This document shows, piece by piece, positions 1 through 64,000 of a DNA stretch of 64,000 nt. Source of the stretch: Bacteroidota bacterium (GTDB lineage Bacteria > Bacteroidota > Bacteroidia > UBA8524). Under the pieces are notes generated by a model. The model saw nothing but the letters and a program-made list of their open reading frames with translations. It searched no databases and was not told the origin of the DNA. The DNA is taken from contig WBUH01000001.1 in the NCBI GenBank assembly GCA_008933805.1, positions 310,001 through 374,000 of the forward strand. Direction: 5' to 3'. A program made the position numbers and the translations under genes. Within the stretch, counting starts at the first letter, position 1. Every line of letters starts with the position of its first letter.

Positions 1-155
1 AATCACATTTGCAATAAGTAACTTCCTTCGTCAGTAAGACAGGTTTATGGGTGTGCTGGTTGCACCCAGTCATGTTGAACTTTTTTCAACATCACATTAT
101 CAATTCACGATAAATACAGATTGAGATCCCGAATCAAGTTCGGGATGACAGGACA
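1..155 (-). repeat. Dispersed intergenic repeat, inverted copy (truncated by window edge)
   Basis: Reading the reverse complement of this stretch gives a diverged copy of the tandem units at 7704-8159. The blocks keep the same order: a hairpin around GATCCCGAATC/GTTCGGGATG, an AACGGTAAT-like block, a second hairpin (ATGTTGAA/TTCAACAT), an ACCTGTC-CTGACGAAGGAAG-like block, and an ATTACAAATGTG-like block. The left part lies outside the window. It contains no gene. The upstream extension of the aroB reading frame (121-234) runs into it and is not coding. Confidence 0.85.
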
Positions 156-234
156 AACATTCCTAATAATGTTCAACCCTCATTTGTTTTCACATCCAAA
201 AACTGTATTTTACAGCAACCAAAAAGCTACCCCT

Positions 235-1263
235 ATGCAACTGATTAACGACCACATTGTAATAAGCGATAACGGTATCGAGTACCTCGCCAATTTTGTT
301 AACTCGCGCGATTTTGAAGGCATATTTGTGCTGGCCGATGAAAATACGGTGCAACACTGTGTGCCGTTATTGCAAGGGTTTGATTTTGAAACCATCGTTA
401 TCCCCGCAGGTGAGCAGCATAAAACCCTTACCACTTGCGAGCTGATTTTTGATGCCCTGATAGCCAAACACGCCAACCGTAAAAGTTTGCTGATAAACGT
501 TAGCGGCGGGGTAGGGGGCGATATGGGCGGTTTGTGTGCATCGTTGTTTCAGCGCGGCATTTATTTCATCAACGTACCCACCACATTACTTGCCATGGTG
601 GATGCCAGCGTGGGAGGCAAGTTGGGGGTAGATTACAAAGGACTAAAAAACTACATCGGGGTGTTTAAAGAGCCGTTGGGGGTGTTTATCCACCCGCCGT
701 TTTTGCAAACACTGCCAGAACGTGAACTAAAAGCGGGTTTTGCCGAAATGCTGAAACACGCTCTGATTGCTGATGCCATCCACTGGGGAGAGTTGCAGGA
801 GTTTAATCCCCGCAGGTTTAAAACATGGATAACCGCCAGCGTTGAAATTAAAGACCATATTGTAGAGGAGGATATGCACGAAAACGGCAACCGTAAATTG
901 CTCAATTTCGGCCACACCATCGGCCACGCTGTTGAATCGTGGTTTTTAAAACACAACAAAGACTTACTACATGGCGAAGCAGTGGCATTGGGGATGCTGT
1001 GCGAAGCCTATCTTTCACAAAAAATAGGATTATTGGCCGAAGAACTGCAAAGCGTTGTAGCGGGAATTAAAAAGCATTACACCTTACCCAGAATTGAAGA
1101 AAGCAGCTTTGACGAACTGTTGCAACTAATGGGCGCAGACAAAAAGAATACCCAAGCGGGCATTAATTTCACCCTGCTGCGTACCATAGGCATGGGGTCG
1201 ATAGATAACTACTGCACCCCCGACGAAATAAAACAGGCATTGCAGTGGTATAACAGCCTTTAA
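235..1263 (+). CDS. aroB: 3-dehydroquinate synthase
   Basis: Second step of the shikimate pathway: converts DAHP to 3-dehydroquinate using NAD and a divalent metal, in the cytoplasm. With the start at ATG 235 the protein has 342 residues. The NAD-binding GGVGGDMGG lies at about 91-99, followed by NVPTTLLAMVDASVGGK (about 113-129), the metal-ligand region GFAEMLKHA (about 168-176), and the histidines of NFGHTIGHAVE and LLHGEAVALGM. The frame is open back to a TTG at 121, but that extension is translated intergenic repeat and does not resemble the family N-terminus, which starts near MQLI. It is followed 38 bases later by rfbA and then aroA on the same strand, so one transcript is likely. Confidence 0.95.
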   Translation: MQLINDHIVISDNGIEYLANFVNSRDFEGIFVLADENTVQHCVPLLQGFDFETIVIPAGEQHKTLTTCELIFDALIAKHANRKSLLINVSGGVGGDMGGLCASLFQRGIYFINVPTTLLAMVDASVGGKLGVDYKGLKNYIGVFKEPLGVFIHPPFLQTLPERELKAGFAEMLKHALIADAIHWGELQEFNPRRFKTWITASVEIKDHIVEEDMHENGNRKLLNFGHTIGHAVESWFLKHNKDLLHGEAVALGMLCEAYLSQKIGLLAEELQSVVAGIKKHYTLPRIEESSFDELLQLMGADKKNTQAGINFTLLRTIGMGSIDNYCTPDEIKQALQWYNSL

Positions 1264-1301
1264 TCATCACCAATTAACAGCAAACTCATTATAATTGCAC
1301 T

Positions 1302-2171
1302 ATGAAAGGTATAATACTTGCCGGAGGGTCGGGCACAAGGCTGCACCCGCTTACCATAGCCATCAGTAAACAATTGATGCCCGTGTATGATAAACCCATG
1401 ATTTACTACCCGTTAACAACCCTAATGTTGTCGGGTATTCGTGAAATACTTATCATCTCTACCCCGCATGATTTGCCGTTGTTTAAAAAACTATTGGGCG
1501 ACGGCAGTCAATTCGGTTGCGAATTTCAATACGCCGAACAACCCGAACCCAAAGGACTTGCACAAGCATTTACCATTGGAGCCGATTTTATTGGTAAAGA
1601 CAAAGTAGCCCTTATTTTGGGTGATAATATATTTTACGGTTCAGGTTTCTCAAAAACCTTGCAAGCCTGCAACAACCCCGACGGCGGTATTGTGTTTGCT
1701 TACCACGTGAGCGACCCTGAACGCTACGGCGTAGTTGAGTTTGACGAGGATATGAACGCCATCAGTATTGAGGAAAAACCTGCACATCCAAAATCAAACT
1801 ATGCAGTTCCGGGCTTGTACTATTACGATAACCACGTAGTAGATGTAGCCAGGCATTTAAAGCCTTCATCGCGCGGCGAGTTGGAAATTACTGACATTAA
1901 CCGTGTGTACCTTGAACGCGGCAAACTTAGTGTAGCCGTTATGAACAGGGGAACGGCATGGTTGGATACCGGAACCATTGACTCTCTAATGCAGGCAGGT
2001 ACTTTTGTGCAGGTGATTGAAGAAAGGCAAGGCCTTAAAATAGGTTGCCCCGAAGAGATTGCCTACCGTATGGGTTTTATAGACCGTGCCCAAATGCAAA
2101 AACTTGCCGACCCTTTGATGAAAAGCGGTTACGGGCAGTATTTGATGAAAATACTGGATATTAAGTTTTAA
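1302..2171 (+). CDS. rfbA: Glucose-1-phosphate thymidylyltransferase
   Basis: Makes dTDP-glucose from glucose-1-phosphate and dTTP, the first step to dTDP-L-rhamnose for surface polysaccharide. At 289 residues it has the usual short-RmlA length. The nucleotide-binding signature [11 protein letters not shown] is at residues 8-18, [14 protein letters not shown] follows, and ILGDNIFYG is at about 104-112. The C-terminal AYRMGFID region is typical. It lies between aroB and aroA on the same strand. The matching reductase gene (rfbD-like) is about 33 kb away at 34336, so the rhamnose genes are not clustered here. Confidence 0.95.
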
Positions 2172-2182
2172 CGAATTACTGG

Positions 2183-2237
2183 TACACCCTTTTCGGGAGT
2201 TCTCTCTCACAACTGCGGGGGAGCAGGAGAGGGTGTA
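2183..2237. other. Intergenic hairpin between rfbA and aroA
   Basis: TACACCCT at 2183-2190 pairs with AGGGTGTA at 2230-2237, with a G-rich and CTCT-rich loop. There is no T-run, so this is probably not a terminator. It may be a processing site or a decayed repeat. Confidence 0.3.
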
Positions 2238-2260
2238 GTATCTAACAAACAATTCTTTTA

Positions 2261-3496
2261 ATGGAACAAATAACCCTTGCAATCAACAACGATGAAGTAA
2301 GGGGAGTTGTAAACTTGCCGGCTTCAAAAAGCATAGCCAACCGTTTATTGGTGATGAATGCATTGGCCGCAAATGTCATTACCATTAATAATCTTTCACA
2401 GGCCAATGATACCCGTTTGTTGCACAGTATTTTGGGTGAATTATCCTTTAATACTACTCCCACAGTAGAAATTGACTGCCGCGATGCAGGTACCGTAATG
2501 CGTTTTTTAACTGCTTTTTTTGCTATTACCGAAGGAAAATGGATGCTAAAAGGCACGGAAAGGATGCACCAACGTCCCATTGGTATTTTGGTTGAAAAAC
2601 TAAAAGAATTAGGGGCTGATATTGAATATTTACATAACGAGGGATATCCGCCTTTGCTGATTAGCGGCACACAACTAAAAGGCGGTGAGATACGCATAGA
2701 TGCCGGTATCAGCAGTCAATACATCTCGGCATTGATGATGATTGCCCCTTACCTAAAAAACGGGCTTACCCTGAAATTGGAGGGTAAAATAACATCAAAA
2801 CCTTATATATCGCTTACCGCAGGGCTGATGCAGCAATGCGGTGTACGGGCAGTTTTCATGGGGAATGTGGTAACAATCCCCGAAGGGAAATACACGTCTA
2901 CTAAAATTACCGTTGAAAGCGATTGGTCGGCGGCATCTTACTGGTATGCAGTGGCAGCCGTTGCGAACCGTGCAGAAATTAAACTAAACGGATTATTGCC
3001 CGATAGTTTGCAAGGGGATAGTGTGGTAGCCCGTTTAATGGAAGAGTTTGGGGTAACTACAGCGTTTACAAATAATGGAGTACTGATTAAAAACGTTGGA
3101 GCTGTAACTAATCATTTTGAGTACGATTTTACCGATTGCCCCGATTTAGGCCCTACTTTCATAGCGCTGTGCGGTGCAATGGGAATACCGGCTCGTTTTT
3201 ACGGGCTTGAAAGCCTTGCTATAAAAGAGAGCGACCGTACCGCTGCTCTTGCCACTGAACTGAAAAAGGTTGGGGTGGTGTTTGAGCAAAACGGCGAGTA
3301 TTGGCAGTTAATCCCTGATAAAGAAGCGTTAAACAGCAGTAAAACGATTGAGTTTGATACGTACAACGACCACAGGCTTGCAATGGCATTGTCGGTTTTT
3401 TCAATAGTTTTATCCGAAATAAAAATCAATAATCCCCAAGTAATAATAAAATCGTACCCAACGTTTTGGGATGATTTTATGCAGATTATGAGGTAG
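2261..3496 (+). CDS. aroA: 3-phosphoshikimate 1-carboxyvinyltransferase (EPSP synthase)
   Basis: Sixth shikimate step: joins phosphoenolpyruvate to shikimate-3-phosphate. The protein has 411 residues, slightly shorter than the E. coli enzyme. The phosphate-binding PASKSIANR sits at 20-28 with the key lysine at 23, DAGTVMRF at about 73-80 corresponds to the family's GNAGT..R motif, and QYISALMM and DHRLAMALSV (near the C-terminus) are also present. The first glycine of the usual N-A-G-T is replaced, as in some Bacteroidota enzymes. It lies 89 bases after rfbA. With aroB and aroC (15319) this window holds three of the seven pathway genes. Confidence 0.94.
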   Translation: MEQITLAINNDEVRGVVNLPASKSIANRLLVMNALAANVITINNLSQANDTRLLHSILGELSFNTTPTVEIDCRDAGTVMRFLTAFFAITEGKWMLKGTERMHQRPIGILVEKLKELGADIEYLHNEGYPPLLISGTQLKGGEIRIDAGISSQYISALMMIAPYLKNGLTLKLEGKITSKPYISLTAGLMQQCGVRAVFMGNVVTIPEGKYTSTKITVESDWSAASYWYAVAAVANRAEIKLNGLLPDSLQGDSVVARLMEEFGVTTAFTNNGVLIKNVGAVTNHFEYDFTDCPDLGPTFIALCGAMGIPARFYGLESLAIKESDRTAALATELKKVGVVFEQNGEYWQLIPDKEALNSSKTIEFDTYNDHRLAMALSVFSIVLSEIKINNPQVIIKSYPTFWDDFMQIMR

Positions 3497-3560
3497 ATAG
3501 AGTCTCGTTTACAAACTGCTTCTCTTAAACGGATTTAATTTAGCAACGAATAGTAAAACT

Positions 3561-4130
3561 ATGATTACCATGAATAAATGGATATGGATGAACTTTGCAG
3601 GCTGGGTTTTGGGCATTGTTCTGGTGTTAACCCTATCGGTATTGTTTGATTCTTTACATATTGAAGGTTGGCAATTTATAGTAGGCTTAGGTATGGGGCT
3701 TGGAGTGGGATTAGCGCAATGGCTGGCCTTGAGAAAGCAAATTCCCGTTAGATTTAATTGGATTTGGGTTACCACTTTGGGTTTAGTAAGCCCGTTTTTA
3801 ATTTTTGATTTTATAACGCATTTCGGTAGCCAATCAATAGGAGATTATTATATATTAATTAGTGTAGCACTTGGCGGTATTTCCGTTGGTCTATTGCAGC
3901 GAAATCTGCTAAAAACGCATATTGCTAACACCCAAAACTGGGTGATAACAAATATTATTGGATGGTTATTAGCTGTGCTGACATTTTCAGCGATTAATTA
4001 CACTATGAAATTATCAATAAGTAATTTAAGTCAGTTCTTTCTTAACTTAGTCTTGATGCTGGCCGGCGGCCCTATTTTGGGGCAAGCAACCGGTATCGCT
4101 TTAAAGAAAACAACAATTATTAAAAATTAA
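3561..4130 (+). CDS. Six-helix integral membrane protein of unknown function
   Basis: The 189 residues contain about six hydrophobic segments (roughly residues 5-28, 36-54, 66-85, 93-112, 125-147 and 152-178), several glycine-rich (GLGMGLGVGLAQW, ALGGISVGLLQ, AGGPILGQATG). I do not recognise a family. The gene starts 64 bases after aroA, so it could be read through from it. An internal ATG at 3570 is an alternative start. Its last four bases overlap the convergent gldB stop codon. The repeated G-rich helices suggest helix packing and no soluble domain is visible. Confidence 0.7.
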   Translation: MITMNKWIWMNFAGWVLGIVLVLTLSVLFDSLHIEGWQFIVGLGMGLGVGLAQWLALRKQIPVRFNWIWVTTLGLVSPFLIFDFITHFGSQSIGDYYILISVALGGISVGLLQRNLLKTHIANTQNWVITNIIGWLLAVLTFSAINYTMKLSISNLSQFFLNLVLMLAGGPILGQATGIALKKTTIIKN

Positions 4131-5176
4131 GGGCGGTATTTACTGCCTTTCAATATTTTATCGCTGTCGGTTTCGCGCATTAATTCGGCAAGGGTAATTT
4201 TAGGGTTATTATCCATGTAGCGGCGCACAATTTCCCTTCCCACCCACACGGCAAAACGCGGCGATGAACGGGTTTCATCGTTGGGTACTCCGTCGGCATT
4301 GGTAAAAGGCCCTTCCTCAAAATAACGGATAATTACTTCGGGGTTGTTGTTGTACAATACATTCAGTTTAGGGTCAACAAAGTGTGCCCAAATTTGCCAT
4401 TCGTTATCCTTGCACCATTTCAGATTTTCGCCGCTTAGTGCCAGTTTAATGCTGTCAGGTGTTTCGGGCATCATGGCATCAATATAATAGGCTAACTTAC
4501 CCTCGTGTATCATTTGGTCGATAAAACGTTTGCCTTTTAAAAAGCGTTCGTATCGGTAATAGCCCAACGCATTTATTACATTTCGGGTCAGGTATTCGGG
4601 GCGCATTTTCACCATTAAATAATTGGTAAGGTGGGGCATTTTTTCGTAGGGGTAATCCTTACCCAAATACATATCCAAGCCTACGGCAATTTGTTTTCCG
4701 TAATAAATGCAGCCGTTGTTTAATCTCCCCGGGAAATAAATAATTTCAGGCAAAGTATCATCCGGAAAATAATGCTTTACGTGCTTAAATGCTTCGGTTA
4801 TTTGGGTATTGTATTCATCTACCGAAACAAATTTCTTTTCAATTACTGAAAATAATTGCTGTGTAGGTTGATAGTTGATGAACTGCTTTAGTTTATCGGG
4901 GGCAGTGCTGTCGTCAAAATTTCCTAATGAAATAATCTCGGAATAATAAGACGGGAAAAAATCAGGGTATTTTTTGCTGAGGTTGGCAAAAGCTGCTTGC
5001 ATGGCATTGGTATCAATGTCAAACAAGTCCTTATCAAATCGTTTAAAAGTTACTTCGGCTTTTACTTCAGAAACATCAATTTTTAAACGATTTTCTTTAC
5101 AGCCCGTTGCCCCGAACAATAATATAATGACCGATGTTATAGAAAATAGTCGTTTTTTACAGAAATTTGTAATCAT
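4127..5176 (-). CDS. gldB: Gliding motility lipoprotein GldB
   Basis: GldB is an envelope lipoprotein needed for gliding in Flavobacterium, and gldB-like genes are also found in non-gliding Bacteroidota. The start chosen here is ATG 5176 (349 residues). A hydrophobic N-terminus ends in GATGC, a lipobox-like site. Family signs are FKRFDKDLFDID near the N-terminus, the YFPGRLNNGCIYYGKQIAVG region, and LGKDYPYEKMPHLTNYLMVKM. An upstream TTG at 5185 lies inside a -7-like box (GTTCTTTG, minus strand 5190-5183), so it is unlikely to be the start. It is divergent from the barrel gene at 5200 with only 23 bases between. gldC, the usual partner in Flavobacterium, is not adjacent. Confidence 0.88.
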   Translation of the reverse strand: MITNFCKKRLFSITSVIILLFGATGCKENRLKIDVSEVKAEVTFKRFDKDLFDIDTNAMQAAFANLSKKYPDFFPSYYSEIISLGNFDDSTAPDKLKQFINYQPTQQLFSVIEKKFVSVDEYNTQITEAFKHVKHYFPDDTLPEIIYFPGRLNNGCIYYGKQIAVGLDMYLGKDYPYEKMPHLTNYLMVKMRPEYLTRNVINALGYYRYERFLKGKRFIDQMIHEGKLAYYIDAMMPETPDSIKLALSGENLKWCKDNEWQIWAHFVDPKLNVLYNNNPEVIIRYFEEGPFTNADGVPNDETRSSPRFAVWVGREIVRRYMDNNPKITLAELMRETDSDKILKGSKYRP

Positions 5177-5199
5177 ACGTTTCAAAGAACGCCAAAAAT

Positions 5200-5967
5200 A
5201 TGAAAAAACTTGTCTTGCTTACCCTATTCGCTATTACAATTTTGCATTCTCGTGCCCAAGATAGCAGCACACGTATTACTCCCATCAAGTCAAACGACTT
5301 TAGTATGTTCAATCATAAGGAGTACCGTTTTTCAATATCGGTGATGCCTTTGATTAGCTGGATGAGCCCTGACAGTCGAAATATTACGTCAGAGGGTTCC
5401 CGCGTGGGGTTCAGTGGTGGTCTTACCGTTGAGAAAAATCTTAGCGAAAACGTTGCCCTTTGTGGCGGTTTGCACCTTACTCAAATGGGCGGTAAAATCG
5501 GGTACGATTCGTTAAGGGTAAAAGGTGGTATAACTACGTTCAACGATATAGAGTACACCTACAAAACCCGTTATATTGATATTCCTCTAACGATAAAACT
5601 TCGTACTGACGAATTTGGCTATAGCCGTGTGTATTTTGATGCGGGGTTTGCGCTTAATATTTTGTGGAGAGGCAGGGCGGATCTTAACAAAGACATTTTT
5701 ACCAATGCTCAAGGCGGTAGTGAAGACCGTGATGTAAACGACAAAGACGGTGATTTTGATATTAACAACAGCGTTGTTGAAGACGACGATATAAGTTTTT
5801 TAAGGGTTCCGTTCTTGGTGGGTGCAGGATATGAGTATGCACTATCAAAAAACACGGTAGTATTTGGCGGTTTGCGCTACAGTGCAGGGTTGTTTAATGT
5901 GATGTCGGCTCCCAACACAAAGGCTTACAACAACTATTTTGGTATAAACGTGGGCTTGTTGTTCTAA
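5200..5967 (+). CDS. PorT-like outer-membrane beta-barrel protein
   Basis: Signal peptide at 1-19 (MKKLVLLTLF...HSRAQ), then alternating aromatic strands typical of small Bacteroidota outer-membrane barrels (OMP_b-brl/PorT-like). The C-terminus ends YFGINVGLLF, a hydrophobic final strand ending in phenylalanine. An acidic insert of about 25 residues (about 168-195, rich in D, E and N with the run DRDVNDKDGDFDIN) may be a calcium-binding loop between strands. Total length is 255 residues. It is divergent from gldB with almost no intergenic space, so its promoter must lie within the start of gldB. Its function is not known; PorT itself acts in T9SS, but this assignment is only by fold. Confidence 0.7.
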   Translation: MKKLVLLTLFAITILHSRAQDSSTRITPIKSNDFSMFNHKEYRFSISVMPLISWMSPDSRNITSEGSRVGFSGGLTVEKNLSENVALCGGLHLTQMGGKIGYDSLRVKGGITTFNDIEYTYKTRYIDIPLTIKLRTDEFGYSRVYFDAGFALNILWRGRADLNKDIFTNAQGGSEDRDVNDKDGDFDINNSVVEDDDISFLRVPFLVGAGYEYALSKNTVVFGGLRYSAGLFNVMSAPNTKAYNNYFGINVGLLF

Positions 5968-6040
5968 GCCCCGTTAATATGCTTATTTTTGAAATCCCAT
6001 TGGCGTTGCCGGTGGGATTTTATATTTAGCGAGAATATAG

Positions 6041-7681
6041 ATGAAGATAGCGCTGGCACAGCTAAACTACCACGTAGGCAATTTTGATAACAACGCCCGC
6101 AAAATTATAGATACCATACAGCAAGCAAAAGCACAAGGTGTTGCGTTGGTGGTGTTTTCTGAATTATGCCTTACAGGGTACCCTCCGAAAGATTTTTTAG
6201 AGTTTAATGACTTTATACGCTTAAGCGAAGAACACATTGATTTGATAGCGGCTGAGTGCAAAGGGATTGCTGCCATTGTAGGAGCCCCTTCGCGAAACAC
6301 CGCTGCAGGCAAACCCTTGCGCAACAGTGCATACGTATTGGAAGGCGGGGAAGTGAAAACCATTGTACATAAAACCCTGCTGCCCACTTACGATGTGTTT
6401 GACGAATACCGCTATTTTGAGCCGAATACCTTTTTTCAAACCGTACAGGTGGCAGGCTTAAATATCGCTCTTACGGTGTGCGAGGATTTGTGGAACATTG
6501 GCAACGAAAGATTGTACCCTCAATCGCCGATGGACCAATTGTATAAACAACAGCCCCGTTTGATGGTAAACATTGCCGCGTCTCCGTTCGGGCAGTTTCA
6601 TATCGAAACCCGCAAGAACATTTTGTTGGAGAACGTGCAGAAATACAAACTGCCGTTGCTGTATGTGAACCATGTGGGCGCACAAACCGAGCTGGTATTT
6701 GACGGCGGCAGCATGGCCATTAACCCCAACGGAACGGTGGTGGATGAATTGGCTTATTTTGATGAAGAGTTTAAGCTGTATGATTTTGAAAACGGACAGC
6801 TAACCCAAATTGGCGACGACCATAGCTTTTTACCTACCGAACGTATAGAGCTGGTGCACGATGCACTGGTTACAGGCATACGGGATTATTTTAGAAAATC
6901 AGGGTTTACAAAAGCAATACTGGGCAGCAGCGGCGGGATTGACTCGGCTGTGGTACAGGCACTTGCTGTAAGGGCGTTGGGTGCTGAGAATGTGCGGGCA
7001 GTTTTGATGCCCTCGCCGTTCAGCAGTCAAGGCAGTGTGGATGATGCTGTGGAGTTGTGCAAAAACTTAGGTAACCCGTACGATATTATCCCGATTAATA
7101 AACCCTATGATGCCTTTAACGATACGTTGAAGGATATTTTTGCAGGCCAGCCGTTCAATATTACCGAAGAGAATATACAGAGCCGTAGCCGTGGCATATT
7201 GCTAATGGCAATAAGCAACAAATACGGTTATATACTGCTGAATACCAGTAATAAAAGCGAGTTGGCAGTGGGGTATGGTACTTTGTACGGCGATATGTGC
7301 GGCGGACTTAGTGTGATAGGAGATGTGTACAAAACACAGATGTACGATTTGGCAAGGTTTATCAATAAAAACGGGGAGGTGATACCCGATAATATTTTGA
7401 CCAAAGCCCCCAGCGCAGAGCTACGCCCCGACCAAAAAGACACTGACAGCTTACCTGAATACGATTTGTTGGATACTATACTCTCGTTGTATATAGAAGA
7501 CCGTTTAGGGCCTGCTGAAATAATAGCGCAAGGCTACGACGAAGCACTGGTACTAAGGGTATTGAAAATGGTAAACACCAACGAGTATAAACGCTACCAA
7601 ACTCCTCCTATTTTGCGGGTAACCAACAAAGCCTTTGGCAGTGGCCGCAGGATGCCTATTGTTGGTAAGTATTTAAGTTAA
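6041..7681 (+). CDS. nadE: Glutamine-dependent NAD+ synthetase
   Basis: Last step of NAD synthesis: amidates nicotinic acid adenine dinucleotide with ammonia released from glutamine. The 546 residues form two domains. The N-terminal nitrilase-type glutaminase has the triad E41 (FSELCLTGYPP), K111 (HKTLLPTYDVFDEYRYF) and C147 (LTVCEDLWN). The C-terminal ATP-pyrophosphatase domain has SGGIDS at about 297-302 and the LLNTSNKSELAVGYGTLYGDM region. It is complete, in the cytoplasm, and preceded by a small barrel gene on the same strand. The tandem intergenic repeats begin 22 bases after its stop. Confidence 0.96.
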   Translation: MKIALAQLNYHVGNFDNNARKIIDTIQQAKAQGVALVVFSELCLTGYPPKDFLEFNDFIRLSEEHIDLIAAECKGIAAIVGAPSRNTAAGKPLRNSAYVLEGGEVKTIVHKTLLPTYDVFDEYRYFEPNTFFQTVQVAGLNIALTVCEDLWNIGNERLYPQSPMDQLYKQQPRLMVNIAASPFGQFHIETRKNILLENVQKYKLPLLYVNHVGAQTELVFDGGSMAINPNGTVVDELAYFDEEFKLYDFENGQLTQIGDDHSFLPTERIELVHDALVTGIRDYFRKSGFTKAILGSSGGIDSAVVQALAVRALGAENVRAVLMPSPFSSQGSVDDAVELCKNLGNPYDIIPINKPYDAFNDTLKDIFAGQPFNITEENIQSRSRGILLMAISNKYGYILLNTSNKSELAVGYGTLYGDMCGGLSVIGDVYKTQMYDLARFINKNGEVIPDNILTKAPSAELRPDQKDTDSLPEYDLLDTILSLYIEDRLGPAEIIAQGYDEALVLRVLKMVNTNEYKRYQTPPILRVTNKAFGSGRRMPIVGKYLS

Positions 7682-7703
7682 TCCCTTGTCTTTCTGACGA
7701 AGT

Positions 7704-7954
7704 CAGTCATCCCGAACTCGATTCGGGATCTCACTGGAATTCATCTTGAAACGGTAATGCGATGTTGAAACAAGTTCAACATGACGGGATGCAAGCAGTA
7801 CATCCAAAAACCTGTCCTGCTGACGAAGGAAGTATCTTATTACAAATGTGTTTTAGCTTTGTTGACACAGTTGGGATAAGAAATTTCGCTGAGCTCAATT
7901 TGACAGTAGCGGCTACGCGACGGATTTCCTGAGCTTGTCGAAGGGTGCGGCTGG
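7704..7954 (+). repeat. Intergenic repeat, tandem unit 1 (251 bp)
   Basis: The unit begins CAGTCATCCCGAACTCG. Hairpin A is ATCCCGAA/TTCGGGAT near 7708-7729, and hairpin B pairs ATGTTGAA with TTCAACAT near 7761-7783. A CTGTCCTGCTGACGAAGGAAG block and a long stretch to GACAGTA (7902-7908) follow. The last 46 bases (CCTGAGCTTGTCGAAGGGTGCGG region) are unique to this copy and carry the widespread GAGCTTGTCGAAG motif. The unit realigns with 7955-8159 at a constant offset of 251 without gaps. Confidence 0.9.
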
Positions 7955-8159
7955 CAGTCATCCCGAACTCGATTCAGGATCTCACTGGAATTTATCTTGA
8001 AACGGTAATGCGTTGTTGAAACAAGTTCAACATGACGGGGTGCAAGCATTGCTCACAAAAACCTGTCCTGCTGACGAAGGAAGTATCTTATTACAAATGT
8101 GTTTTAGCTTTGTTGACACAGTTGGGATAAGAAATTTCGCTGAGCTCAATTTGACAGTA
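7955..8159 (+). repeat. Intergenic repeat, tandem unit 2
   Basis: It repeats 7704-7908 at an exact offset of 251 bases with few substitutions, mostly in the hairpin part; the last 110 bases are almost identical. Hairpin A has one disrupted pair here (TTCAGGAT instead of TTCGGGAT), and hairpin B has one change (TTGTTGAA). This suggests a recent tandem duplication followed by drift in the left part. Confidence 0.9.
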
Positions 8160-8244
8160 AATCGATTATACTAGATTTCCTTTGCTTTATAAAGAATAGG
8201 TATATAAGCCAATAGCTAAAAGCCAACAACCAAAGAAGTTTTAC

Positions 8245-9198
8245 TTACTCCTCATCACCCAAATCTGATGGGTTTTCAGGGGCATCCAGGTCGATTTTTC
8301 CGCCGAGGGTTTCCATTATTTGGGCAAGTTGCTCCACCTTGTCGCGTTGGTTGGTTTGCGTGTAGGCAGTTACAAGGTTGCGTACCACACGTTTAATAAT
8401 CTCAATGTTTGAGCAGGGCAAGAAATAGCTGTCCAACGGCTCTAAACGCAGTTGACGCAAAAACTCATCCACGTTGTATTTGCTAAACACCAACCCTTTA
8501 TTAAACGGGTTAATGTAAAACATCACATCGCTAAACAGTTCAGGCGAGAGGCGGGGAGGCTCTTCGTGATATTCCAACGGTTGGTCGGGATAATTATCCA
8601 TGTAAGCCAATATGAAGTGCTGCGGTAAATTGACCCCGAAAATCGGGATATTAAGCCGCTGTGCGATGATAGAATAGATGATGGCTAATGATATAGGGTT
8701 GCCTTTGCGACGTTCGAGCACGGTGTTTATAAACGAGTTCTGCGGCGAATGGTAAGTGGCTGTGTCACCTTTAAATACGTTCACGTCGTAAAAAATATGA
8801 TTAAGAATCCGCACTTTTTCCAGCGCGGTTAAGTCATATTTCAACTCCAGCCAGGCATCCAGCTTTATTTTATTGAGCTTATTGTCCAGCTCTTGCTTGT
8901 TAAGATTAGGGTATTGGTAGCGGGTAATCAGGTAAAAACCTTCAAAAAGATCTTTGTCGGGTGTGTTTTTCCAAGCTATCAGTTCGTTTTTGAGCGCATC
9001 AAACTGGATGATGTTTACCAATCGCTCTACCTTTTCCTGCACCCGCGGGTCAGCATCAGAATCCCAATACTTCTCCAGCAGGGTTACCGCATCGGTTCCC
9101 AGCGACAATAAATGCCCCTCTACAGACTTCACTACTTCCTCGTCGGTGTCGTCCAATAAAGATAGCATTGCCGCAAGTTCACGTTCCGTAATCATCAC
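8245..9198 (-). CDS. SirB1-like transglutaminase-fold protein
   Basis: The 317 residues begin with a helical, HEAT-like N-terminal part (about 1-65, LLDDTDEEVVKSVEGHLLSLG). The core has the SirB1/Transglut_core2 signature: ERRKGNPISLAIIYSIIAQRLNIPIFGVNLPQHF. In place of the catalytic cysteine of true transglutaminases there is a serine in GNPISLA, as in other members of this group, so it may not be an enzyme. The C-terminus is acidic (PENPSDLGDEE). It starts 15 bases after the topA stop on the same strand, so it is probably cotranscribed. The function is not established. Confidence 0.8.
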   Translation of the reverse strand: MMITERELAAMLSLLDDTDEEVVKSVEGHLLSLGTDAVTLLEKYWDSDADPRVQEKVERLVNIIQFDALKNELIAWKNTPDKDLFEGFYLITRYQYPNLNKQELDNKLNKIKLDAWLELKYDLTALEKVRILNHIFYDVNVFKGDTATYHSPQNSFINTVLERRKGNPISLAIIYSIIAQRLNIPIFGVNLPQHFILAYMDNYPDQPLEYHEEPPRLSPELFSDVMFYINPFNKGLVFSKYNVDEFLRQLRLEPLDSYFLPCSNIEIIKRVVRNLVTAYTQTNQRDKVEQLAQIMETLGGKIDLDAPENPSDLGDEE

Positions 9199-9213
9199 GG
9201 CACAAATAAAAAC

Positions 9214-11607
9214 CTATTTCGATTTTTTCTTAGCAGTTGAGCCGGCTTTTTTTCCACCACTTTTGGGTGCGGCAGGCTTAGCAGTGGCCTTTTTATTAGC
9301 CGCAGCTCTTTTGGCAGGTGCCGCAGGAGTTTTAGCTATAATATCCAGACATTGCTCCAGGGTTATGCTTTTAGGGTCTTTTTGCAGTTCTTTTGGCAAT
9401 TTGTAATTGTCTTTGCCTTTTGCAAAATAGGGACCCCAACGTCCGTTTAGAATTTGAATTTCATGCGATGGAAACTCTTTTATCAGTTTCTCAGCATCAG
9501 CTTTGCGCTTAGCCAGCATAATTTCTACAGCACGGTCGGCATCAATCGTGTAAGGGTCATCGCCTTTGGGTATGCTGTAAAACTTGCTGTTGTGTGATAT
9601 ATATGGGCCAAACCTGCCTATGCTCACCTTCATCTCCTTGTCTTCAAACACGCCCACGGTGCGGGGTAGTTTAAACAGTTCAAGGGCATCATCAAGGGTA
9701 ATGGTTTCAAGCATTTGCCCCTTGCGTAGGTTGGCATATTGTGGTTTTTCCTCGTCAGTTCCTTCACCAATTTGTGCCACTGGACCAAAACGGCTCATGC
9801 GCACTATAATAGGTTTCCCGCTTTCAGGGTGTATGCCCAAATGGCGTTCTCCGGTTACTTTGCCGCTTTCAGTGGTAGTTTGCTCCACGGTTTTGTGGAA
9901 CGGTGTATAAAACGAGCCCAACATCTTGGTCCACTCGTTCATTCCGCGTGCAATCTCGTCAAACTGCTCTTCTACCTGTGCAGTAAAGTGGTAGTCCATT
10001 ATCCCGTCAAAATGCTTAAGCAAAAAGTCGGTAACCAACATACCTATGTCCGTTGGGAATAATTTACCCTTTTCGGCCCCTGTTATTTCTGTAAGGGTTT
10101 TGTGGGTAATATTGTTATTGGCCAGCGTAATTACATCGTAATGACGTTCTTTTCCTTCGCGCTCTTCTTTCACTACATACTCACGTTTTTGTATGGTTGA
10201 GATAGTAGGAGCGTAGGTAGAAGGACGGCCGATGCCCAACTCTTCCAGTTTTTTTACCAAACTGGCTTCCGTATATCGGGGGGCTGGTCGGCTGAATTTT
10301 TGGGTAGCGGTAAGTGCATTTAAACCCAATACGTCCCCGTTTTTCAAAGGTGGCAACATGGCATTGCCTTCGTCTTCGTGCTCATCGTCAGTACCTTCAA
10401 GGTACACTTTCAAAAAGCCCTCAAACTTCAATACTTCACCCTGAGCCACTAATGTCTCAGAAGTGGTAGATATACCAATGGTAACGGTGGTTCTTTCAAA
10501 CAGGGCATCGCTCATTTGTGAGGCAATGGCTCGTTTCCAAATCAATTCGTATAAGCGACGGTCGGCACTTTCACCATCAATGGTATGACGGTTGAAATAA
10601 GTAGGACGTATCGCTTCGTGCGCTTCTTGTGCGCCGCTGGTTTTAGTTTGGTATTTGCGTGTGTGTACAAAGTTATCGCCGTAGGCACTTTGTATCTCTT
10701 GCTTGGCGGTGTTTAACGCCAAATCAGAAAGGTTTACCGAGTCGGTACGCATATAGGTAATCAATCCACTTTCGTATAGCTTTTGTGCTACACGCATGGT
10801 TTGTGCTACGCTAAAGCCCAGCTTACGGCTGGCCTCCTGTTGTAGGGTACTGGTGGTAAAAGGAGCTGCCGGAGTACGCTTAGAAGGTTTAGTTTCTATG
10901 TTCTTAACCTCAAACGTGGCATTTTTACAACGCTCAAGAAACTTTTCAGCTTCTTGTTTTGTATTGAAACGTTGGGGCAGCTCGGCTTTAAAAACTTTTT
11001 TGGTATTGCGGTCGGTAAATTCTGCTACTACGCGGTAGGCAAACGTAGAGTTGAACTCCATTATTTCGCGCTCACGTTCTACTATCAAGCGTACAGCAAC
11101 CGATTGCACACGTCCCGCCGATAACGACGGACGTACTTTTTTCCAAAGGATGGGTGATATTTCAAAACCCACAATACGGTCAAGCACACGGCGGGCTTGC
11201 TGTGCATCAACAAGGTGTTTATTGATGTTGCGGGGTTTTTCTATGGCATTAAGGATGGCGGTTTTGGTAATCTCGTGAAAAACAATGCGGCGGGTGCGTT
11301 TCTCTTCCAGCTTCAATACTTCGGCCAAGTGCCAAGAGATAGCTTCCCCCTCGCGGTCCTCATCGGATGCTAACCATACCGTTTCGGCTTCCTTCGCAAG
11401 TTTCTTCAGTTCTGCAACTACCTGCTTCTTCTCATCAGGCACTTCATAAATAGGCTCAAAATTTTTCTCAATCAAAACACCGTTATGGTCTTTTGCTAAA
11501 TCACGAATATGCCCGAAGCACGACTTTACAGTAAAGTCTTTTCCTAAAAAGCCCTCAATGGTTTTTGCCTTTGCGGGAGACTCTACAATTACTAAATTTT
11601 TCACCAT
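9214..11607 (-). CDS. topA: DNA topoisomerase I (type IA)
   Basis: Relaxes negative supercoils by cutting one strand through a tyrosine. The 797 residues begin with the Toprim domain (VIVESPAKAKTI; acidic SDEDREGEA at about 81-89). The catalytic tyrosine is Y285 in GLITYMRTDS, and SAGRVQSVAVRLIVERE is at about 163-179. The C-terminal half carries topoisomerase C-terminal repeats (for example GRFGPYISHNSKFY and GRWGPYFAKGKDNY) in place of zinc fingers. The last 35 or so residues are a lysine/alanine-rich basic tail, probably for DNA contact. The SirB1-like gene follows 15 bases later. It starts at ATG 11607, preceded by an AAGGT stretch. Confidence 0.96.
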   Translation of the reverse strand: MVKNLVIVESPAKAKTIEGFLGKDFTVKSCFGHIRDLAKDHNGVLIEKNFEPIYEVPDEKKQVVAELKKLAKEAETVWLASDEDREGEAISWHLAEVLKLEEKRTRRIVFHEITKTAILNAIEKPRNINKHLVDAQQARRVLDRIVGFEISPILWKKVRPSLSAGRVQSVAVRLIVEREREIMEFNSTFAYRVVAEFTDRNTKKVFKAELPQRFNTKQEAEKFLERCKNATFEVKNIETKPSKRTPAAPFTTSTLQQEASRKLGFSVAQTMRVAQKLYESGLITYMRTDSVNLSDLALNTAKQEIQSAYGDNFVHTRKYQTKTSGAQEAHEAIRPTYFNRHTIDGESADRRLYELIWKRAIASQMSDALFERTTVTIGISTTSETLVAQGEVLKFEGFLKVYLEGTDDEHEDEGNAMLPPLKNGDVLGLNALTATQKFSRPAPRYTEASLVKKLEELGIGRPSTYAPTISTIQKREYVVKEEREGKERHYDVITLANNNITHKTLTEITGAEKGKLFPTDIGMLVTDFLLKHFDGIMDYHFTAQVEEQFDEIARGMNEWTKMLGSFYTPFHKTVEQTTTESGKVTGERHLGIHPESGKPIIVRMSRFGPVAQIGEGTDEEKPQYANLRKGQMLETITLDDALELFKLPRTVGVFEDKEMKVSIGRFGPYISHNSKFYSIPKGDDPYTIDADRAVEIMLAKRKADAEKLIKEFPSHEIQILNGRWGPYFAKGKDNYKLPKELQKDPKSITLEQCLDIIAKTPAAPAKRAAANKKATAKPAAPKSGGKKAGSTAKKKSK

Positions 11608-11621
11608 ACCTTATAAAACAA

Positions 11622-11654
11622 CTTTGGCGGCTGTTTGGTTACCAGCCGCCAAAG
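11622..11654 (-). terminator. Hairpin terminator between the M43 protease and topA
   Basis: A perfect 12-bp stem, CTTTGGCGGCTG/CAGCCGCCAAAG, with a 9-base loop. On the minus strand it follows the stop of the protease gene (11697) and is followed by TTGTTTT, fitting a terminator just before topA. Confidence 0.75.
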
Positions 11655-11696
11655 AAAAGACTTATAATTGAAATTACAACTTTGTGTGGTGCAATA

Positions 11697-13820
11697 TTAT
11701 TGCACAAACACAAGTTTTTCTGTATAAAGAGTATTGTTTACCAGCAGTTTCACAAAGTAAATCCCGTTGGTTAAATTATTGTCAAGTTTGTTTATTTGGT
11801 AATGTTGGAAGCCGGCTTCAAGCTCTGATGAACCAAAATCATATACCAGTTTGCCTGTTATATCATACACTTTCATATCCACTGTTGATGGATTGGGAAG
11901 AGTGAATGATAATGTGCTGGTTTGAGTAGACGGGTTAGGTTGAACGCTCATACCCAACTCTTCTTTGGTGAAGGTTTCTACTGAAGTTACAGCACCACCT
12001 ATATTAATATCATCCAAATAAATATTGTTACCACCGTTGCTGTATGCTTCAAAACTGAAGATTACATTCTTACGCATACCTGCGCTGATGCTGCTTAGTG
12101 GTAGCGAAATCAACCTCCATTCAGCCGCACTTGCCGGTACGTATGAAGTGCCATTGTAATTGGTTGAGGTTGAGGCTAGCGTGCTGCCTGTGCGCTGTGA
12201 AAGGAATGACCAGGTATTACCGCAATCAGTTGAATATAGTATGCGCAAACGATCGCTGGTTACACCGGTACGTTGAGCGTAAGCTACTTTAAAATCAAGG
12301 GTAGTAGTGGTAGATGTATTTAAATCAACGGCGGGTAATGTAAGCGTGTAAACATTATCAGTAGCGGTGGCAGAGTTGATAAGAACCCTTGTGCTGGCAC
12401 TACCTGTTGCGCTACCTACCGCAGTACGTTCCCATTTGGCTGTTACGTTGCTGCTGTTTGTCCAACCTGTAGGTGGGAAAGTTGCTGCTTCAAAACCTTC
12501 AATTGTTGGGGCTTTAGTAGTAGCAGTAGCAGGCATCACCACAACTATATTTTGGCGGGTTATTGATGATTGTCCGGTAGCGTTAGTTACTTGCAGGGTA
12601 ACATTGTATGAACCAGCTGCATTGTAAGTAACGGTTACGGCTGAATCTGTGGCACTTGACGGGGTACCGCCGGTTATAGTCCAAACACGGCTGGCAGCTT
12701 TACCGCCCCAAGAAACATCATTAAGTATTATTGAGTTACCGGCGCATACCACACGGGCTACTGAGTTAAAATCAGCAACAGGCTTGCACAATGGAGCTTT
12801 AATTACATCTGTACCTGTAGCAATAAGGTTTGAGGCAGAAACCAAGGTTTGGCGGTACGAAGCATTGCTTAATACCAAATCCATAATGGTTTTTTGTCCC
12901 CAGGTAAACATGTTTTGGCAGTTACCATCGGCATAGTCCATAAAGTTTTCAACTTGGTCAACTTCGTTTGGGCTATCGTTGCTGCAAGTATTGGCTGATT
13001 TGTTACAACCAAAAGAAGGAGAAGCTACCGGAGGGGTATCACATACCCTGTCGCCTGAACTGTTGCAGTTAGCACCGCAACCGTTTTCAAACGGGTGTAA
13101 TAAACCCAGGTAGTGGCCTACCTCGTGGGTAAGTGTGCGGCCTGCTTTAGCGGCGCTACTAGTACCTATGGTTCCAACATAATCAGCACGTATTACTACG
13201 CCGTCAACATTGTTGGTGTTTGGCAAGCTCCAAGGCAGGTAGGCAAAACCCAAGGTAGTTCCTTGGTCGCCGTTTTGTGAACGGATTGATTTTACCACCC
13301 ATATATTAAGGTATTTTCTGTTGTCCCAACGGATAAGGCTTTTTATCTCATCGCGGGTTTCAACTGTTAAAGTCGAATAGGTACGGGTAATACCATCGGT
13401 ACAATTCCCGTTAGGGTCGATGGTTGCCAAACGGAATTCAATTTGTGCATCGGCAGCATCGTCTAAAAACTGAGAACGGATGTTCGACCTGTCAGCATTC
13501 ATATAGTTGAAGTCTTCGTTCAAAATCCTTATCTGGTCTTCAATTTGGGCTTTAGAGATGTTTTCATCACCATACATATGTATTACGTGAAAAACAACGG
13601 GGATAATACGTTTAGCACCGCTTTTGCGTGAGGTATTAACAGGATTTTGCAAATACTGCTCGTATTGGGTGTAAAACTGGTCTTTTAGCTGTTGTGCAGC
13701 GGGATTATTTTTAAGATAATCAGTGGTGATGTGGTCTGTAATGCAGGGCTCTTGTTGGTGTTGTGCAAATGCTGCACCAAAGGCGAACAAGGTTGCAAAT
13801 ACTACTAAATAACGTTTCAT
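11697..13820 (-). CDS. Secreted M43-family zinc metalloprotease with PKD and T9SS sorting domain
   Basis: The start is ATG 13820 (707 residues); a TTG six codons upstream gives no proper signal peptide. A signal peptide ends near FAQ (20). The pappalysin/cytophagalysin catalytic domain carries HEVGHYLGLLH at 232-242 and a FMDYADGNCQNMFTWGQ Met-turn region. A PKD-like domain is at about 345-425, a jelly-roll-like segment with a NGGNNIYLDDINI motif follows, and the C-terminal T9SS sorting domain (SVQPNPSTQTSTLSF ... GIYFVKL) ends the protein. It is exported through Sec and then T9SS to the cell surface or medium. It is a paralogue of the protein at 27231. An excellent -33/-7 promoter precedes it. 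Confidence 0.92.
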   Translation of the reverse strand: MKRYLVVFATLFAFGAAFAQHQQEPCITDHITTDYLKNNPAAQQLKDQFYTQYEQYLQNPVNTSRKSGAKRIIPVVFHVIHMYGDENISKAQIEDQIRILNEDFNYMNADRSNIRSQFLDDAADAQIEFRLATIDPNGNCTDGITRTYSTLTVETRDEIKSLIRWDNRKYLNIWVVKSIRSQNGDQGTTLGFAYLPWSLPNTNNVDGVVIRADYVGTIGTSSAAKAGRTLTHEVGHYLGLLHPFENGCGANCNSSGDRVCDTPPVASPSFGCNKSANTCSNDSPNEVDQVENFMDYADGNCQNMFTWGQKTIMDLVLSNASYRQTLVSASNLIATGTDVIKAPLCKPVADFNSVARVVCAGNSIILNDVSWGGKAASRVWTITGGTPSSATDSAVTVTYNAAGSYNVTLQVTNATGQSSITRQNIVVVMPATATTKAPTIEGFEAATFPPTGWTNSSNVTAKWERTAVGSATGSASTRVLINSATATDNVYTLTLPAVDLNTSTTTTLDFKVAYAQRTGVTSDRLRILYSTDCGNTWSFLSQRTGSTLASTSTNYNGTSYVPASAAEWRLISLPLSSISAGMRKNVIFSFEAYSNGGNNIYLDDINIGGAVTSVETFTKEELGMSVQPNPSTQTSTLSFTLPNPSTVDMKVYDITGKLVYDFGSSELEAGFQHYQINKLDNNLTNGIYFVKLLVNNTLYTEKLVFVQ

Positions 13821-13872
13821 TTCTCTTGTGTTGCTCAAATTATGAAGGAACTAGGGTATTACCGAAATCTGC

Positions 13873-13903
13873 CAAAGGTAATTTTTTACCGATAAATGAC
13901 AAA
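13873..13903 (-). promoter_or_regulatory. Bacteroidota -33/-7 promoter of the M43 protease gene
   Basis: On the minus strand TTTG (13903-13900), exactly 19 bases, then TACCTTTG (13880-13873): the full consensus for this phylum. It lies about 50 bases upstream of ATG 13820. Confidence 0.75.
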
Positions 13904-13951
13904 TGTAAAGACTGTGTGTTTTTTCTAAATGTTGATACGTCAAGCAAAAAT

Positions 13952-15244
13952 TTATTCGACGGGAACTATTTTACCTTCGTTACGGGCTATTACTGTGGCT
14001 ACAGTGGTATCTCCGGTTACATTTACTACCGTACGGCACATGTCCAAAATACGGTCAGGCCCCATAATCAAGGCAATACCTTCTACAGGAATACCTACTG
14101 AGTTAAGTACAATGGCCAACATTACCATACCTGCACCGGGCACACCTGCCGAGCCTACTGAGGCTAAAGTTGCAGTAACTATAATAAGTAATTGGTCGGT
14201 AAACGATAAATCGATATTAAACACTTGTGCAATAAAGATGGCCGCTACCGATTGGTAAAGGCTGGTACCGTCCATGTTAACAGTAGCTCCCAAAGGCAGT
14301 ACAAAACTGGTTATTTCCTCGTGTACCCCCATGTTTTTTTCGGTGTTTTCCATGTTCAGGGGCAGGGTTGCGTTGCTGCTGCTGGTACTAAATGCCAGCA
14401 AATGCACAGGGCGCATCTTTTTAAGGAACCAAATGGGGTTGAGTTTAGCTATAAACTTAACCATTGACATATACACTAAGGCGGCGTGTAACAATAAGCC
14501 AAGTAATACCACCCCGCAATATTGTGCGAGAGCCAATAAAAGGTTTACGGCTTCGGCAGGGTTGCTGCCTGCCAAATCGGTAATAACGGATGATATAAGC
14601 GCAAAAACGCCGATGGGTGCTAACAGCATTATAATATCAACCACTTTCAGGGTTACCTCGTTGGCACTGTTCATTAAGGTAATCAAGGGTTGAGATTTCT
14701 CGGCAGGTACTAAAATGGTGGCAATTCCAAATAGGATGGCTATTACTACCATTGAAAGCATCATTTGGTTGTTTGAAGCTGCTGAAATGAGGTTTTCAGG
14801 AAAAATATCAACCAACGGTTGCAAAGGCGATTGCTGTGTAAGGGTTTGGGCAGCTTCGGTTTTTTTAGCTGCTGAACTTTGATAAGAATTTATCAGGTTG
14901 TTTTTTGTTTCTTCTGACAAAGCGTCGCCCGGACGGATAATAGAAGCGAGTACTAAACCTATTGTAACCGCAAAAACGGTGGTGATGATAAATATACCCA
15001 AGGTACGGCCACCTATACGTCCCAGTTTGTTAATATCGTTAAGACTGGCAACTCCCACTACCAGCGAGGTGATAATCATAGGAATGGCTATCAGCTTTAG
15101 CAGGTTTACAAATATTTTACCCAACGGAGCTACGTACCAGCTATTGGCTTGCGCCCAGCCTAAGTTGGCGGCTATAACGCCCCAAACAATACCCAATACC
15201 AACCCTATAAGGATTTTTGTGTGCAAGGGAAGTTTTTTAAACAT
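13952..15244 (-). CDS. Dicarboxylate/amino acid:cation symporter (DAACS family)
   Basis: Inner-membrane symporter of the GltP/GltT/DctA group that takes up glutamate, aspartate or C4-dicarboxylates with protons or sodium. The 430 residues contain about eight hydrophobic helices and the family's re-entrant signatures: the serine-rich STSSSNATLPL, then LPLGATVNMDGTSLYQ, and GVPGAGMVML near the C-terminus. A hydrophilic insert at about 115-140 (ETKNNLINSYQSSAAKKTEAAQ) is longer than in typical GltP. A -7 box (TATTTTTG, minus strand 15276-15269) lies 25 bases upstream of the start. The exact substrate cannot be told from the sequence. Confidence 0.92.
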   Translation of the reverse strand: MFKKLPLHTKILIGLVLGIVWGVIAANLGWAQANSWYVAPLGKIFVNLLKLIAIPMIITSLVVGVASLNDINKLGRIGGRTLGIFIITTVFAVTIGLVLASIIRPGDALSEETKNNLINSYQSSAAKKTEAAQTLTQQSPLQPLVDIFPENLISAASNNQMMLSMVVIAILFGIATILVPAEKSQPLITLMNSANEVTLKVVDIIMLLAPIGVFALISSVITDLAGSNPAEAVNLLLALAQYCGVVLLGLLLHAALVYMSMVKFIAKLNPIWFLKKMRPVHLLAFSTSSSNATLPLNMENTEKNMGVHEEITSFVLPLGATVNMDGTSLYQSVAAIFIAQVFNIDLSFTDQLLIIVTATLASVGSAGVPGAGMVMLAIVLNSVGIPVEGIALIMGPDRILDMCRTVVNVTGDTTVATVIARNEGKIVPVE

Positions 15245-15268
15245 GGATGTATAGGTTTAGTAAACGGC

Positions 15269-15276
15269 CAAAAATA
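15269..15276 (-). promoter_or_regulatory. -7 box of the DAACS transporter gene
   Basis: TATTTTTG on the minus strand, matching TAnnTTTG. A weak -33 (TTAG) lies about 19 bases upstream. Confidence 0.5.
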
Positions 15277-15318
15277 GGCCTTTTTAGATAATAATCTAAT
15301 TTGAAGGAATTACTATAG

Positions 15319-16386
15319 TTATTTGATTCTCAACCAATGGTCGGCCAATACAAGGGCAGCCATTGCTTCTACAATGGGTACGGCGCGGGGTAATACACAA
15401 GGGTCGTGGCGACCTTTAGCAGCTAAGTCTACTTCTTGGCCTGCATTGTCTACCGTTTTTTGATTTTTAGCAATAGTGGCAGTGGGTTTAAAAGCCACTT
15501 TGCAATAAATATCCATACCGTTGCTTATGCCGCCTTGTATGCCTCCGCTGTGGTTGGTAGTGGTAGCCACTTTGCCGTTATCGGTAATAAAACTGTCGTT
15601 GTGTTCACTGCCTTTTAGTTTAGTGCCATCAAAGCCGCTGCCGTATTCAAATCCCTTAGTAGCATTTATAGTGAGCATGGCTTTGGCAAGGTCGGCTTGC
15701 AGTTTATCAAAAACAGGTTCGCCCAATCCTGCGGGTACGCCTTTCACCACACAAGTAATGCAACCGCCCAAACTATCACCCTCTGCTTTTGCCTCCTCAA
15801 TCAGTGCAATCATTTTAGCGGCTGTTTCAGGGTGCGGGCATCGTACAGGATTAGTTTCAGTAAGTGATAAATCCAGTTCAGTATAGGCAAGTGGAGTTTC
15901 AACCGTGCCCACTTGGTTCACAAACGCCTGTATGGCTATGTTGTGTTGTTTTAGCAACAGCTTTGCAAAAGCACCGGCGGACACAACCGCAGCCGTTGCC
16001 CTTGCAGATGAACGCCCGCCGCCACGGTAATCACGGATGCCGTATTTTGCTTCGTAGGTATAATCGGCGTGAGAAGGGCGGAAAACATCCTTCATGGCTT
16101 CGTAATCGCCGCTGCGTTGGTCTTTATTAGGGATAACAATGGCAATGGGTGCGCCGGTGGTTTTACCGTTAAAGACTCCGCTTAGAATTTGCACTTCATC
16201 GCTTTCGTTCCTTTGGGTAGTAAGGGCTGATTGCCCCGGACGACGGCGTGCCATTTCCGCGTTAATAAAATCAATATCCACCTCAAGTTGGGGTGGGCAA
16301 CCGTCAATAACAGCGCCCACCGCTTCGCCGTGCGACTCGCCAAAGGTGGTAATACGGAATAATACGCCTAATGAATTTCCTGCCAT
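15319..16386 (-). CDS. aroC: Chorismate synthase
   Basis: Last step of the common aromatic pathway: forms chorismate from EPSP with reduced FMN. It has 355 residues. The N-terminus [20 protein letters not shown] carries the GESHG signature. [15 protein letters not shown], the [12 protein letters not shown] region (about 119-131) and [10 protein letters not shown] near the C-terminus are all typical. It is separate from aroB/aroA. A -7-like box (TATTTTTG, minus strand 16413-16406) lies inside the last codons of the upstream endonuclease gene, so aroC can be expressed on its own even though the genes are only 8 bases apart. Confidence 0.96.
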
Positions 16387-16394
16387 GAGGTTAG

Positions 16395-17501
16395 TTATTT
16401 CACAACAAAAATAATGTCCGCTAGGGCAGAAAAGGTTTGAGATTTACCTGAATAGGTAAATGAAACTCTCAAATCGTTGATGTTTTTATTACAAAAATCG
16501 TCTAAGTATTTGTTAATGGAGGGGGTAAGAACGTCTAAATTTCTCTTTAATTTCCAAGAGCTATTAAAATCGTTCGAGTCAACTAAAACAAGAAACAACC
16601 TGTTCTCTGAACCAAATCGCATTTCCCCTTGATTTTCATAAAACCACTTTGTTAGGTGGGCAGGGTTTATTTTTGCTTCTTCAAGAATTTGAAGCCTCTC
16701 TTGTTTCAAATTTTCGAGTACAGAAAGTGAAAAAGTGTCACTTCTATCTTTCATCTTTTCTGTTATCTCATAATAAATATCAGATGGTGTTGAGCTAACA
16801 TTGAACGGGATGTTAGCTTCTCTAGCTTTTCGTTTTAGAAAAGTTAGTTCAACAGGTAAACCTTTTTTTGCGCGTTGTGTTCTTATAAATTCCGATGGTA
16901 AGTACGTTACTTTTAAATCAAATGGTATATCGTTTATAAAAAAATCAACTCCTTTTATTTGCCCAACGGTTGGCAATACTGAATTATGAGATTTAAATAT
17001 ATGTTCTATCAATATGCTAGACCAATGATTAAACCAGCTATTTAAAACATAGCCATTTACTATAGAGGGTATTTCGGTTTCTAGTTTTGAAATAAGTGTA
17101 TCGTATGAGGTATAAATCTTTACATATTTACTTACTAAGTATTTGTCTAAGGAGTTTTTGTAATCGCCTCCCCAATCAAAAGTCTTTAATTTATACAGTT
17201 CAGAAACTAGCTGCTCAGTGTTAATAAGTTGTAGTTGTTTAGCGTTTAACTCAACGATGAAATCATTCAATAGTCTATGAGATGAAGCATAATCTTGAAT
17301 AAGAATACCAAACAATTCTCGAAACTGATTTGCTAAAGATCTTTCTGAAAGTTGAATTTTATTTTTTTCAATAAAATGGACAATAATCTCTTTTCGCAAT
17401 ATCGATTTGAGCTTAAGCCATAAAAGACCAATATTATCAGTGCTAAACTCCTCTAAGTTATCACTATCATGTTTCGTTTTCCAATAATCAAAATTTTTCA
17501 T
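16395..17501 (-). CDS. Putative type II restriction endonuclease (PD-(D/E)XK fold)
   Basis: The start is ATG 17501 (368 residues); the frame extends to a TTG at 17510. I recognise no named enzyme. E166, then GVDFF with D186, then FDLKV with D195 and K197 fit a PD-(D/E)XK nuclease core (E...D...DxK). The neighbour upstream is a DNA adenine methyltransferase whose stop overlaps this start by 14 bases, which is what makes the restriction assignment likely. The DNA is clearly richer in A and T than aroC or maf on either side, suggesting transfer. The recognition site cannot be told from the sequence. Confidence 0.72.
16406..16413 (-). promoter_or_regulatory. Putative -7 box of aroC inside the endonuclease 3' end
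   Basis: TATTTTTG on the minus strand, about 20 bases upstream of the aroC ATG. No clear -33 was found. Confidence 0.4.
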
Positions 17502-18597
17502 CAAAAGCAAATTCCTTTTTAATTGAAGTTACCAAATGTTTTGTTTTAGGCTTACATACAAATAGAACCTCTTTACTACCTGCTACACTCCCTTTACCTC
17601 CTCGACCATTAACATATATTTTTTCCTCAATTTGTACGTTTTTATATTTTGAAATTATTTTTTCTAACTCATCGATACTAGGGTAGCTTCTATTATTATA
17701 GCTAATTAACCAGTATGGTATATCTTTTGAAAAATTAAATAGTTGCTCAAATGACTTTATAACATCTCGTTTTTTATCAAATCCACTATGTCGTTGAGGA
17801 TCATATCGTTTGATTGTATTAATAAACTCTTTATCACTCCAATACTCAGTATATGTTTCTAATAAATGATAAAAGCTCTGATAATCGGCATGGCTATTGC
17901 AGTAAGGGGGGTCAAAATAAACCAGGTCGATATTATTAAGATGCGGTAATAAGTCTATTATATTTTTGTTGTAACTGGTATTATCCTTTCCATTATCAAA
18001 AACAGCACTATTATATTTAACTGTGAGTTCAACAAAAATATCTTTTAGTGGTCTAACAAGACTCCTGTTTCGTTTAATCCTTTCAGGGTTACTAGCATAT
18101 TTTAGTGCCTGAGTATGGCCAAAATGTCCCATTGTAACTTTTCGTGTCATACTTCTGTTAACTATTGCATAAGAAAGAGATTGCTTATACTTAGAGTCAA
18201 GTAAGGGGATATTAGCTCGTAGATTGTCTAGGAAGATTGCTTCTTGTTGTTCAAAAAATACACCAGTGTATATATTTTCAATTAATTTAAAATCATCTTT
18301 ATTCTTGGCTGGTTTAAATAATAAATCCAAATCATTAGAATCAAGAACTTCAGATTTGTTCTCAATAAGACTTAGGCCTATTTGATGATTGAAGTTTAGG
18401 AAATCATTCGTTATTGTTTTTAATCCCATTTGCTTAAATAGGTAAGCTACTGACTGTGATCCCGAAAAGGCGTCAAGCACTGTTTCAATATCCTCAGGGA
18501 TAAACTTTTTTATCCAACCTAAATGAGTTGTTTTAGCCCCTAGATATTGGGGCTCCGGAAATTGGTGATTAAAATATGTATACTCTTTGAATAACAT
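17488..18597 (-). CDS. DNA N6-adenine methyltransferase (D12/Dam class), modification enzyme
   Basis: The start is ATG 18597 (369 residues). The SAM-binding motif is in VLDAFSGSQSVAYLF (about 40-54) and the catalytic DPPY is at 229-232 in LVYFDPPYCNSH. This order (SAM motif first, catalytic motif later) is that of alpha-class adenine methylases such as the D12 family. A conserved-looking GHFGHTQALKYASNPERIKRNRSL segment lies between them. It probably protects host sites against the overlapping downstream nuclease. Base composition is AT-rich like its partner. A -7 box TAAATTTG (minus strand 18654-18647) lies about 50 bases upstream, so the pair has its own promoter. Confidence 0.88.
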   Translation of the reverse strand: MLFKEYTYFNHQFPEPQYLGAKTTHLGWIKKFIPEDIETVLDAFSGSQSVAYLFKQMGLKTITNDFLNFNHQIGLSLIENKSEVLDSNDLDLLFKPAKNKDDFKLIENIYTGVFFEQQEAIFLDNLRANIPLLDSKYKQSLSYAIVNRSMTRKVTMGHFGHTQALKYASNPERIKRNRSLVRPLKDIFVELTVKYNSAVFDNGKDNTSYNKNIIDLLPHLNNIDLVYFDPPYCNSHADYQSFYHLLETYTEYWSDKEFINTIKRYDPQRHSGFDKKRDVIKSFEQLFNFSKDIPYWLISYNNRSYPSIDELEKIISKYKNVQIEEKIYVNGRGGKGSVAGSKEVLFVCKPKTKHLVTSIKKEFAFDEKF

Positions 18598-18646
18598 TGT
18601 TAACAAGAAGTGTCTTTAGTTGTGAGTTGTGTCAAAACCCACAGTA

Positions 18647-18654
18647 CAAATTTA
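18647..18654 (-). promoter_or_regulatory. -7 box of the restriction-modification operon
   Basis: TAAATTTG on the minus strand between maf and the methyltransferase, about 50 bases before its ATG. No good -33 was seen. Confidence 0.45.
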
Positions 18655-18667
18655 TTTAAATGGCATA

Positions 18668-19231
18668 CTACTTTATCCACACCTTAATCTCCCTGCAAAA
18701 TTGTGCAATGGGAAATCCAACCACATTATTATAGCAGCCGTTTATTTTTTGTACGAAGCGGTAGCCAATCCATTCTTGTATGCCGTATGCCCCTGCTTTG
18801 TCGTAAGGTTTATACGTGTTAATGTAGTAAGCAATGTCCTCATCAGGTATAGGGGCAAAATACACCTCGGTATCACTAAAAAAAGTATGCTGTCTCTCTG
18901 CGGTACTTAGGCATACCCCAGTATATACGTGGTGTGCCTTGCCCGAAAGTGATTTAATCATTGCAAACGCCTCGTCAAAGTCAGAGGGCTTGTTTAGTAC
19001 TTTATCATCCACCCATACCGTGGTATCGGCGGTAATTACAATAGAATTAGCCAAATCTCCGGTGTAGCCGTTGGCTTTCTTTTCTGCCAAAAACATCGGT
19101 ATTTCTTCCGCCTTCAAGTGGCTAGGAAAATCCTCTTCTACATCAATCTTTACCACCTCAAAATCAAAACCTGCATCGTGAAGCAATTGCTGCCTGCGGG
19201 GTGATTGTGAGGCTAATAACAGTTTTTTCAT
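18668..19231 (-). CDS. maf: Maf-family nucleotide pyrophosphatase
   Basis: Removes non-canonical or excess nucleoside triphosphates (dTTP/UTP or m7GTP type) by pyrophosphate release. The 187 residues include LLLASQSPRRQQLL at the N-terminus, VITADTTVWVDDKVLNKP with the catalytic acidic residues, and the C-terminal GAYGIQEW with YNNVVGFPI. An AGGTAAGGA ribosome-binding-like stretch lies just before ATG 19231. It follows the prenyltransferase on the same strand with an 83-base gap that contains a short hairpin. The restriction-modification pair lies directly downstream. Confidence 0.93.
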   Translation of the reverse strand: MKKLLLASQSPRRQQLLHDAGFDFEVVKIDVEEDFPSHLKAEEIPMFLAEKKANGYTGDLANSIVITADTTVWVDDKVLNKPSDFDEAFAMIKSLSGKAHHVYTGVCLSTAERQHTFFSDTEVYFAPIPDEDIAYYINTYKPYDKAGAYGIQEWIGYRFVQKINGCYNNVVGFPIAQFCREIKVWIK

Positions 19232-19253
19232 TCCTTACCTGTTTACTTTTAAC

Positions 19254-19273
19254 AACAAGATTAAAATCTTGTT
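19254..19273 (-). other. Short hairpin between the prenyltransferase and maf
   Basis: AACAAGATT pairs with AATCTTGTT across a 2-base loop. There is no strong T-run, so it could be a weak terminator or a translation-control hairpin ahead of maf. Confidence 0.35.
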
Positions 19274-19314
19274 CTCTTAAAATTACATCACGAAGCGGGT
19301 ATATTTTATAATAA

Positions 19315-20181
19315 CTAATTAACTAAATACATCGAGGCTATGCCCGTAATCATTATCAATTTGCACAGCAAACTTGCTTGTGAGTAATGGTCTTTTTCTT
19401 TTGCCCAAAAAATTAATAAACCCAACCCTACCGATGGTATAGCTACTAAGGCAACTAAGTAATAAAATGCCCATAAACGCAGCGATACCAAACACCAGAT
19501 GGCAAACACCAGCAACAGCAGTATTTGTGCCGCGGCCATAATGGAGGTTACTTTTTTTGCAATGGCTTCACCATATACTACAGGCAGGGTAGTATAACCC
19601 GCAGTGCGGTCGCCTTCTTCATCTTCAATATCTTTCACAGCTTCGCGCACTAATGTGGTGATAAACGCAAAGCCTGCATACAGCACAATAAACGACCTGC
19701 TGGGATTGGGTAGCACATATATAAGTATACCCGGAGTAACGGCACTCATAAATGCCACGGCAATATTGCCCAATAGCACCGTTTTTTTCAGTTTGTAACT
19801 GTATAAGTATAACAGCACTGCCATTGCTGCACAAATAACCCCTACAAATACATTGGCCGCTAGGCCAAGTAAAATGCCCACAACGCTTAGTCCGTAATAA
19901 ACCTGGGCGTAGAAATTACGGTTAGCAGGGGTAATAAAAGTTTTATCAGGTTTGTTTACACTATCGGCGGCAGCGTCAAAAATATCGTTGATAATATATC
20001 CGCCTGCGGCAATAAGAAGGGTAGCAAGCAGTGTTAAAATAAATCCGGCATGCGTAAACGGCGAAAATGGCTCAATGGATAAACAAAAGGCTGCAAATAC
20101 CTGTGTGACAGCCATAATAAGCAGGTTGGGGTAACGCACCAGCTTAAAAAATAGCATTATAGTTGAAGGCTTTTCATCCAT
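19315..20181 (-). CDS. UbiA-family prenyltransferase (GGGP synthase-like)
   Basis: The start is ATG 20181 (288 residues); the longer frame to 20304 would overlap the divergent gene and adds no family sequence. The first aspartate motif is NDIFDAAADSVNKPDK and the second is DIEDEEGDRTAGYTTLP, with eight or nine hydrophobic helices. In Bacteroidota this branch is usually annotated geranylgeranylglycerol-phosphate geranylgeranyltransferase; the true prenyl acceptor here is not shown by the sequence. An ACTTTTG box lies 8 bases before the start. The gene is divergent from the DUF5686 gene. Confidence 0.85.
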   Translation of the reverse strand: MDEKPSTIMLFFKLVRYPNLLIMAVTQVFAAFCLSIEPFSPFTHAGFILTLLATLLIAAGGYIINDIFDAAADSVNKPDKTFITPANRNFYAQVYYGLSVVGILLGLAANVFVGVICAAMAVLLYLYSYKLKKTVLLGNIAVAFMSAVTPGILIYVLPNPSRSFIVLYAGFAFITTLVREAVKDIEDEEGDRTAGYTTLPVVYGEAIAKKVTSIMAAAQILLLLVFAIWCLVSLRLWAFYYLVALVAIPSVGLGLLIFWAKEKDHYSQASLLCKLIMITGIASMYLVN

Positions 20182-20270
20182 TTGATTAACAAAAGTCGAA
20201 TAAAAGGCTGACTTTATCCATGTGTTTTCTGTTTGTAACAAAAACATGCCTTTATTCGTATAAGCATACG

Positions 20271-22694
20271 ATGAAAAAACTACTACTTCTACTTTTTGTA
20301 GCAATTACCTACTACTCAGCCGTTGGGCAAAATATTACGGTTGAAGGTGCAGTTACTGACGCATCAGACAAAAGCCAGTTAGCCTACGTAAATATTTATC
20401 AAAAAGGGACTACCCACGGTACTTACAGTGACTTGAAAGGTAACTTTACTATCGACCTTCCTAGTGCAGGCGGAATACTTGTGTTTAGCTACATGGGCTA
20501 TGAAAAGTACGAGGTGAAAATAACCAAATCAACCCGATTGGAGGTGAAGATGAAGCCTCTGGCAATGTCTTTAGAAGAAACTGTGGTGTTGCCGGGCGAA
20601 AATCCTGCGGACGTTATTATGCGTAAGGTAAATGATAACCGCAAAAAACACGATCCTGAAAATCTGGAAACGTTTAGCTACAAAAGCTATAACAAGTTTG
20701 TGGTAAACATTAACCGTGATATTGACAGTGCATTTTTTAACGAAAACGATACCCTTGAGAGTTTTGAGGATACGCTGGTGAATAAGATGAACCTGTTTTT
20801 GATGGAGAGCATTACCGAAAAGCTGTATAAGAAACCCGGAAAATATAAGGAAACAGTAGAGGCAAGCAGGATATCGGGCTTGCAAAACGGTCAATATGCT
20901 TTATTGGCTACCGAAATACAGTCGTTCTCGTTTTATAAAAACTATGTGAAAATATTGGGTAAAGAATACCTGAGTCCGATAGCTGAGGGTAATACCCGTA
21001 AGTATCTGTTTATTTTACAAGATACAGTAGAAGAGGCCGGCGAAACTGCTTACGTGATTTATTACCAGCCACGTAAGAACAAGAATTTTGACGGACTAAG
21101 CGGGTTACTTTACATACATACCCAAAATTTTGCTGTATTGAAAGCTACTGCCAAAATGGAAGAAAGCGGAGGGTTTTCTACCCAAGTAGTGCAGAATTAT
21201 AAAAAAATGGGTGAGGATGTGTATTTCCCGTCACTGTTTACTTCTGAGTTTATTTTTGCAGGAGTTTCGATAGGGCTTGAAGATACCACTAAGAAGAAAA
21301 GCTATAAGCTAACTCCTTTGGGCAAAGCTAAAACTACATTGTATGCCATAAACTTAGCACCAACACTTAAAAACAGCCAGTTTGATAATGTTGAACTTGA
21401 TTTTGCACCTGACGCACTAAATAAAGATGCTGAGTTTTGGGATAAAAACAGGCAGGAAAAACTGGATGCTAAAGATTCTTTAACCTATGTGATTGTTGAT
21501 AGCGTTGGTAAGGAACTGAACCTTGACCGCAGGCTTGAGTTTTTAAGGATTGCACAAACGGGTAAACTGCCTCTTGGTTTTGTAAACGTGCATCTGGCCG
21601 ATATTATAACTTTTAACAACTTTGAAGGCGTACGTTTGGGTGCTCGTGTATCTACCAACGACAGGCTTAGCCGCAGATTTAGCGTGGGTGGTTTTTATGC
21701 TTATGGTTTCAAAGACGTTCACAGCAAGTTTGGAGGTAATGGTACGCTGTACTTCAACAAAACCAAATCGTCATACTTTGATGTATTGTATAGCAACGAT
21801 GTAATGGAAACCGGTATGCAGCCCGTGGGGCAATACAACGTTCCCAAATTTGAGTCGATGCGCTATTTGTACATATCTGTAATGGATAGGGTAGAGCGCA
21901 GCAAGGCAACCTTTGGCACACGATTACTTAGGTACATAACTGCCGAGGTGGGAGTAGAGCGTGTAAACAAACTGGCTACTTCAACCTACCGCTATGGTGA
22001 TGGTTTGCAGCAATATTACCGTTTTTCAAATGCCGTGGTATCATTGCGTTGGGCACCGGGCGAAAAACTGGTACGCTCTTTTGGTGAGTTAAGAGCTAGG
22101 GATACCAAATGGCCGGTTGTGTATGCAACTTTTACCAAAGGCTTTAATAATGTAATGGATGGGCAGTTTGATTTTTTCCGTACTGATTTGATTGCTGAAT
22201 ATGATTTTAGGGTGCGCCATGCAGGGCATAGCTATATGCGTTTGATGGCAGGTAATACCGAAGGCAATGTACCCTATACCGAGTTGCACTTTGGTAAATC
22301 AGGCTTTAATAACAAAAACCTTAGTATAGTTACCTCGTGGGCGTTTGAAACCATGCGTTTTAATGAGTTTTTTGGCGATAGGTATGCGGCATTGTTTTTC
22401 CGTCACAACTTTGGCAGCCTGTTATTCAAAACCAAAAAATTCAGCCCCGATGTGATTTTTGTTACCAATATGTACATCAGCGGGTTTGATAACAACGGGG
22501 CACACAAAAACTTCGGTCTTAAACCTGCGGATAAAGGCTTTTTTGAAAGCGGTATTCAAATCGATAATATTTTACGGATAAAATTTACCGGCTACGGAGT
22601 AGGAGCATTTTACCGTTACGGTCCGTATAGCTTTGATAAGCCCGCTAAAAACTTAGCCATTAAACTAAGTGTATCAACCCCGTTGAATTTTTAA
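20271..22694 (+). CDS. DUF5686 outer-membrane protein with carboxypeptidase-like N-terminal domain
   Basis: The start is ATG 20271 (807 residues), giving a clean signal peptide (MKKLLLLLFVAITYYSAVGQ). Residues about 21-100 form a carboxypeptidase-regulatory-like/CarbopepD_reg_2 beta sandwich (VEGAVTDASDKSQLAYVNIYQKGTTHGTYSDLKGNF). The DUF5686 region follows (DVIMRKVNDNRKKHDPENLETFSYKSYNK), and the C-terminal half consists of repeated aromatic strands that look like an outer-membrane barrel, ending in a terminal phenylalanine. It resembles TonB-receptor partners but has no plug domain. The function is unknown. A strong terminator follows. Confidence 0.85.
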   Translation: MKKLLLLLFVAITYYSAVGQNITVEGAVTDASDKSQLAYVNIYQKGTTHGTYSDLKGNFTIDLPSAGGILVFSYMGYEKYEVKITKSTRLEVKMKPLAMSLEETVVLPGENPADVIMRKVNDNRKKHDPENLETFSYKSYNKFVVNINRDIDSAFFNENDTLESFEDTLVNKMNLFLMESITEKLYKKPGKYKETVEASRISGLQNGQYALLATEIQSFSFYKNYVKILGKEYLSPIAEGNTRKYLFILQDTVEEAGETAYVIYYQPRKNKNFDGLSGLLYIHTQNFAVLKATAKMEESGGFSTQVVQNYKKMGEDVYFPSLFTSEFIFAGVSIGLEDTTKKKSYKLTPLGKAKTTLYAINLAPTLKNSQFDNVELDFAPDALNKDAEFWDKNRQEKLDAKDSLTYVIVDSVGKELNLDRRLEFLRIAQTGKLPLGFVNVHLADIITFNNFEGVRLGARVSTNDRLSRRFSVGGFYAYGFKDVHSKFGGNGTLYFNKTKSSYFDVLYSNDVMETGMQPVGQYNVPKFESMRYLYISVMDRVERSKATFGTRLLRYITAEVGVERVNKLATSTYRYGDGLQQYYRFSNAVVSLRWAPGEKLVRSFGELRARDTKWPVVYATFTKGFNNVMDGQFDFFRTDLIAEYDFRVRHAGHSYMRLMAGNTEGNVPYTELHFGKSGFNNKNLSIVTSWAFETMRFNEFFGDRYAALFFRHNFGSLLFKTKKFSPDVIFVTNMYISGFDNNGAHKNFGLKPADKGFFESGIQIDNILRIKFTGYGVGAFYRYGPYSFDKPAKNLAIKLSVSTPLNF

Positions 22695-22712
22695 TAGGGA
22701 GGTATAACCTGC

Positions 22713-22759
22713 AAAGGCACCACAATACAAATCCCCGTTGTTTGTATTGTGGTGCTTTT
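22713..22759 (+). terminator. Terminator of the DUF5686 gene
   Basis: A 19-bp stem with one G-T pair (AAAGGCACCACAATACAAA with TTTGTATTGTGGTGCTTTT) and a 9-base loop. The right arm ends in a T-rich run. Confidence 0.85.
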
Positions 22760-22878
22760 GTGTTTTAAAAGGCGTTGGCTTGAGGGGTAGGGCCTTATTA
22801 ATTGTATATAAGTTGTAGCAGTAATGTTTCTTTTAAATCATTGAAAAACAGTGTTTTGAATTTTTTTTAAAAATTAGT

Positions 22879-22906
22879 GTAACTTTCCGTAACCCTTCTA
22901 CGTATA
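22879..22906 (+). promoter_or_regulatory. ECF-type promoter of the sigma factor operon
   Basis: GTAACT (22879-22884), 16 bases, CGTATA (22901-22906), then the ATG 12 bases later. This looks like an ECF -35/-10 pair (AAC in -35, CGT in -10) and not like the housekeeping TAnnTTTG form, suggesting that the operon activates itself. A second GTAAC lies within the spacer. Confidence 0.5.
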
Positions 22907-22917
22907 ACGAGAGAACA

Positions 22918-23403
22918 ATGACAGAACAGCAGTATAACCAAAGCGTGGATATGTATGCTGACGGCCTTTACAGGTTTATCCTTAAAAACATTAGGGATGA
23001 GTTTGAGGCCGACAACATTGTTCAGAATACGTTTGAAAAACTGTGGGTGCGCCGCAGTGAGGTGTTGTTTGAAAAAGTGAAGCCCTACTTGTTTAAGATA
23101 GCCTATAACAACATGATTGATGTGATAAGGCAAAACAAGCGGTGGACACAAATTGAGGAAGGGGTACACGATAGTGAACTGCCTGCCAACGAATACAGCG
23201 GATTGCGTGAAGCCCTTAATAAAGGCTTGGAACGATTGCCCGAAAAACAACGCACAGTGGTGTTGCTTCGCGATTATGAGGGGTATAGTTATGAAGAGAT
23301 TTGCGAAATAGCGGGGCTAACCATAGAGCAAGTGAAGGTATACATATACCGCGCACGCATGGCATTAAAAGAATTTATAGGAAAACCTGAAGTGCTGATA
23401 TGA
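22918..23403 (+). CDS. ECF-subfamily RNA polymerase sigma factor
   Basis: The 161 residues include sigma region 2 at about 10-70 (FEADNIVQNTFEKLWVRR and YNNMIDVIRQNK) and region 4 at about 100-155 (LPEKQRTVVLLRDYEGYSYEEICEIAG plus VKVYIYRARMALKEFI). It likely directs a small regulon of envelope genes. The stop overlaps the start of the next gene (ATGA), a membrane protein with the layout of an anti-sigma factor, and a barrel protein follows. The operon has a distinct ECF-type promoter of its own. Confidence 0.93.
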   Translation: MTEQQYNQSVDMYADGLYRFILKNIRDEFEADNIVQNTFEKLWVRRSEVLFEKVKPYLFKIAYNNMIDVIRQNKRWTQIEEGVHDSELPANEYSGLREALNKGLERLPEKQRTVVLLRDYEGYSYEEICEIAGLTIEQVKVYIYRARMALKEFIGKPEVLI

Positions 23404-24230
23404 AAGAAGAACTGAACGAAAGAGAGTTGCTGCTATTGGCTTACCTTGAGGGAGACCTTACAGGAGCAGAGAAGGCTAGGGCAGAGGCGTTGTTGGCCGA
23501 GGATGCTGCAATGATGGGTGAGTACAGGCAGTTAAGAAACACTGTGTTGGTGCCTGAAACTGCTACAGTATATAAAAATAAGGCAGCACTAAAGAAACCG
23601 GTGCCTGCCGCCAAAAAAGTAACCTTGCGTTATGTGCTATGGCCCGCAGCTGTGGCAGCAAGCATAGTATTGGCAGTATTGTTTTATGCGCCTCAGAATA
23701 CAGTTACAGAAGGCGGTGTAGCTGCTACTGATAATGCAACAACTGCAAATGCCCCTGTAATAAGCGGCACAGAGGATAAGACAAGTATTGTAAACGAAAA
23801 AATACACAGCGAAAAGAAAGTGTATGTTGCTATACCCCAACCCAAAGACAATGGCGTAAAAGTGGATAAAGGTATAACCCCAGTTGAAGAAGTTGAGGTA
23901 GAAACACAAGAGGTTACCAAGGAGTTGATAGCCGCAACAACACTGCAAAGCAAAGGAAGTAATACACCCGGGATATTCACCCCAAAACAAGGTGAAATCA
24001 AAGAGTTGCAAATACCCTTGTCGGATATGGCTTTCATTGCTCCCGACCCAACAGAAAAAAGGGGCTTGTTTGCCAGAGTGGGAGATAAGATTGGCAACTT
24101 GGTAGATTATTTACAAAAACCACGCGTAAACATCGAAAAACAAGAAGACAATAAAGGTAAAGATTACTGGGCCATCACCCTTGAGACTGAGAAATACGAA
24201 TGGGAGGGCCGTTTATTTACCAGCAGGTAA
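23400..24230 (+). CDS. Probable anti-sigma factor, single-pass membrane protein
   Basis: The 276 residues have a cytoplasmic N-terminal part (about 1-75) with the LLLAYLEGDLTGAEKARAEALLAEDAAMMGEYRQL pattern common in Bacteroidota anti-sigma proteins. There is no zinc-binding HxxxCxxC. One transmembrane helix (about 79-100, WPAAVAASIVLAVLFYAP) follows, then a threonine/valine-rich periplasmic linker and a charged C-terminal part. Translational coupling to the sigma gene (ATGA overlap) supports the role. The cognate periplasmic signal is unknown. Confidence 0.7.
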   Translation: MKEELNERELLLLAYLEGDLTGAEKARAEALLAEDAAMMGEYRQLRNTVLVPETATVYKNKAALKKPVPAAKKVTLRYVLWPAAVAASIVLAVLFYAPQNTVTEGGVAATDNATTANAPVISGTEDKTSIVNEKIHSEKKVYVAIPQPKDNGVKVDKGITPVEEVEVETQEVTKELIAATTLQSKGSNTPGIFTPKQGEIKELQIPLSDMAFIAPDPTEKRGLFARVGDKIGNLVDYLQKPRVNIEKQEDNKGKDYWAITLETEKYEWEGRLFTSR

Positions 24231-24261
24231 ATACCAAAAATTAACACCAAATATCAAAACT

Positions 24262-25338
24262 ATGTATAGAAAATTCTTACTGCCAATGATGTTATCATTG
24301 GTGAGCTTGGCAGCTTTTGCCCAAAAAACAACAATAACTAAGGCCGACAGTAATAAGTTGGTAATTGAAACAGCCGAAGGTAAAACTACCATTGATATGG
24401 CCGGATTATCGGAAATGTTCAAGAATATGGGAGCGATGGAGTTTAAGGACTGGGATTTTGACGATATGGATATGTGCACGGATACTCCGCCCACAGGGGA
24501 TAGCAGCTCATTGCAAGAGATTGTGGTGGTAACTACAATTAAAAGCGACTCGGGTGATTATGTTGAAGTAATTACAAAAAACACCAAAGGCGAAGTTAAA
24601 AAGGTAATCCGTGTTCCTTTAGACCTGGTAGAGGATATGGGTTTTGACTTTGAGAACGGCGATTTTGTGAACAAAGGCAAAGAGCCCAAACCTGCAAAAC
24701 GCCTGAAAAACTTTGAAAGCGATTGGTTTGCGTTTGATATAGGCTTCAACGGATTGTTGCACAAGGGCAGCCCGTCTATGCCTACTTCGCTAGGCAACCT
24801 TGAACTTGACCCTTGGCGCTCAGTACACGTAAACGTAGGTATCTACCAACAAAAAATAAATCTGTACAGGCACTATGTGAACTTTGTGTACGGGATAAAC
24901 TATGATAACAATGATTATCGTTTTAGCAACGATATCGACTTTAGGGTAGATTCGTTAGGAACCGGTATACAATACGCCAGCCGTAATACCGAAGGGTTTA
25001 AACGCAATAAGCTTACCACTAGGTTTTTAACCATTCCGCTGGCTTTGCGTTTCAACTTTAAACCCGGCAGCACCCGTGGAGGACACATTACCGTTGGTGC
25101 GCACGCAGGGTACAGGCTTACCAGCTTTTTCAAAACCGTACGTGAGGATGATGGCAAACGCAAAAACAAACTGTACGACGATTTCTTGCTGAACAACTTC
25201 CGCTACGGTGCGTTTGTTAAGGTAGGCTACGGAAACGTCACCTTGTTTGGTAACTACGTTTTCACCCCACTGTTCAGAGAAGGAGCAGGACCTGAGCTTA
25301 CTCCCTTCTCATTCGGGTTATCGTTCGGCGGATTTTAA
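24262..25338 (+). CDS. Outer-membrane beta-barrel protein of the ECF operon
   Basis: The start is ATG 24262 (358 residues), with a signal peptide ending at AFAQ. An acidic segment follows (about 50-85, EFKDWDFDDMDMCTDTPP), then TIKSDSGDYVEVITKNTKGEV. The C-terminal two thirds has barrel-type strands and ends LTPFSFGLSFGGF. The longer frame from 24181 overlaps the anti-sigma gene and adds no signal peptide. It lies 31 bases after that gene, so it is in the same operon. The membrane position, barrel pattern and gene order suggest it is the operon's effector or sensor, but no named family was recognised. Confidence 0.7.
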   Translation: MYRKFLLPMMLSLVSLAAFAQKTTITKADSNKLVIETAEGKTTIDMAGLSEMFKNMGAMEFKDWDFDDMDMCTDTPPTGDSSSLQEIVVVTTIKSDSGDYVEVITKNTKGEVKKVIRVPLDLVEDMGFDFENGDFVNKGKEPKPAKRLKNFESDWFAFDIGFNGLLHKGSPSMPTSLGNLELDPWRSVHVNVGIYQQKINLYRHYVNFVYGINYDNNDYRFSNDIDFRVDSLGTGIQYASRNTEGFKRNKLTTRFLTIPLALRFNFKPGSTRGGHITVGAHAGYRLTSFFKTVREDDGKRKNKLYDDFLLNNFRYGAFVKVGYGNVTLFGNYVFTPLFREGAGPELTPFSFGLSFGGF

Positions 25339-25361
25339 GAAATTTGATTCACGCTTAGTTT

Positions 25362-25394
25362 GGTGCGGGGCCTGCCGGGATGGTAGGCCCGCGC
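25362..25394 (+). terminator. Terminator after the ECF operon
   Basis: A GTGCGGGGCCTGCC / GGTAGGCCCGCGC stem with wobble pairs and a short loop, followed by TTTTTA. The T-run also sits where the -33 element of the next promoter would lie. Confidence 0.75.
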
Positions 25395-25418
25395 TTTTTA
25401 TATCCCGTAGGTAAATCC

Positions 25419-25426
25419 TACCTTTG
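25419..25426 (+). promoter_or_regulatory. -7 box abutting the M61 peptidase start codon
   Basis: TACCTTTG, six bases, then ATG 25433. A TTTT lies 19 bases upstream. A transcript from this box would have almost no 5' leader. Confidence 0.6.
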
Positions 25427-25432
25427 CAGCGG

Positions 25433-27157
25433 ATGAAGTACACTATTTTTCACACACAACCCCACCAACGCTATATTACCATTGAAGCCACGCTTGAAAA
25501 TGTTGAGCAAGACATTTTAGAAATTCAACTGCCTTCGTGGAGGCCCGGTAGATATGAATTGGGCAATTTTGCCAAAAACGTACGCAAGTTTACCGTGCTT
25601 GACAGTAATGGAAACGAACTTCCGTTTTTTAAAGTAACCAAAGATTTATGGCAGGTTCAAACACTTGGAAACCGTGCTATAACCATCAGCTACCAATATT
25701 TTGCAGCCGTATTGGATGCAGGCTCAACATACACCGATGAGAGTATGTTATACGTGAATCCCGTTAACTGTTTGGTGTATGAAACTACCAGTATGGATGA
25801 GCCCTGCGAGTTAAAGTTGGATATTCCTGATAATTTCATTATTGCCTGTGCCTTGCCTTCGGAGGGAAAAACCCTGAAGGCACAAAACTTTGATGAGTTA
25901 GCCGATTCGCCACTCATGGCATCTCCAACATTAGAGCATTACACTACTGATGTTGAAGGTGTCACCCAACACGTTTGGATTAGCGGTAAACACACGTTGG
26001 ATGCACATCGTTTTGTGGAAGAAGTGGCCGCCTACACCCGTGAACAGGTTGCTGTGTTTAATCATTTCCCCTCAAACGGATACCATTACTTAATTCACTT
26101 GATGCCCAACAGCTTTAGGCATGGGGTGGAGCATTGCCACAGTACGGTAATAGCAATGGGACCGGGCACAGAGTTTCATACGCCCGAAAAACACAGAGAT
26201 TTGTTGGCAATATGCTCACACGAGTTGTTCCATTTCTGGAATATCAAACGTTTGAGGCCGGCAGTAATGCTACCTTATGACTATACCAAAGAAAACTACA
26301 GTACGCTGGGTTATGTGTACGAAGGTATCACCACTTATTACGGTGATTATATGTTGTTGCGCTCAGGCGTAAACAATTTTGAAGCGTACTCAGGCGAGTT
26401 TTCAAAAGACTTGCAACGTCATTTTGACAACACAGGCCGCTATAATTATTCAGTAGCCGATTCATCGTTTGATACATGGCTGGATGGATATGTACCCGGC
26501 ACACCCGGACGTAAAGTCTCTATTTATGTAGAAGGTATGTTGGCCGCGCTGATTGCTGATGTAGCAATTAGGGAAGCAACGAACAACAACGCCAACATGG
26601 ATACTGTACTTAAATTGATGTATGACCGTTGTTTTATGAACGGTGCAGGATATACTGAAGAAGATTACAGGGCCGCTATTGAAGAAGTGAGCGGCTTAGA
26701 CATGGAGGCTTATTTTAGGGATATTATTTGGGGTAAAGGGAATATTGAAAAACTGTTGCCGCAAACCCTTGATAAATTAGGGTTAGAATTAGTGGTTAGC
26801 CCAATTGCTGATGAGCTTGAACGCTTATACGGTATAAAAGCGGTTCGTTCAAACGGACACTTAACTGTAGTGGCTGTTGCTGAAGCTAGTCCTGCTGACG
26901 AAGCAGGGGTGGCATTGGGTGCTTTTATTACCTCTATCAATGGGGTTGAGTACACTGCCGATATTCATTTCGACGAAGTATTTGCACTAAATACCGCCGG
27001 CATCACTGTAGGGCTGCATACTATTTACGCTGATAAAACCATACAGCTTAATGCAGGAGCTACTACCTATTTTGATGAATACCATTTGGTGAAACAAGCC
27101 AACGCTTCACAAGCACAAAAAGATTTCTTTAAAGCATGGAGTAAACAAGAGTTTTAA
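25433..27157 (+). CDS. M61-family metallopeptidase with PDZ domain
   Basis: The start is ATG 25433 (574 residues); the TTG at 25424 is part of the -7 box. The N-terminal beta domain runs to about 170. The catalytic domain has HELFH at 263-267 and the glutamate of VYEGITTYYGDY near 297, as in glycyl aminopeptidases of family M61. A PDZ-like domain is at about 470-540 (GIKAVRSNGHLTVVAVAEASPADEAGVALG). No signal peptide is seen, so it is probably cytoplasmic, where it would trim peptides with N-terminal glycine or alanine. It is a single-gene unit with a terminator on each side. Confidence 0.9.
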   Translation: MKYTIFHTQPHQRYITIEATLENVEQDILEIQLPSWRPGRYELGNFAKNVRKFTVLDSNGNELPFFKVTKDLWQVQTLGNRAITISYQYFAAVLDAGSTYTDESMLYVNPVNCLVYETTSMDEPCELKLDIPDNFIIACALPSEGKTLKAQNFDELADSPLMASPTLEHYTTDVEGVTQHVWISGKHTLDAHRFVEEVAAYTREQVAVFNHFPSNGYHYLIHLMPNSFRHGVEHCHSTVIAMGPGTEFHTPEKHRDLLAICSHELFHFWNIKRLRPAVMLPYDYTKENYSTLGYVYEGITTYYGDYMLLRSGVNNFEAYSGEFSKDLQRHFDNTGRYNYSVADSSFDTWLDGYVPGTPGRKVSIYVEGMLAALIADVAIREATNNNANMDTVLKLMYDRCFMNGAGYTEEDYRAAIEEVSGLDMEAYFRDIIWGKGNIEKLLPQTLDKLGLELVVSPIADELERLYGIKAVRSNGHLTVVAVAEASPADEAGVALGAFITSINGVEYTADIHFDEVFALNTAGITVGLHTIYADKTIQLNAGATTYFDEYHLVKQANASQAQKDFFKAWSKQEF

Positions 27158-27181
27158 CCATTGCGAATTGTTATAAAAAAA

Positions 27182-27207
27182 GAAAGGCTGCCCTTGGGCA
27201 GCCTTTC
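27182..27207. terminator. Bidirectional terminator, M61 peptidase / M43 protease
   Basis: A perfect 12-bp stem, GAAAGGCTGCCC/GGGCAGCCTTTC, with a 2-base loop. T-runs on both sides (A-run left, T-run right) let it serve both converging genes. Confidence 0.9.
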
Positions 27208-27230
27208 TTTTTTATGCATTTGGTTGATGA

Positions 27231-29372
27231 TTACTCAACCATTAATTTTTTAGTGAATACGTTACCGTTTACATTTAGTTGTACAAAATACAAACCGGGA
27301 GTGGCGTTGTATTGTGCAGCGTCAAACGCAAACTCTTGAGCACCTTGGGCAAATTTACCGTTTGCTATTACAGCAACCTCACGGCCCAAAATGTCGGTTA
27401 CGCTTACTTTAACTTCGCTATCACGCATCAAAGTAACACCTACGTTAGTTTTGTTAGCAGTAGGGTTAGGATATACGTTAAAGTTTTCTTCTGAAGTATA
27501 AAACTCATCTTCAACTGATGAAGGGAAACCGAAGTTAATTGCATCAATGTAGAAGTTGTTACCGCCGTTGCTTACAAATTGGAAGCGGAAGCGGATGTTT
27601 TGACGTTGAGCAGCAGTAATAGTACCGGGAAGTGCTATTACAACTTGACGCCATTTTGAACGGTCGGCAGGTACAAATGAAGTGTTACCGGGAGTACCTG
27701 AACCTACAGTACCTAATTGAGCACCTGAACGAGCCCATAGTTGCAACCAGCTTTGTCCGCAGTCGGCTGAGTAATAAACCCTCAACGCATCAGCAGTTAA
27801 ACCGTTACCGGCTGAATTTAACCTTTGTGCAAATGCATAGTGGAATGATACTACAGGGCTTGACATTACTGCCAAGTTTAGTGAAGGTGAATACAAATCA
27901 AACCTTGAACCTGAAATACCGTTTCCGTTAGGAGCCATCAATGTACGTGAGTTGTTTTCAAACACGGTACCTTGACCAACATCAACAATACGGTAATCAG
28001 TGAAAGTGGTGCTGTTAGTAAACCAACCATCAGTTGGGAATACAGGGAATTCAAAATCTTGAGTGTAAGGACCGGTTTGTGGAGCAGAGGTTGGGATTAC
28101 TTCAATGTAGTCTTCCATTACCATTGTATCAGTACCGTTTACATTGCTTACAATCAAAGTAACATCAAATTTACCGGCCTGAGCGTAAGATACGGTTGGG
28201 TTGGTAGCTGATGAAGTTGCTGGTGTACCGCCTTCAAAAATCCATTGACGGGTAATTGTACCTGCGTAGTTGTATGAGTTATCTCTAAAATCAATTGCCG
28301 CACCGCCTGCGCAAGCAAATTGGCTGCGTGAACGTTGGTTGTCGATTGAGTAAAAATCAGCGATAGGTGCACAAGCAGCAGGAGCGTTAGGAACATCAGT
28401 ACCTGTAGCTATCATGTTTTGTACTGACCATAGGTAAGGCCTCCAGTTTTCCATCGTTGCATCTACACGAGCTTTTTGGCCGATGGTAAACATGTTTTGG
28501 CAAGTACCAATGGTATAATCCATAAAGTTTTCGATTTGGTCTGGCAAATCTGGGTTATCGGTACCACAAGTATTCCTGTTGTAATCACAGCTAAGAATTG
28601 TAGACCTGTTATCAGCGCATGGAGGGGTATCGTCAACTTTATCACCACCTAAGCAGCTGTCTTGGAAAGTATGAAGCAAACCTAACCAGTGACCAATTTC
28701 GTGAGTAACTGTAGTAGCGTTACCGGGGTTACTGGTACCCATATCACTAATTTGGTCTGAGCGGATAATAACACCATCAGTATTGTAGCTACCCGACCAA
28801 GGGAATTGAGCATAACCGGCAATACCTGGAAGGTTTGTGTTGTTCACAATCTCCTCGGTAATCCATACGTTCAAGTAGCGGTCAGTAGGCCATACACTTT
28901 TAAGTTTTATGTTGTTGGTACCGTTTTCGGTCTCTTCTTCATAAATCCTCACAATACCGTTGGTACAGTTACCTTTAGGGTCTTTACGAGCCAAACGCAA
29001 CTCAATTTCCATATCGCAAGCCACACCTTTAAATACATCACGTGTTTGTGATGATTTAGGGCTGGTACGACGGAAACTTTCGTTCAAAATATCCAACTCG
29101 CGTTGTATTTGAGCGTCAGAAATGTTTTCGTTACCTGCTTTGTGGAAAATGTGAAATACTACGGGAATGATACGTACTTGCCCTGTTTTCTTCACCAACT
29201 CTTTACTTTTTTCAAGCGCTTGTTGGTCAAATAGTTCTTTGCGCTGCAAAATAGTAGGGTCTTGCTCTACCATTTGCTTGTAAACATCATCAGTTGCGCA
29301 TTGGTGCACCTGAGCAAAGCCTGCATAGCTTGCCGCAGTTGCCAGTAAAACTGTTAATAGAAGTTTTTTCAT
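27231..29372 (-). CDS. Secreted M43-family zinc metalloprotease with PKD and T9SS sorting domain (second copy)
   Basis: The start is ATG 29372 (713 residues; a GTG lies two codons upstream). A signal peptide ends near GFAQ (21). The M43 catalytic domain has HEIGHWLGLLH at 224-234 and the FMDYTIGTCQNMFTIGQ segment. A PKD-like domain follows (about 345-425), then a jelly-roll with NGGNNFYIDAINFG, then the T9SS sorting domain (NVYPNPTANKTNVGV ... GLYFVQLNVNGNVFTKKLMV). The domain order is the same as in the protein at 11697, with moderate identity throughout. It is a secreted protease, probably for peptide scavenging. A -7 box TATATTTG (29469-29462, minus strand) lies about 90 bases upstream. 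Confidence 0.92.
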   Translation of the reverse strand: MKKLLLTVLLATAASYAGFAQVHQCATDDVYKQMVEQDPTILQRKELFDQQALEKSKELVKKTGQVRIIPVVFHIFHKAGNENISDAQIQRELDILNESFRRTSPKSSQTRDVFKGVACDMEIELRLARKDPKGNCTNGIVRIYEEETENGTNNIKLKSVWPTDRYLNVWITEEIVNNTNLPGIAGYAQFPWSGSYNTDGVIIRSDQISDMGTSNPGNATTVTHEIGHWLGLLHTFQDSCLGGDKVDDTPPCADNRSTILSCDYNRNTCGTDNPDLPDQIENFMDYTIGTCQNMFTIGQKARVDATMENWRPYLWSVQNMIATGTDVPNAPAACAPIADFYSIDNQRSRSQFACAGGAAIDFRDNSYNYAGTITRQWIFEGGTPATSSATNPTVSYAQAGKFDVTLIVSNVNGTDTMVMEDYIEVIPTSAPQTGPYTQDFEFPVFPTDGWFTNSTTFTDYRIVDVGQGTVFENNSRTLMAPNGNGISGSRFDLYSPSLNLAVMSSPVVSFHYAFAQRLNSAGNGLTADALRVYYSADCGQSWLQLWARSGAQLGTVGSGTPGNTSFVPADRSKWRQVVIALPGTITAAQRQNIRFRFQFVSNGGNNFYIDAINFGFPSSVEDEFYTSEENFNVYPNPTANKTNVGVTLMRDSEVKVSVTDILGREVAVIANGKFAQGAQEFAFDAAQYNATPGLYFVQLNVNGNVFTKKLMVE

Positions 29373-29461
29373 ATTCACTTATTCGTTCAGTTTGGTATTA
29401 TTAGGGCGTATTCAAACTTCAATAATAGAAGTTTTTTGCCAATCAAAAAAAACTTAGCCTG

Positions 29462-29469
29462 CAAATATA
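29462..29469 (-). promoter_or_regulatory. -7 box of the second M43 protease gene
   Basis: TATATTTG on the minus strand, about 90 bases upstream of the ATG. No good -33 was seen. Confidence 0.4.
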
Positions 29470-29549
29470 TGGCATTGGTTTATATATAGTCGGCGCAATT
29501 TGCCCTTGCGTTATATCTAACGATAATTTTTTATCAGAGGTTGTAATGC

Positions 29550-30038
29550 TCAATATACTTTTTTCAGTTTTTCAGTAATAGCAAGCACAGCGGGACAAAT
29601 TAAAGTGTTTTGGAAAGTAATATCCATAATTTGCACCATGCGTTTGCGGTTGGTATGGGGGTATTCGCGGCAAGCTGTCGGGCGGTCTTTATATACCACA
29701 CAATAATTATCACTATCTAAAAACGGACAGGGAGAAGACAACAAAACATAATCACCATCTTCATCTATCTTCAAATATTCAGCAATAAAATCGGCGGGTT
29801 TCATACGCAACGCTTTAGCAACACGTTCAATGTCCCTATCGGTAAACATGGGGCTGGTTGTTTTGCAACAGTTGGCGCACTCCAAACAGTCGGTTTCAGC
29901 AAACACTTCCTCGTGCAGTTCGTGGAAACTATCATCAAGGTTTTTTGGCTTGCGGCGTTTCAGCTGGGCATAAAATGCCTTGTTTTCTTCTTTTTGTCGC
30001 TGACTGTTACGTTTAAAATCTTCGAGAGTGATTTGCAT
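29550..30038 (-). CDS. YkgJ-family cysteine cluster protein
   Basis: The 162 residues have two cysteine groups, CLECANCCKTT (about 55-65) and CPFLDSDNYCVVYKDRPTACREYP, the pattern of the zinc/iron-chelating YkgJ/UPF0153 group. No signal peptide is present, so it acts in the cytoplasm. The biochemical role of the family is not settled; metal binding is likely from the eight cysteines. It begins one base before the end of the GT-C gene, so it is the last gene of the miaB operon. Confidence 0.85.
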   Translation of the reverse strand: MQITLEDFKRNSQRQKEENKAFYAQLKRRKPKNLDDSFHELHEEVFAETDCLECANCCKTTSPMFTDRDIERVAKALRMKPADFIAEYLKIDEDGDYVLLSSPCPFLDSDNYCVVYKDRPTACREYPHTNRKRMVQIMDITFQNTLICPAVLAITEKLKKVY

Positions 30039-30039
30039 A

Positions 30040-31320
30040 TTACAGGTAGCCGAAGGCGAATCCGTTTTTTAAATACAGGCCGTATACCTGCTGGCTCACT
30101 GCCATAGCAGCTATATAAAGTATAAATAATGAATGAACTGCAATTTGCGGATATTGTTTACCTGCAAAGGCTTTTTTCACTTCGCTATAATATATAGGTA
30201 AGGTATAAGCGCAAATCAAACCAATCCAAATACCCCATTGCCGGCTGGTAAACATGTGCACGTATGCGTGGTGCGACATGGCAAAACTCCACGAAAGCGA
30301 TGCCAGCAATAAAATAAGGGCTATAAAAAATAATTGGCGTTGGTGTTTATACATGTGCCACATTCCCCATGCTGCCAATAGTAAAATTGCCCAGCCGGGT
30401 ACAAGGTAAAAACGCTCCATACGGTTAAACCACTCAAAGGCAATATCAAAGATGCTAAAGTCTTTATTGCCAATTTCGCTCACCGTAAACCCTGCGGTTT
30501 CTTCACCCGTAGTGCGGAGTTTAAAGGCAGCCATCATATCCTCGTAGGCTACTGCCCAACTGCCCCAGTATGCGGCATTTTGCCACATGTGCAGCATAAA
30601 ACCCGTAACTGCAGCAATACCGGGTAATACGGTAACTTTTGTAAATAACTTGCGTGAGTATAACAAGCTGAAACCGATACTAACAACGGCCAAATAAGTA
30701 GGCGGCTCAAACGACACATTAATAGCCAGTAGGAATATAATGCACATCCAAGCTATCCATTTGTTTTCGCGTTCGTCGTTGTTAAAGTATTTATAGATGC
30801 AATACACATACAGCCATTTCAACAACTCTTCCAGCGTATGTTTATGCAGGTTATCGGCCCATGTGATAAAATAATTGGATAGGACCAATATACTGCCGCC
30901 TATAAAGGCCTGCGTTTTATCTTTTAAAATAACCTCAAGCACCCGATAGATAACAAAAAAGAACACCATTGCCCAAAGTATGGGAAATATACGCAATACA
31001 GGTTCAGAGGTGGTGTTTAAAACCTTGCCGTAAATGCCAGCAAGTATATCGGGTAGGGGAGGATAGTGCGTGTACACATTGAAACTGGTATCACCTTTCC
31101 CCTCGTATTGTTGGGTGGGTAGCCAGTAGGTGCCGTTAAATCCGTAGTCGTAGTAATAACGGGCAGCCGAGAGCACGTTTTTATCGCTGTAAGAATCGCC
31201 GAAAACATTGTCGCGGCCATTGCCGTTAGCGGTGGTAACTGTAAAAGCCCGCCACATAATCAGGGCAAAACAAAAGGCAAAAATGAACCAACGATATTTG
31301 GTAATGGAAGATTCCTGCAT
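30040..31320 (-). CDS. Multi-pass membrane protein, GT-C glycosyltransferase-like
   Basis: The 426 residues have about ten hydrophobic helices. A first periplasmic loop after helix 1 holds acidic residues and aromatic groups (GDSYSDKNVLSAARYYYDYGFNG ... THYPPLPDIL), the layout of GT-C enzymes that use polyprenyl-phosphate sugars. No clear PMT or ArnT signature was recognised, so the assignment is by architecture. It sits between a GT9-family gene (1 base gap) and ykgJ in a tight operon after miaB. It may modify a surface glycan. Confidence 0.6.
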   Translation of the reverse strand: MQESSITKYRWFIFAFCFALIMWRAFTVTTANGNGRDNVFGDSYSDKNVLSAARYYYDYGFNGTYWLPTQQYEGKGDTSFNVYTHYPPLPDILAGIYGKVLNTTSEPVLRIFPILWAMVFFFVIYRVLEVILKDKTQAFIGGSILVLSNYFITWADNLHKHTLEELLKWLYVYCIYKYFNNDERENKWIAWMCIIFLLAINVSFEPPTYLAVVSIGFSLLYSRKLFTKVTVLPGIAAVTGFMLHMWQNAAYWGSWAVAYEDMMAAFKLRTTGEETAGFTVSEIGNKDFSIFDIAFEWFNRMERFYLVPGWAILLLAAWGMWHMYKHQRQLFFIALILLLASLSWSFAMSHHAYVHMFTSRQWGIWIGLICAYTLPIYYSEVKKAFAGKQYPQIAVHSLFILYIAAMAVSQQVYGLYLKNGFAFGYL

Positions 31321-31321
31321 A

Positions 31322-32485
31322 TTAAAGTGCCGAAATTACACTTTGTATTTGAGTATGTATATCGGCGGCTTGCATATTTTTCATGCAAAAGTTGTTGCCG
31401 CCACAAGGCAATACTTTGGTATGGTGCAGGCAGGGTGAGCACTCTACAGCAAGATAATGTACTTTATGACGGGCACTATTAATAGTATCAGCCGACAAGC
31501 GGTGGGTAGGATTGGTAGGCCCCCAAACCGATACCGTTGGTAAGCCTGTTTTTAATGCTATAAATAATGGTGCTGAATCAATGGTGAGCATCAACACACA
31601 CTCTTCGTGCAAAAAGCGGTAGTACTCAGCAAACCCATACTTGCCTGCAATATTTTCTACTCGTTCACCTGCATTGCTTAAATATTGGCTGATAAACGCT
31701 TCGTTATCTTTAAAATCAGAGGGAGCACCTGTGAAAGCTATATTATATGGAGTGGTTTGCAGTATATGTGTGCAAATGGCCTGTAGTGTTTGCGCAGGGA
31801 TTTTTCGTAAATAACCGCCCAACTCGCTGCAAGTATTGTTAATGGCAATGTACTTTTTGCCTGCTTCGTTAGTGCGGCCTGCACTGTCTTTTATAGGGAT
31901 TGTAAACTCGGTAAACTCTTCAACACCCATCATGCGCACAAGGCTGCGGTAATTGTCTTGCACATTGCAAAACTGATTGAAATAGCAGTTGTGGGTATTT
32001 AGGAAATTACGGAAGTGTACTTTATTTAACTGAAACCCGAAGCGGTTAAGCGACATGGTCCACAACGAAAAGATAGTGGTTAGTTTTGAATATACTTCTA
32101 AATCAACCAGCCAACGGTTTTTTAAACCCCAGCTTTTGGTAAGTATTGCAACCGATGAACGCAATAGATTAGGAAGACTGCTATCGTCCATCACCCAAAC
32201 GTGGTGAAAAAGACCTGTTGGCACTATGCCAGGTACTACTCCCTTGCCGCTAATCAGTATCAGTTTGGCATTTGGGTAGCGTTTTTTCAGTGAAACTAAT
32301 GCATCACTGGCCAGCAACAAACTGCCCAGCCCCAGCATTTTTATTACAATAATGTATTCAGGATCTTTACGTAAAGTATGGTCGCGACGCAATAACAAAC
32401 CAAGCGGGCGGGCTACCATCAGGTTAAAAATAACCAGCAGGCCGCCTAATACCCCATCGATAAATTGCTTGGCGCGTAGTTTCAT
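31322..32485 (-). CDS. Glycosyltransferase family 9 (heptosyltransferase-like)
   Basis: The 387 residues have a hydrophobic N-terminal stretch, then EYIIVIKMLGLGSLLLASDALVSLKKRYPNAKL, the usual GT9 N-terminal domain. The sugar-nucleotide-binding half has IAFTGAPSDF, MLTIDSAPLFIALKTGLPTVSVWGPTNPTH and a cysteine-rich C-terminus (ECSPCLHHTKVLPCGGNNFC) typical of Bacteroidota members. Its ATG overlaps the miaB stop by one base (TAATG). It probably adds a sugar to lipopolysaccharide core or another surface glycan. Confidence 0.82.
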   Translation of the reverse strand: MKLRAKQFIDGVLGGLLVIFNLMVARPLGLLLRRDHTLRKDPEYIIVIKMLGLGSLLLASDALVSLKKRYPNAKLILISGKGVVPGIVPTGLFHHVWVMDDSSLPNLLRSSVAILTKSWGLKNRWLVDLEVYSKLTTIFSLWTMSLNRFGFQLNKVHFRNFLNTHNCYFNQFCNVQDNYRSLVRMMGVEEFTEFTIPIKDSAGRTNEAGKKYIAINNTCSELGGYLRKIPAQTLQAICTHILQTTPYNIAFTGAPSDFKDNEAFISQYLSNAGERVENIAGKYGFAEYYRFLHEECVLMLTIDSAPLFIALKTGLPTVSVWGPTNPTHRLSADTINSARHKVHYLAVECSPCLHHTKVLPCGGNNFCMKNMQAADIHTQIQSVISAL

Positions 32486-33873
32486 TAATTCACAATGCGG
32501 CCAATAATGCTGGTGGTTGTGCTGCGTTCAATCAACACATTCACATAATCGCCGGGTTTTGCATTTTCTTTAGGGAAAATAACGGTAACGTTTTGGTCAT
32601 TGCGGCCTTTGTACTCATCGGCTGATTTTTTTGAATTACCTTCAATCAGCACCTTACAAACTTTACCTATGTACTCAGCGTTTTTACGCTTCGACATATT
32701 ATTTTGAAGTGCGATAATTTCTTGCAAACGACGTCTTTTAACCTCGGCAGGAATATCATCGGGATATTTACGGGCAGCCAACGTACCGGGACGCTCGCTA
32801 TATTCATACATATAAGCAAAATCAAATTTAGCCCACTCAATAATACTCAACGTATCTTGGTGTTCCTCTTCTGTTTCACTGCAAAAGCCTGCAATAATAT
32901 CGGTACTAATGCCGCAATCGGGAATAATCTCACGTATTTTGGTAACACGCTCCATATACCATTCACGGTCGTATGTGCGGTTCATCAAGTCTAATACACG
33001 GCTATTACCGCTTTGTATAGGCAGATGTATGTAGTTGCAAATGTTTTCGTATTTCACCATTGTGTACAATACCTCGTCGGTAATGTCTTTTGGGTGAGAG
33101 GTAGAAAAACGGACACGCAAATCAGGGTTTACCAATGCCACCTTTTCAAGCAATTGGGCAAAGTTTACCGTCTCAGTTTCGTTTTCAGGATTTGCCCATT
33201 TATACGAGTCAACGTTTTGACCAAGCAAGGTTACTTCTTTGTATCCAAGCTTTGCCATTTCGGCAGCTTCGGCCACAATAGAGTGTGCATCCCGGCTGCG
33301 CTCACGTCCGCGTGTAAAGGGCACTACGCAAAAGCTGCACATGTTATCACAGCCACGCATAATAGATATAAAGGCATTGATACCGTTGGTATTTAGCCTC
33401 ACAGGGGTAATCTCCGCATAGGTCTCCTCGCGAGAAAGCAATACATTTACAGCTTTTTGGCCATCCTCAACCTTAGCAAGCAGGCTAGGTAAATCACGGT
33501 AAGCATCAGGGCCCACAACAATATCCACCATCTTTTCCTGCTCAAGCAATTTAGCTTTTAAGCGTTCGGCCATGCATCCCAACACACCCACCACAAGGTC
33601 GGGGTTGGTTTTTTTCATGCTTTTTAACTCTGCAAGTCTATTCCAAACCCTGCTTTCAGCATTTTCACGTATAGCACAAGTGTTCAAAAAAATCACATCG
33701 GCACCTTCGTCGTTGTTAATTGTTTTGTAGCCTTCTTTTGAAAGTATAGAGGCTATAATCTCGCTATCGCTAAAATTCATGGCACACCCGTAACTTTCAA
33801 TATACAGGTTGCGTTGCTGCACATTTGCCGCAACAGGATGCGTTGCAATGGTTTCCTCGGTTGTTGTTACCAT
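32485..33873 (-). CDS. miaB: tRNA-2-methylthio-N6-dimethylallyladenosine synthase
   Basis: A radical-SAM methylthiotransferase that adds a methylthio group to i6A37 of tRNAs reading UNN codons. It has 462 residues. The N-terminal UPF0004 domain holds three cluster cysteines (ESYGCAMN at about 30, [19 protein letters not shown]). The radical-SAM motif is [21 protein letters not shown] and the TRAM domain at the C-terminus begins near [16 protein letters not shown] -7 box (TATCTTTG, minus strand 33891-33884) lies about 10 bases before the ATG. It is the first gene of an operon with two glycosyltransferases and ykgJ. Confidence 0.95.
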
Positions 33874-33883
33874 AAAGAATTTG

Positions 33884-33891
33884 CAAAGATA
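33884..33891 (-). promoter_or_regulatory. -7 box close to the miaB start
   Basis: TATCTTTG on the minus strand, about 10 bases before ATG 33873. No good -33 was found. Confidence 0.45.
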
Positions 33892-34162
33892 AAATTTAAA
33901 GCGTTAAAATTTTTTAAGAATATCAGGCTTGTTGGTAATAAAAAAGGGCAGGCATGATGCAATAGATAGGGATGCATTTGTTTTTACACACAAAAAATTT
34001 TAAAAAACTCCGGCTGCCCGCCCTTTAGCTTTTCTATAAACAATGCAATTATTGATAGAGGTATACTATTAAAAATACCTTTTCAAACTTATCCCAACGG
34101 TTTTGCATAAAACAGGGTGAAATAACCCTTTTTTGGGTAGACAGGTATTTTGTCGAAATATC

Positions 34163-34193
34163 TTTACGTAATTAATTACTAAAATTACCTTTG
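34163..34193 (+). promoter_or_regulatory. -33/-7 promoter of the rfbD-like gene
   Basis: TTTA (34163-34166), 19 bases, TACCTTTG (34186-34193). It predicts a leader of about 140 bases before ATG 34336. Confidence 0.55.
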
Positions 34194-34302
34194 AAAATGC
34201 TTTGCAAAAGAGTTTTGGTACTTAAAAAACTGTACTGATAAAAAACCAAAACAGTTAGCATTTTATAAACTATTATTGTAATCTGCTAATTTTAGGCAGG
34301 GG

Positions 34303-34320
34303 ACGGACAGGAGGGTCCGT
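34303..34320 (+). promoter_or_regulatory. Leader hairpin with AGGAGG loop
   Basis: ACGGAC pairs with GTCCGT and the loop is exactly AGGAGG. It ends 15 bases before ATG 34336. The stem may present or hide a ribosome-binding sequence, but AGGAGG is 21 bases from the ATG, further than usual. Confidence 0.35.
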
Positions 34321-34335
34321 GTACGAACAATTTGT

Positions 34336-35259
34336 ATGCGTAGAGTTTTAATTACAGGAAGCAATGGGTTGTTGGGGCAGAAGTTACTTGATTTATATCT
34401 GGGGAAAAGGGATGCGCAACTTATAGCGACTTCTCGAGGGGCTAACCGCTACAATGCGTTTGAGGGATATGGGTATACATATCAGGAGATGGATGTAACC
34501 AATAAGGACGAGGTGATGCTGAATATCATACGGTATTGCCCCACGGCAGTTATTAATACTGCCGCTATGACCAACGTGGATACTTGCGAGAGTGAGAAAG
34601 AGGCTTGCGATAAGCTGAATATCGACTCTGTGAAATATTTAGTGGAGGCGTGCAATCAATTTGATGTGCACCTTGTACACTTATCTACCGATTTTATTTT
34701 TGATGGTGAAAAAGGCCCTTATACTGAGGAGGCCGCACCTAATCCGTTGAGCTATTACGGCGAGAGCAAGCTAAAAGCTGAGCAGTATATTATAGAAAAT
34801 TGTAAGAACTGGGCTATACTTCGCACCGTATTGGTATACGGTGTGGCTAATGATATGAGCCGCAGCAATATTGTATTGTGGGCTAAAGGTTCATTAGAAC
34901 AGGGTAAGCAAATTAATGTTGTTGACGACCAATACCGCACCCCAACACTTGCAGAAGATTTGGCAATGGGATGTTACCTGGCTGAAATGAAACAGGCGCA
35001 GGGTATATATAACATAAGCGGTAAGGATTTTATGAATGTGTACGAGTTGGCACAACGTGTGGCCGATTTTTGGAAGCTTGATAAAAACCTGATTGGCAGA
35101 GCTGACAGCAGCACGTTTACACAGCCCGCAAAACGTCCGCCACGTACCGGTTTTGATATTACAAAATCGCGCGAGAAACTAGGGTACGACCCTCATAGTT
35201 TTGAAGAAGGGCTTGCCGTTGTTGAAGAACAACTGAACAAAACAGCCAATGTGTTTTAA
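34336..35259 (+). CDS. rfbD: dTDP-4-dehydrorhamnose reductase-like SDR
   Basis: The 307 residues form an extended-SDR Rossmann fold: GSNGLLGQ nucleotide motif at 8-15, VINTAAMTNVDTCE, HLSTDFIFDG with the active serine/threonine, and YYGESKLKAEQ with the catalytic Tyr and Lys. The STDF(I/V)FDG segment is typical of RmlD. It would complete dTDP-L-rhamnose synthesis with rfbA at 1302. Other dTDP-hexose reductases share these motifs, so the exact substrate is not certain. It stands alone, with its own promoter and a long leader, and converges on clpS. Confidence 0.82.
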   Translation: MRRVLITGSNGLLGQKLLDLYLGKRDAQLIATSRGANRYNAFEGYGYTYQEMDVTNKDEVMLNIIRYCPTAVINTAAMTNVDTCESEKEACDKLNIDSVKYLVEACNQFDVHLVHLSTDFIFDGEKGPYTEEAAPNPLSYYGESKLKAEQYIIENCKNWAILRTVLVYGVANDMSRSNIVLWAKGSLEQGKQINVVDDQYRTPTLAEDLAMGCYLAEMKQAQGIYNISGKDFMNVYELAQRVADFWKLDKNLIGRADSSTFTQPAKRPPRTGFDITKSREKLGYDPHSFEEGLAVVEEQLNKTANVF

Positions 35260-35293
35260 GATAAACGCATTGGCATTCCCAATAAACTTCTGA

Positions 35294-35578
35294 TTATTCA
35301 ATAACGGCTGATAATCCCCTATCCGTTAGGGCTGTGCACATGGGCGCCAGTTTTTCGGCTTCGCCTTCTTTTACAATGGCTTTACCTTTATAGTGCACCA
35401 ATACGGCAAGTTGTTCTGCCTGCAACTCATCGTGTTTGCATACCTCTATCAGGCAGTCAATCACAAAGTCAAAAGTATTAACGTCGTCGTTATACAAAAC
35501 CAGCTTGCGTGTTTCGGTAAGTAACTCAAGCAGGTCAACCTCTTCAAAAGTTTCTATTGAAGTTCCGCTCATGTTCAT
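35294..35578 (-). CDS. clpS: ATP-dependent Clp protease adaptor ClpS
   Basis: Delivers N-degron proteins to ClpAP-type proteases. The 94 residues carry the family core LVLYNDDVNTFDFVIDCLI, in which the YNDD.NT motif binds substrate N-termini, and KGKAIVKEGEAEKLAPM. The length matches the family. An internal ATG at 35572 is an alternative start. It is the last gene of the tpiA-prmA-giant-plsY-clpS strand run, 20 bases after plsY. Confidence 0.93.
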   Translation of the reverse strand: MNMSGTSIETFEEVDLLELLTETRKLVLYNDDVNTFDFVIDCLIEVCKHDELQAEQLAVLVHYKGKAIVKEGEAEKLAPMCTALTDRGLSAVIE

Positions 35579-35598
35579 AAAACTACTCTCCTATATAT

Positions 35599-36249
35599 TT
35601 ATGGATTTTGCCTGTGTTTTCTAAAAATCTTGGCTTTGTTTTCGGTACCGTTCACCAGTTTACGAATGTTTTTCTGGTGGGTTAAGATTACCAAAAACGC
35701 GGCTGTAATTCCAAAGGCGATAAACAAGGGTACCTTTTCGTGGAATACATATACTATCATAAACGGAAATGATACCGCCGCTAGTATAGACCCTAATGAT
35801 ACGTACCGTGTTGTAAAGAGTATGAACAAAAATATAGCCAAACAAAGCAAAGCCGGTTGGTAATCAATGCATACAATCATTCCAAACAGTGTAGCAATAC
35901 CTTTACCACCTTTAAACTGTGCAAAAATGGGAAACAAGTGCCCCATAACTGCTAATAAACCGTATAGCAGTTGCAGGTTCACATATTTAAAGGGATTATC
36001 CTTAGGCACTACGCCTGTTAAATTCACTAAATAAGCTGCAAAAAAGCCTTTCAGCATATCCATCAGCAGCACAATGCTGCCTGCTTTTTTGCCCAACACC
36101 CTAAAAGTGTTGGTGGCACCGGCATTACCGCTGCCATAGTCGCGCACATCAATACCGTACATTGCCTTGCCTATCCAAACCGCGCTGGGAATAGATCCCA
36201 ACAGGTAGGCCACAGGGCTCAATAAGGTGATTAAAAGCAATTCGTTCAT
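35599..36249 (-). CDS. plsY: Glycerol-3-phosphate acyltransferase PlsY
   Basis: Transfers acyl groups from acyl-phosphate to glycerol-3-phosphate at the inner membrane, the first step of phospholipid synthesis. The 216 residues have five or more helices and the three PlsY motifs: LGSIPSAVWIGK, GSGNAGATNTFRVLGKKAG and FKGGKGIATLFG. It lies 6 bases after the giant exported-protein gene and 20 before clpS, so it is in the same operon. Confidence 0.94.
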   Translation of the reverse strand: MNELLLITLLSPVAYLLGSIPSAVWIGKAMYGIDVRDYGSGNAGATNTFRVLGKKAGSIVLLMDMLKGFFAAYLVNLTGVVPKDNPFKYVNLQLLYGLLAVMGHLFPIFAQFKGGKGIATLFGMIVCIDYQPALLCLAIFLFILFTTRYVSLGSILAAVSFPFMIVYVFHEKVPLFIAFGITAAFLVILTHQKNIRKLVNGTENKAKIFRKHRQNP

Positions 36250-36255
36250 GGTGTA

Positions 36256-39200
36256 TTATTCGGTTTCAAAACTACGCAAAAATTTCTTTCTGCCCTGTTC
36301 AGTGGCTAAACCTATACTAAATGTGTCTTTGGTGTACTTTTCAAGGTTTTCTTTGATAATGGTCATGAAGTCATTATCAGTAGAAAGCACGTATAACTTA
36401 TTACGAACATAGTTAAAGAAATACCAATCATCACTACCCGATTCGATATAGAATGTAATTTCATCACCGCTACGCTTACGCTCAATTTCTATATTCACGC
36501 TCATTTTCTTTCCTAATTTATCTTTACCAAGGTTTGATAAACCAAAGTTTCCTTCAGCCTTAAACGATTTGGTTTTGGGGCTCCAAACAAAATCAACATC
36601 GGTAAAGAAAAGTGTTTTAGCCAGTTCGCTAATAGGTTCTACACGGCCTGTTTTTTCGATACTTTCTTTGGCTTTAGCAAATGCTTTTTCGTCCAATATC
36701 TCTGCCAGTGCTTTTTCTAAGAAAGGTTCAGTTTCGTTTGAAGAGATATTTCCCGTTCCGTTAGCCACCAATTGGTCGAACATGCGTTTTAGGGCAGGTT
36801 CAGGGAAGGGGAAATCAAGCAACAGGATTGATTTAATCTCAAACGAAGAGTCTTTTAATGAGTGGGTAACATTACCCGCAGTGCTCATTTTAAGCTCGCC
36901 TGTGTTCACTCCAAAGTTTACATTACCCTCGCCATACATTTCACCATCCTTGTGGTTATAGCTAAAGTAGTTTCCTTTGGGACTGTTCGCGTATAGTTTT
37001 TGTGAATCAGCATAGATAAACTCACCTGCGGCATCATCGTAGAAGAATACGCCTTTGTTTACATTTAATATTTCACCGTCAGAATAGTTACGCTTGCGGC
37101 TAAATATGTTGCTGTACATAAGTGCAGTATCATTCGCTACGCAGAAACCGGTGAACAGGTCTTTTTTATCATCATTTTTAGGCTCAACCACTTGTAAGAA
37201 CACAGAGTCAGGCGCGATAATCTGCTTGTGACGCACCCACCAAGTAAGTGGGGGGTCAACCTCAGTATCGGCCATAAAGAACCCGTCAAAATCAAGCCCT
37301 CGGTTAGCACCCGTCAGTATCACATCCCCTCGGTATTTTATGCGTGGCGATAGTGTAAAATCATGCGGAATATTGATAGTACCTCTGGCAACCGTTTGTT
37401 TGGTCAGCTTTTCAGCCCTTACATCATTAAACAATATTTTGTTCTTTTTGCCCGAACGGTCAACGTAGTCATAATACCCATCTCCATAGTATTGGTATTT
37501 GCCGGCTATAAACAGTTTACAATCGTACAAAGTGTGGTATTTGTTGGCAGTATCTACCAATAGTTTTGCTTTGCGCAAAGTATCCATTGCACCGTATTGG
37601 CGTATTACTACCTTGCCGCTATCAGGTATGGCGCGGGCATCGGCAATGTTTATGTAAGGCACTTTATTAGCATACAGTACAAAGTCTTTTAAGTCGTACA
37701 AAGCATCCTTCGACATGAAGTTAAGCGAGTCTTGCGCACCATTGGTAGATACAAAGTATTGCTTCTCTTCCGGTGTTCCGGGAGGTGCAATAAAGCGCAA
37801 GGTTTTGGCTTTAATATCCCATTTAAACTCGTTTAGCGAGCCTTTGTATGAGTTGTAAGGGAACTCAGAGTTGGCACCATCGCCCAAGGCTTTAAAGTCA
37901 CCGATACGTTTTTCCATGTTTACGTCGGCTTTCACATTTATAGCCCTAAATGCATATTTACTGGTATCAATTGATTTGATAACAAGGGTAGAGGTATCCG
38001 CGTTAAATTTCTTTTGGCCAAGGCTCATGTTTCGCGAACCAAGTATGGCATCATTAAAGTGCATATCACCATTGGCTTTTGACCCTTTTTTACCCAAAAT
38101 ATACTCGCCAAAAAACTTAGCATCGGTATATAGGCTCATTGGCTCATCAATAGTAAATTGGCTCATACGGTCGTTGTAGGGTTCCCAATGGGTGTACACG
38201 TTTTTGCCCTTTACTCCGGGGTTAAGGGTGCTTTCTTTCAAATCAAACGACTCACTAAAACCATTGGTAGAATCAGGGAACAGAGTAAACTTATCTGATT
38301 TGGTTACCGAACCCGCAAAGCTTATTTCGCCTGTACCAAACAACCCTTTGTTGCTCAGGTTCATGGTCATGGTAGTGTTTCCTGTTCCCCTATACATAGG
38401 TAGGGTAGCGGTTTTGATGAAACCTAACGAGTAATCATCCATCAGCACAAGGGTTTCGCGCATTTCAGGGAAAATATCCGCCGAAGTGAACGTGCCGGGG
38501 AAACGAAGACCCGAACGTGAGAAGTTATCCAAACTGTCGATGGTAAAAGGGTCAACGCTAAAGTAGAAGTTACTGCGCTTGTATACCCCGCCAAATGTGG
38601 TGTAGTAATCGTAGTAAACCTTTGAACCCTTGTTACTTTTAAAAATGGGGTATTCAGAATATTCTTTCAATCCTGATTTGTTGTATTGTTGGTCAATAAA
38701 CAACGTACCGCTAATGTCTTGCAGTACCGAGTTTACTTTTACAAGGTTGTTGTTCTCGTCAGGGAAGAACAAACGCATAGAGTCTACGTTGTTCATATCA
38801 ATCGTAAACTTTTGGTAGTTGAAGCTAAAGCCTTTACCAAAAAATTCGAAACGACCTGCTCTTACTTTACCTTCAAGTTTCATTTCGCGGTTGCCGCGAA
38901 GTGTAAAACGTTGTTCGGTAGGTATTACAAATACGGTTTGCGAATCAGAGAATTTTACTTGCGGCACCCCTTCGATTTTCATATCGAAGTTTTCAAGGTT
39001 AATACTTGCATTGGGCAAACCACCGATAACAGATTGAAAGCTGATTACGTCATAATCTGTACGGCCAAAGTGTGAGTTTACGTAGTTAAAGGTTTTTTCA
39101 TACACCTGCACAAACTGGTTGGTGCCGTAGTACTTTAAGAAGCCAGCATCGTGCAGGGTAATAAACTGCGGGATAAGATTATCAACCGTACTCGCTGCCC

Positions 39201-40629
39201 ATTTTGAGTAATCTTTCAGGTAAAACTCTTTTACTTTCTTTTCATCGCAATACTGTTTAATTTTTTGCAAGGGGTTATAGGCAAGCATCCCTTGCAGCTT
39301 TTCGTAACGGTATTCTTTAAAGAAGTTGTATGAATAGAAGGTGGCTGCTTCGTCCTTCAAAATCATTTTAATATCAATCTTGGGTTCTTTTATGTTCCAG
39401 GTAATCACATCCGCATGGATTTCCATGTTGTGATAATTGTCTATAAAAGGTGCCCTAAACAAAGGCTCAGTACCGCGGGTAATGGTTACCCTTTCTTCGG
39501 CCACTTGGTAGTTAAAGTTTACACGGGGGTGGAAAATAGTGGTTCCTGAATCTAAGAAAATGGTAACAGAAGCATCGTCGGTTACTACTTTTTCGTTTTT
39601 AAATACAAACAACTCTTCGCCCGAAACCTGCAATACCAAACGGTTTTTATAGTAATAGCGGAAGGTAGCGGGATTTTTCTCATCACCGCTGGCAAGTATC
39701 TTGGCTCCGTGTTGGGCATAACCGCCCACATAGCGCACGTTTTCAACAAATTTGTTGATGATAAGGTCTTTTCTGTAAGAGGTAAAACGAGGATAGCTGG
39801 CTTTTTCAGCACTGCTCACTTGGTCCATTATCTTTTCATCCAAATGCCCGTATACCTCACCGGGTAAGTACTCGCTGTTGTAAAATTTTACTGAATCAGC
39901 ACGGTATTCGCCTCGTTCAAAATTAATGGCGTATTTATCCAGTTTGGCAAAGCACACTTTGGGGTCAAGTGCAGCCCTTTCCCAAGATACATTGCCACCT
40001 TTTCCATCCCAGGTCAGGTCGTCCATAAAAAAGGTGCCTTTGGTTTCGTACAAGAAACCAGAGTCACGCGGACTTACACATTTAATATCGGTTTTGACAA
40101 ATGTGGCGCTTGGTCTGCCGTTTGTTTCTACAAAATCAAAGTCTTTTGAGAGTATGTACCATGTGCGTGTTTTAGTATTACTGCTTGCACCGCTTTGCAA
40201 CAAACCCAACGTTGTTTCTATAAACAAAGCCAAGTCACGTCCCTTCTTGTTGTAGTAGGGGCGTACTAATTTGTCCCACTTCATGTGGTGGCTTTCCATC
40301 TTGCCTTCGTTTACAAAGGCAATCACTGTGTTCAAGAAGTTTTCAAAGTCGGGGTTGGGGCGCAACTTCTTGTCAAGCATTTCATTACAAGTAATTATTA
40401 TGCGTTGCAAGTTGTCGTCGGGAATACTTTTGGCCGCCCACTTTGCCTTAAATGCTTCAAAAACCAACTTACCGCTTTCGTTGCGGTCTTTGGTCATAAA
40501 AGCCTCCAATTCCTTCATAAAGGTTTCGGGCTCTCTGCCAAAGCTTTTTTGGGCATTGGCGGTTTTTGAGAATGTAATAAGTGCAGCTAAAAATAAAAAC
40601 GCGGTTATACTTTTATAAAACTTCATCAT
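36256..40629 (-). CDS. Giant exported protein of unknown function (1457 aa)
   Basis: The largest gene in the window. A signal peptide (about 1-26, ITAFLFLAALITFSKTANAQ) is followed by about 1430 residues that are strongly beta-rich, with many repeated short units (for example MYGEGNVNFGVNTGELKM and YYGDGYYDYVDRSGKKNKI) and no transmembrane helix. No named domain was recognised. Parts resemble in style the OstA/LptA-like beta-solenoids, but this is only an impression. It overlaps prmA by 17 bases and ends 6 bases before plsY, so it is translated with housekeeping genes. An alternative start is the next codon (ATG 40626). It is probably periplasmic or on the outer membrane, perhaps in envelope assembly. 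Confidence 0.85.
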   Translation of the reverse strand: MMKFYKSITAFLFLAALITFSKTANAQKSFGREPETFMKELEAFMTKDRNESGKLVFEAFKAKWAAKSIPDDNLQRIIITCNEMLDKKLRPNPDFENFLNTVIAFVNEGKMESHHMKWDKLVRPYYNKKGRDLALFIETTLGLLQSGASSNTKTRTWYILSKDFDFVETNGRPSATFVKTDIKCVSPRDSGFLYETKGTFFMDDLTWDGKGGNVSWERAALDPKVCFAKLDKYAINFERGEYRADSVKFYNSEYLPGEVYGHLDEKIMDQVSSAEKASYPRFTSYRKDLIINKFVENVRYVGGYAQHGAKILASGDEKNPATFRYYYKNRLVLQVSGEELFVFKNEKVVTDDASVTIFLDSGTTIFHPRVNFNYQVAEERVTITRGTEPLFRAPFIDNYHNMEIHADVITWNIKEPKIDIKMILKDEAATFYSYNFFKEYRYEKLQGMLAYNPLQKIKQYCDEKKVKEFYLKDYSKWAASTVDNLIPQFITLHDAGFLKYYGTNQFVQVYEKTFNYVNSHFGRTDYDVISFQSVIGGLPNASINLENFDMKIEGVPQVKFSDSQTVFVIPTEQRFTLRGNREMKLEGKVRAGRFEFFGKGFSFNYQKFTIDMNNVDSMRLFFPDENNNLVKVNSVLQDISGTLFIDQQYNKSGLKEYSEYPIFKSNKGSKVYYDYYTTFGGVYKRSNFYFSVDPFTIDSLDNFSRSGLRFPGTFTSADIFPEMRETLVLMDDYSLGFIKTATLPMYRGTGNTTMTMNLSNKGLFGTGEISFAGSVTKSDKFTLFPDSTNGFSESFDLKESTLNPGVKGKNVYTHWEPYNDRMSQFTIDEPMSLYTDAKFFGEYILGKKGSKANGDMHFNDAILGSRNMSLGQKKFNADTSTLVIKSIDTSKYAFRAINVKADVNMEKRIGDFKALGDGANSEFPYNSYKGSLNEFKWDIKAKTLRFIAPPGTPEEKQYFVSTNGAQDSLNFMSKDALYDLKDFVLYANKVPYINIADARAIPDSGKVVIRQYGAMDTLRKAKLLVDTANKYHTLYDCKLFIAGKYQYYGDGYYDYVDRSGKKNKILFNDVRAEKLTKQTVARGTINIPHDFTLSPRIKYRGDVILTGANRGLDFDGFFMADTEVDPPLTWWVRHKQIIAPDSVFLQVVEPKNDDKKDLFTGFCVANDTALMYSNIFSRKRNYSDGEILNVNKGVFFYDDAAGEFIYADSQKLYANSPKGNYFSYNHKDGEMYGEGNVNFGVNTGELKMSTAGNVTHSLKDSSFEIKSILLLDFPFPEPALKRMFDQLVANGTGNISSNETEPFLEKALAEILDEKAFAKAKESIEKTGRVEPISELAKTLFFTDVDFVWSPKTKSFKAEGNFGLSNLGKDKLGKKMSVNIEIERKRSGDEITFYIESGSDDWYFFNYVRNKLYVLSTDNDFMTIIKENLEKYTKDTFSIGLATEQGRKKFLRSFETE

Positions 40630-41446
40630 AAGTAAAAATTGCGGCTGTCCAGTTATTAGTGGTCTTATTGCTTAACAGCCTGAAACCAAATTTTATTGCG
40701 TGGTTTTTAATATCCTCTAGGTCGCTTTCATAAAAACCTGATACAATAAGCCTACCATTTTTTTTCATCATTCCGGCATAGTGGGCTATGTATTCAAGGT
40801 TAATGTTTTTGGTAATATTAGATAGGATGATGTCGTATTTCTCATGTTCAACATCCTCAATTTCGCCCAATACTACATGGGTACTTTGTACCTTGTTGCG
40901 TACGATGTTTTCTAGGGTGTTTTTATACGCCCACTCATCGTTATCAACAGCGGTAATCATTTTTGCACCCATTTTATAGGCAAGTATGGCCAGTAAGCCC
41001 GAGCCGCAACCCATATCCAATACGGTTTTGCCTCTAAGATCTTTAACCAGCATCAGCTCCATCATTTGCGATGTAGTGGCATGGTGGCCTGTGCCGAAAG
41101 ACATTTTAGGCTGTATGATAATCTCATACGGGTATTGTGGTTTAGGCTCGTGGAAATCAGCACGGATGTAGCATTTATCAGCAACTACCACCGATTGGTA
41201 GTTGCTTTCCCATGCTTCGTTCCAGTTTTTGTTTTCCATCATGCTTTTGCGAATGGCATCTTGAGGGATGTTGTAGTACTCAAGAATAATTCTCAACTCT
41301 TCAGGGTCAAACGATTCTTGCTCAACGTAACCTTTTATATGGTCTTCGTCTTGCAAAAAACTGTCAAAGCCCACTTCAGAGAGTTCGGCCATTAGTATTT
41401 CGCCCAATTCGGCGTTGCAGGGGATGTTGAATTCTAGGTATTGCAT
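40613..41446 (-). CDS. prmA: Ribosomal protein L11 methyltransferase
   Basis: Trimethylates ribosomal protein L11 using SAM. The 277 residues have an N-terminal domain for L11 recognition, then PKMSFGTGHHATTSQMMELM, and the SAM-binding VLDMGCGSGLLAILAYKMGA, followed by AVDNDEWAYKNTLENI and the post-motif ILSNITKNI. The start overlaps the tpiA stop by one base and the 3' end overlaps the giant gene by 17 bases. Confidence 0.94.
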   Translation of the reverse strand: MQYLEFNIPCNAELGEILMAELSEVGFDSFLQDEDHIKGYVEQESFDPEELRIILEYYNIPQDAIRKSMMENKNWNEAWESNYQSVVVADKCYIRADFHEPKPQYPYEIIIQPKMSFGTGHHATTSQMMELMLVKDLRGKTVLDMGCGSGLLAILAYKMGAKMITAVDNDEWAYKNTLENIVRNKVQSTHVVLGEIEDVEHEKYDIILSNITKNINLEYIAHYAGMMKKNGRLIVSGFYESDLEDIKNHAIKFGFRLLSNKTTNNWTAAIFTYDEVL

Positions 41447-42207
41447 CAGCGGGCGGCTTTAATAATTTCGATAAAGTCGCGCGATTTTAATGCAGCTCCA
41501 CCAATAAGGCCACCGTCAATGTCCGGTTGTGCCAATAGTTCAGCTGCATTTTCGGGTTTCATGCTTCCCCCGTATTGTATGGTAATGCTTTGTGCCACTT
41601 CGTTTCCGTATTTTTTAGCAATAGTACTGCGTATAAATGCGTGCACTTCTTGCGCTTGTGCGCTGCTGGCAGTTACACCTGTGCCTATTGCCCACACAGG
41701 TTCGTAGGCAATAACTACTTTTTTCATTTCATCAGCGTTAAGGTGGAATAACCCTTCGGTTATTTGTGTTTCGTTAACGTTGAAGTGCTCTCCTGCATTG
41801 CGTTGCTCAATGGTTTCGCCACAGCAATAAATAGGAGTAAGGTTGTGTTTAAGGGCTATATCTACCTTTTTGGCCAGTAAAGCATTGGTTTCACCAAAAT
41901 ATTGGCGGCGTTCGCTGTGACCTATTATCACAAACGATGCATTGTATGAAACCAACATACCTGCTGAAATTTCGCCTGTATATGCTCCGCTTTCGTGTTC
42001 GCTGCAATTTTGTGCGCCCAACTTAACGGCTGAATTTTTTATAAGACTATAAGTACCGCTTAGGTGAACAAAGGGGGGGATAATTACTACCTCAGCACCG
42101 TTGTTTATCTCATCACGGTGTATGTTCACTATTTCTGATACTAATCCTTGAGCCTCTTCGGCTGTTTTGTTCATCTTCCAGTTTCCGGCGATAATCGTTT
42201 TGCGCAT
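41446..42207 (-). CDS. tpiA: Triosephosphate isomerase
   Basis: Interconverts dihydroxyacetone phosphate and glyceraldehyde-3-phosphate. The 253 residues form the usual barrel: GNWKMNK (N9, K11), IGHSERRQYFGE with the catalytic histidine, AYEPVWAIGTG with the catalytic glutamate, and GGSMKPENA and IGGAALK phosphate loops. It heads the minus-strand operon tpiA-prmA-giant-plsY-clpS. A weak -7-like TAACTTTA lies about 35 bases upstream. Confidence 0.96.
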   Translation of the reverse strand: MRKTIIAGNWKMNKTAEEAQGLVSEIVNIHRDEINNGAEVVIIPPFVHLSGTYSLIKNSAVKLGAQNCSEHESGAYTGEISAGMLVSYNASFVIIGHSERRQYFGETNALLAKKVDIALKHNLTPIYCCGETIEQRNAGEHFNVNETQITEGLFHLNADEMKKVVIAYEPVWAIGTGVTASSAQAQEVHAFIRSTIAKKYGNEVAQSITIQYGGSMKPENAAELLAQPDIDGGLIGGAALKSRDFIEIIKAAR

Positions 42208-42300
42208 CTATCTTTTAGTTTTAAGTTTTCAGTTTAAAGTTAATATCCTGAGCATCATTTTTATGCGGTTAATACACCAACATAAACGCTACTCATGAAA

Positions 42301-43497
42301 TTATTTAGCGTTCTCCCAAAACCTGTCTTCTTTGGTTTGGTTAAACACTTCAGTAAGCATTGCTTTTTCGTCATCGGTAAGGGTTTTGCCCCTGCGTTGG
42401 TACACCAGCTCGGCGGTTTCAAATACTTTAGCGGGTAGGTAGGTTTCAAACCCTTGTGCTCCGCCCCAAGCAAAATCAGGTATAAAATTGCGGGGGAAGC
42501 CTGCCCCGAAAATATTGGCACAAATTCCTACCACTGTGCCTGTATTAAACATGGTGTTAATACCGCACTTGCTATGGTCGCCCATAATAAGCCCACAAAA
42601 CTGTAAGCCTGTTTTTTTAAAGCGTTTGCTTTCGTAATCCCACAGTTTCACCTCGGCGTAATTGTTTTTTAGGTTGCTATTGTTGGTGTCGGCTCCCAAA
42701 TTACACCAGTAGCCCAATACACTATCGCCCAAAAAGCCGTCGTGGCCTTTGTTGCTGTATCCCATAATTACACTGCGGGTTACTTCGCCGCCAACCTTAC
42801 TATGCGGACCAACGGTGGTTGGGCCGTAAATTTTAGTGTTTAGCTTAAGCTGTGAGTGGTCGCAAAGGGCAAACGGGCCGCGTATGCTGCTGCCTTCCAT
42901 TACTTCTGCATCAGGGCCAATGTATATAGGGCCTGTGCTCGCATTAAGGTTGGCGCACTCTACGGTAGCACTTTCTTCAATAAATATATTTTCAGGGGCA
43001 ATTACCCTGTTAGTATCGCTAATGGCTTTGCTTTTGCGTCCTTCAGTTAGCAGTTTAAAGTCAGAACGAAGAGCTTTGTCATTTAGCATAAACACATCGT
43101 GTGTGGCTTTAATTTCAAGCGCACCGTAAAATTCACGCTTATTGGCAGGAGCGAAGGTATTTGCGTCAAAGCCTTCTCCGTCGGTTTGGGTAAGCCTTGC
43201 AGCTATTAATGAGCCATTGCTGTAAAGTGCTTCACCTATACTAAGTGCTATAATTTCTTTTGCCAATTCGGTATCAGCAACTACACCGCCATTGATAAAG
43301 TAGTTATCAGCACTCAACTGCATGGGGAATAAGGTTGAAAGATACGGTTGGGTTTTATAGCTGATGGGGGCTTTGGTAAGGTGTTTCCACCTTTCAGCAG
43401 CAGTTAATATACCTACCCTTAGTTCACCCATAGGGCGCGTAAAAGTAAGCGGGAGCAGGTTAATGCGTTGTTTGGTATCGAAAAGGATAATATTCAT
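42301..43497 (-). CDS. Sugar nucleotidyltransferase, GlmU-like
   Basis: The start is ATG 43497 (398 residues); the frame extends to 43542, through the terminator hairpin. The N-terminus MNIILFDTKQRINLLPLTFTRPMGELRVGIL is the start of the Bacteroidota group annotated putative sugar nucleotidyltransferase. The C-terminal half is a left-handed beta-helix of hexapeptide repeats (IYIGPDAEVMEGSSIRGP, TTVGPHSKVGGEV, DGFLGDSVLGYWCNLGADTNNSN). The exact sugar is not known. A -7-like TATTATTG lies 7 bases before the start. A strong terminator separates it from rpmE2. Confidence 0.82.
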   Translation of the reverse strand: MNIILFDTKQRINLLPLTFTRPMGELRVGILTAAERWKHLTKAPISYKTQPYLSTLFPMQLSADNYFINGGVVADTELAKEIIALSIGEALYSNGSLIAARLTQTDGEGFDANTFAPANKREFYGALEIKATHDVFMLNDKALRSDFKLLTEGRKSKAISDTNRVIAPENIFIEESATVECANLNASTGPIYIGPDAEVMEGSSIRGPFALCDHSQLKLNTKIYGPTTVGPHSKVGGEVTRSVIMGYSNKGHDGFLGDSVLGYWCNLGADTNNSNLKNNYAEVKLWDYESKRFKKTGLQFCGLIMGDHSKCGINTMFNTGTVVGICANIFGAGFPRNFIPDFAWGGAQGFETYLPAKVFETAELVYQRRGKTLTDDEKAMLTEVFNQTKEDRFWENAK

Positions 43498-43515
43498 CAG
43501 GCTACAATAATAAAA

Positions 43516-43539
43516 AAGCCCCCGATATATCAGGGGCTT
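43516..43539 (-). terminator. Terminator after rpmE2
   Basis: AAGCCCC with GGGGCTT around a short AT-rich loop, followed on the minus strand by TTTTTTATT. Strong rho-independent form. Confidence 0.88.
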
Positions 43540-43569
43540 CAATATTATGAAATAAGTTTAAAACGAAAC

Positions 43570-43818
43570 TTATTTTTTAGCGTAACGTTTGCGGAATTTG
43601 TCGATACGTCCGGCTGTATCTATCAAGTTTGATTTACCAGTGAAGAAAGGGTGCGATTTGTATGAAATCTCCAATTTGTACAAAGGGTATTCGTTACCGT
43701 CTTCCCATACAATGGTATCGCGGGTTTCAACAGTAGAACGGGTCATAAAGGCATAGTCGCAAGACATATCTTTAAACACAACCTTGCGGTAATTTTTTGG
43801 ATGTATATCAGCTTTCAT
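43570..43818 (-). CDS. rpmE2: 50S ribosomal protein L31, type B
   Basis: The 82 residues are [17 protein letters not shown]... with [11 protein letters not shown] and [16 protein letters not shown]. It has only one cysteine, so it lacks the zinc-binding set of type A. A full promoter lies upstream (TTTG, 20 bases, TACCTTTG; minus strand 43880-43849), with a leader of about 30 bases. Its terminator follows. Confidence 0.96.
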
Positions 43819-43848
43819 CGTATTATACTTTCAGTTTTAAAAGGACGG

Positions 43849-43880
43849 CAAAGGTAATAATATTTTTAATGCAAAACAAA
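43849..43880 (-). promoter_or_regulatory. -33/-7 promoter of rpmE2
   Basis: TTTG (43880-43877, minus strand), 20 bases, TACCTTTG (43856-43849). Good match to the phylum consensus. Confidence 0.7.
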
Positions 43881-43927
43881 AAGTGTTTGGTTTTATGTTT
43901 TGAACTACAACAAATATACGAGCGTTT

Positions 43928-44165
43928 TTATAGGAATAAAGGATTATCATCCCCCCAGCTTTCTATAAAAGAAGCTTTCCCCATAACACTCACACTAAAT
44001 TTCCAGAACCGCCAATTCATACATCCGCTTTGGCAATCGTCCCAGCCGTAGCCAAAGGTGTAAAACGTGTGTGTTGTGGTATGCTCCGTAAATACTTGCA
44101 ACCCCTTGCCCACGGGAGGCGGAAAGGGGTGCGCAGAATATACCAGTCCCGTTTGATTTAGCTTT
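43928..44165 (-). pseudogene. Displaced C-terminal part of the frameshifted lipoprotein
   Basis: In the frame used after a one-base shift the sequence reads on from the A-run as KKLNQTGLVYSAHPFPP, then FTEHTTTHTFYTFGYGWDD and the paired-cysteine DCQSGC segment, ending DNPLFL and a stop at 43928. This is much more protein-like than the end of the annotated frame. It is either a real mutation, a sequencing error or slippage at the A-run. Confidence 0.6.
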
Positions 44166-44708
44166 TTTGCCATTGCCACTGTGTTCAGCGGAAGGCAAGC
44201 CGAAAACGTAAAGGTATTTTATATCGCCTGTACCGGGCGGGTATGGTTCTGTAGAAGTTTTGTGGGTACTAAAATTGTACTTAGCCAATAAACTGTCTAC
44301 CGATGAACATTGAGGGGTGATGGTATAATATCTTAATTTATCGGTACAAGGTGTTTTGGGTGCTTCTACCGTTAACATCCGCAATACATCATTACGGAAG
44401 TATTTATGGATTTTAGCCATGCTAAAAACGGTGTCAGATTCTTTATCGTTTAATTGGCTTATGGCTGTTAAATCGTCGGTGGTTTTGTCTAACAGTTTTG
44501 CAGGCAACAACACATTATTATAATCAGGGTGTGAAGTATCTGTTGTTACTGTTTCATACACCAATTGCATGGCCAATAAGCGCAGGGGGTGTGTTTGCTC
44601 CAAAATCTCGGTACAGCCAAGTGTTTTTGAGGAAATGGGCTCCACGTCCTTTTTTTGGCAAGCGAACAAGAGCGTTACTAGAAGTAGCAGGGGGTAAATT
44701 TTTGCCAT
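43995..44708 (-). CDS. Secreted lipoprotein, likely frameshifted near its C-terminus
   Basis: The 237-residue reading frame begins with a lipoprotein signal (LLLLVTLLFACQ, cysteine 17). The first 180 or so residues look like a Bacteroidota lipoprotein (LLAMQLVYETVTTDTSHPDYNN). After the A6 run at 44163-44168 (T6 on the plus strand) the frame becomes low-complexity and unlike the family. The -1/+1 neighbouring frame (43928-44179) carries on with GWDDCQSGCMNWRFWKFSV, a tail common in such lipoproteins. One extra A explains it. The function is unknown. Confidence 0.65.
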   Translation of the reverse strand: MAKIYPLLLLVTLLFACQKKDVEPISSKTLGCTEILEQTHPLRLLAMQLVYETVTTDTSHPDYNNVLLPAKLLDKTTDDLTAISQLNDKESDTVFSMAKIHKYFRNDVLRMLTVEAPKTPCTDKLRYYTITPQCSSVDSLLAKYNFSTHKTSTEPYPPGTGDIKYLYVFGLPSAEHSGNGKKAKSNGTGIFCAPLSASRGQGVASIYGAYHNTHVLHLWLRLGRLPKRMYELAVLEI

Positions 44709-44765
44709 AACTATCTCACTTAACGTATAGTTAGCAGGCAGGGTTTAAAGCAAAGGATAAAAATT

Positions 44766-45170
44766 TTATTGGACTTTATCCAGCTTCACCATCCATAGTT
44801 TTACTGATGCTCCGTTTCCCGAGGCGTGGTAAAAGCAAGAGTCTCCGCGGGTTTCCAATATTTTTGTTTTAACCTTTTTTGGAAGCATATACACCATGCT
44901 CTTGGGATAACAGTCTATAAAGTCAAGTGTATACTCGCAATCGCTGGTCCACTTTATTTTATAGGTAGTCCACTTGTTTGTACCGTGTATTATTTCTTTT
45001 TGGATGCTGTCGTTTCGCTCCAAAATGTAATACCCTTCGGGTACACTTTTGTCTCCGGTGCCAAAACTCCCTGTGTGAAAGTAAACACAGTTCTTTTCTG
45101 TTTGATTAGAATGTATGAATGTAAATGAAGCGATGGGCAACACGGCCAACAATAGCAGCAGGTATTTCAT
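44766..45170 (-). CDS. Small secreted protein of unknown function
   Basis: The 134 residues have a hydrophobic N-terminus (MKYLLLLLAVLPIASFTFI) and the mature part contains four to five cysteines (NCVYFHTGSFGT, KWTSDCEYTLDFIDCYP, DSCFYHASG). The HTG.F ... ERNDSIQ ... W.SDCEYTL pattern is widespread in short secreted Bacteroidota proteins of no known role. It begins 2 bases after the GH3 stop, so the two are cotranscribed. Confidence 0.65.
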   Translation of the reverse strand: MKYLLLLLAVLPIASFTFIHSNQTEKNCVYFHTGSFGTGDKSVPEGYYILERNDSIQKEIIHGTNKWTTYKIKWTSDCEYTLDFIDCYPKSMVYMLPKKVKTKILETRGDSCFYHASGNGASVKLWMVKLDKVQ

Positions 45171-45172
45171 TG

Positions 45173-46672
45173 TTAGGATTGAGAAGACAGTTCAGTGAGT
45201 TTATCAGCTATTTTTCGGTCGTTGCTCAAGCGTGGTACTTTATTTTGCCCGCCTAGTTTACCCTCGGCCTTCATGTAATTAATAAAGGTGTTTTTGGGTA
45301 CGCTGTTAAGTTTTAAAGGCAACAGGATATTGCCCACTATCAAATCGTAGTAATACACGTTTTTCTTTTGCAGGGCTTCATCTACTTTTTTTGCAAAGGC
45401 AGCTAAGTCTTTAGGCTCAGTACCAAACTCCACAAACCACTCGTGGTAGCTTTGTCCTTTAGTTTGCGAAACGTAGGGAGCTACCGTAAACTCAATCACA
45501 TCTACACCTTCTTCGGCAGCCACGCTCATAAGCGCGTGTTCTACTTCTTCGCCAATTACGTGTTCGCCAAAGGCTGATATAAAGTGTTTTATACGACCTG
45601 TAACCACCAAACGGTAGGGAGCAGTGCTTACAAATTTTACCGTATCGCCAATGCTGTAGCCCCAAAGCCCCGCATTGGTGTTTAATATCACTGCATAGTT
45701 AACGCCCACTTGCACATCTTTAAGACTGATGCGGGTGGGGTTTTCGTCAAAATATTCAGCCGTTGGGATAAACTCAAAAAAGATACCCTCGTTTAGTACC
45801 AGCAACAAGCCTTCTTCTTTCTGACTGTCTTGAAATGCTATAAACCCTTCTGATGCGGGGTAAGTTTCAATCGTGTCAATTTGTTTGCCTATGCTGTCAA
45901 TCAGCTTTTTGCGGTAGGGTTCAAAGTTTACACCACCATACACAAACACGCTGAAGTTGGGGAAAATGTCTTTAATCTTCTTGCCTGTTTTCTCGGTCAG
46001 TTTATCAAAATACATCTGTACCCAAGGTGGAATACCGCTAATAAGCGTCATGTCCTTATTCACAGTTTCGCCCACAATAGCATCCACTTTGGTTTCCCAA
46101 TCGTCAATGCAGTTAGTGGTGTAGCTGGGTAGTTGGTTGCGTCGCAGGTACTGGGGTACGTGGTGGTTTACTATACCTGATAAGCGACCCGTAAAAATGC
46201 CGTTCTTTTTATCCAACTCAGGGCTGCCCGATAAGAAAATCAAACCGCCGTCAATAAAGGCTGCATTTCCGGTTTCGTTTATATACATCAACAATGCGTT
46301 TCGGGCGCAGTTAATGTGGTTGGGCATACTTTCTTTACTAATGGGTATGTATTTTACCCCCGATGTAGTGCCCGATGTTTTTGACAGGTATAAAGGTTTG
46401 CCTTTCCAAGTTACGTCTTCCTCGCCGGCTACTACACGCTCCAAGTAGGGGCGCAGAGCTTCGTAATCACGCACGGGTACTTGTTTTTTAAACTGCTCGT
46501 AAGTTGTAGTTGCCGTGATACCGTGGTCGCGGCCAAAGGCTGTTTGCGCCAATACGGCCATGTGGCTGCTAAATACCTTTTGTTGGGTTTCAACAGGTTG
46601 TGAGGCCCATTTTTTAATTTGCTTGCTAACAATGGCTGCCAGCGGTTTGGCAAGTATCGACTTAATTCCCAT
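45173..46672 (-). CDS. GH3-family acyl-acid amido synthetase
   Basis: An adenylate-forming enzyme related to plant GH3 proteins, which join amino acids to carboxylic acids. The 499 residues carry the ATP motif YLSKTSGTTSGVKYIPIS, then FVYGGVNFEPY, YPASEGFIAFQ, and the hinge/C-terminal YSIGDTVKFVSTAPYRLVVTGR with FISAFGEHVIGEEVE. The substrate in bacteria is not known. The upstream hairpin cluster (46731-46830) separates it from the serine hydrolase gene. A TAACTTCG box lies about 9 bases before the ATG. Confidence 0.87.
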   Translation of the reverse strand: MGIKSILAKPLAAIVSKQIKKWASQPVETQQKVFSSHMAVLAQTAFGRDHGITATTTYEQFKKQVPVRDYEALRPYLERVVAGEEDVTWKGKPLYLSKTSGTTSGVKYIPISKESMPNHINCARNALLMYINETGNAAFIDGGLIFLSGSPELDKKNGIFTGRLSGIVNHHVPQYLRRNQLPSYTTNCIDDWETKVDAIVGETVNKDMTLISGIPPWVQMYFDKLTEKTGKKIKDIFPNFSVFVYGGVNFEPYRKKLIDSIGKQIDTIETYPASEGFIAFQDSQKEEGLLLVLNEGIFFEFIPTAEYFDENPTRISLKDVQVGVNYAVILNTNAGLWGYSIGDTVKFVSTAPYRLVVTGRIKHFISAFGEHVIGEEVEHALMSVAAEEGVDVIEFTVAPYVSQTKGQSYHEWFVEFGTEPKDLAAFAKKVDEALQKKNVYYYDLIVGNILLPLKLNSVPKNTFINYMKAEGKLGGQNKVPRLSNDRKIADKLTELSSQS

Positions 46673-46730
46673 ACGTGGTTGCGAAGTTAGGTGTTTACAC
46701 TAAAACCCAATATTGAAAAGTTGAGATACG

Positions 46731-46752
46731 GTATAGGGTTTAAACCCTATAC
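46731..46752. repeat. Perfect 22-bp palindrome
   Basis: GTATAGGGTTT followed directly by its reverse complement. First of three adjacent hairpins in the gap between the GH3 and serine hydrolase genes. Confidence 0.9.
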
Positions 46753-46759
46753 TGTTAAA

Positions 46760-46803
46760 ATTACAAAGCGTGTAAGGACTTAAGTCCTTACACGCTTTGT
46801 AAT
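46760..46803. repeat. Perfect 44-bp palindrome
   Basis: A 22-base arm (ATTACAAAGCGTG... to GGACTT) is followed with no spacer by its exact reverse complement. No T-run follows, so it is not a typical terminator. Confidence 0.92.
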
Positions 46804-46812
46804 CGCAAAAGG

Positions 46813-46830
46813 GTCGGATTTCAATCCGAC
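46813..46830. repeat. Hairpin GTCGGATT/AATCCGAC
   Basis: A perfect 8-bp stem with a 2-base loop (TC). Third hairpin of the cluster. Confidence 0.85.
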
Positions 46831-46852
46831 ATCTATTTTATAAGAGGATAAT

Positions 46853-48025
46853 CTACTTCGTTATCTCTGTAATCACAGCATCTTCAAAATCTAAAAACGT
46901 TTGTTTCAATCCGCTTTTAGCATTGGTGCCGTAGTTTACAATAAATGTCATCGTAGTTTTCTGATTAGGGAAATAGAAGCAATCGGCACTGTATCCCAAG
47001 TCGCGCCCTGTGTGGCCGTAGGCAAACTTAGTATCGCCTTTGTAGCTGAAACGTTTCATGGCTCCCAATCCTAAAAATATGTAGGGGTCTTCCTCGTTAA
47101 ACGTAAGCATCTCATCAAGCGTAGCTTGTTTCAATAATGTTTTGTCCCTAAACAAAGCGTCAGCAAAAATGGCAATATCGCGAACGGTTGCATACATACC
47201 CCCGTATCCGTTACCGCTGCCTGTGTTGTAGTTGCTCACATTCACAATGGTGCCGTTGTTATACAAATCAAAATATCCTTGTGCAGTATTGGCCGGCAAC
47301 CCCACGTTTGAGTAGTAATACACGTGTTGCAGATTTAACGGGGTAAGGATTTTTTCTTTCACCAACTCATGGTGCGGGCGACCTGCTATTTTGCTCAGTA
47401 CCATGCCCAGCAACATCGTATTGGTGTTTGAATAATCTGCCCGTTGGCCGCAGGCAAAGTTGGCATCTTGTCCGTAAGCAAACTCAATCAACTCATCAGA
47501 GTCCCACGTTTGGTCGGGGTTGTTCAAAACCTCCAAATAAAACTTACTGTTAGTGGTAAGATCATAAATTCCCGATGTATGATTCATCAACTGGCGGATG
47601 GTAGCGCAATTTGCGTTGGCTACTTTTTCAACTACCTCGGCGGGAAGGTAGGCCGCAGCAGGGTCGTCGTAATCAAATTTGCCTTCTTCGGCCATTAGGT
47701 GAGCCACGGTACCCACAAACATTTTGGTTACACTGGCCACCTTCGAAACTACGCAAGGGGCCATGTTAATGTTCTTATCAATATCAGCTTTTCCTGCCGA
47801 ACCTATCCAAACACCGTTGTCATCGCGAATGTATAATACAGCTCCGGGTAGTCCTTTTTTCACATACGTATTTAAGATGTTTTGATAGATAGCCGCTTTG
47901 GGGTGGTTTTGACTGCTGTCAACAAAATCAATTTCACAGGTTTGGGTAGGAGGGACAGCCCCATCTTTACATGATGAAGTTAGCAAAGCTGCGATGCAGC
48001 ATATATATAGTAGTAGGTACTTCAT
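46853..48025 (-). CDS. Serine hydrolase of the beta-lactamase (class C) fold, lipoprotein
   Basis: The 390 residues have a lipoprotein signal (IAALLTSSCKDG). The SxxK is in VASVTKMF, the YxN motif in DYSNTNTMLLG, and the third box in YGHTGRDLGY. These are esterase/peptidase-like relatives of beta-lactamases, and real lactamase activity is not implied. The start overlaps by four bases (ATGA) with the stop of the barrel gene upstream, so they are translated together. Its stop lies just beyond the three-hairpin cluster. Confidence 0.85.
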   Translation of the reverse strand: MKYLLLYICCIAALLTSSCKDGAVPPTQTCEIDFVDSSQNHPKAAIYQNILNTYVKKGLPGAVLYIRDDNGVWIGSAGKADIDKNINMAPCVVSKVASVTKMFVGTVAHLMAEEGKFDYDDPAAAYLPAEVVEKVANANCATIRQLMNHTSGIYDLTTNSKFYLEVLNNPDQTWDSDELIEFAYGQDANFACGQRADYSNTNTMLLGMVLSKIAGRPHHELVKEKILTPLNLQHVYYYSNVGLPANTAQGYFDLYNNGTIVNVSNYNTGSGNGYGGMYATVRDIAIFADALFRDKTLLKQATLDEMLTFNEEDPYIFLGLGAMKRFSYKGDTKFAYGHTGRDLGYSADCFYFPNQKTTMTFIVNYGTNAKSGLKQTFLDFEDAVITEITK

Positions 48026-48624
48026 TTTGCAGAACGGTTTAGGGTGAAGTAAGTGCCAATGTGTACCGCGCTATTGGGCAGCAGGGGTACATAGCTTTTA
48101 ACAAACGGGGTCATCATCCAAAACTGATGCTGGATAAAAGGAGTGAAAGCAATCTTTTTGCCCTTAAAGGGATAAGAAAGTAATACACTGTAGCCAAACA
48201 TGGCGTGCGCTCTGCCTGCACGTTCAGCACGTTCATATTCTCCGTTGCTGTTTAGTTTATACACCTGCACATCCGTAAACGTGTGGATATAGCCTGCATC
48301 AAGATATGCAGCCGCTTGCAACCCGAATTTAAACGTATAGCGATAGCCCAGTTGTGTGTAAATGGGTACTCCGTGATGCACCAAACGCTGGTAAAAATAA
48401 CCGGCTCTGAAATTTTGAACCAAGCTGAATTTTTTCTGCGTCCAAACCTTTTCAAAACCCACCTGGAACGAAGGTCGCAGCGGATTGAATTTGAATGAAG
48501 GCATTGAAATAGTATTATTGCCCACACTTACTAAAAAGGTGTTTTGTTTGGTTTGGCTCCAGCCTGTGAGGGCGGTTACAAACAACAGCAGTGCAAATAT
48601 CCAAGGCTTTACTTTATTCAACAT
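48022..48624 (-). CDS. Small outer-membrane beta-barrel protein
   Basis: The 200 residues have a signal peptide (ALLLFVTALTGWSQ). The rest alternates aromatic and polar residues (RPSFQVGFEKVW, IYTQLGYRYTFKFGLQAAAYLDAGYIH), the pattern of a small barrel. It is coupled to the serine hydrolase gene by the ATGA overlap. I recognise no named family. Confidence 0.65.
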   Translation of the reverse strand: MLNKVKPWIFALLLFVTALTGWSQTKQNTFLVSVGNNTISMPSFKFNPLRPSFQVGFEKVWTQKKFSLVQNFRAGYFYQRLVHHGVPIYTQLGYRYTFKFGLQAAAYLDAGYIHTFTDVQVYKLNSNGEYERAERAGRAHAMFGYSVLLSYPFKGKKIAFTPFIQHQFWMMTPFVKSYVPLLPNSAVHIGTYFTLNRSAK

Positions 48625-48673
48625 ATCTCAAAAATACGTTAAGTAATTATATAATACATGCATATACAGGGGG

Positions 48674-49156
48674 TTATACTAAGTCGCTGGCAAAACTCCA
48701 CGGCATAAATTGTTTCACCCCTTCGGCAACATACACTTCCCCACTTTCACCACTCAGCACAATCGTCAACTCGGTATTAAACCGCTTTTCATATTCAGCC
48801 ATTACTTGCAGGCAAGCCCCGCAAGAGGTAGGAGGGTGATTAACCACTCCCTTTTCTGATGTTGCGGTAATGGCAATTACTTTTGGCGGTGTGTGGGGGT
48901 ATTGTGCTCCTGCTGCAAAAATGGCTACTCTTTCAGCACAAAGACCAGACGGGTACGCAATGTTTTCCTGATTGGAGCCCATAACCAAAGTGCCGTCGGT
49001 AAGTTGCAACGCACAACTCACCCTGAATTTAGAGTAGGGTGCGTATGAGTTTTCAGTATTTTTTCGGGCTTTTATAAGTATTTCTTTCAGGTTTTCCGAT
49101 AATTCGCCTTCTGATGCGAAAACACTCAATGTGGTTGCTGTACTTTTCTGATACAT
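48674..49156 (-). CDS. cdd: Cytidine deaminase
   Basis: Converts cytidine or deoxycytidine to uridine for pyrimidine salvage. The 160 residues include NSYAPYSKFRVSCAL, the zinc ligand and catalytic CAERVA, and PTSCGACLQVM with the other two cysteine ligands. The N-terminus is about 20 residues longer than in short family members. It is divergent from the saccharopine dehydrogenase-like gene, with 89 bases between the starts. Confidence 0.94.
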   Translation of the reverse strand: MYQKSTATTLSVFASEGELSENLKEILIKARKNTENSYAPYSKFRVSCALQLTDGTLVMGSNQENIAYPSGLCAERVAIFAAGAQYPHTPPKVIAITATSEKGVVNHPPTSCGACLQVMAEYEKRFNTELTIVLSGESGEVYVAEGVKQFMPWSFASDLV

Positions 49157-49231
49157 AAAAAAACGGTTATAAATGATTAATAGAGTGTTAAGCTATTGTA
49201 AAATTTAACATTAGAATTCAAATTCTTGTTT

Positions 49232-49239
49232 TAGTTTTG
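49232..49239 (+). promoter_or_regulatory. -7 box abutting the start of the saccharopine dehydrogenase-like gene
   Basis: TAGTTTTG, six bases, ATG 49246. The apparent TTG start at 49237 lies inside this box. Confidence 0.55.
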
Positions 49240-49245
49240 CCCTGT

Positions 49246-50607
49246 ATGCGTAAAATCCTGCTCATAGGAGCTGGCAAATCATCTTCGTATCTTGTCAAGT
49301 ATCTTTCAGACCATTCGCAGGCTGAAAACTGGCAGGTTGTTGTTGCCGATGCAAATAAAAAACAAGCGGAAGCAATCACGGCTAAATTAGCTAATTGCAT
49401 CCCCATTGCCTTTAATGCCACTGACGAGAAAGAGCGAGAGCAATATATAAAAGATTCTGATATAGTTATATCTCTGCTGCCTGCTACACTGCACAGCCTG
49501 ATTGCTGAAGACTGTATAAAGTACGGCAAACATCTTGTAACTGCATCGTACACAAGCCCTGAAATGAAAGGCTTATCGGATGCGGCCAAAAAAGCTGATT
49601 TAGTTTTCTTAACTGAGATGGGCCTTGACCCCGGTATTGATCACATGAGCGCCAAAAAGCTGATTGATGCAATAGCCGAAGATGGGGGAGAGGTTACCGT
49701 GTTTAAATCGTATTGCGGGGGCTTAATAGCACCTGAAAGCGACGATAATCCGTGGAACTATAAAGTAACCTGGAACCCAAGAAATGTGGTGTTGGCCGGA
49801 CAAGGTACCTCTCGCTATTTGGATGATGGGCAGATAAAGTATGTGCCTTACAGCCGCGTGTTTTCACAAATCGAAAAAATAAAAGTACCCGGCGAAGGTG
49901 GTTATGATGCCTATGTAAACCGAGACTCGCTTAAATACATCGACCCTTACGGGATAAAAAATGCAAAAACTGTTTTGCGCGGAACACTTCGCCACAAAGG
50001 ATTTTGCAAAAAATGGAATTGTTTGGTGGCATTAGGCATTACCGATGATTCTTTTGTGATTGAGGATGCTTCAGAGCTTACCTACAAACAATTTGCAAGC
50101 TCGTTTTTACCTGCTAAATCTGAACTTGATGCCTTTTTGTGGAAGAATTTTGAAATAGAAAAGGGCGATAAAGAGTACAAAGCAATTGATTGGCTTGGTT
50201 TGTTGAGTGATGAAAAGATAGGGATGACTTATGTAACGCCTGCTCAAATTTTGCAGAAGTTGCTTGAGAAAAAGCTTAAACTAAAACCCAAAGACAAGGA
50301 TATGATTGTGATGTATCATGAGATACATTGCAAAAAAGGCAAGAAAGAAAGTATTATTCAATCGAGTCTTGAGGTGAAGGGAGAAAACAACCAATACACC
50401 GCAATGGCAAAAACGGTGGGTTTACCGCTGGCTATGGCTACCAAGCTGATACTGAATAATAAGGTAAAATCGCGCGGGGTTATTATACCCGTTCATAAAG
50501 AGATTTATATCCCTGTGCTAAAAGAGCTTGAACAATACGGAGTTAAGTTTGTAGAGAAAAGCGGTAATAAGAAAAAAGGTTTTTCAGCTAACTTTAAATT
50601 ATTTTAG
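49246..50607 (+). CDS. Saccharopine dehydrogenase-family oxidoreductase
   Basis: The start is ATG 49246 (453 residues). An N-terminal NAD(P)-binding Rossmann motif (KILLIGAGKSSSYLVKYL) is followed by DSDIVISLLPATLHSLIAEDCIKYGKHLVTASY and DLVFLTEMGLDPGIDHMSA, the typical saccharopine reductase pattern. The C-terminal half gives KAIDWLGLLSDEKIG and GVIIPVHKEIYIPVL. In Bacteroidota this group may act in lysine degradation or polyamine-like reactions; the exact substrate is not clear. The upstream TTG at 49237 is rejected because it lies in the promoter. A terminator follows. Confidence 0.87.
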   Translation: MRKILLIGAGKSSSYLVKYLSDHSQAENWQVVVADANKKQAEAITAKLANCIPIAFNATDEKEREQYIKDSDIVISLLPATLHSLIAEDCIKYGKHLVTASYTSPEMKGLSDAAKKADLVFLTEMGLDPGIDHMSAKKLIDAIAEDGGEVTVFKSYCGGLIAPESDDNPWNYKVTWNPRNVVLAGQGTSRYLDDGQIKYVPYSRVFSQIEKIKVPGEGGYDAYVNRDSLKYIDPYGIKNAKTVLRGTLRHKGFCKKWNCLVALGITDDSFVIEDASELTYKQFASSFLPAKSELDAFLWKNFEIEKGDKEYKAIDWLGLLSDEKIGMTYVTPAQILQKLLEKKLKLKPKDKDMIVMYHEIHCKKGKKESIIQSSLEVKGENNQYTAMAKTVGLPLAMATKLILNNKVKSRGVIIPVHKEIYIPVLKELEQYGVKFVEKSGNKKKGFSANFKLF

Positions 50608-50633
50608 ACCGAATATTCTACAAAACACGTATT

Positions 50634-50663
50634 AATGCCTGTATGGATTTCCATACAGGCATT
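50634..50663 (+). terminator. Terminator of the saccharopine dehydrogenase-like gene
   Basis: A perfect 13-bp stem (AATGCCTGTATGG/CCATACAGGCATT) with a 4-base loop, followed by GTTTTT. Confidence 0.9.
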
Positions 50664-50841
50664 GTTTTTAGTGCGTTTCTAGAAAAATTCCGTCAAAATA
50701 GATTTTAAATTCTGAACACATTTTTTTAGATACTTTTTAAAACCAGCCGTTCGCATATTAATACCGCAATTCATATAAATTAGGTAGGGCGTTGGATAGT
50801 TCCTTTTAATCTTTGTATCACCAAAAATTTTAAGGAATACG

Positions 50842-52329
50842 ATGAAGAATTTTGTTACGTCGGTTTTTACAGTTTTGTTTATAAGTGCTTTTGTTACTAC
50901 ATCTAATGCCCAAATGGGTATAGGAACTACTAACCCACATAGCTCTTCTATATTAGAACTTTCATCAACTACCCACGGGTTTCTTTTACCCCGTATGACA
51001 AATTCAGAAATGAATTTGATATCAAGCCCCGCAGCGGGATTGATGATATACAACACCACCAATTCTTGTGTTTATGTTTATAATGGCTCATCATGGCAAA
51101 GCACTTGTGCAAACGCCAGCAATTTTTGGAGCCTTACAGGAAACTCTTCACTTACCGGTTCAAATTTTATAGGTTCAACCGATGCAACCGATTTGAATTT
51201 CCGCTCTAATAACGTGCAACGTATGGTATTAGCAAGCAGCGGTCATTTTGGTATTGGTGCTACTACCCCAACAAATGCCTTAACACTTGCTGCCTCATCA
51301 AACCCATTAAGGGTTTTGGGCATGAGCCACAACGCACTTGATACTTTATTAGTAATAGACCCTACAGGCGTGGTTTACAAACGCTCATTGGCAAGCGCAT
51401 TAAGCACTACTTGGTCGATTAATGGTAATGCCGGAACCAGTGCATCTTCAAACTTTATCGGAACAACAGATTCAGTAGATTTTGTAATTCGTGTTAACAA
51501 TAACAAAACGGGGCAGTTTGTAGCAGGCAAGCGCACATTTGTGGGCGGTAAAAACAGCGTAGCTACAGGGACAAACTCATTAGTATATGGTTTAACCGAT
51601 AGCGTTTATAGCAGCTACACTCTTACAACAGGTGACAATAATAAAGTACAAAGCGGGGCTGATTTTGCAGCCGTTTTTGGTGGCAATAACATCTTAAAAG
51701 GTACTGCCAGTTACGGTGTTGTTAGCGGTGAACTTAACGTGGTTGAAGGCGTGCACAGCAGTGCACACGGTGAAAACTTATTTGTTAACTCATACAACAT
51801 GGTTGCTTTAGGTTCATACAACGATACAGTAACCGGTAACCGCCTTTGGGTAGATAGTACCAACCACTTATTTGTAGTAGGTAACGGTCACAAATTTTGC
51901 GACCGCTCAAACGTAATTACAGCTACATGGGGTGGTAACGTAGGTATTGATAACAAAGACCCTCTTACTGCACTTGACGTGCACGGTGGTTTTTCACTAC
52001 GTCCTCGTACGACACTTACAAACGGTACAGTTACCATTGTAAACTCAAATAACTTCCCATATGAAGTAGACAACCGTTCATACTTACGCATCGATTCTGA
52101 CAACTCTCCATCGTTGCGTTCAATTGTACTTAGCCCCGGCTTACAGGTAGGTCAGATAATAATCATCGAATGTATTACTGCCGGTGGTTTTGACGGAATC
52201 AGGATAATTGACAACGTTGGTACACACAATACCAATACCGAAGGTACCCGCGATTTGTATGAAAATGATATCATTATGATGATATGGAATGGTTCAGCTT
52301 GGACTGAAATAGCATACAACGATAATTAA
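50842..52329 (+). CDS. Secreted adhesin-head-like / tail-fibre-like protein
   Basis: The 495 residues have a signal peptide ending at SNAQ. The segment after it (MGIGTTNPHSSSILELSSTTHGFLLPRMT) is the N-terminal module often found in Bacteroidota proteins annotated as tail-fibre or endosialidase-chaperone type. Residues about 220-330 form short repeats of the YadA-head kind (VGGKNSVATGTNSLVYG, AVFGGNNILKGTASYGVVSGE, HGENLFVNSYNMVALGS). No T9SS sorting domain is visible. It starts with an AAGGAAT stretch just upstream. A large T9SS protein follows after 43 bases, so the two may act together on the surface. Confidence 0.75.
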   Translation: MKNFVTSVFTVLFISAFVTTSNAQMGIGTTNPHSSSILELSSTTHGFLLPRMTNSEMNLISSPAAGLMIYNTTNSCVYVYNGSSWQSTCANASNFWSLTGNSSLTGSNFIGSTDATDLNFRSNNVQRMVLASSGHFGIGATTPTNALTLAASSNPLRVLGMSHNALDTLLVIDPTGVVYKRSLASALSTTWSINGNAGTSASSNFIGTTDSVDFVIRVNNNKTGQFVAGKRTFVGGKNSVATGTNSLVYGLTDSVYSSYTLTTGDNNKVQSGADFAAVFGGNNILKGTASYGVVSGELNVVEGVHSSAHGENLFVNSYNMVALGSYNDTVTGNRLWVDSTNHLFVVGNGHKFCDRSNVITATWGGNVGIDNKDPLTALDVHGGFSLRPRTTLTNGTVTIVNSNNFPYEVDNRSYLRIDSDNSPSLRSIVLSPGLQVGQIIIIECITAGGFDGIRIIDNVGTHNTNTEGTRDLYENDIIMMIWNGSAWTEIAYNDN

Positions 52330-52372
52330 TCACTATCCAAAGGGTATAAACTCCATAATAAGGAACCGGAAT

Positions 52373-54475
52373 ATGAAACTGTTTAACACGCCCAAAAGTA
52401 TCGTAAGGACAGCACTTGCTGCTGTGATGGTATTGCCGGCCCTTGCAGGATACTCACAATACGATGTTGAGATAAAAGCATCAACCAACGTTTACATAAC
52501 CGGAGGCACAATCGTAGCTTTTAAAGGCACCAACTGGGTCTCTGCTTCAAATGTACAAGGAAACGGCCCGGTGATATTTAACGCAACGGCCGCCCAAAAC
52601 GTTAACATGCAAAATAGGTCGCTATCAGGTATTACTGTTAATAATAATAACAACGTTACCATGCTTGATAGCATGACTGTGGCCAATACAACATTGTTTT
52701 CTCAAGGCAACTTACTGTTGGGCAACTTCCGTATTACTCAAAGTGGTAAGGTGGAAGGGCAAGGAAGTACCGGACGCTTTAAGGCGAATGGAAACTCAAT
52801 AATGGTGTTTGATGGTTCAGGCGGTAATGATACAATGTTTTTAGATCAAACTACCCCTAACGAAACCAACAGGCTTAAAGATTTAACCATAAATCGTTCA
52901 GGTGCTACAGTGGTTTGCGGTGATACAGCCCAAATTCGCGGTGTAGTATATCACTTGGCAGGCTCACTGGATGCTAATGATAAACGCTTAAAACTTAAGG
53001 CTCTTAGCCCTACTCAATACGGACAAGTTGCAGGGATAGGTACTGGAACGATTGAAGACACCATGTACATGGAAATGCAAGTGGGAGATGGGGTACAATC
53101 TTCATTAGAACAATGGAGACACTTTACTTCTCCGCTTAAAGATGCGACCCTGAGCAACGAGCTTAACGACGATATTACTTTATTTTACTCTCCTGCTTCT
53201 CACTGGAACGTATGGAATTTTGATCAAACACGTTTGGTAAATTCTTGGAGGCCCGTTACAGCCGATGAAACTATGCACAACAAGCACTACGCCATCTACT
53301 TGTGGCCGCTTAGCTATGGTTTTCAACCCAGTGCTGCAAGCTTTATGATTGATATTAACGGTACTTACCCGGGTACTGGCAACTTCACAACTATGTTAGG
53401 TCGTAATAATCCCAACGGATATACCGGACAGGGATATGATGATACTGTAGGTTGGCACATGATAGCTAATCCATATCCCAGCGGTATCAGCTGCCAAGAG
53501 CAAGCTGACCTTGAGGGTGGTAGTTCATACTATGTATGGGATATTAGCGGTACTTGGGATGATAGCGTAGGTTGCGGTGGTTGTAAAAAACGCGGAGTGT
53601 ACTCAATGTACCGCGCTGAAAACGGACTTGTTGCAAATGGCGGTCGCAGTGTTATTCCCCCGTTCCATGTGTTTTATGTAAGAGCTGCAATCGATAGCGC
53701 TTCTTTTACTGTAAACAACAGCTGGCGTACCACAGACTCGATGTATAACAACATCGGACGCAAAACTAACGACTTTGATATGTTGCGTATTAAGGTGAAA
53801 AGCCCTGAAAAGGTAAGTGATGAAGCGTATTTATGGTTCGACCAATTTAGGGGTAATAATAAGTTTGACAGGTTGGATGCCCATAAACTGAAAAACGACC
53901 CTTATGCTCCTAATCTTTACACTTTGACCGAAGATGGGAAGAGTGCAGTATTTAATGTGTTAAAAGAAATCAAAGATGACTTTTACTCGGTAGAAATGCC
54001 TTTTGAATCTAAACTTGATGGAACTTTTGAAATGGATTTTGAGTTTACAAACCCATATCAAGTGGATGAAATTATTTTAGAGGATAGAAAAACAGGAACA
54101 AAAACTGATATACTTTTAAATAAAAAATATAATTTTGCACATACAAGTACAAACCAAGCTAACAGGTTTGTTTTGCACTTCAAAAAAACCAATTCAAACG
54201 GTGTATTTGAAGACTACTTAAGTAGTAAAAACCCAATTGAAATTAGCACTGATACCCGTAGCATATACGTTCGCTTTCCTGTAATAAAAGACGCAGGAGC
54301 TGAAATAAATGTATATGATATGTTGGGTCGTAAGGTGATGGAAACCCGCAAGGTAACTACCGATAGCGAGTTGTATATCATAAGTGGCGAAGGATTGAGC
54401 GCAGGATTTTACACAGTTAAAGTACAATCAGGCACAGAATTCAAATCAGCACCCGTTTTTATTGGAGGTAATTAA
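52373..54475 (+). CDS. Large secreted protein with T9SS C-terminal sorting domain
   Basis: The 700 residues have a signal peptide (ALAAVMVLPALAGYSQ). The first half is a beta-rich repeat region (TNVYITGGTIVAFKGTNW, NATAAQNVNMQNRS, LLLGNFRITQSGKVEGQG). The middle carries cysteines (WDDSVGCGGCKKRG). The C-terminus is a T9SS sorting domain of the AEINVYDMLGRKVMET ... GFYTVKVQSG form. It starts 43 bases after the adhesin-like gene and is probably in the same operon. It is likely a cell-surface structural or binding protein with no enzyme motif. Confidence 0.85.
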   Translation: MKLFNTPKSIVRTALAAVMVLPALAGYSQYDVEIKASTNVYITGGTIVAFKGTNWVSASNVQGNGPVIFNATAAQNVNMQNRSLSGITVNNNNNVTMLDSMTVANTTLFSQGNLLLGNFRITQSGKVEGQGSTGRFKANGNSIMVFDGSGGNDTMFLDQTTPNETNRLKDLTINRSGATVVCGDTAQIRGVVYHLAGSLDANDKRLKLKALSPTQYGQVAGIGTGTIEDTMYMEMQVGDGVQSSLEQWRHFTSPLKDATLSNELNDDITLFYSPASHWNVWNFDQTRLVNSWRPVTADETMHNKHYAIYLWPLSYGFQPSAASFMIDINGTYPGTGNFTTMLGRNNPNGYTGQGYDDTVGWHMIANPYPSGISCQEQADLEGGSSYYVWDISGTWDDSVGCGGCKKRGVYSMYRAENGLVANGGRSVIPPFHVFYVRAAIDSASFTVNNSWRTTDSMYNNIGRKTNDFDMLRIKVKSPEKVSDEAYLWFDQFRGNNKFDRLDAHKLKNDPYAPNLYTLTEDGKSAVFNVLKEIKDDFYSVEMPFESKLDGTFEMDFEFTNPYQVDEIILEDRKTGTKTDILLNKKYNFAHTSTNQANRFVLHFKKTNSNGVFEDYLSSKNPIEISTDTRSIYVRFPVIKDAGAEINVYDMLGRKVMETRKVTTDSELYIISGEGLSAGFYTVKVQSGTEFKSAPVFIGGN

Positions 54476-54518
54476 AAAGAAAAAATTCATAAGTAACCAT
54501 AAGCAATTATTTATTTCT

Positions 54519-54546
54519 GAAAAACCTGCCGGGAGGCGGGTTTTTC
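54519..54546 (+). terminator. Terminator after the secreted pair
   Basis: GAAAAACCTGCC and GGCGGGTTTTTC form a 12-bp stem with one G-T pair and a 4-base loop. The T-run completes a standard terminator. Confidence 0.88.
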
Positions 54547-54605
54547 GTTTTTATGGCCTTACCGAGTCAGCGGTAAGGAAATCCAAATGGTAATTGTTCA
54601 ATGGT

Positions 54606-55409
54606 TTAAAACCGTACAGTAAAATGTTGTTTGGCTTGGCCTTTTCTAAAGAATACTAGGCCCATAAAGAATAAATCAACGGTAACCGTTACTTGCGGAT
54701 GATTTTTAATTTCTTCCCACGCACGTTCCATTTCGTCACTCCAGCGTATATCATCAAACACAAACAAGGTGTTTTCATGCGCTAAGGGAAGGCATTGGTG
54801 AAAGTAATCGATAGTGGGTTGATAGCGGTGGTTTCCGTCAAAAAACACATAGTCTAATTGCGGGAACTGTTTTAAGTACAAAGGCAATGTGTCATCAAAA
54901 TTACCGACACCTACCTGCACGTTGTTCTCTAAGCCACATTCAGCAAAGTTTTTGCGGGCAATCGTAGCGGTGCTTTCGCTTCCCTCAAGCGTTATAAAAG
55001 TGTAGTTTGTAGGGTGGTTGGTTGCAACTGCCGTAGCTTGGTAAATGGTGCTTACGCCTAACGAAGTGCCTAATTCAAGCAAGTATTTAGGCTTGTAGTG
55101 TGCACACAAGCGATGAAGCAGTTTAGCTAGTTTCGGAGGTTTGGCCGATGTACGAGCAATATCTTTTATAGCACGTTGATATAATTTTTTGCCGTCATTT
55201 CCGGCACCTGCACCGTAGTCGGTTACATCGATAAGCGTAGTATCCCTTAGTAATTGTTTACGAACTGTCTCGGCCTGTTTGTAGCCCTCGTAAGGGCGCT
55301 TATCAGGCAGAATTTTAGTAGCCAGTTCGTAAACAAAAGGGGAGTGGATGCCGTGTGGACCCACTGATGTAATGTAGTATTTAAGGTATTTTAAAGCGGT
55401 ATTGAGCAA
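54606..55409 (-). CDS. Class I SAM-dependent methyltransferase
   Basis: The start is TTG 55409 (267 residues); an in-frame stop lies just upstream, and TAAGGG sits seven bases before the TTG, so TTG is supported. The N-terminal ITSVGPHGIHSPFVYELATKIL is a conserved opening in Bacteroidota members. The SAM motif is YLLELGTSLGVSTIYQA, followed by ITLEGSESTATIARKNF and the DYVFFDGNHRYQPTIDYF segment, as in O-methyltransferases. It lies 8 bases after the DUF349 gene. Its substrate is unknown. Confidence 0.8.
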   Translation of the reverse strand: MLNTALKYLKYYITSVGPHGIHSPFVYELATKILPDKRPYEGYKQAETVRKQLLRDTTLIDVTDYGAGAGNDGKKLYQRAIKDIARTSAKPPKLAKLLHRLCAHYKPKYLLELGTSLGVSTIYQATAVATNHPTNYTFITLEGSESTATIARKNFAECGLENNVQVGVGNFDDTLPLYLKQFPQLDYVFFDGNHRYQPTIDYFHQCLPLAHENTLFVFDDIRWSDEMERAWEEIKNHPQVTVTVDLFFMGLVFFRKGQAKQHFTVRF

Positions 55410-55417
55410 AATATCCC

Positions 55418-57277
55418 TTAGGCAAGCGAGCGGATTACTTTCAACTCGCGCTCAAGGCGTGCAAGTTGTCCGCTGGCTTTATTTATCTTCTCCTCAATTT
55501 GCTTCACAAACGGGTTGCTGCTGCCTTTGGTATTCCCTTGGCGGAAGAACCCGATGTTGTTTTCAAGCGTTTCAATATCGCCGCGCAAAAACTTAATTTT
55601 TTCGCGCACCCTGCGCTCTTCGTTTTTAAGCTTGGTGTTTGCATCAGGCATTCTCGAAAGTTCTTCGTAATGCTCTTTCAGCCTTGCTTCGCTCATTTCT
55701 TCAGGGTTGCGTTTCAGCTTCTTGTACAGCTTATCCATCGCATCGCTAAAGCGGGCTTGGATGTCTTTTTTACTGTCAAAAGGTACAAAGCCAACTTCGC
55801 CCCACTCTTTTTGTATTTGGCGGGCTTGTGCAAAAGCAGCCTCAGTATCGGCTTCGCTTTGTAGCAAACCTTCAAGCTGGGTAAGCAATTCGGTTTTCTT
55901 TTGCAAGTTACCTTGTTGCTCCTCTTTTTGGCCTTTAAAGTGTTCTTCTTTGCGGTTAAAGAAGTTATCGCAGGCAGCACGGAAACGTTTCCATATTGCG
56001 TCCGATACCTTTTCAGGTGCGGGACCTATTTTGCGCCATTCCTCCTGCATTTTTTTCAGTTGGTTGGCAGCACCTTGCCAGTCTTCGCTTTCTTTTAGTG
56101 CTTCAGCACGTTCGCAAATAGCGGTTTTCTTAGCAAGATTTTCAGTTTTCTCAGCATTAAGCTTACGGAAAAACGCATTCTTATCATTAAAGAATCCGTT
56201 GCGTAAATCGCGGAAACGCGCCCAAATACTGTCGTTTTGTTCGCGGGGAACTTTACCAATCTTACGCCACTCATCAAACAAGTCGTTTACTTGTTTGGTC
56301 ATTTCAATCCACTCTTTTGGTTTAGCAGGAGTAGTGCTCACCAACAGTTCCAGTTTTTCACAAATGGCTGTTTTCAGTTGCAGGTTTTGCTCGCGCACCT
56401 CTTGCAACTTGGCTATCTCACCTTTTTTCTGCTCGTATACAAGGTCTGATGCCTCTTTAAATCGTTTCCAAATTTCTTCGGCAAACTCTTTAGGCACAGG
56501 TCCTATGTTCTTCCACTCTTCGTGTAATTTGTTCAGCAGTATCAAAGCCTTTTTAATCGACTTTTCTTCCTGCAACTCACCTACCTTTTTGCAAAGCTCA
56601 ATCTTGTTCTCAAGGTTTTTCTTACGGTCAAGTTCTTTCAACTCATTGTTGATAGAAACATTGTCGTAAAATTTATCAAGATAAAAACGGTAGCTGTCCC
56701 ACAACTCTTGCACAAACTCCTGAGGCACTACGCGTATTTTTTTCCATTCGCGTTGAAGTTCTTTTACCTCTTCAAGGCTATTGGCTGTTTCGTCGCTTTC
56801 AGTAAGATGTTTTAGTTTCTCAAGTATGGTGCGTTTAGCAGCAAGGTTTTTAGTTTTTTCCTGTTCTGCTTTTTCGCGTTCTTGGGCACGGCGGCGTTGC
56901 AAAGCTTTATAAGCTTCAAAAAACTTCTCCTTTAGTCCGTCGCCCTTATATTCAAAACTATCCTTGTCGTTGCCTTCTTCAATAAAGGCGGCAAGGGCAG
57001 CATTATACTCGTCGGCAAAAATATTATCAAGCAGTGGACGAATGTTGCGCATTATTTCACCCGCATCTTTCAAATCTTCTTGTGCAGCGGCTTTTATGGC
57101 AAGTTCTACCAATTCTTCCTTACCTAAAGTGCCGTAGTCAACAGTATCGTCATCATGGTCGGTACTAATTTCATAAGTAAGGTTTTCCTGCACCGGCTCA
57201 TCGCCTAAATCCTCGTGGGTATCGGCAACTTCTAGGTTTATCCTGTCCAGTTCTTCCTGTGGGTTCAGAGTCTCCAT
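55418..57277 (-). CDS. DUF349 protein with five repeats
   Basis: The start is ATG 57277 (619 residues). After an acidic N-terminus (about 1-70) there are five repeats of the DUF349 helical unit, each ending near EWKKI.xVP ... IW.RF (for example EWKNIGPVPKEFAEEIWKRF, EWRKIGKVPREQNDSIWARF, EWRKIGPAPEKVSDAIWKRF). A coiled-coil-like charged C-terminal stretch follows. The family has no firmly known function. The longer frame to TTG 57340 enters the -7 box TAACTTTG (57345-57338, minus strand). The methyltransferase gene follows with 8 bases between. Confidence 0.88.
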   Translation of the reverse strand: METLNPQEELDRINLEVADTHEDLGDEPVQENLTYEISTDHDDDTVDYGTLGKEELVELAIKAAAQEDLKDAGEIMRNIRPLLDNIFADEYNAALAAFIEEGNDKDSFEYKGDGLKEKFFEAYKALQRRRAQEREKAEQEKTKNLAAKRTILEKLKHLTESDETANSLEEVKELQREWKKIRVVPQEFVQELWDSYRFYLDKFYDNVSINNELKELDRKKNLENKIELCKKVGELQEEKSIKKALILLNKLHEEWKNIGPVPKEFAEEIWKRFKEASDLVYEQKKGEIAKLQEVREQNLQLKTAICEKLELLVSTTPAKPKEWIEMTKQVNDLFDEWRKIGKVPREQNDSIWARFRDLRNGFFNDKNAFFRKLNAEKTENLAKKTAICERAEALKESEDWQGAANQLKKMQEEWRKIGPAPEKVSDAIWKRFRAACDNFFNRKEEHFKGQKEEQQGNLQKKTELLTQLEGLLQSEADTEAAFAQARQIQKEWGEVGFVPFDSKKDIQARFSDAMDKLYKKLKRNPEEMSEARLKEHYEELSRMPDANTKLKNEERRVREKIKFLRGDIETLENNIGFFRQGNTKGSSNPFVKQIEEKINKASGQLARLERELKVIRSLA

Positions 57278-57337
57278 TATAATGGGTTGATAATTCTTAA
57301 TGTTTGTTTTCTTTTTTCTGGTTTTAAAAAAGGATAG

Positions 57338-57367
57338 CAAAGTTACTAAAAAACCTAATGGAGCAAC
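57338..57367 (-). promoter_or_regulatory. -33/-7 promoter of the DUF349 operon
   Basis: TAACTTTG on the minus strand at 57345-57338, with TTG about 18 bases upstream (57366-57364). A leader of about 60 bases leads to ATG 57277. Confidence 0.55.
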
Positions 57368-57484
57368 GAAAAATTAAGTGTTGGCACTATTATTATATAT
57401 AAATAGCAGGTGTATTTTTGTGCACCGCTAAATTTTAGTAGGTTTGGTGGGTAAGTAAATTTTGTGTAAACTTTTGATAATAAG

Positions 57485-58330
57485 GTGAAAATAATCGAAT
57501 GTCCGCGCGACGCAATGCAGGGTTTCAGCCATTTTATACCCACGGATAAAAAGATAGAATATATAAACGGCTTACTGCGTGTGGGCTTTGATACACTTGA
57601 CTTTGGCAGTTTTGTGTCACCCAAAATCATTCCGCAGATGCGGGATACCGAAACGGTACTTCAAAACCTTGATCTTAGTGCAACCAATACTAAGTTGCTG
57701 GCCATTGTAGCCAATAATCAAGGTGCAGAGACAGCCGTTAGTCACAGTGCGGTAAATTATTTGGGCTTTCCCTTTTCTATTTCTGAGACTTTTCAGGTGA
57801 GAAATACCAATAGTACCATTGCTCAATCGTTTGAGAATGTGAAGTATATTCACTCGTTGTGCAAGGATAACGGTAAGGAGTTGGTAATATACATTAGCAT
57901 GGGCTTTGGAAACCATTACGGCGACCCTTGGAACACTGACGTAGTTGACGAATGGGTGGACAAGATGGCAGGGTTAGACATTAAGACCATTTCATTATCA
58001 GATACGGTTGGGGTGGCAAATCCTGAAACTATTTCGTATCTGTTCGGGCATCTTATTAAAAAATACCCAAACATTGAGTTTGGTGCACATTTACATACCC
58101 GACAAGATAACTGGCACGAGAAAGTGCAAGCCGCCTGGGGCAATGGTTGTCGCCGTTTCGACGGGGCTATTAAAGGTTTTGGCGGCTGCCCGATGGCCGA
58201 TGATGATTTGGTAGGTAATATGCCAACGGAGTTTCTGATACAGTTTATGCAGGAGAACAACGTTGAAACCGGCCTTGATATCGCAGCGTTTGAAAAAAGT
58301 ATGCTGCTTTCAACTACAGTGTTTATTTAA
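57485..58330 (+). CDS. Hydroxymethylglutaryl-CoA lyase
   Basis: Splits HMG-CoA to acetyl-CoA and acetoacetate in leucine breakdown. It starts at GTG 57485 (281 residues). The N-terminal IIECPRDAMQGF holds the first active-site region (the R and D of R-D-A). SLSDTVGVANPETISYLF and EFGAHLHTRQDN carry metal ligands, and GGCPMADDDLVGNMPTE is the family's glycine-rich loop with the active cysteine. A TTTTG box lies 8 bases before GTG. It is divergent from the DUF349 operon. The GTG is supported because no upstream in-frame ATG fits. Confidence 0.9.
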   Translation: MKIIECPRDAMQGFSHFIPTDKKIEYINGLLRVGFDTLDFGSFVSPKIIPQMRDTETVLQNLDLSATNTKLLAIVANNQGAETAVSHSAVNYLGFPFSISETFQVRNTNSTIAQSFENVKYIHSLCKDNGKELVIYISMGFGNHYGDPWNTDVVDEWVDKMAGLDIKTISLSDTVGVANPETISYLFGHLIKKYPNIEFGAHLHTRQDNWHEKVQAAWGNGCRRFDGAIKGFGGCPMADDDLVGNMPTEFLIQFMQENNVETGLDIAAFEKSMLLSTTVFI

Positions 58331-58432
58331 TCTCAAAGTTTCTTTCTAACGGCTTCTTACAGCCGTTTATGGATTATTTTTTTCCGTGATGAGAAGGCGG
58401 GGTAATTTTACTTCACTAATCCTTCATTCACG

Positions 58433-59773
58433 ATGAAAAAACTGATACCCGCTTTATTGCTGTTGTTAGTTGCCTCTATAGGTAGCTCGCAATCTATTAA
58501 TATTCAGAAATTAGACAGCCTTTTCACTGCCCTTGAGGCAAACAACAAAATGATGGCCAGTGCCGTGGTTTATAAAAACGGCAAGGTGTTGTATGCAAAG
58601 GCAATAGGGTATAAAAAGATAGATGATAAACAAAAGCTGCCGGCTGATATTGCTACTAAATACCGCATAGGGTCTATCACAAAAATGTTTACGGCCACAA
58701 TGATTTTTCAGTTGGTGGATGAGGGGAAGTTAACCCTTGATACCAAGTTGGATAAGTTTTACGTTAATGTGCCGAGTGCGGATAAAATTACCATCGGTCA
58801 ATTATTAAGCCACCACAGCGGACTGCACAACTTTACAGACGACGCAACCTATGGGCAGTATCATACCCAAAAGAAAACACAGGCAGAAATACTTGACATA
58901 ATCTACAAACTGCCGATGGATTTTACCCCCGGCTCCCGTGCCGCATACAGCAATACCAACTATGTGCTGTTGGGGTACATTATTGAAAACCTGACAGGGA
59001 AAACCTATGCCGAGGAACTTACAACCCGTATTTGTGCAAAAGCAGGACTAACCAATACCTACTACGGGGGAGCAATCGATATTAAAAACAACGAAGCTTC
59101 TTCGTACAGTTTTAACGGACAAGATTGGGAGGAAGAAGCCGAAACGGATATGAGTATACCGCACGGGGCAGGAGCTATTGTGAGCACCCCTACTGATTTG
59201 AGCAAGTTTGCCGAGGCTTTATTCCAAGGCAAATTAATAAGTAGCACGTCATTAGAAGAGATGAAAAAGCAAGACGGCGGTTATGGAATGGGGTGTTTTA
59301 CTTTCCCGTTTGGTCAACGCACGTCGTATGGACACACGGGCGGTATAGATGCATTTAGCTCAATGTTGGGGTATTTCCCAAGCGATAGCCTTTCAGCAGC
59401 TATAACCATTAACGGTCCTAACTACTCAATGAACGATGTAATGATTGCCTTGTTGAGCGTAGCATTTGGGAAACCTTACGAAGTACCGCCAATAGGCAAA
59501 GTTGCCCTTACTCCTGAAAAACTTACCGCGTATGAGGGATTGTATGCGGCTGAAAATTTCCCCCTAAAGATTACCATAAAAGCAGTGAGCGGTGCATTAA
59601 CGGCACAGGCAACAGGGCAGGGGGCATTTCCGTTGGATGCAAATTCTGAAACCACTTTTACCTTTAGTGCAGCAGGAATAAGAATGGATTTTATTATTGA
59701 AGAGGGTGGCGAGATAAACAAGTTTAACTTTAGCCAAGGCGGGGGTAAATACTTGTTTGAGAAACTTAAGTAG
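58433..59773 (+). CDS. Secreted serine hydrolase of the beta-lactamase (class C) fold
   Basis: The 446 residues have a signal peptide ending near GSSQS. The SxxK motif is in GSITKMFTATMIF, YxN in AYSNTNYVLLGY, and the third box in YGHTGGIDAF. A C-terminal extension of about 100 residues (EKLTAYEGLYAAENFPLKITIKA) forms a lipocalin-like or DUF3471-like domain. It is exported without a lipobox, unlike the related gene at 46853. The substrate is unknown; relatives are esterases and D-peptidases. Confidence 0.86.
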   Translation: MKKLIPALLLLLVASIGSSQSINIQKLDSLFTALEANNKMMASAVVYKNGKVLYAKAIGYKKIDDKQKLPADIATKYRIGSITKMFTATMIFQLVDEGKLTLDTKLDKFYVNVPSADKITIGQLLSHHSGLHNFTDDATYGQYHTQKKTQAEILDIIYKLPMDFTPGSRAAYSNTNYVLLGYIIENLTGKTYAEELTTRICAKAGLTNTYYGGAIDIKNNEASSYSFNGQDWEEEAETDMSIPHGAGAIVSTPTDLSKFAEALFQGKLISSTSLEEMKKQDGGYGMGCFTFPFGQRTSYGHTGGIDAFSSMLGYFPSDSLSAAITINGPNYSMNDVMIALLSVAFGKPYEVPPIGKVALTPEKLTAYEGLYAAENFPLKITIKAVSGALTAQATGQGAFPLDANSETTFTFSAAGIRMDFIIEEGGEINKFNFSQGGGKYLFEKLK

Positions 59774-59937
59774 GCGTTAAAGATTTGAGGGGTGTAATAA
59801 TTTTAAAGAGCAAGTATACGATGATGGTAATGATGTAGTTTCAATACCTGCATTGGTATAATCGTAGGTGTGATAGGGGTTATATCTTACAACTCCGTTA
59901 TTAAGCCCCGCGTTAGGAGAGTAAACTAATTTTAGAA

Positions 59938-60987
59938 ATGAAAAGAACATTTACTTTTTTAACAACAATGGGTATTGCTTTGTTGTTTGTGTTACCCCTT
60001 TCTGCGCAAAAAAAGCAGATGAGCTATTATACCGAACAATTTAAGGACGGTAAGTTTATACCTAAAGATACAGGGATATATACTTATGACAACAATGGCA
60101 GGCTTGCCACAGAAACCACCCAAAATTTCGATGAATCTAAAGCTGCTTGGGTAAACTATTCCAAAGCGGAGTTTTTTTATAACTCAAACGGAGACAGGGA
60201 CTACTATGATTGGAATCTACACGATGGTACGCAATGGTATCCGTTTTTACGTTATTCATACCAATATGATCAGGATAAGAAATTAAAAACCGTTTATGAT
60301 TTGCGTTATTTTAATGGAAATTGGAGGAATAACTCAAAAGAAGAATACGTTTACACTACAGATGGCAAACAAGATACCGTTACCAATTACAATCTTGATA
60401 CGTTAGGTAATGCCACACCTTTCTATCGTAGTTATTACAGCTACAATGCAAAGGGGAATGTTCATACCACTATATACGAGCTTTGGAACAAAACCTCTTC
60501 ATCCTGGAGTTTGTTCCAAAGATATACCTACCAATACGATAGTCTTGATAGGGAACGCTTACTTGAAATTGATTTGTATATGAATTCAAAGTGGGTGAAG
60601 TCGTATAACTATACATACATTTATGGAAGCGATGGTTTATTGCGACAGTGGGTGCGATTTGATCATGATCCGGGCAGAGTAATTCAAATAGGGCATATTA
60701 TTTATGAGTTTGATGGCCCGCTTTCAGCAAAGGCGATTGGGCAAACACCTGTGAATGTGTTCCCCAATCCGGCTACCTCTAATGTAACATTTACTTGGGA
60801 AGGTGCAGGGAATAACACCATTGAAGTGTTTGATATCACAGGGAAACCGGTATGGGTAGGCAACAACATAGAGGGTAACTCAGTAACTCTTAACACCACT
60901 GAATTAACCAACGGCATATATGTGTACACTCTAAACAATATCGCCAACGGTACGCGTGGCACAGGCCGTTTGGTAATCAATAAATAA
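59938..60987 (+). CDS. T9SS-sorted protein with aromatic YD-like repeats
   Basis: The 349 residues have a signal peptide (GIALLFVLPLSAQ). From about 30 to 250 there are tandem units of about 45 residues, each with a YxYDxxG-like start and a tryptophan-rich stretch (GIYTYDNNGRLATETTQN, YSYQYDQDKKLKTVYDL, YSYNAKGNVHTTIYELW, YTYQYDSLDRERLLEID), related in style to RHS/YD repeats. The T9SS sorting domain follows (VNVFPNPATSNVTFTWEG ... GIYVYTLNNI). No enzyme motif is seen, so a binding or surface role is likely. It faces the 61061 gene across a shared terminator. Confidence 0.82.
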   Translation: MKRTFTFLTTMGIALLFVLPLSAQKKQMSYYTEQFKDGKFIPKDTGIYTYDNNGRLATETTQNFDESKAAWVNYSKAEFFYNSNGDRDYYDWNLHDGTQWYPFLRYSYQYDQDKKLKTVYDLRYFNGNWRNNSKEEYVYTTDGKQDTVTNYNLDTLGNATPFYRSYYSYNAKGNVHTTIYELWNKTSSSWSLFQRYTYQYDSLDRERLLEIDLYMNSKWVKSYNYTYIYGSDGLLRQWVRFDHDPGRVIQIGHIIYEFDGPLSAKAIGQTPVNVFPNPATSNVTFTWEGAGNNTIEVFDITGKPVWVGNNIEGNSVTLNTTELTNGIYVYTLNNIANGTRGTGRLVINK

Positions 60988-61002
60988 CCCTCTTCATAGC
61001 TA

Positions 61003-61047
61003 AATAAAAATACCCCGTACTTTAACTAAGCACGGGGTATTTTTATT
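61003..61047. terminator. Bidirectional terminator
   Basis: A perfect 16-bp stem (AATAAAAATACCCCGT/ACGGGGTATTTTTATT) around a 13-base loop. The A-run and T-run allow both directions. It separates the two T9SS genes at 59938 and 61061. Confidence 0.92.
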
Positions 61048-61060
61048 GTTAGGGGTAAAC

Positions 61061-62092
61061 TTACTTTACAATGTTGATACGTTGCGTACCAATTGCAAGC
61101 TCGCCACTCCAAATACGTACCATATAAATGCCGGCAGGAAGTTCTGATGTAGAAACTCCGTTACCTGCTGTATATGGGGTAGATAGCACCGATTTACCGG
61201 TTATATCAAGTATTTCAACGGTGGTAATTTCAGCATCGTTGTTATTGTTCACAAAAAACCTGTCGCTGGCAGGGTTAGGATAAACGCTGATATTGTTTAA
61301 ATCATTTTCCTGAACCGAAGTAGTGCTGTTAGGATAAAAAGCAACCGATTTAGATACTGATGTAGAACCCAAAAATGGTTCTGTAATTTCATTATAGCTG
61401 ATGTTTAACAAAGGCAGTCTGTAGTCGTTAGAATAGTAACTGTAGGTAGTAAAGAAGTACTTATACTCAAAAGCATCACCTAAAAAATCGAAAGAATCTT
61501 TATAGTCTTGTACGGTTTTCACACGCAGCACATTCGTAAAAGTACCGTTGGGCAAAGTAAGAGTTCCGTAACCGTCGGCAGTACTTGTTGTATATCCTTT
61601 TCTAAAGGTTTCAATGCCTTGTGAGTTTTCGCCTGAACCTTCAAAATAATCAGTAAAAGTTGAGTTATAAGTAAAAGGATAGCTCATAACCAGTTGACTG
61701 TTTGTGTAAACATACTGTACATCAGGAGTCGCTACACCTAACAACTCATACGAGTTATTTGTCGTCTTTATGTATGTGTAACCGGTACTGCCTTGTGTGC
61801 TTTGGGCAGCGTAAGCAAGGTTTGCGCCTTGATACTGTGAAGCATAAGGAGTAGTGCTTGCCAATACGTAAGTGTACGATACGGCTTGGCCTACTTGTGA
61901 AAGGTTGCTGAAATTGTAAGTTTGGTTGGCACCCGCAGCGCTTTCTTTAACTCCGTTAGTGTCAGCAGCGGCTTGTGTACCGATTGTACCGTTAATGGGG
62001 TTAAAATTTGACGTGATTGTGGGTTGAGCAATAGCGGGGATGCTTAAAATGGCACACATAATGCCGGATAAAAGAGTAGTTAATTTTGTCAT
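61061..62092 (-). CDS. Secreted protein with T9SS C-terminal sorting domain
   Basis: The 343 residues have a signal peptide ending near PAIAQ. A serine/tyrosine/threonine-rich beta region follows (YTYIKTTNNSYELLG, YVYTNSQLVMSYPFTYNSTFTDYF). The C-terminus is a T9SS sorting domain (ISVYPNPASDRFFVNNNND ... GIYMVRIWSGELAIG). No catalytic motif was recognised. It converges on the YD-repeat gene at the shared terminator. Confidence 0.82.
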   Translation of the reverse strand: MTKLTTLLSGIMCAILSIPAIAQPTITSNFNPINGTIGTQAAADTNGVKESAAGANQTYNFSNLSQVGQAVSYTYVLASTTPYASQYQGANLAYAAQSTQGSTGYTYIKTTNNSYELLGVATPDVQYVYTNSQLVMSYPFTYNSTFTDYFEGSGENSQGIETFRKGYTTSTADGYGTLTLPNGTFTNVLRVKTVQDYKDSFDFLGDAFEYKYFFTTYSYYSNDYRLPLLNISYNEITEPFLGSTSVSKSVAFYPNSTTSVQENDLNNISVYPNPASDRFFVNNNNDAEITTVEILDITGKSVLSTPYTAGNGVSTSELPAGIYMVRIWSGELAIGTQRINIVK

Positions 62093-62226
62093 TAGTCAAT
62101 AAAAATATGAGGCGGCAAAGGTATTTTGATAAAATTGGAATGAGTAATTTATACGAGTTTTTTCGATGAAGTAGCGGTGTTTAGAAGATTAGCTGTTTAC
62201 AAGTTGCATTTTAATAATTGAGTTAT

Positions 62227-64000
62227 ATGTGGTCACAATTAAAGGAATTAATTGCAGTCTCTTTGTGTGTCATGCTAACCCCGTTTATTAGTTTCGGGCA
62301 AAATGGTTTCTTAACTGTTTTAGATAATAACGGTCAACCTTACGCAGGGAAATACCAACTAAGTGTTGCATTGCCCAGCGGAACCACGTTTGTTACTTTC
62401 CCGCAAAAAGGTCAGGGTTCAGCTCTTGATGTAGCTTTTATGAGTTTTGATAAGCACCATAAAAAGCAAATTAGTACCAGCTTTTCATCCAATGATGAGA
62501 AATTACCCTTTGGTATTTCAATACACAAAAATACAGTGGTGATATGCGGTCGGGCAAAAAATGTAAACGGTCGGGATGGCCTTTTTCTGCTAAAGACAGA
62601 TACTTTGGGCAATATGCTTTGGTACAAAACCTATGGAAACAATCAGCAATTGGTGCCTCGCTGTGTTGCCATTGACGATAACGGTAATATTGCTGTAGGG
62701 GGTACCTACAACCCTTGGGAGTATAGCGGGGAGTTACACAGGGCATTCATATTACTTTTAAACTCAAATGGTCAACAAACAACCTTTAGCGCAATCAATA
62801 CCAACAGAAATTATCCTCACTTTACCTCAGTAATTGCAGTGCAAGGGGGAGGTTTTATGTTTTGCGGGCAGTTGGGACATGTTTGGGACTATTTTGCTGC
62901 CATGGTTGCTAAAGTATCAGCTACAGGAGTTATTGAGTGGGTGCAGTCGTACCGTATGGAATTACCGAGCAATGTATACAGCCTTACATCGGGAACGGCT
63001 GATAGAAGCACCACAAATGCTTGGGCTATGACACAGATTAATGCCAATAAATTTGCTTTGTCTGGCTATTGCAGCGACCATAACCAGTATGGAAACGGGC
63101 ATTCCTATTTTGACGGTTTCACCCTATTAATTGATAACAATGGTAATCCATTAAAGGCAAAGAGATATAGCAACAGCGGCGAAAGTAGTTTTTACCATCC
63201 TGAGTATTTAAAAGACGGAACAATAACAGTTTCAGGCTTCACTTCGGGAGGGAAAACTGCGTATTTATTATTGTTGGACACAGGGCTTAACCGTATTAAC
63301 GAAGCTGCCTATAAAATGTCGGCCAACCAGGGTAATGCCTTTTATACAGCCAATAAGACCGATGCAGGTAAGTATTTAGTAACAGGGGCAATGCAAAGCG
63401 GAACAATGCAATTGCCTGTGCTAGTATCGATGGATTTTACGAATAAAGGATGCGATACCGTTTCAGCACCAATAAGCATCATAGATATACCAATAGCCGG
63501 AATACCTGTAACCTATACCGTTGATGGTATAATCACTGAGTTTCCCGCAGCGGTATCGTCCTCTTGTTTTTGTGATAATACTGCGCCAAGATGCGGCAAT
63601 GTTGAGAATGTTACAATAGGAGTATCTTTTACTGTTAAAATGAAGTCGTGCAACAGCGCAACGGTATACATCGACCGCTCAAGCATAAACACAAAATGCA
63701 GTTACACAACCGCCTTAATTGTTGATGGTGATACTATTAATGCTGATTCAGTAACTATTACCCAAAGCGGGTCAGTAGTTTCAGCAATAGTTAAAATGGG
63801 TAATTGTGTTTTCAGTTCAAAGGATAGCACCATTACACTATCTGCAATAAGTAATAATTTTTTGGGTTCCGATTTAAAGTGTATTGAGTTTAGGAATTGG
63901 CAATTAGATGCCGCAATAGATGGGGACACTTATCAATGGTCTACCGGAGAAACTACGCGTAAAATTGTTGTTGATTCAAGCGGTGTTTATTGGGTGAAGG
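62227..64000 (+). CDS. Large secreted protein, partial (runs off the right edge)
   Basis: A reading frame of at least 591 codons opens at ATG 62227 and has no stop before the window ends. The N-terminus MWSQLKELIAVSLCVMLTPFISFGQ is a signal peptide. The middle repeats LLLKTDTLGNMLWYKTYG-like and GGFMFCGQLG-like beta units, as in proteins built of beta-propeller blades. The last part (TYQWSTGETTRKIVVDSSGVYWVK) is the W-S-T-G ... GxYWV module common in Bacteroidota gliding and T9SS proteins. A C-terminal sorting domain is expected beyond the edge. It is clearly protein-coding even though the end is missing. Confidence 0.82.
   Translation, partial: MWSQLKELIAVSLCVMLTPFISFGQNGFLTVLDNNGQPYAGKYQLSVALPSGTTFVTFPQKGQGSALDVAFMSFDKHHKKQISTSFSSNDEKLPFGISIHKNTVVICGRAKNVNGRDGLFLLKTDTLGNMLWYKTYGNNQQLVPRCVAIDDNGNIAVGGTYNPWEYSGELHRAFILLLNSNGQQTTFSAINTNRNYPHFTSVIAVQGGGFMFCGQLGHVWDYFAAMVAKVSATGVIEWVQSYRMELPSNVYSLTSGTADRSTTNAWAMTQINANKFALSGYCSDHNQYGNGHSYFDGFTLLIDNNGNPLKAKRYSNSGESSFYHPEYLKDGTITVSGFTSGGKTAYLLLLDTGLNRINEAAYKMSANQGNAFYTANKTDAGKYLVTGAMQSGTMQLPVLVSMDFTNKGCDTVSAPISIIDIPIAGIPVTYTVDGIITEFPAAVSSSCFCDNTAPRCGNVENVTIGVSFTVKMKSCNSATVYIDRSSINTKCSYTTALIVDGDTINADSVTITQSGSVVSAIVKMGNCVFSSKDSTITLSAISNNFLGSDLKCIEFRNWQLDAAIDGDTYQWSTGETTRKIVVDSSGVYWVK

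Follow-up and report, generated by a model that had tools for sequence, protein, structure and literature searches.

The repeat at positions 7704–8159 of the 64,000-nt stretch of Bacteroidota DNA analysed here (hereafter the window) is a run of two alternating hairpin-tipped REP dimers, denoted R1 and R2, without being a 251-bp mobile element. Very probably, these are non-autonomous dimers of the REPIN/BIME kind in a tandem array, amplified locally by tandem duplication and presumably kept as hairpins at transcript ends.

Organization of the arrays in the window

Self-comparison of the window aligned 7704–7908 with 7955–8159 as a 205-nt pair, 96% identical, at an offset of exactly 251, as the first-pass annotation had described. 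That annotation had also reported a single diverged, inverted copy at the window start; the inverted matches exist (1–115, 83%; 122–149, 96%) but form the end of a three-unit array, C1:309450–310149, lying mostly to the left of the window. The array at 7704–8159 separates a NAD+ synthase gene from the convergent gene of a Transglut_core2 protein, and the features of both arrays and their neighbours are as follows:

1–40, minus strand: R2 dimer, left half, cut by the window start (whole: C1:309948–310040; R2 model)
41–68, minus strand: R1–R2 linker, 28 nt
69–149, minus strand: R1 dimer, head-to-head pair of a CCCGAA-arm and a GTTGAA-arm REP (R1 model, E 8.6e-20)
235–1263, plus strand: 3-dehydroquinate synthase gene, right of the left array
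6041–7681, plus strand: NAD+ synthase gene with a carbon-nitrogen hydrolase domain; array directly after the stop
7688–7702, plus strand: truncated R2 left arm, array edge
7706–7785, plus strand: R1 dimer, first unit (R1 model, E 1.6e-19)
7786–7813, plus strand: R1–R2 linker, 28 nt
7814–7904, plus strand: R2 dimer, first unit (R2 model, E 1.5e-19)
7905–7956, plus strand: R2–R1 linker, 52 nt, with a small palindromic motif, CCTGAGCTTGTCGAAGG, at 7928–7944
7957–8036, plus strand: R1 dimer of the second unit, its CCCGAA arm with a single mismatch in the stem (R1 model)
8037–8064, plus strand: R1–R2 linker, 28 nt
8065–8155, plus strand: R2 dimer of the second unit, with the same sequence as that of the first (R2 model)
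8245–9198, minus strand: Transglut_core2 protein gene, convergent neighbour of the array

The 251-bp unit thus consists of R1 (80 nt), a 28-nt linker, R2 (91 nt, against 93 in its model) and a second linker of 52 nt. This layout modifies several details of the earlier description: the CCCGAA/TTCGGG hairpin ascribed to each copy bears one mismatch in the second (CCCGAACTCGATTCAGG), the common motif placed in one copy (GAGCTTGTCGAAG) sits in the linker at 7928–7944, outside both dimers, and the possibly functional "conserved right part" is simply the second dimer, R2. The two arrays do bracket the 235–7681 gene block, as noted earlier, but they are two among many and need no special explanation. 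A composite transposon formed by this block and its inverted flanks was considered and dropped, since both arrays are unremarkable representatives of a family spread over the genome.

R1 comprises two head-to-head hairpins with 8-bp stems, a 5-nt loop (in arm A1) and GTC tags, in the order GTC-ATCCCGAA-loop-TTCGGGAT ... ATGTTGAA-loop-TTCAACAT-GAC. Its arms are unlike in sequence, and a simple scan recovered 24 pairs, 21 of which had spacers of 29–31 nt. GTC was present at 68 of 76 ends, preceded by C (31), A (28), G (5) or T (4), 96.6% of stem cells were paired, and the tail 3' of the stem was mostly CTCA or CGCA. R2 is a TGTC-tagged pair (35 of 36 ends) with shorter stems of 4–7 broken pairs, and larger loops.

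Conservation of the single hairpin

Among 33 copies of R1, 22 compensated cells (a count of sequences rather than of independent events, some changes being common to related copies) fell in the two local 8-bp hairpins, against 5.6 in shuffles, with 0 of 500 shuffles as high, whereas a hairpin spanning the whole dimer yielded a single compensated cell, a value reached by 500 of 500 shuffles. The contrast between local and dimer-wide pairing is independent of the changes shared among related copies. Since the local hairpins covary and the dimer-wide one does not, what is conserved is the single hairpin. Conservation likewise peaks in the REP tips, and the spacers vary.

Copy number and gene context

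Searches of the genome (4.29 Mb, 40 contigs) with a 245-nt query returned 62 matches, grouped in clusters, of which about 15 were almost full length. The core hairpin pattern GTCATNNNGAACTNGNTTCNNNATC occurred 91 times with at most one mismatch, compared with 0 occurrences of the reversed pattern; the repeat family is far beyond chance. Covariance models located about 55 sites for R1 and 18 canonical ones for R2, besides about 30 relatives of R2, each place being counted once, whichever the strand. Several R2 relatives were also arrayed, at 270–320 bp, and R1 was additionally arrayed at about 225 bp with other linkers. The first-pass annotation had proposed searching for further copies and for compensatory changes between them; both were found, and its REP-like reading proved right. 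Mosaic clusters containing further hairpin repeats (GTCATTGCGAGG..., ATTCCCGCCTGCGCGGGAAT, AAAGTCCCCTTTAGGGGATT) were observed at C12:18000–25500 and C20:37300–38150 of the same genome assembly (G000).

Nearly all sites were intergenic, with 1 of 104 inside a long ORF, and they lay mostly just 3' of genes. In stretches chosen for containing elements, and with simple ORF calling, gaps with elements were convergent in 25 cases, co-directional in 18 and divergent in 5, compared with 28, 145 and 56 of the gaps without them (P 7.6e-9 for convergent gaps).

Formation of the arrays and alternative explanations

In ten arrays, R1 and R2 strictly alternate (R1-R2-R1-R2) in one relative orientation, with near-constant linkers. 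Read by eye, either dimer can stand first or last in an array, and the edges mostly fall no more than a few nt from a tag; as exceptions, C3:45189 retains a linker and the end at C2:18465 is inexact. Mean identity was 89.6% within arrays and 80.5% between them, with one between-array pair reaching 88.2%. This greater likeness within arrays supports dispersal of the composite together with local tandem duplication, and could instead have come from gene conversion. No direct repeat longer than 4 nt was found over 62 flank pairs, comprising isolated dimers and the outer edges of arrays.

A MITE-like element, as the first-pass annotation had suggested, would have a length of about 205–251 bp and make the whole composite a single transposon bounded by terminal inverted repeats and mobilised by a transposase of the DDE or Y1 type. 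Its recurrence at about ten loci with similar linkers is what such an element would give, but R1 is widespread without R2, arrays start and stop with either dimer, and the lack of a target duplication above 4 nt in all 62 elements speaks against the MITE-like label; we regard this origin as very improbable. The annotation's other suggestion, a structured RNA, taken here as a non-coding or cis-regulatory RNA in tandem whose transcript would be the 251-bp unit, draws on the covarying hairpins and on a unit that folds better than shuffles (z -3.3). Against it, Rfam gave no match at the gathering threshold, the elements face either way with respect to genes and lie mostly in convergent gaps, and the most conserved parts are the REP tips rather than the spacers, with R1 alone being common. 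A structured-RNA family is therefore very improbable, and the elements, when transcribed, can act as RNA hairpins.

Position just after stop codons and the convergent bias would equally suit duplicated ordinary intrinsic terminators, and one slot of a related genome (e183, G061) does hold a plain terminator-like hairpin between an A-tract and a T-tract. Nevertheless, the R1 hairpins are followed by CTCA or CGCA and not by T-runs, a crude terminator scan of convergent gaps showed no difference with and without elements (7/25 vs 5/28), and identity across loci and phyla is far above what terminators need, making this explanation improbable.

The preferred reading, REP dimers in locally amplified tandem arrays, would take the short head-to-head hairpins with an unpaired GTC tag (R1), or a TGTC tag (R2), as the functional units. 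The dimers would have spread from tag to tag as non-autonomous elements, possibly through cleavage of single-stranded DNA at the tag, by analogy with the action of TnpA-REP enzymes on GTAG REPs. The composite R1-linker-R2-linker would have formed once, reached about ten loci of the genome and multiplied there by local tandem duplication, as the identities within and between arrays support. Elements may persist at stop codons where a transcript-end hairpin is harmless or useful, for instance by blocking 3' exonucleases or by limiting read-through from either member of a convergent gene pair.

Comparison with known REP families

CGTC-tagged REPs, including the family CGTC-2, have already been described in Bacteroidetes as well as in other phyla (Di Nocera et al. 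2013, PMC3733652). They carry an unpaired CGTC tag (often TGTC or CCTC), an 8–9 bp stem starting from A-T pairs and a 4–5 nt loop, and most have tails fitting CCA, with no strict requirement. R1 resembles CGTC-2 in its GTC-type tag, its 8-bp stem starting with A-T, its 5-nt loop, its head-to-head heterodimers, its location at convergent or unidirectional gene ends and the lack of a flanking transposase, and differs in the frequent AGTC for CGTC and in the CTCA/CGCA tail. R1 thus shows most features of CGTC-2, although its tag varies and its tail differs. The R2 stems, in contrast, are too short for the 8–9 bp stem and 4–5 nt loop of this class, and R2 is REP-like but outside CGTC-1 to CGTC-4.

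With the BIMEs and REPINs of gamma-proteobacteria, the elements share two inverted REPs per unit, tandem copies, intergenic location and REP-type mosaics. Unlike those systems, based on GTAG REPs and RAYT/TnpA-REP, neither the GTAG tag nor a REP-flanked cognate RAYT gene was found here, and the repeat is therefore not a GTAG REP/RAYT REPtron. Neisseria dRS3 clusters (CGTC-1) are likewise large mosaic intergenic clusters of CGTC elements with other repeats, but dRS3, compared through its description in PMC3733652, is a 4-nt loop family of different sequence.

Candidate mobilising enzyme

The genome contains three intact Y1 (IS200-like) genes, one of them about 4 kb from an array, and mobilisation of the elements in trans by Y1 transposases, which bears on the enzyme alone and could hold together with the preferred reading, is possible though doubtful. 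It would be in line with the cleavage of tagged single-stranded DNA hairpins by E. coli TnpA-REP (PMC8266576). However, no REP flanked the three Y1 genes or the other Y1 genes checked, the catalytic motifs DHVH, WQ and YIxNQ resemble a subclass listed without REPs (PMC6006769), and the REP-positive genome G013 gave no Y1 match. Y1 was found in 7 of the 9 genomes with REPs and in 36 of the 51 without them (P = 1), and its presence is unrelated to that of the REPs. Both results agree with PMC3733652, according to which CGTC REPs have no dedicated transposase and their movement was left open in 2013.

A more far-reaching and rather unlikely proposal is that CGTC-type dimers spread without RAYT, by another enzyme or by template switching at replication forks, and that unrelated hairpin repeats (GAACTTG dimers, GTCATTGCGAG dimers, other palindromes), interchangeable in function as bidirectional transcript-end elements, successively occupy the gene-end slots of these Bacteroidota. 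Template switching would also explain swapped loops, swapped arms and tandem arrays.

Occurrence and turnover in other genomes

Matches to the R1 model were detected in 9 of 60 relatives, own genome included; R1 was absent from all four family-level relatives, and the relatives examined included no same-genus genome. Two members of one genus, G007 and G053, gave more than 70 matches each, both strands being listed. A strict exact dimer pattern hit 4 of 396 genomes of the class, but is over-strict, recovering just 3 of the roughly 55 sites of the own genome. The composite junction pattern, searched across 84,980 species, had no match outside the own genome, in a search that may leave out own or very near records.

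An exact 50-letter dimer pattern was found in Mucilaginibacter, Cnuella, other Bacteroidota, Ignavibacteria, Melainabacteria, Alphaproteobacteria, Treponema and candidate phyla, several of these records being MAGs, in which single contigs may be misbinned. In several phyla, the dimers are isolated, with the same letters, and start abruptly at the tags amid unrelated flanks. An Ignavibacteria contig (L125; JABAQZ010000018.1, Bin_45) carries dense dimer arrays at 100–2900, in which the half-hairpins CATTGTCATCCCGAACACC and AGGGTGTTGTTCAGCATGAC themselves recur about every 20 bp, as though slippage had copied the arms.

Turnover at gene ends was followed in the genus of G007, a genome whose dimers carry CGTC in nearly all tags, using seven genomes with flanks roughly 80–97% identical, eight dimers and orthologous gene ends. 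In 39 comparisons, made by eye in slots picked for the presence of a G007 dimer and hence showing turnover without giving a rate, a dimer of the same kind was present in about 19 and no element in about 10; a hairpin repeat of another type took its place in about 8, and small genes had been inserted in 2. The replacing repeats were GTCATTGCGAG dimers, palindromes of AACGCTGATTT, CCTCTCC or CACAGATTT, and one plain terminator-like hairpin. The dimers are thus polymorphic between species of this genus, and the gene-end slot often has an unrelated hairpin repeat. No clean empty site was found for the eight dimers in up to six genus mates, whose flanks are too diverged for exact boundaries, and insertion from tag to tag is for this reason only inferred.

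Some copies in this genus have swapped arms or a loop replaced by another palindrome. Single REP hairpins with the loop replaced by CCCGATAGCTATCGGG or CCGCCTTAGGCGG were seen in the G063 and G053 orthologues of L177:8478–8537 and L177:7587–7685, and in the G062 and G063 orthologues of L186:8394–8453. The slot orthologous to L177:8478–8537 contains about 580 extra nt in G060 (L215) and G053 (L219), with two small reading frames that, by eye, resemble a toxin-antitoxin pair of the PIN type. A further palindromic repeat, also dispersed (GAACGCTGATTTTTATGATTATTAAGAT...), lies at L177:13448–13533 and is present in three genus mates and missing in three.

The class of element is known. What is new is the strictly alternating array, as we found no description of two unlike dimers strictly alternating in tandem arrays in the available part of PMC3733652, together with the exchange, in a related genus, of one hairpin repeat for an unrelated one at a given gene end. 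The seven-genome genus of G007 offers a practical comparative system for the movement of CGTC REPs and for a possible replacement of terminators by such repeats, and the genome analysed here shows that two unlike dimers can lock into one composite that is then dispersed and amplified.
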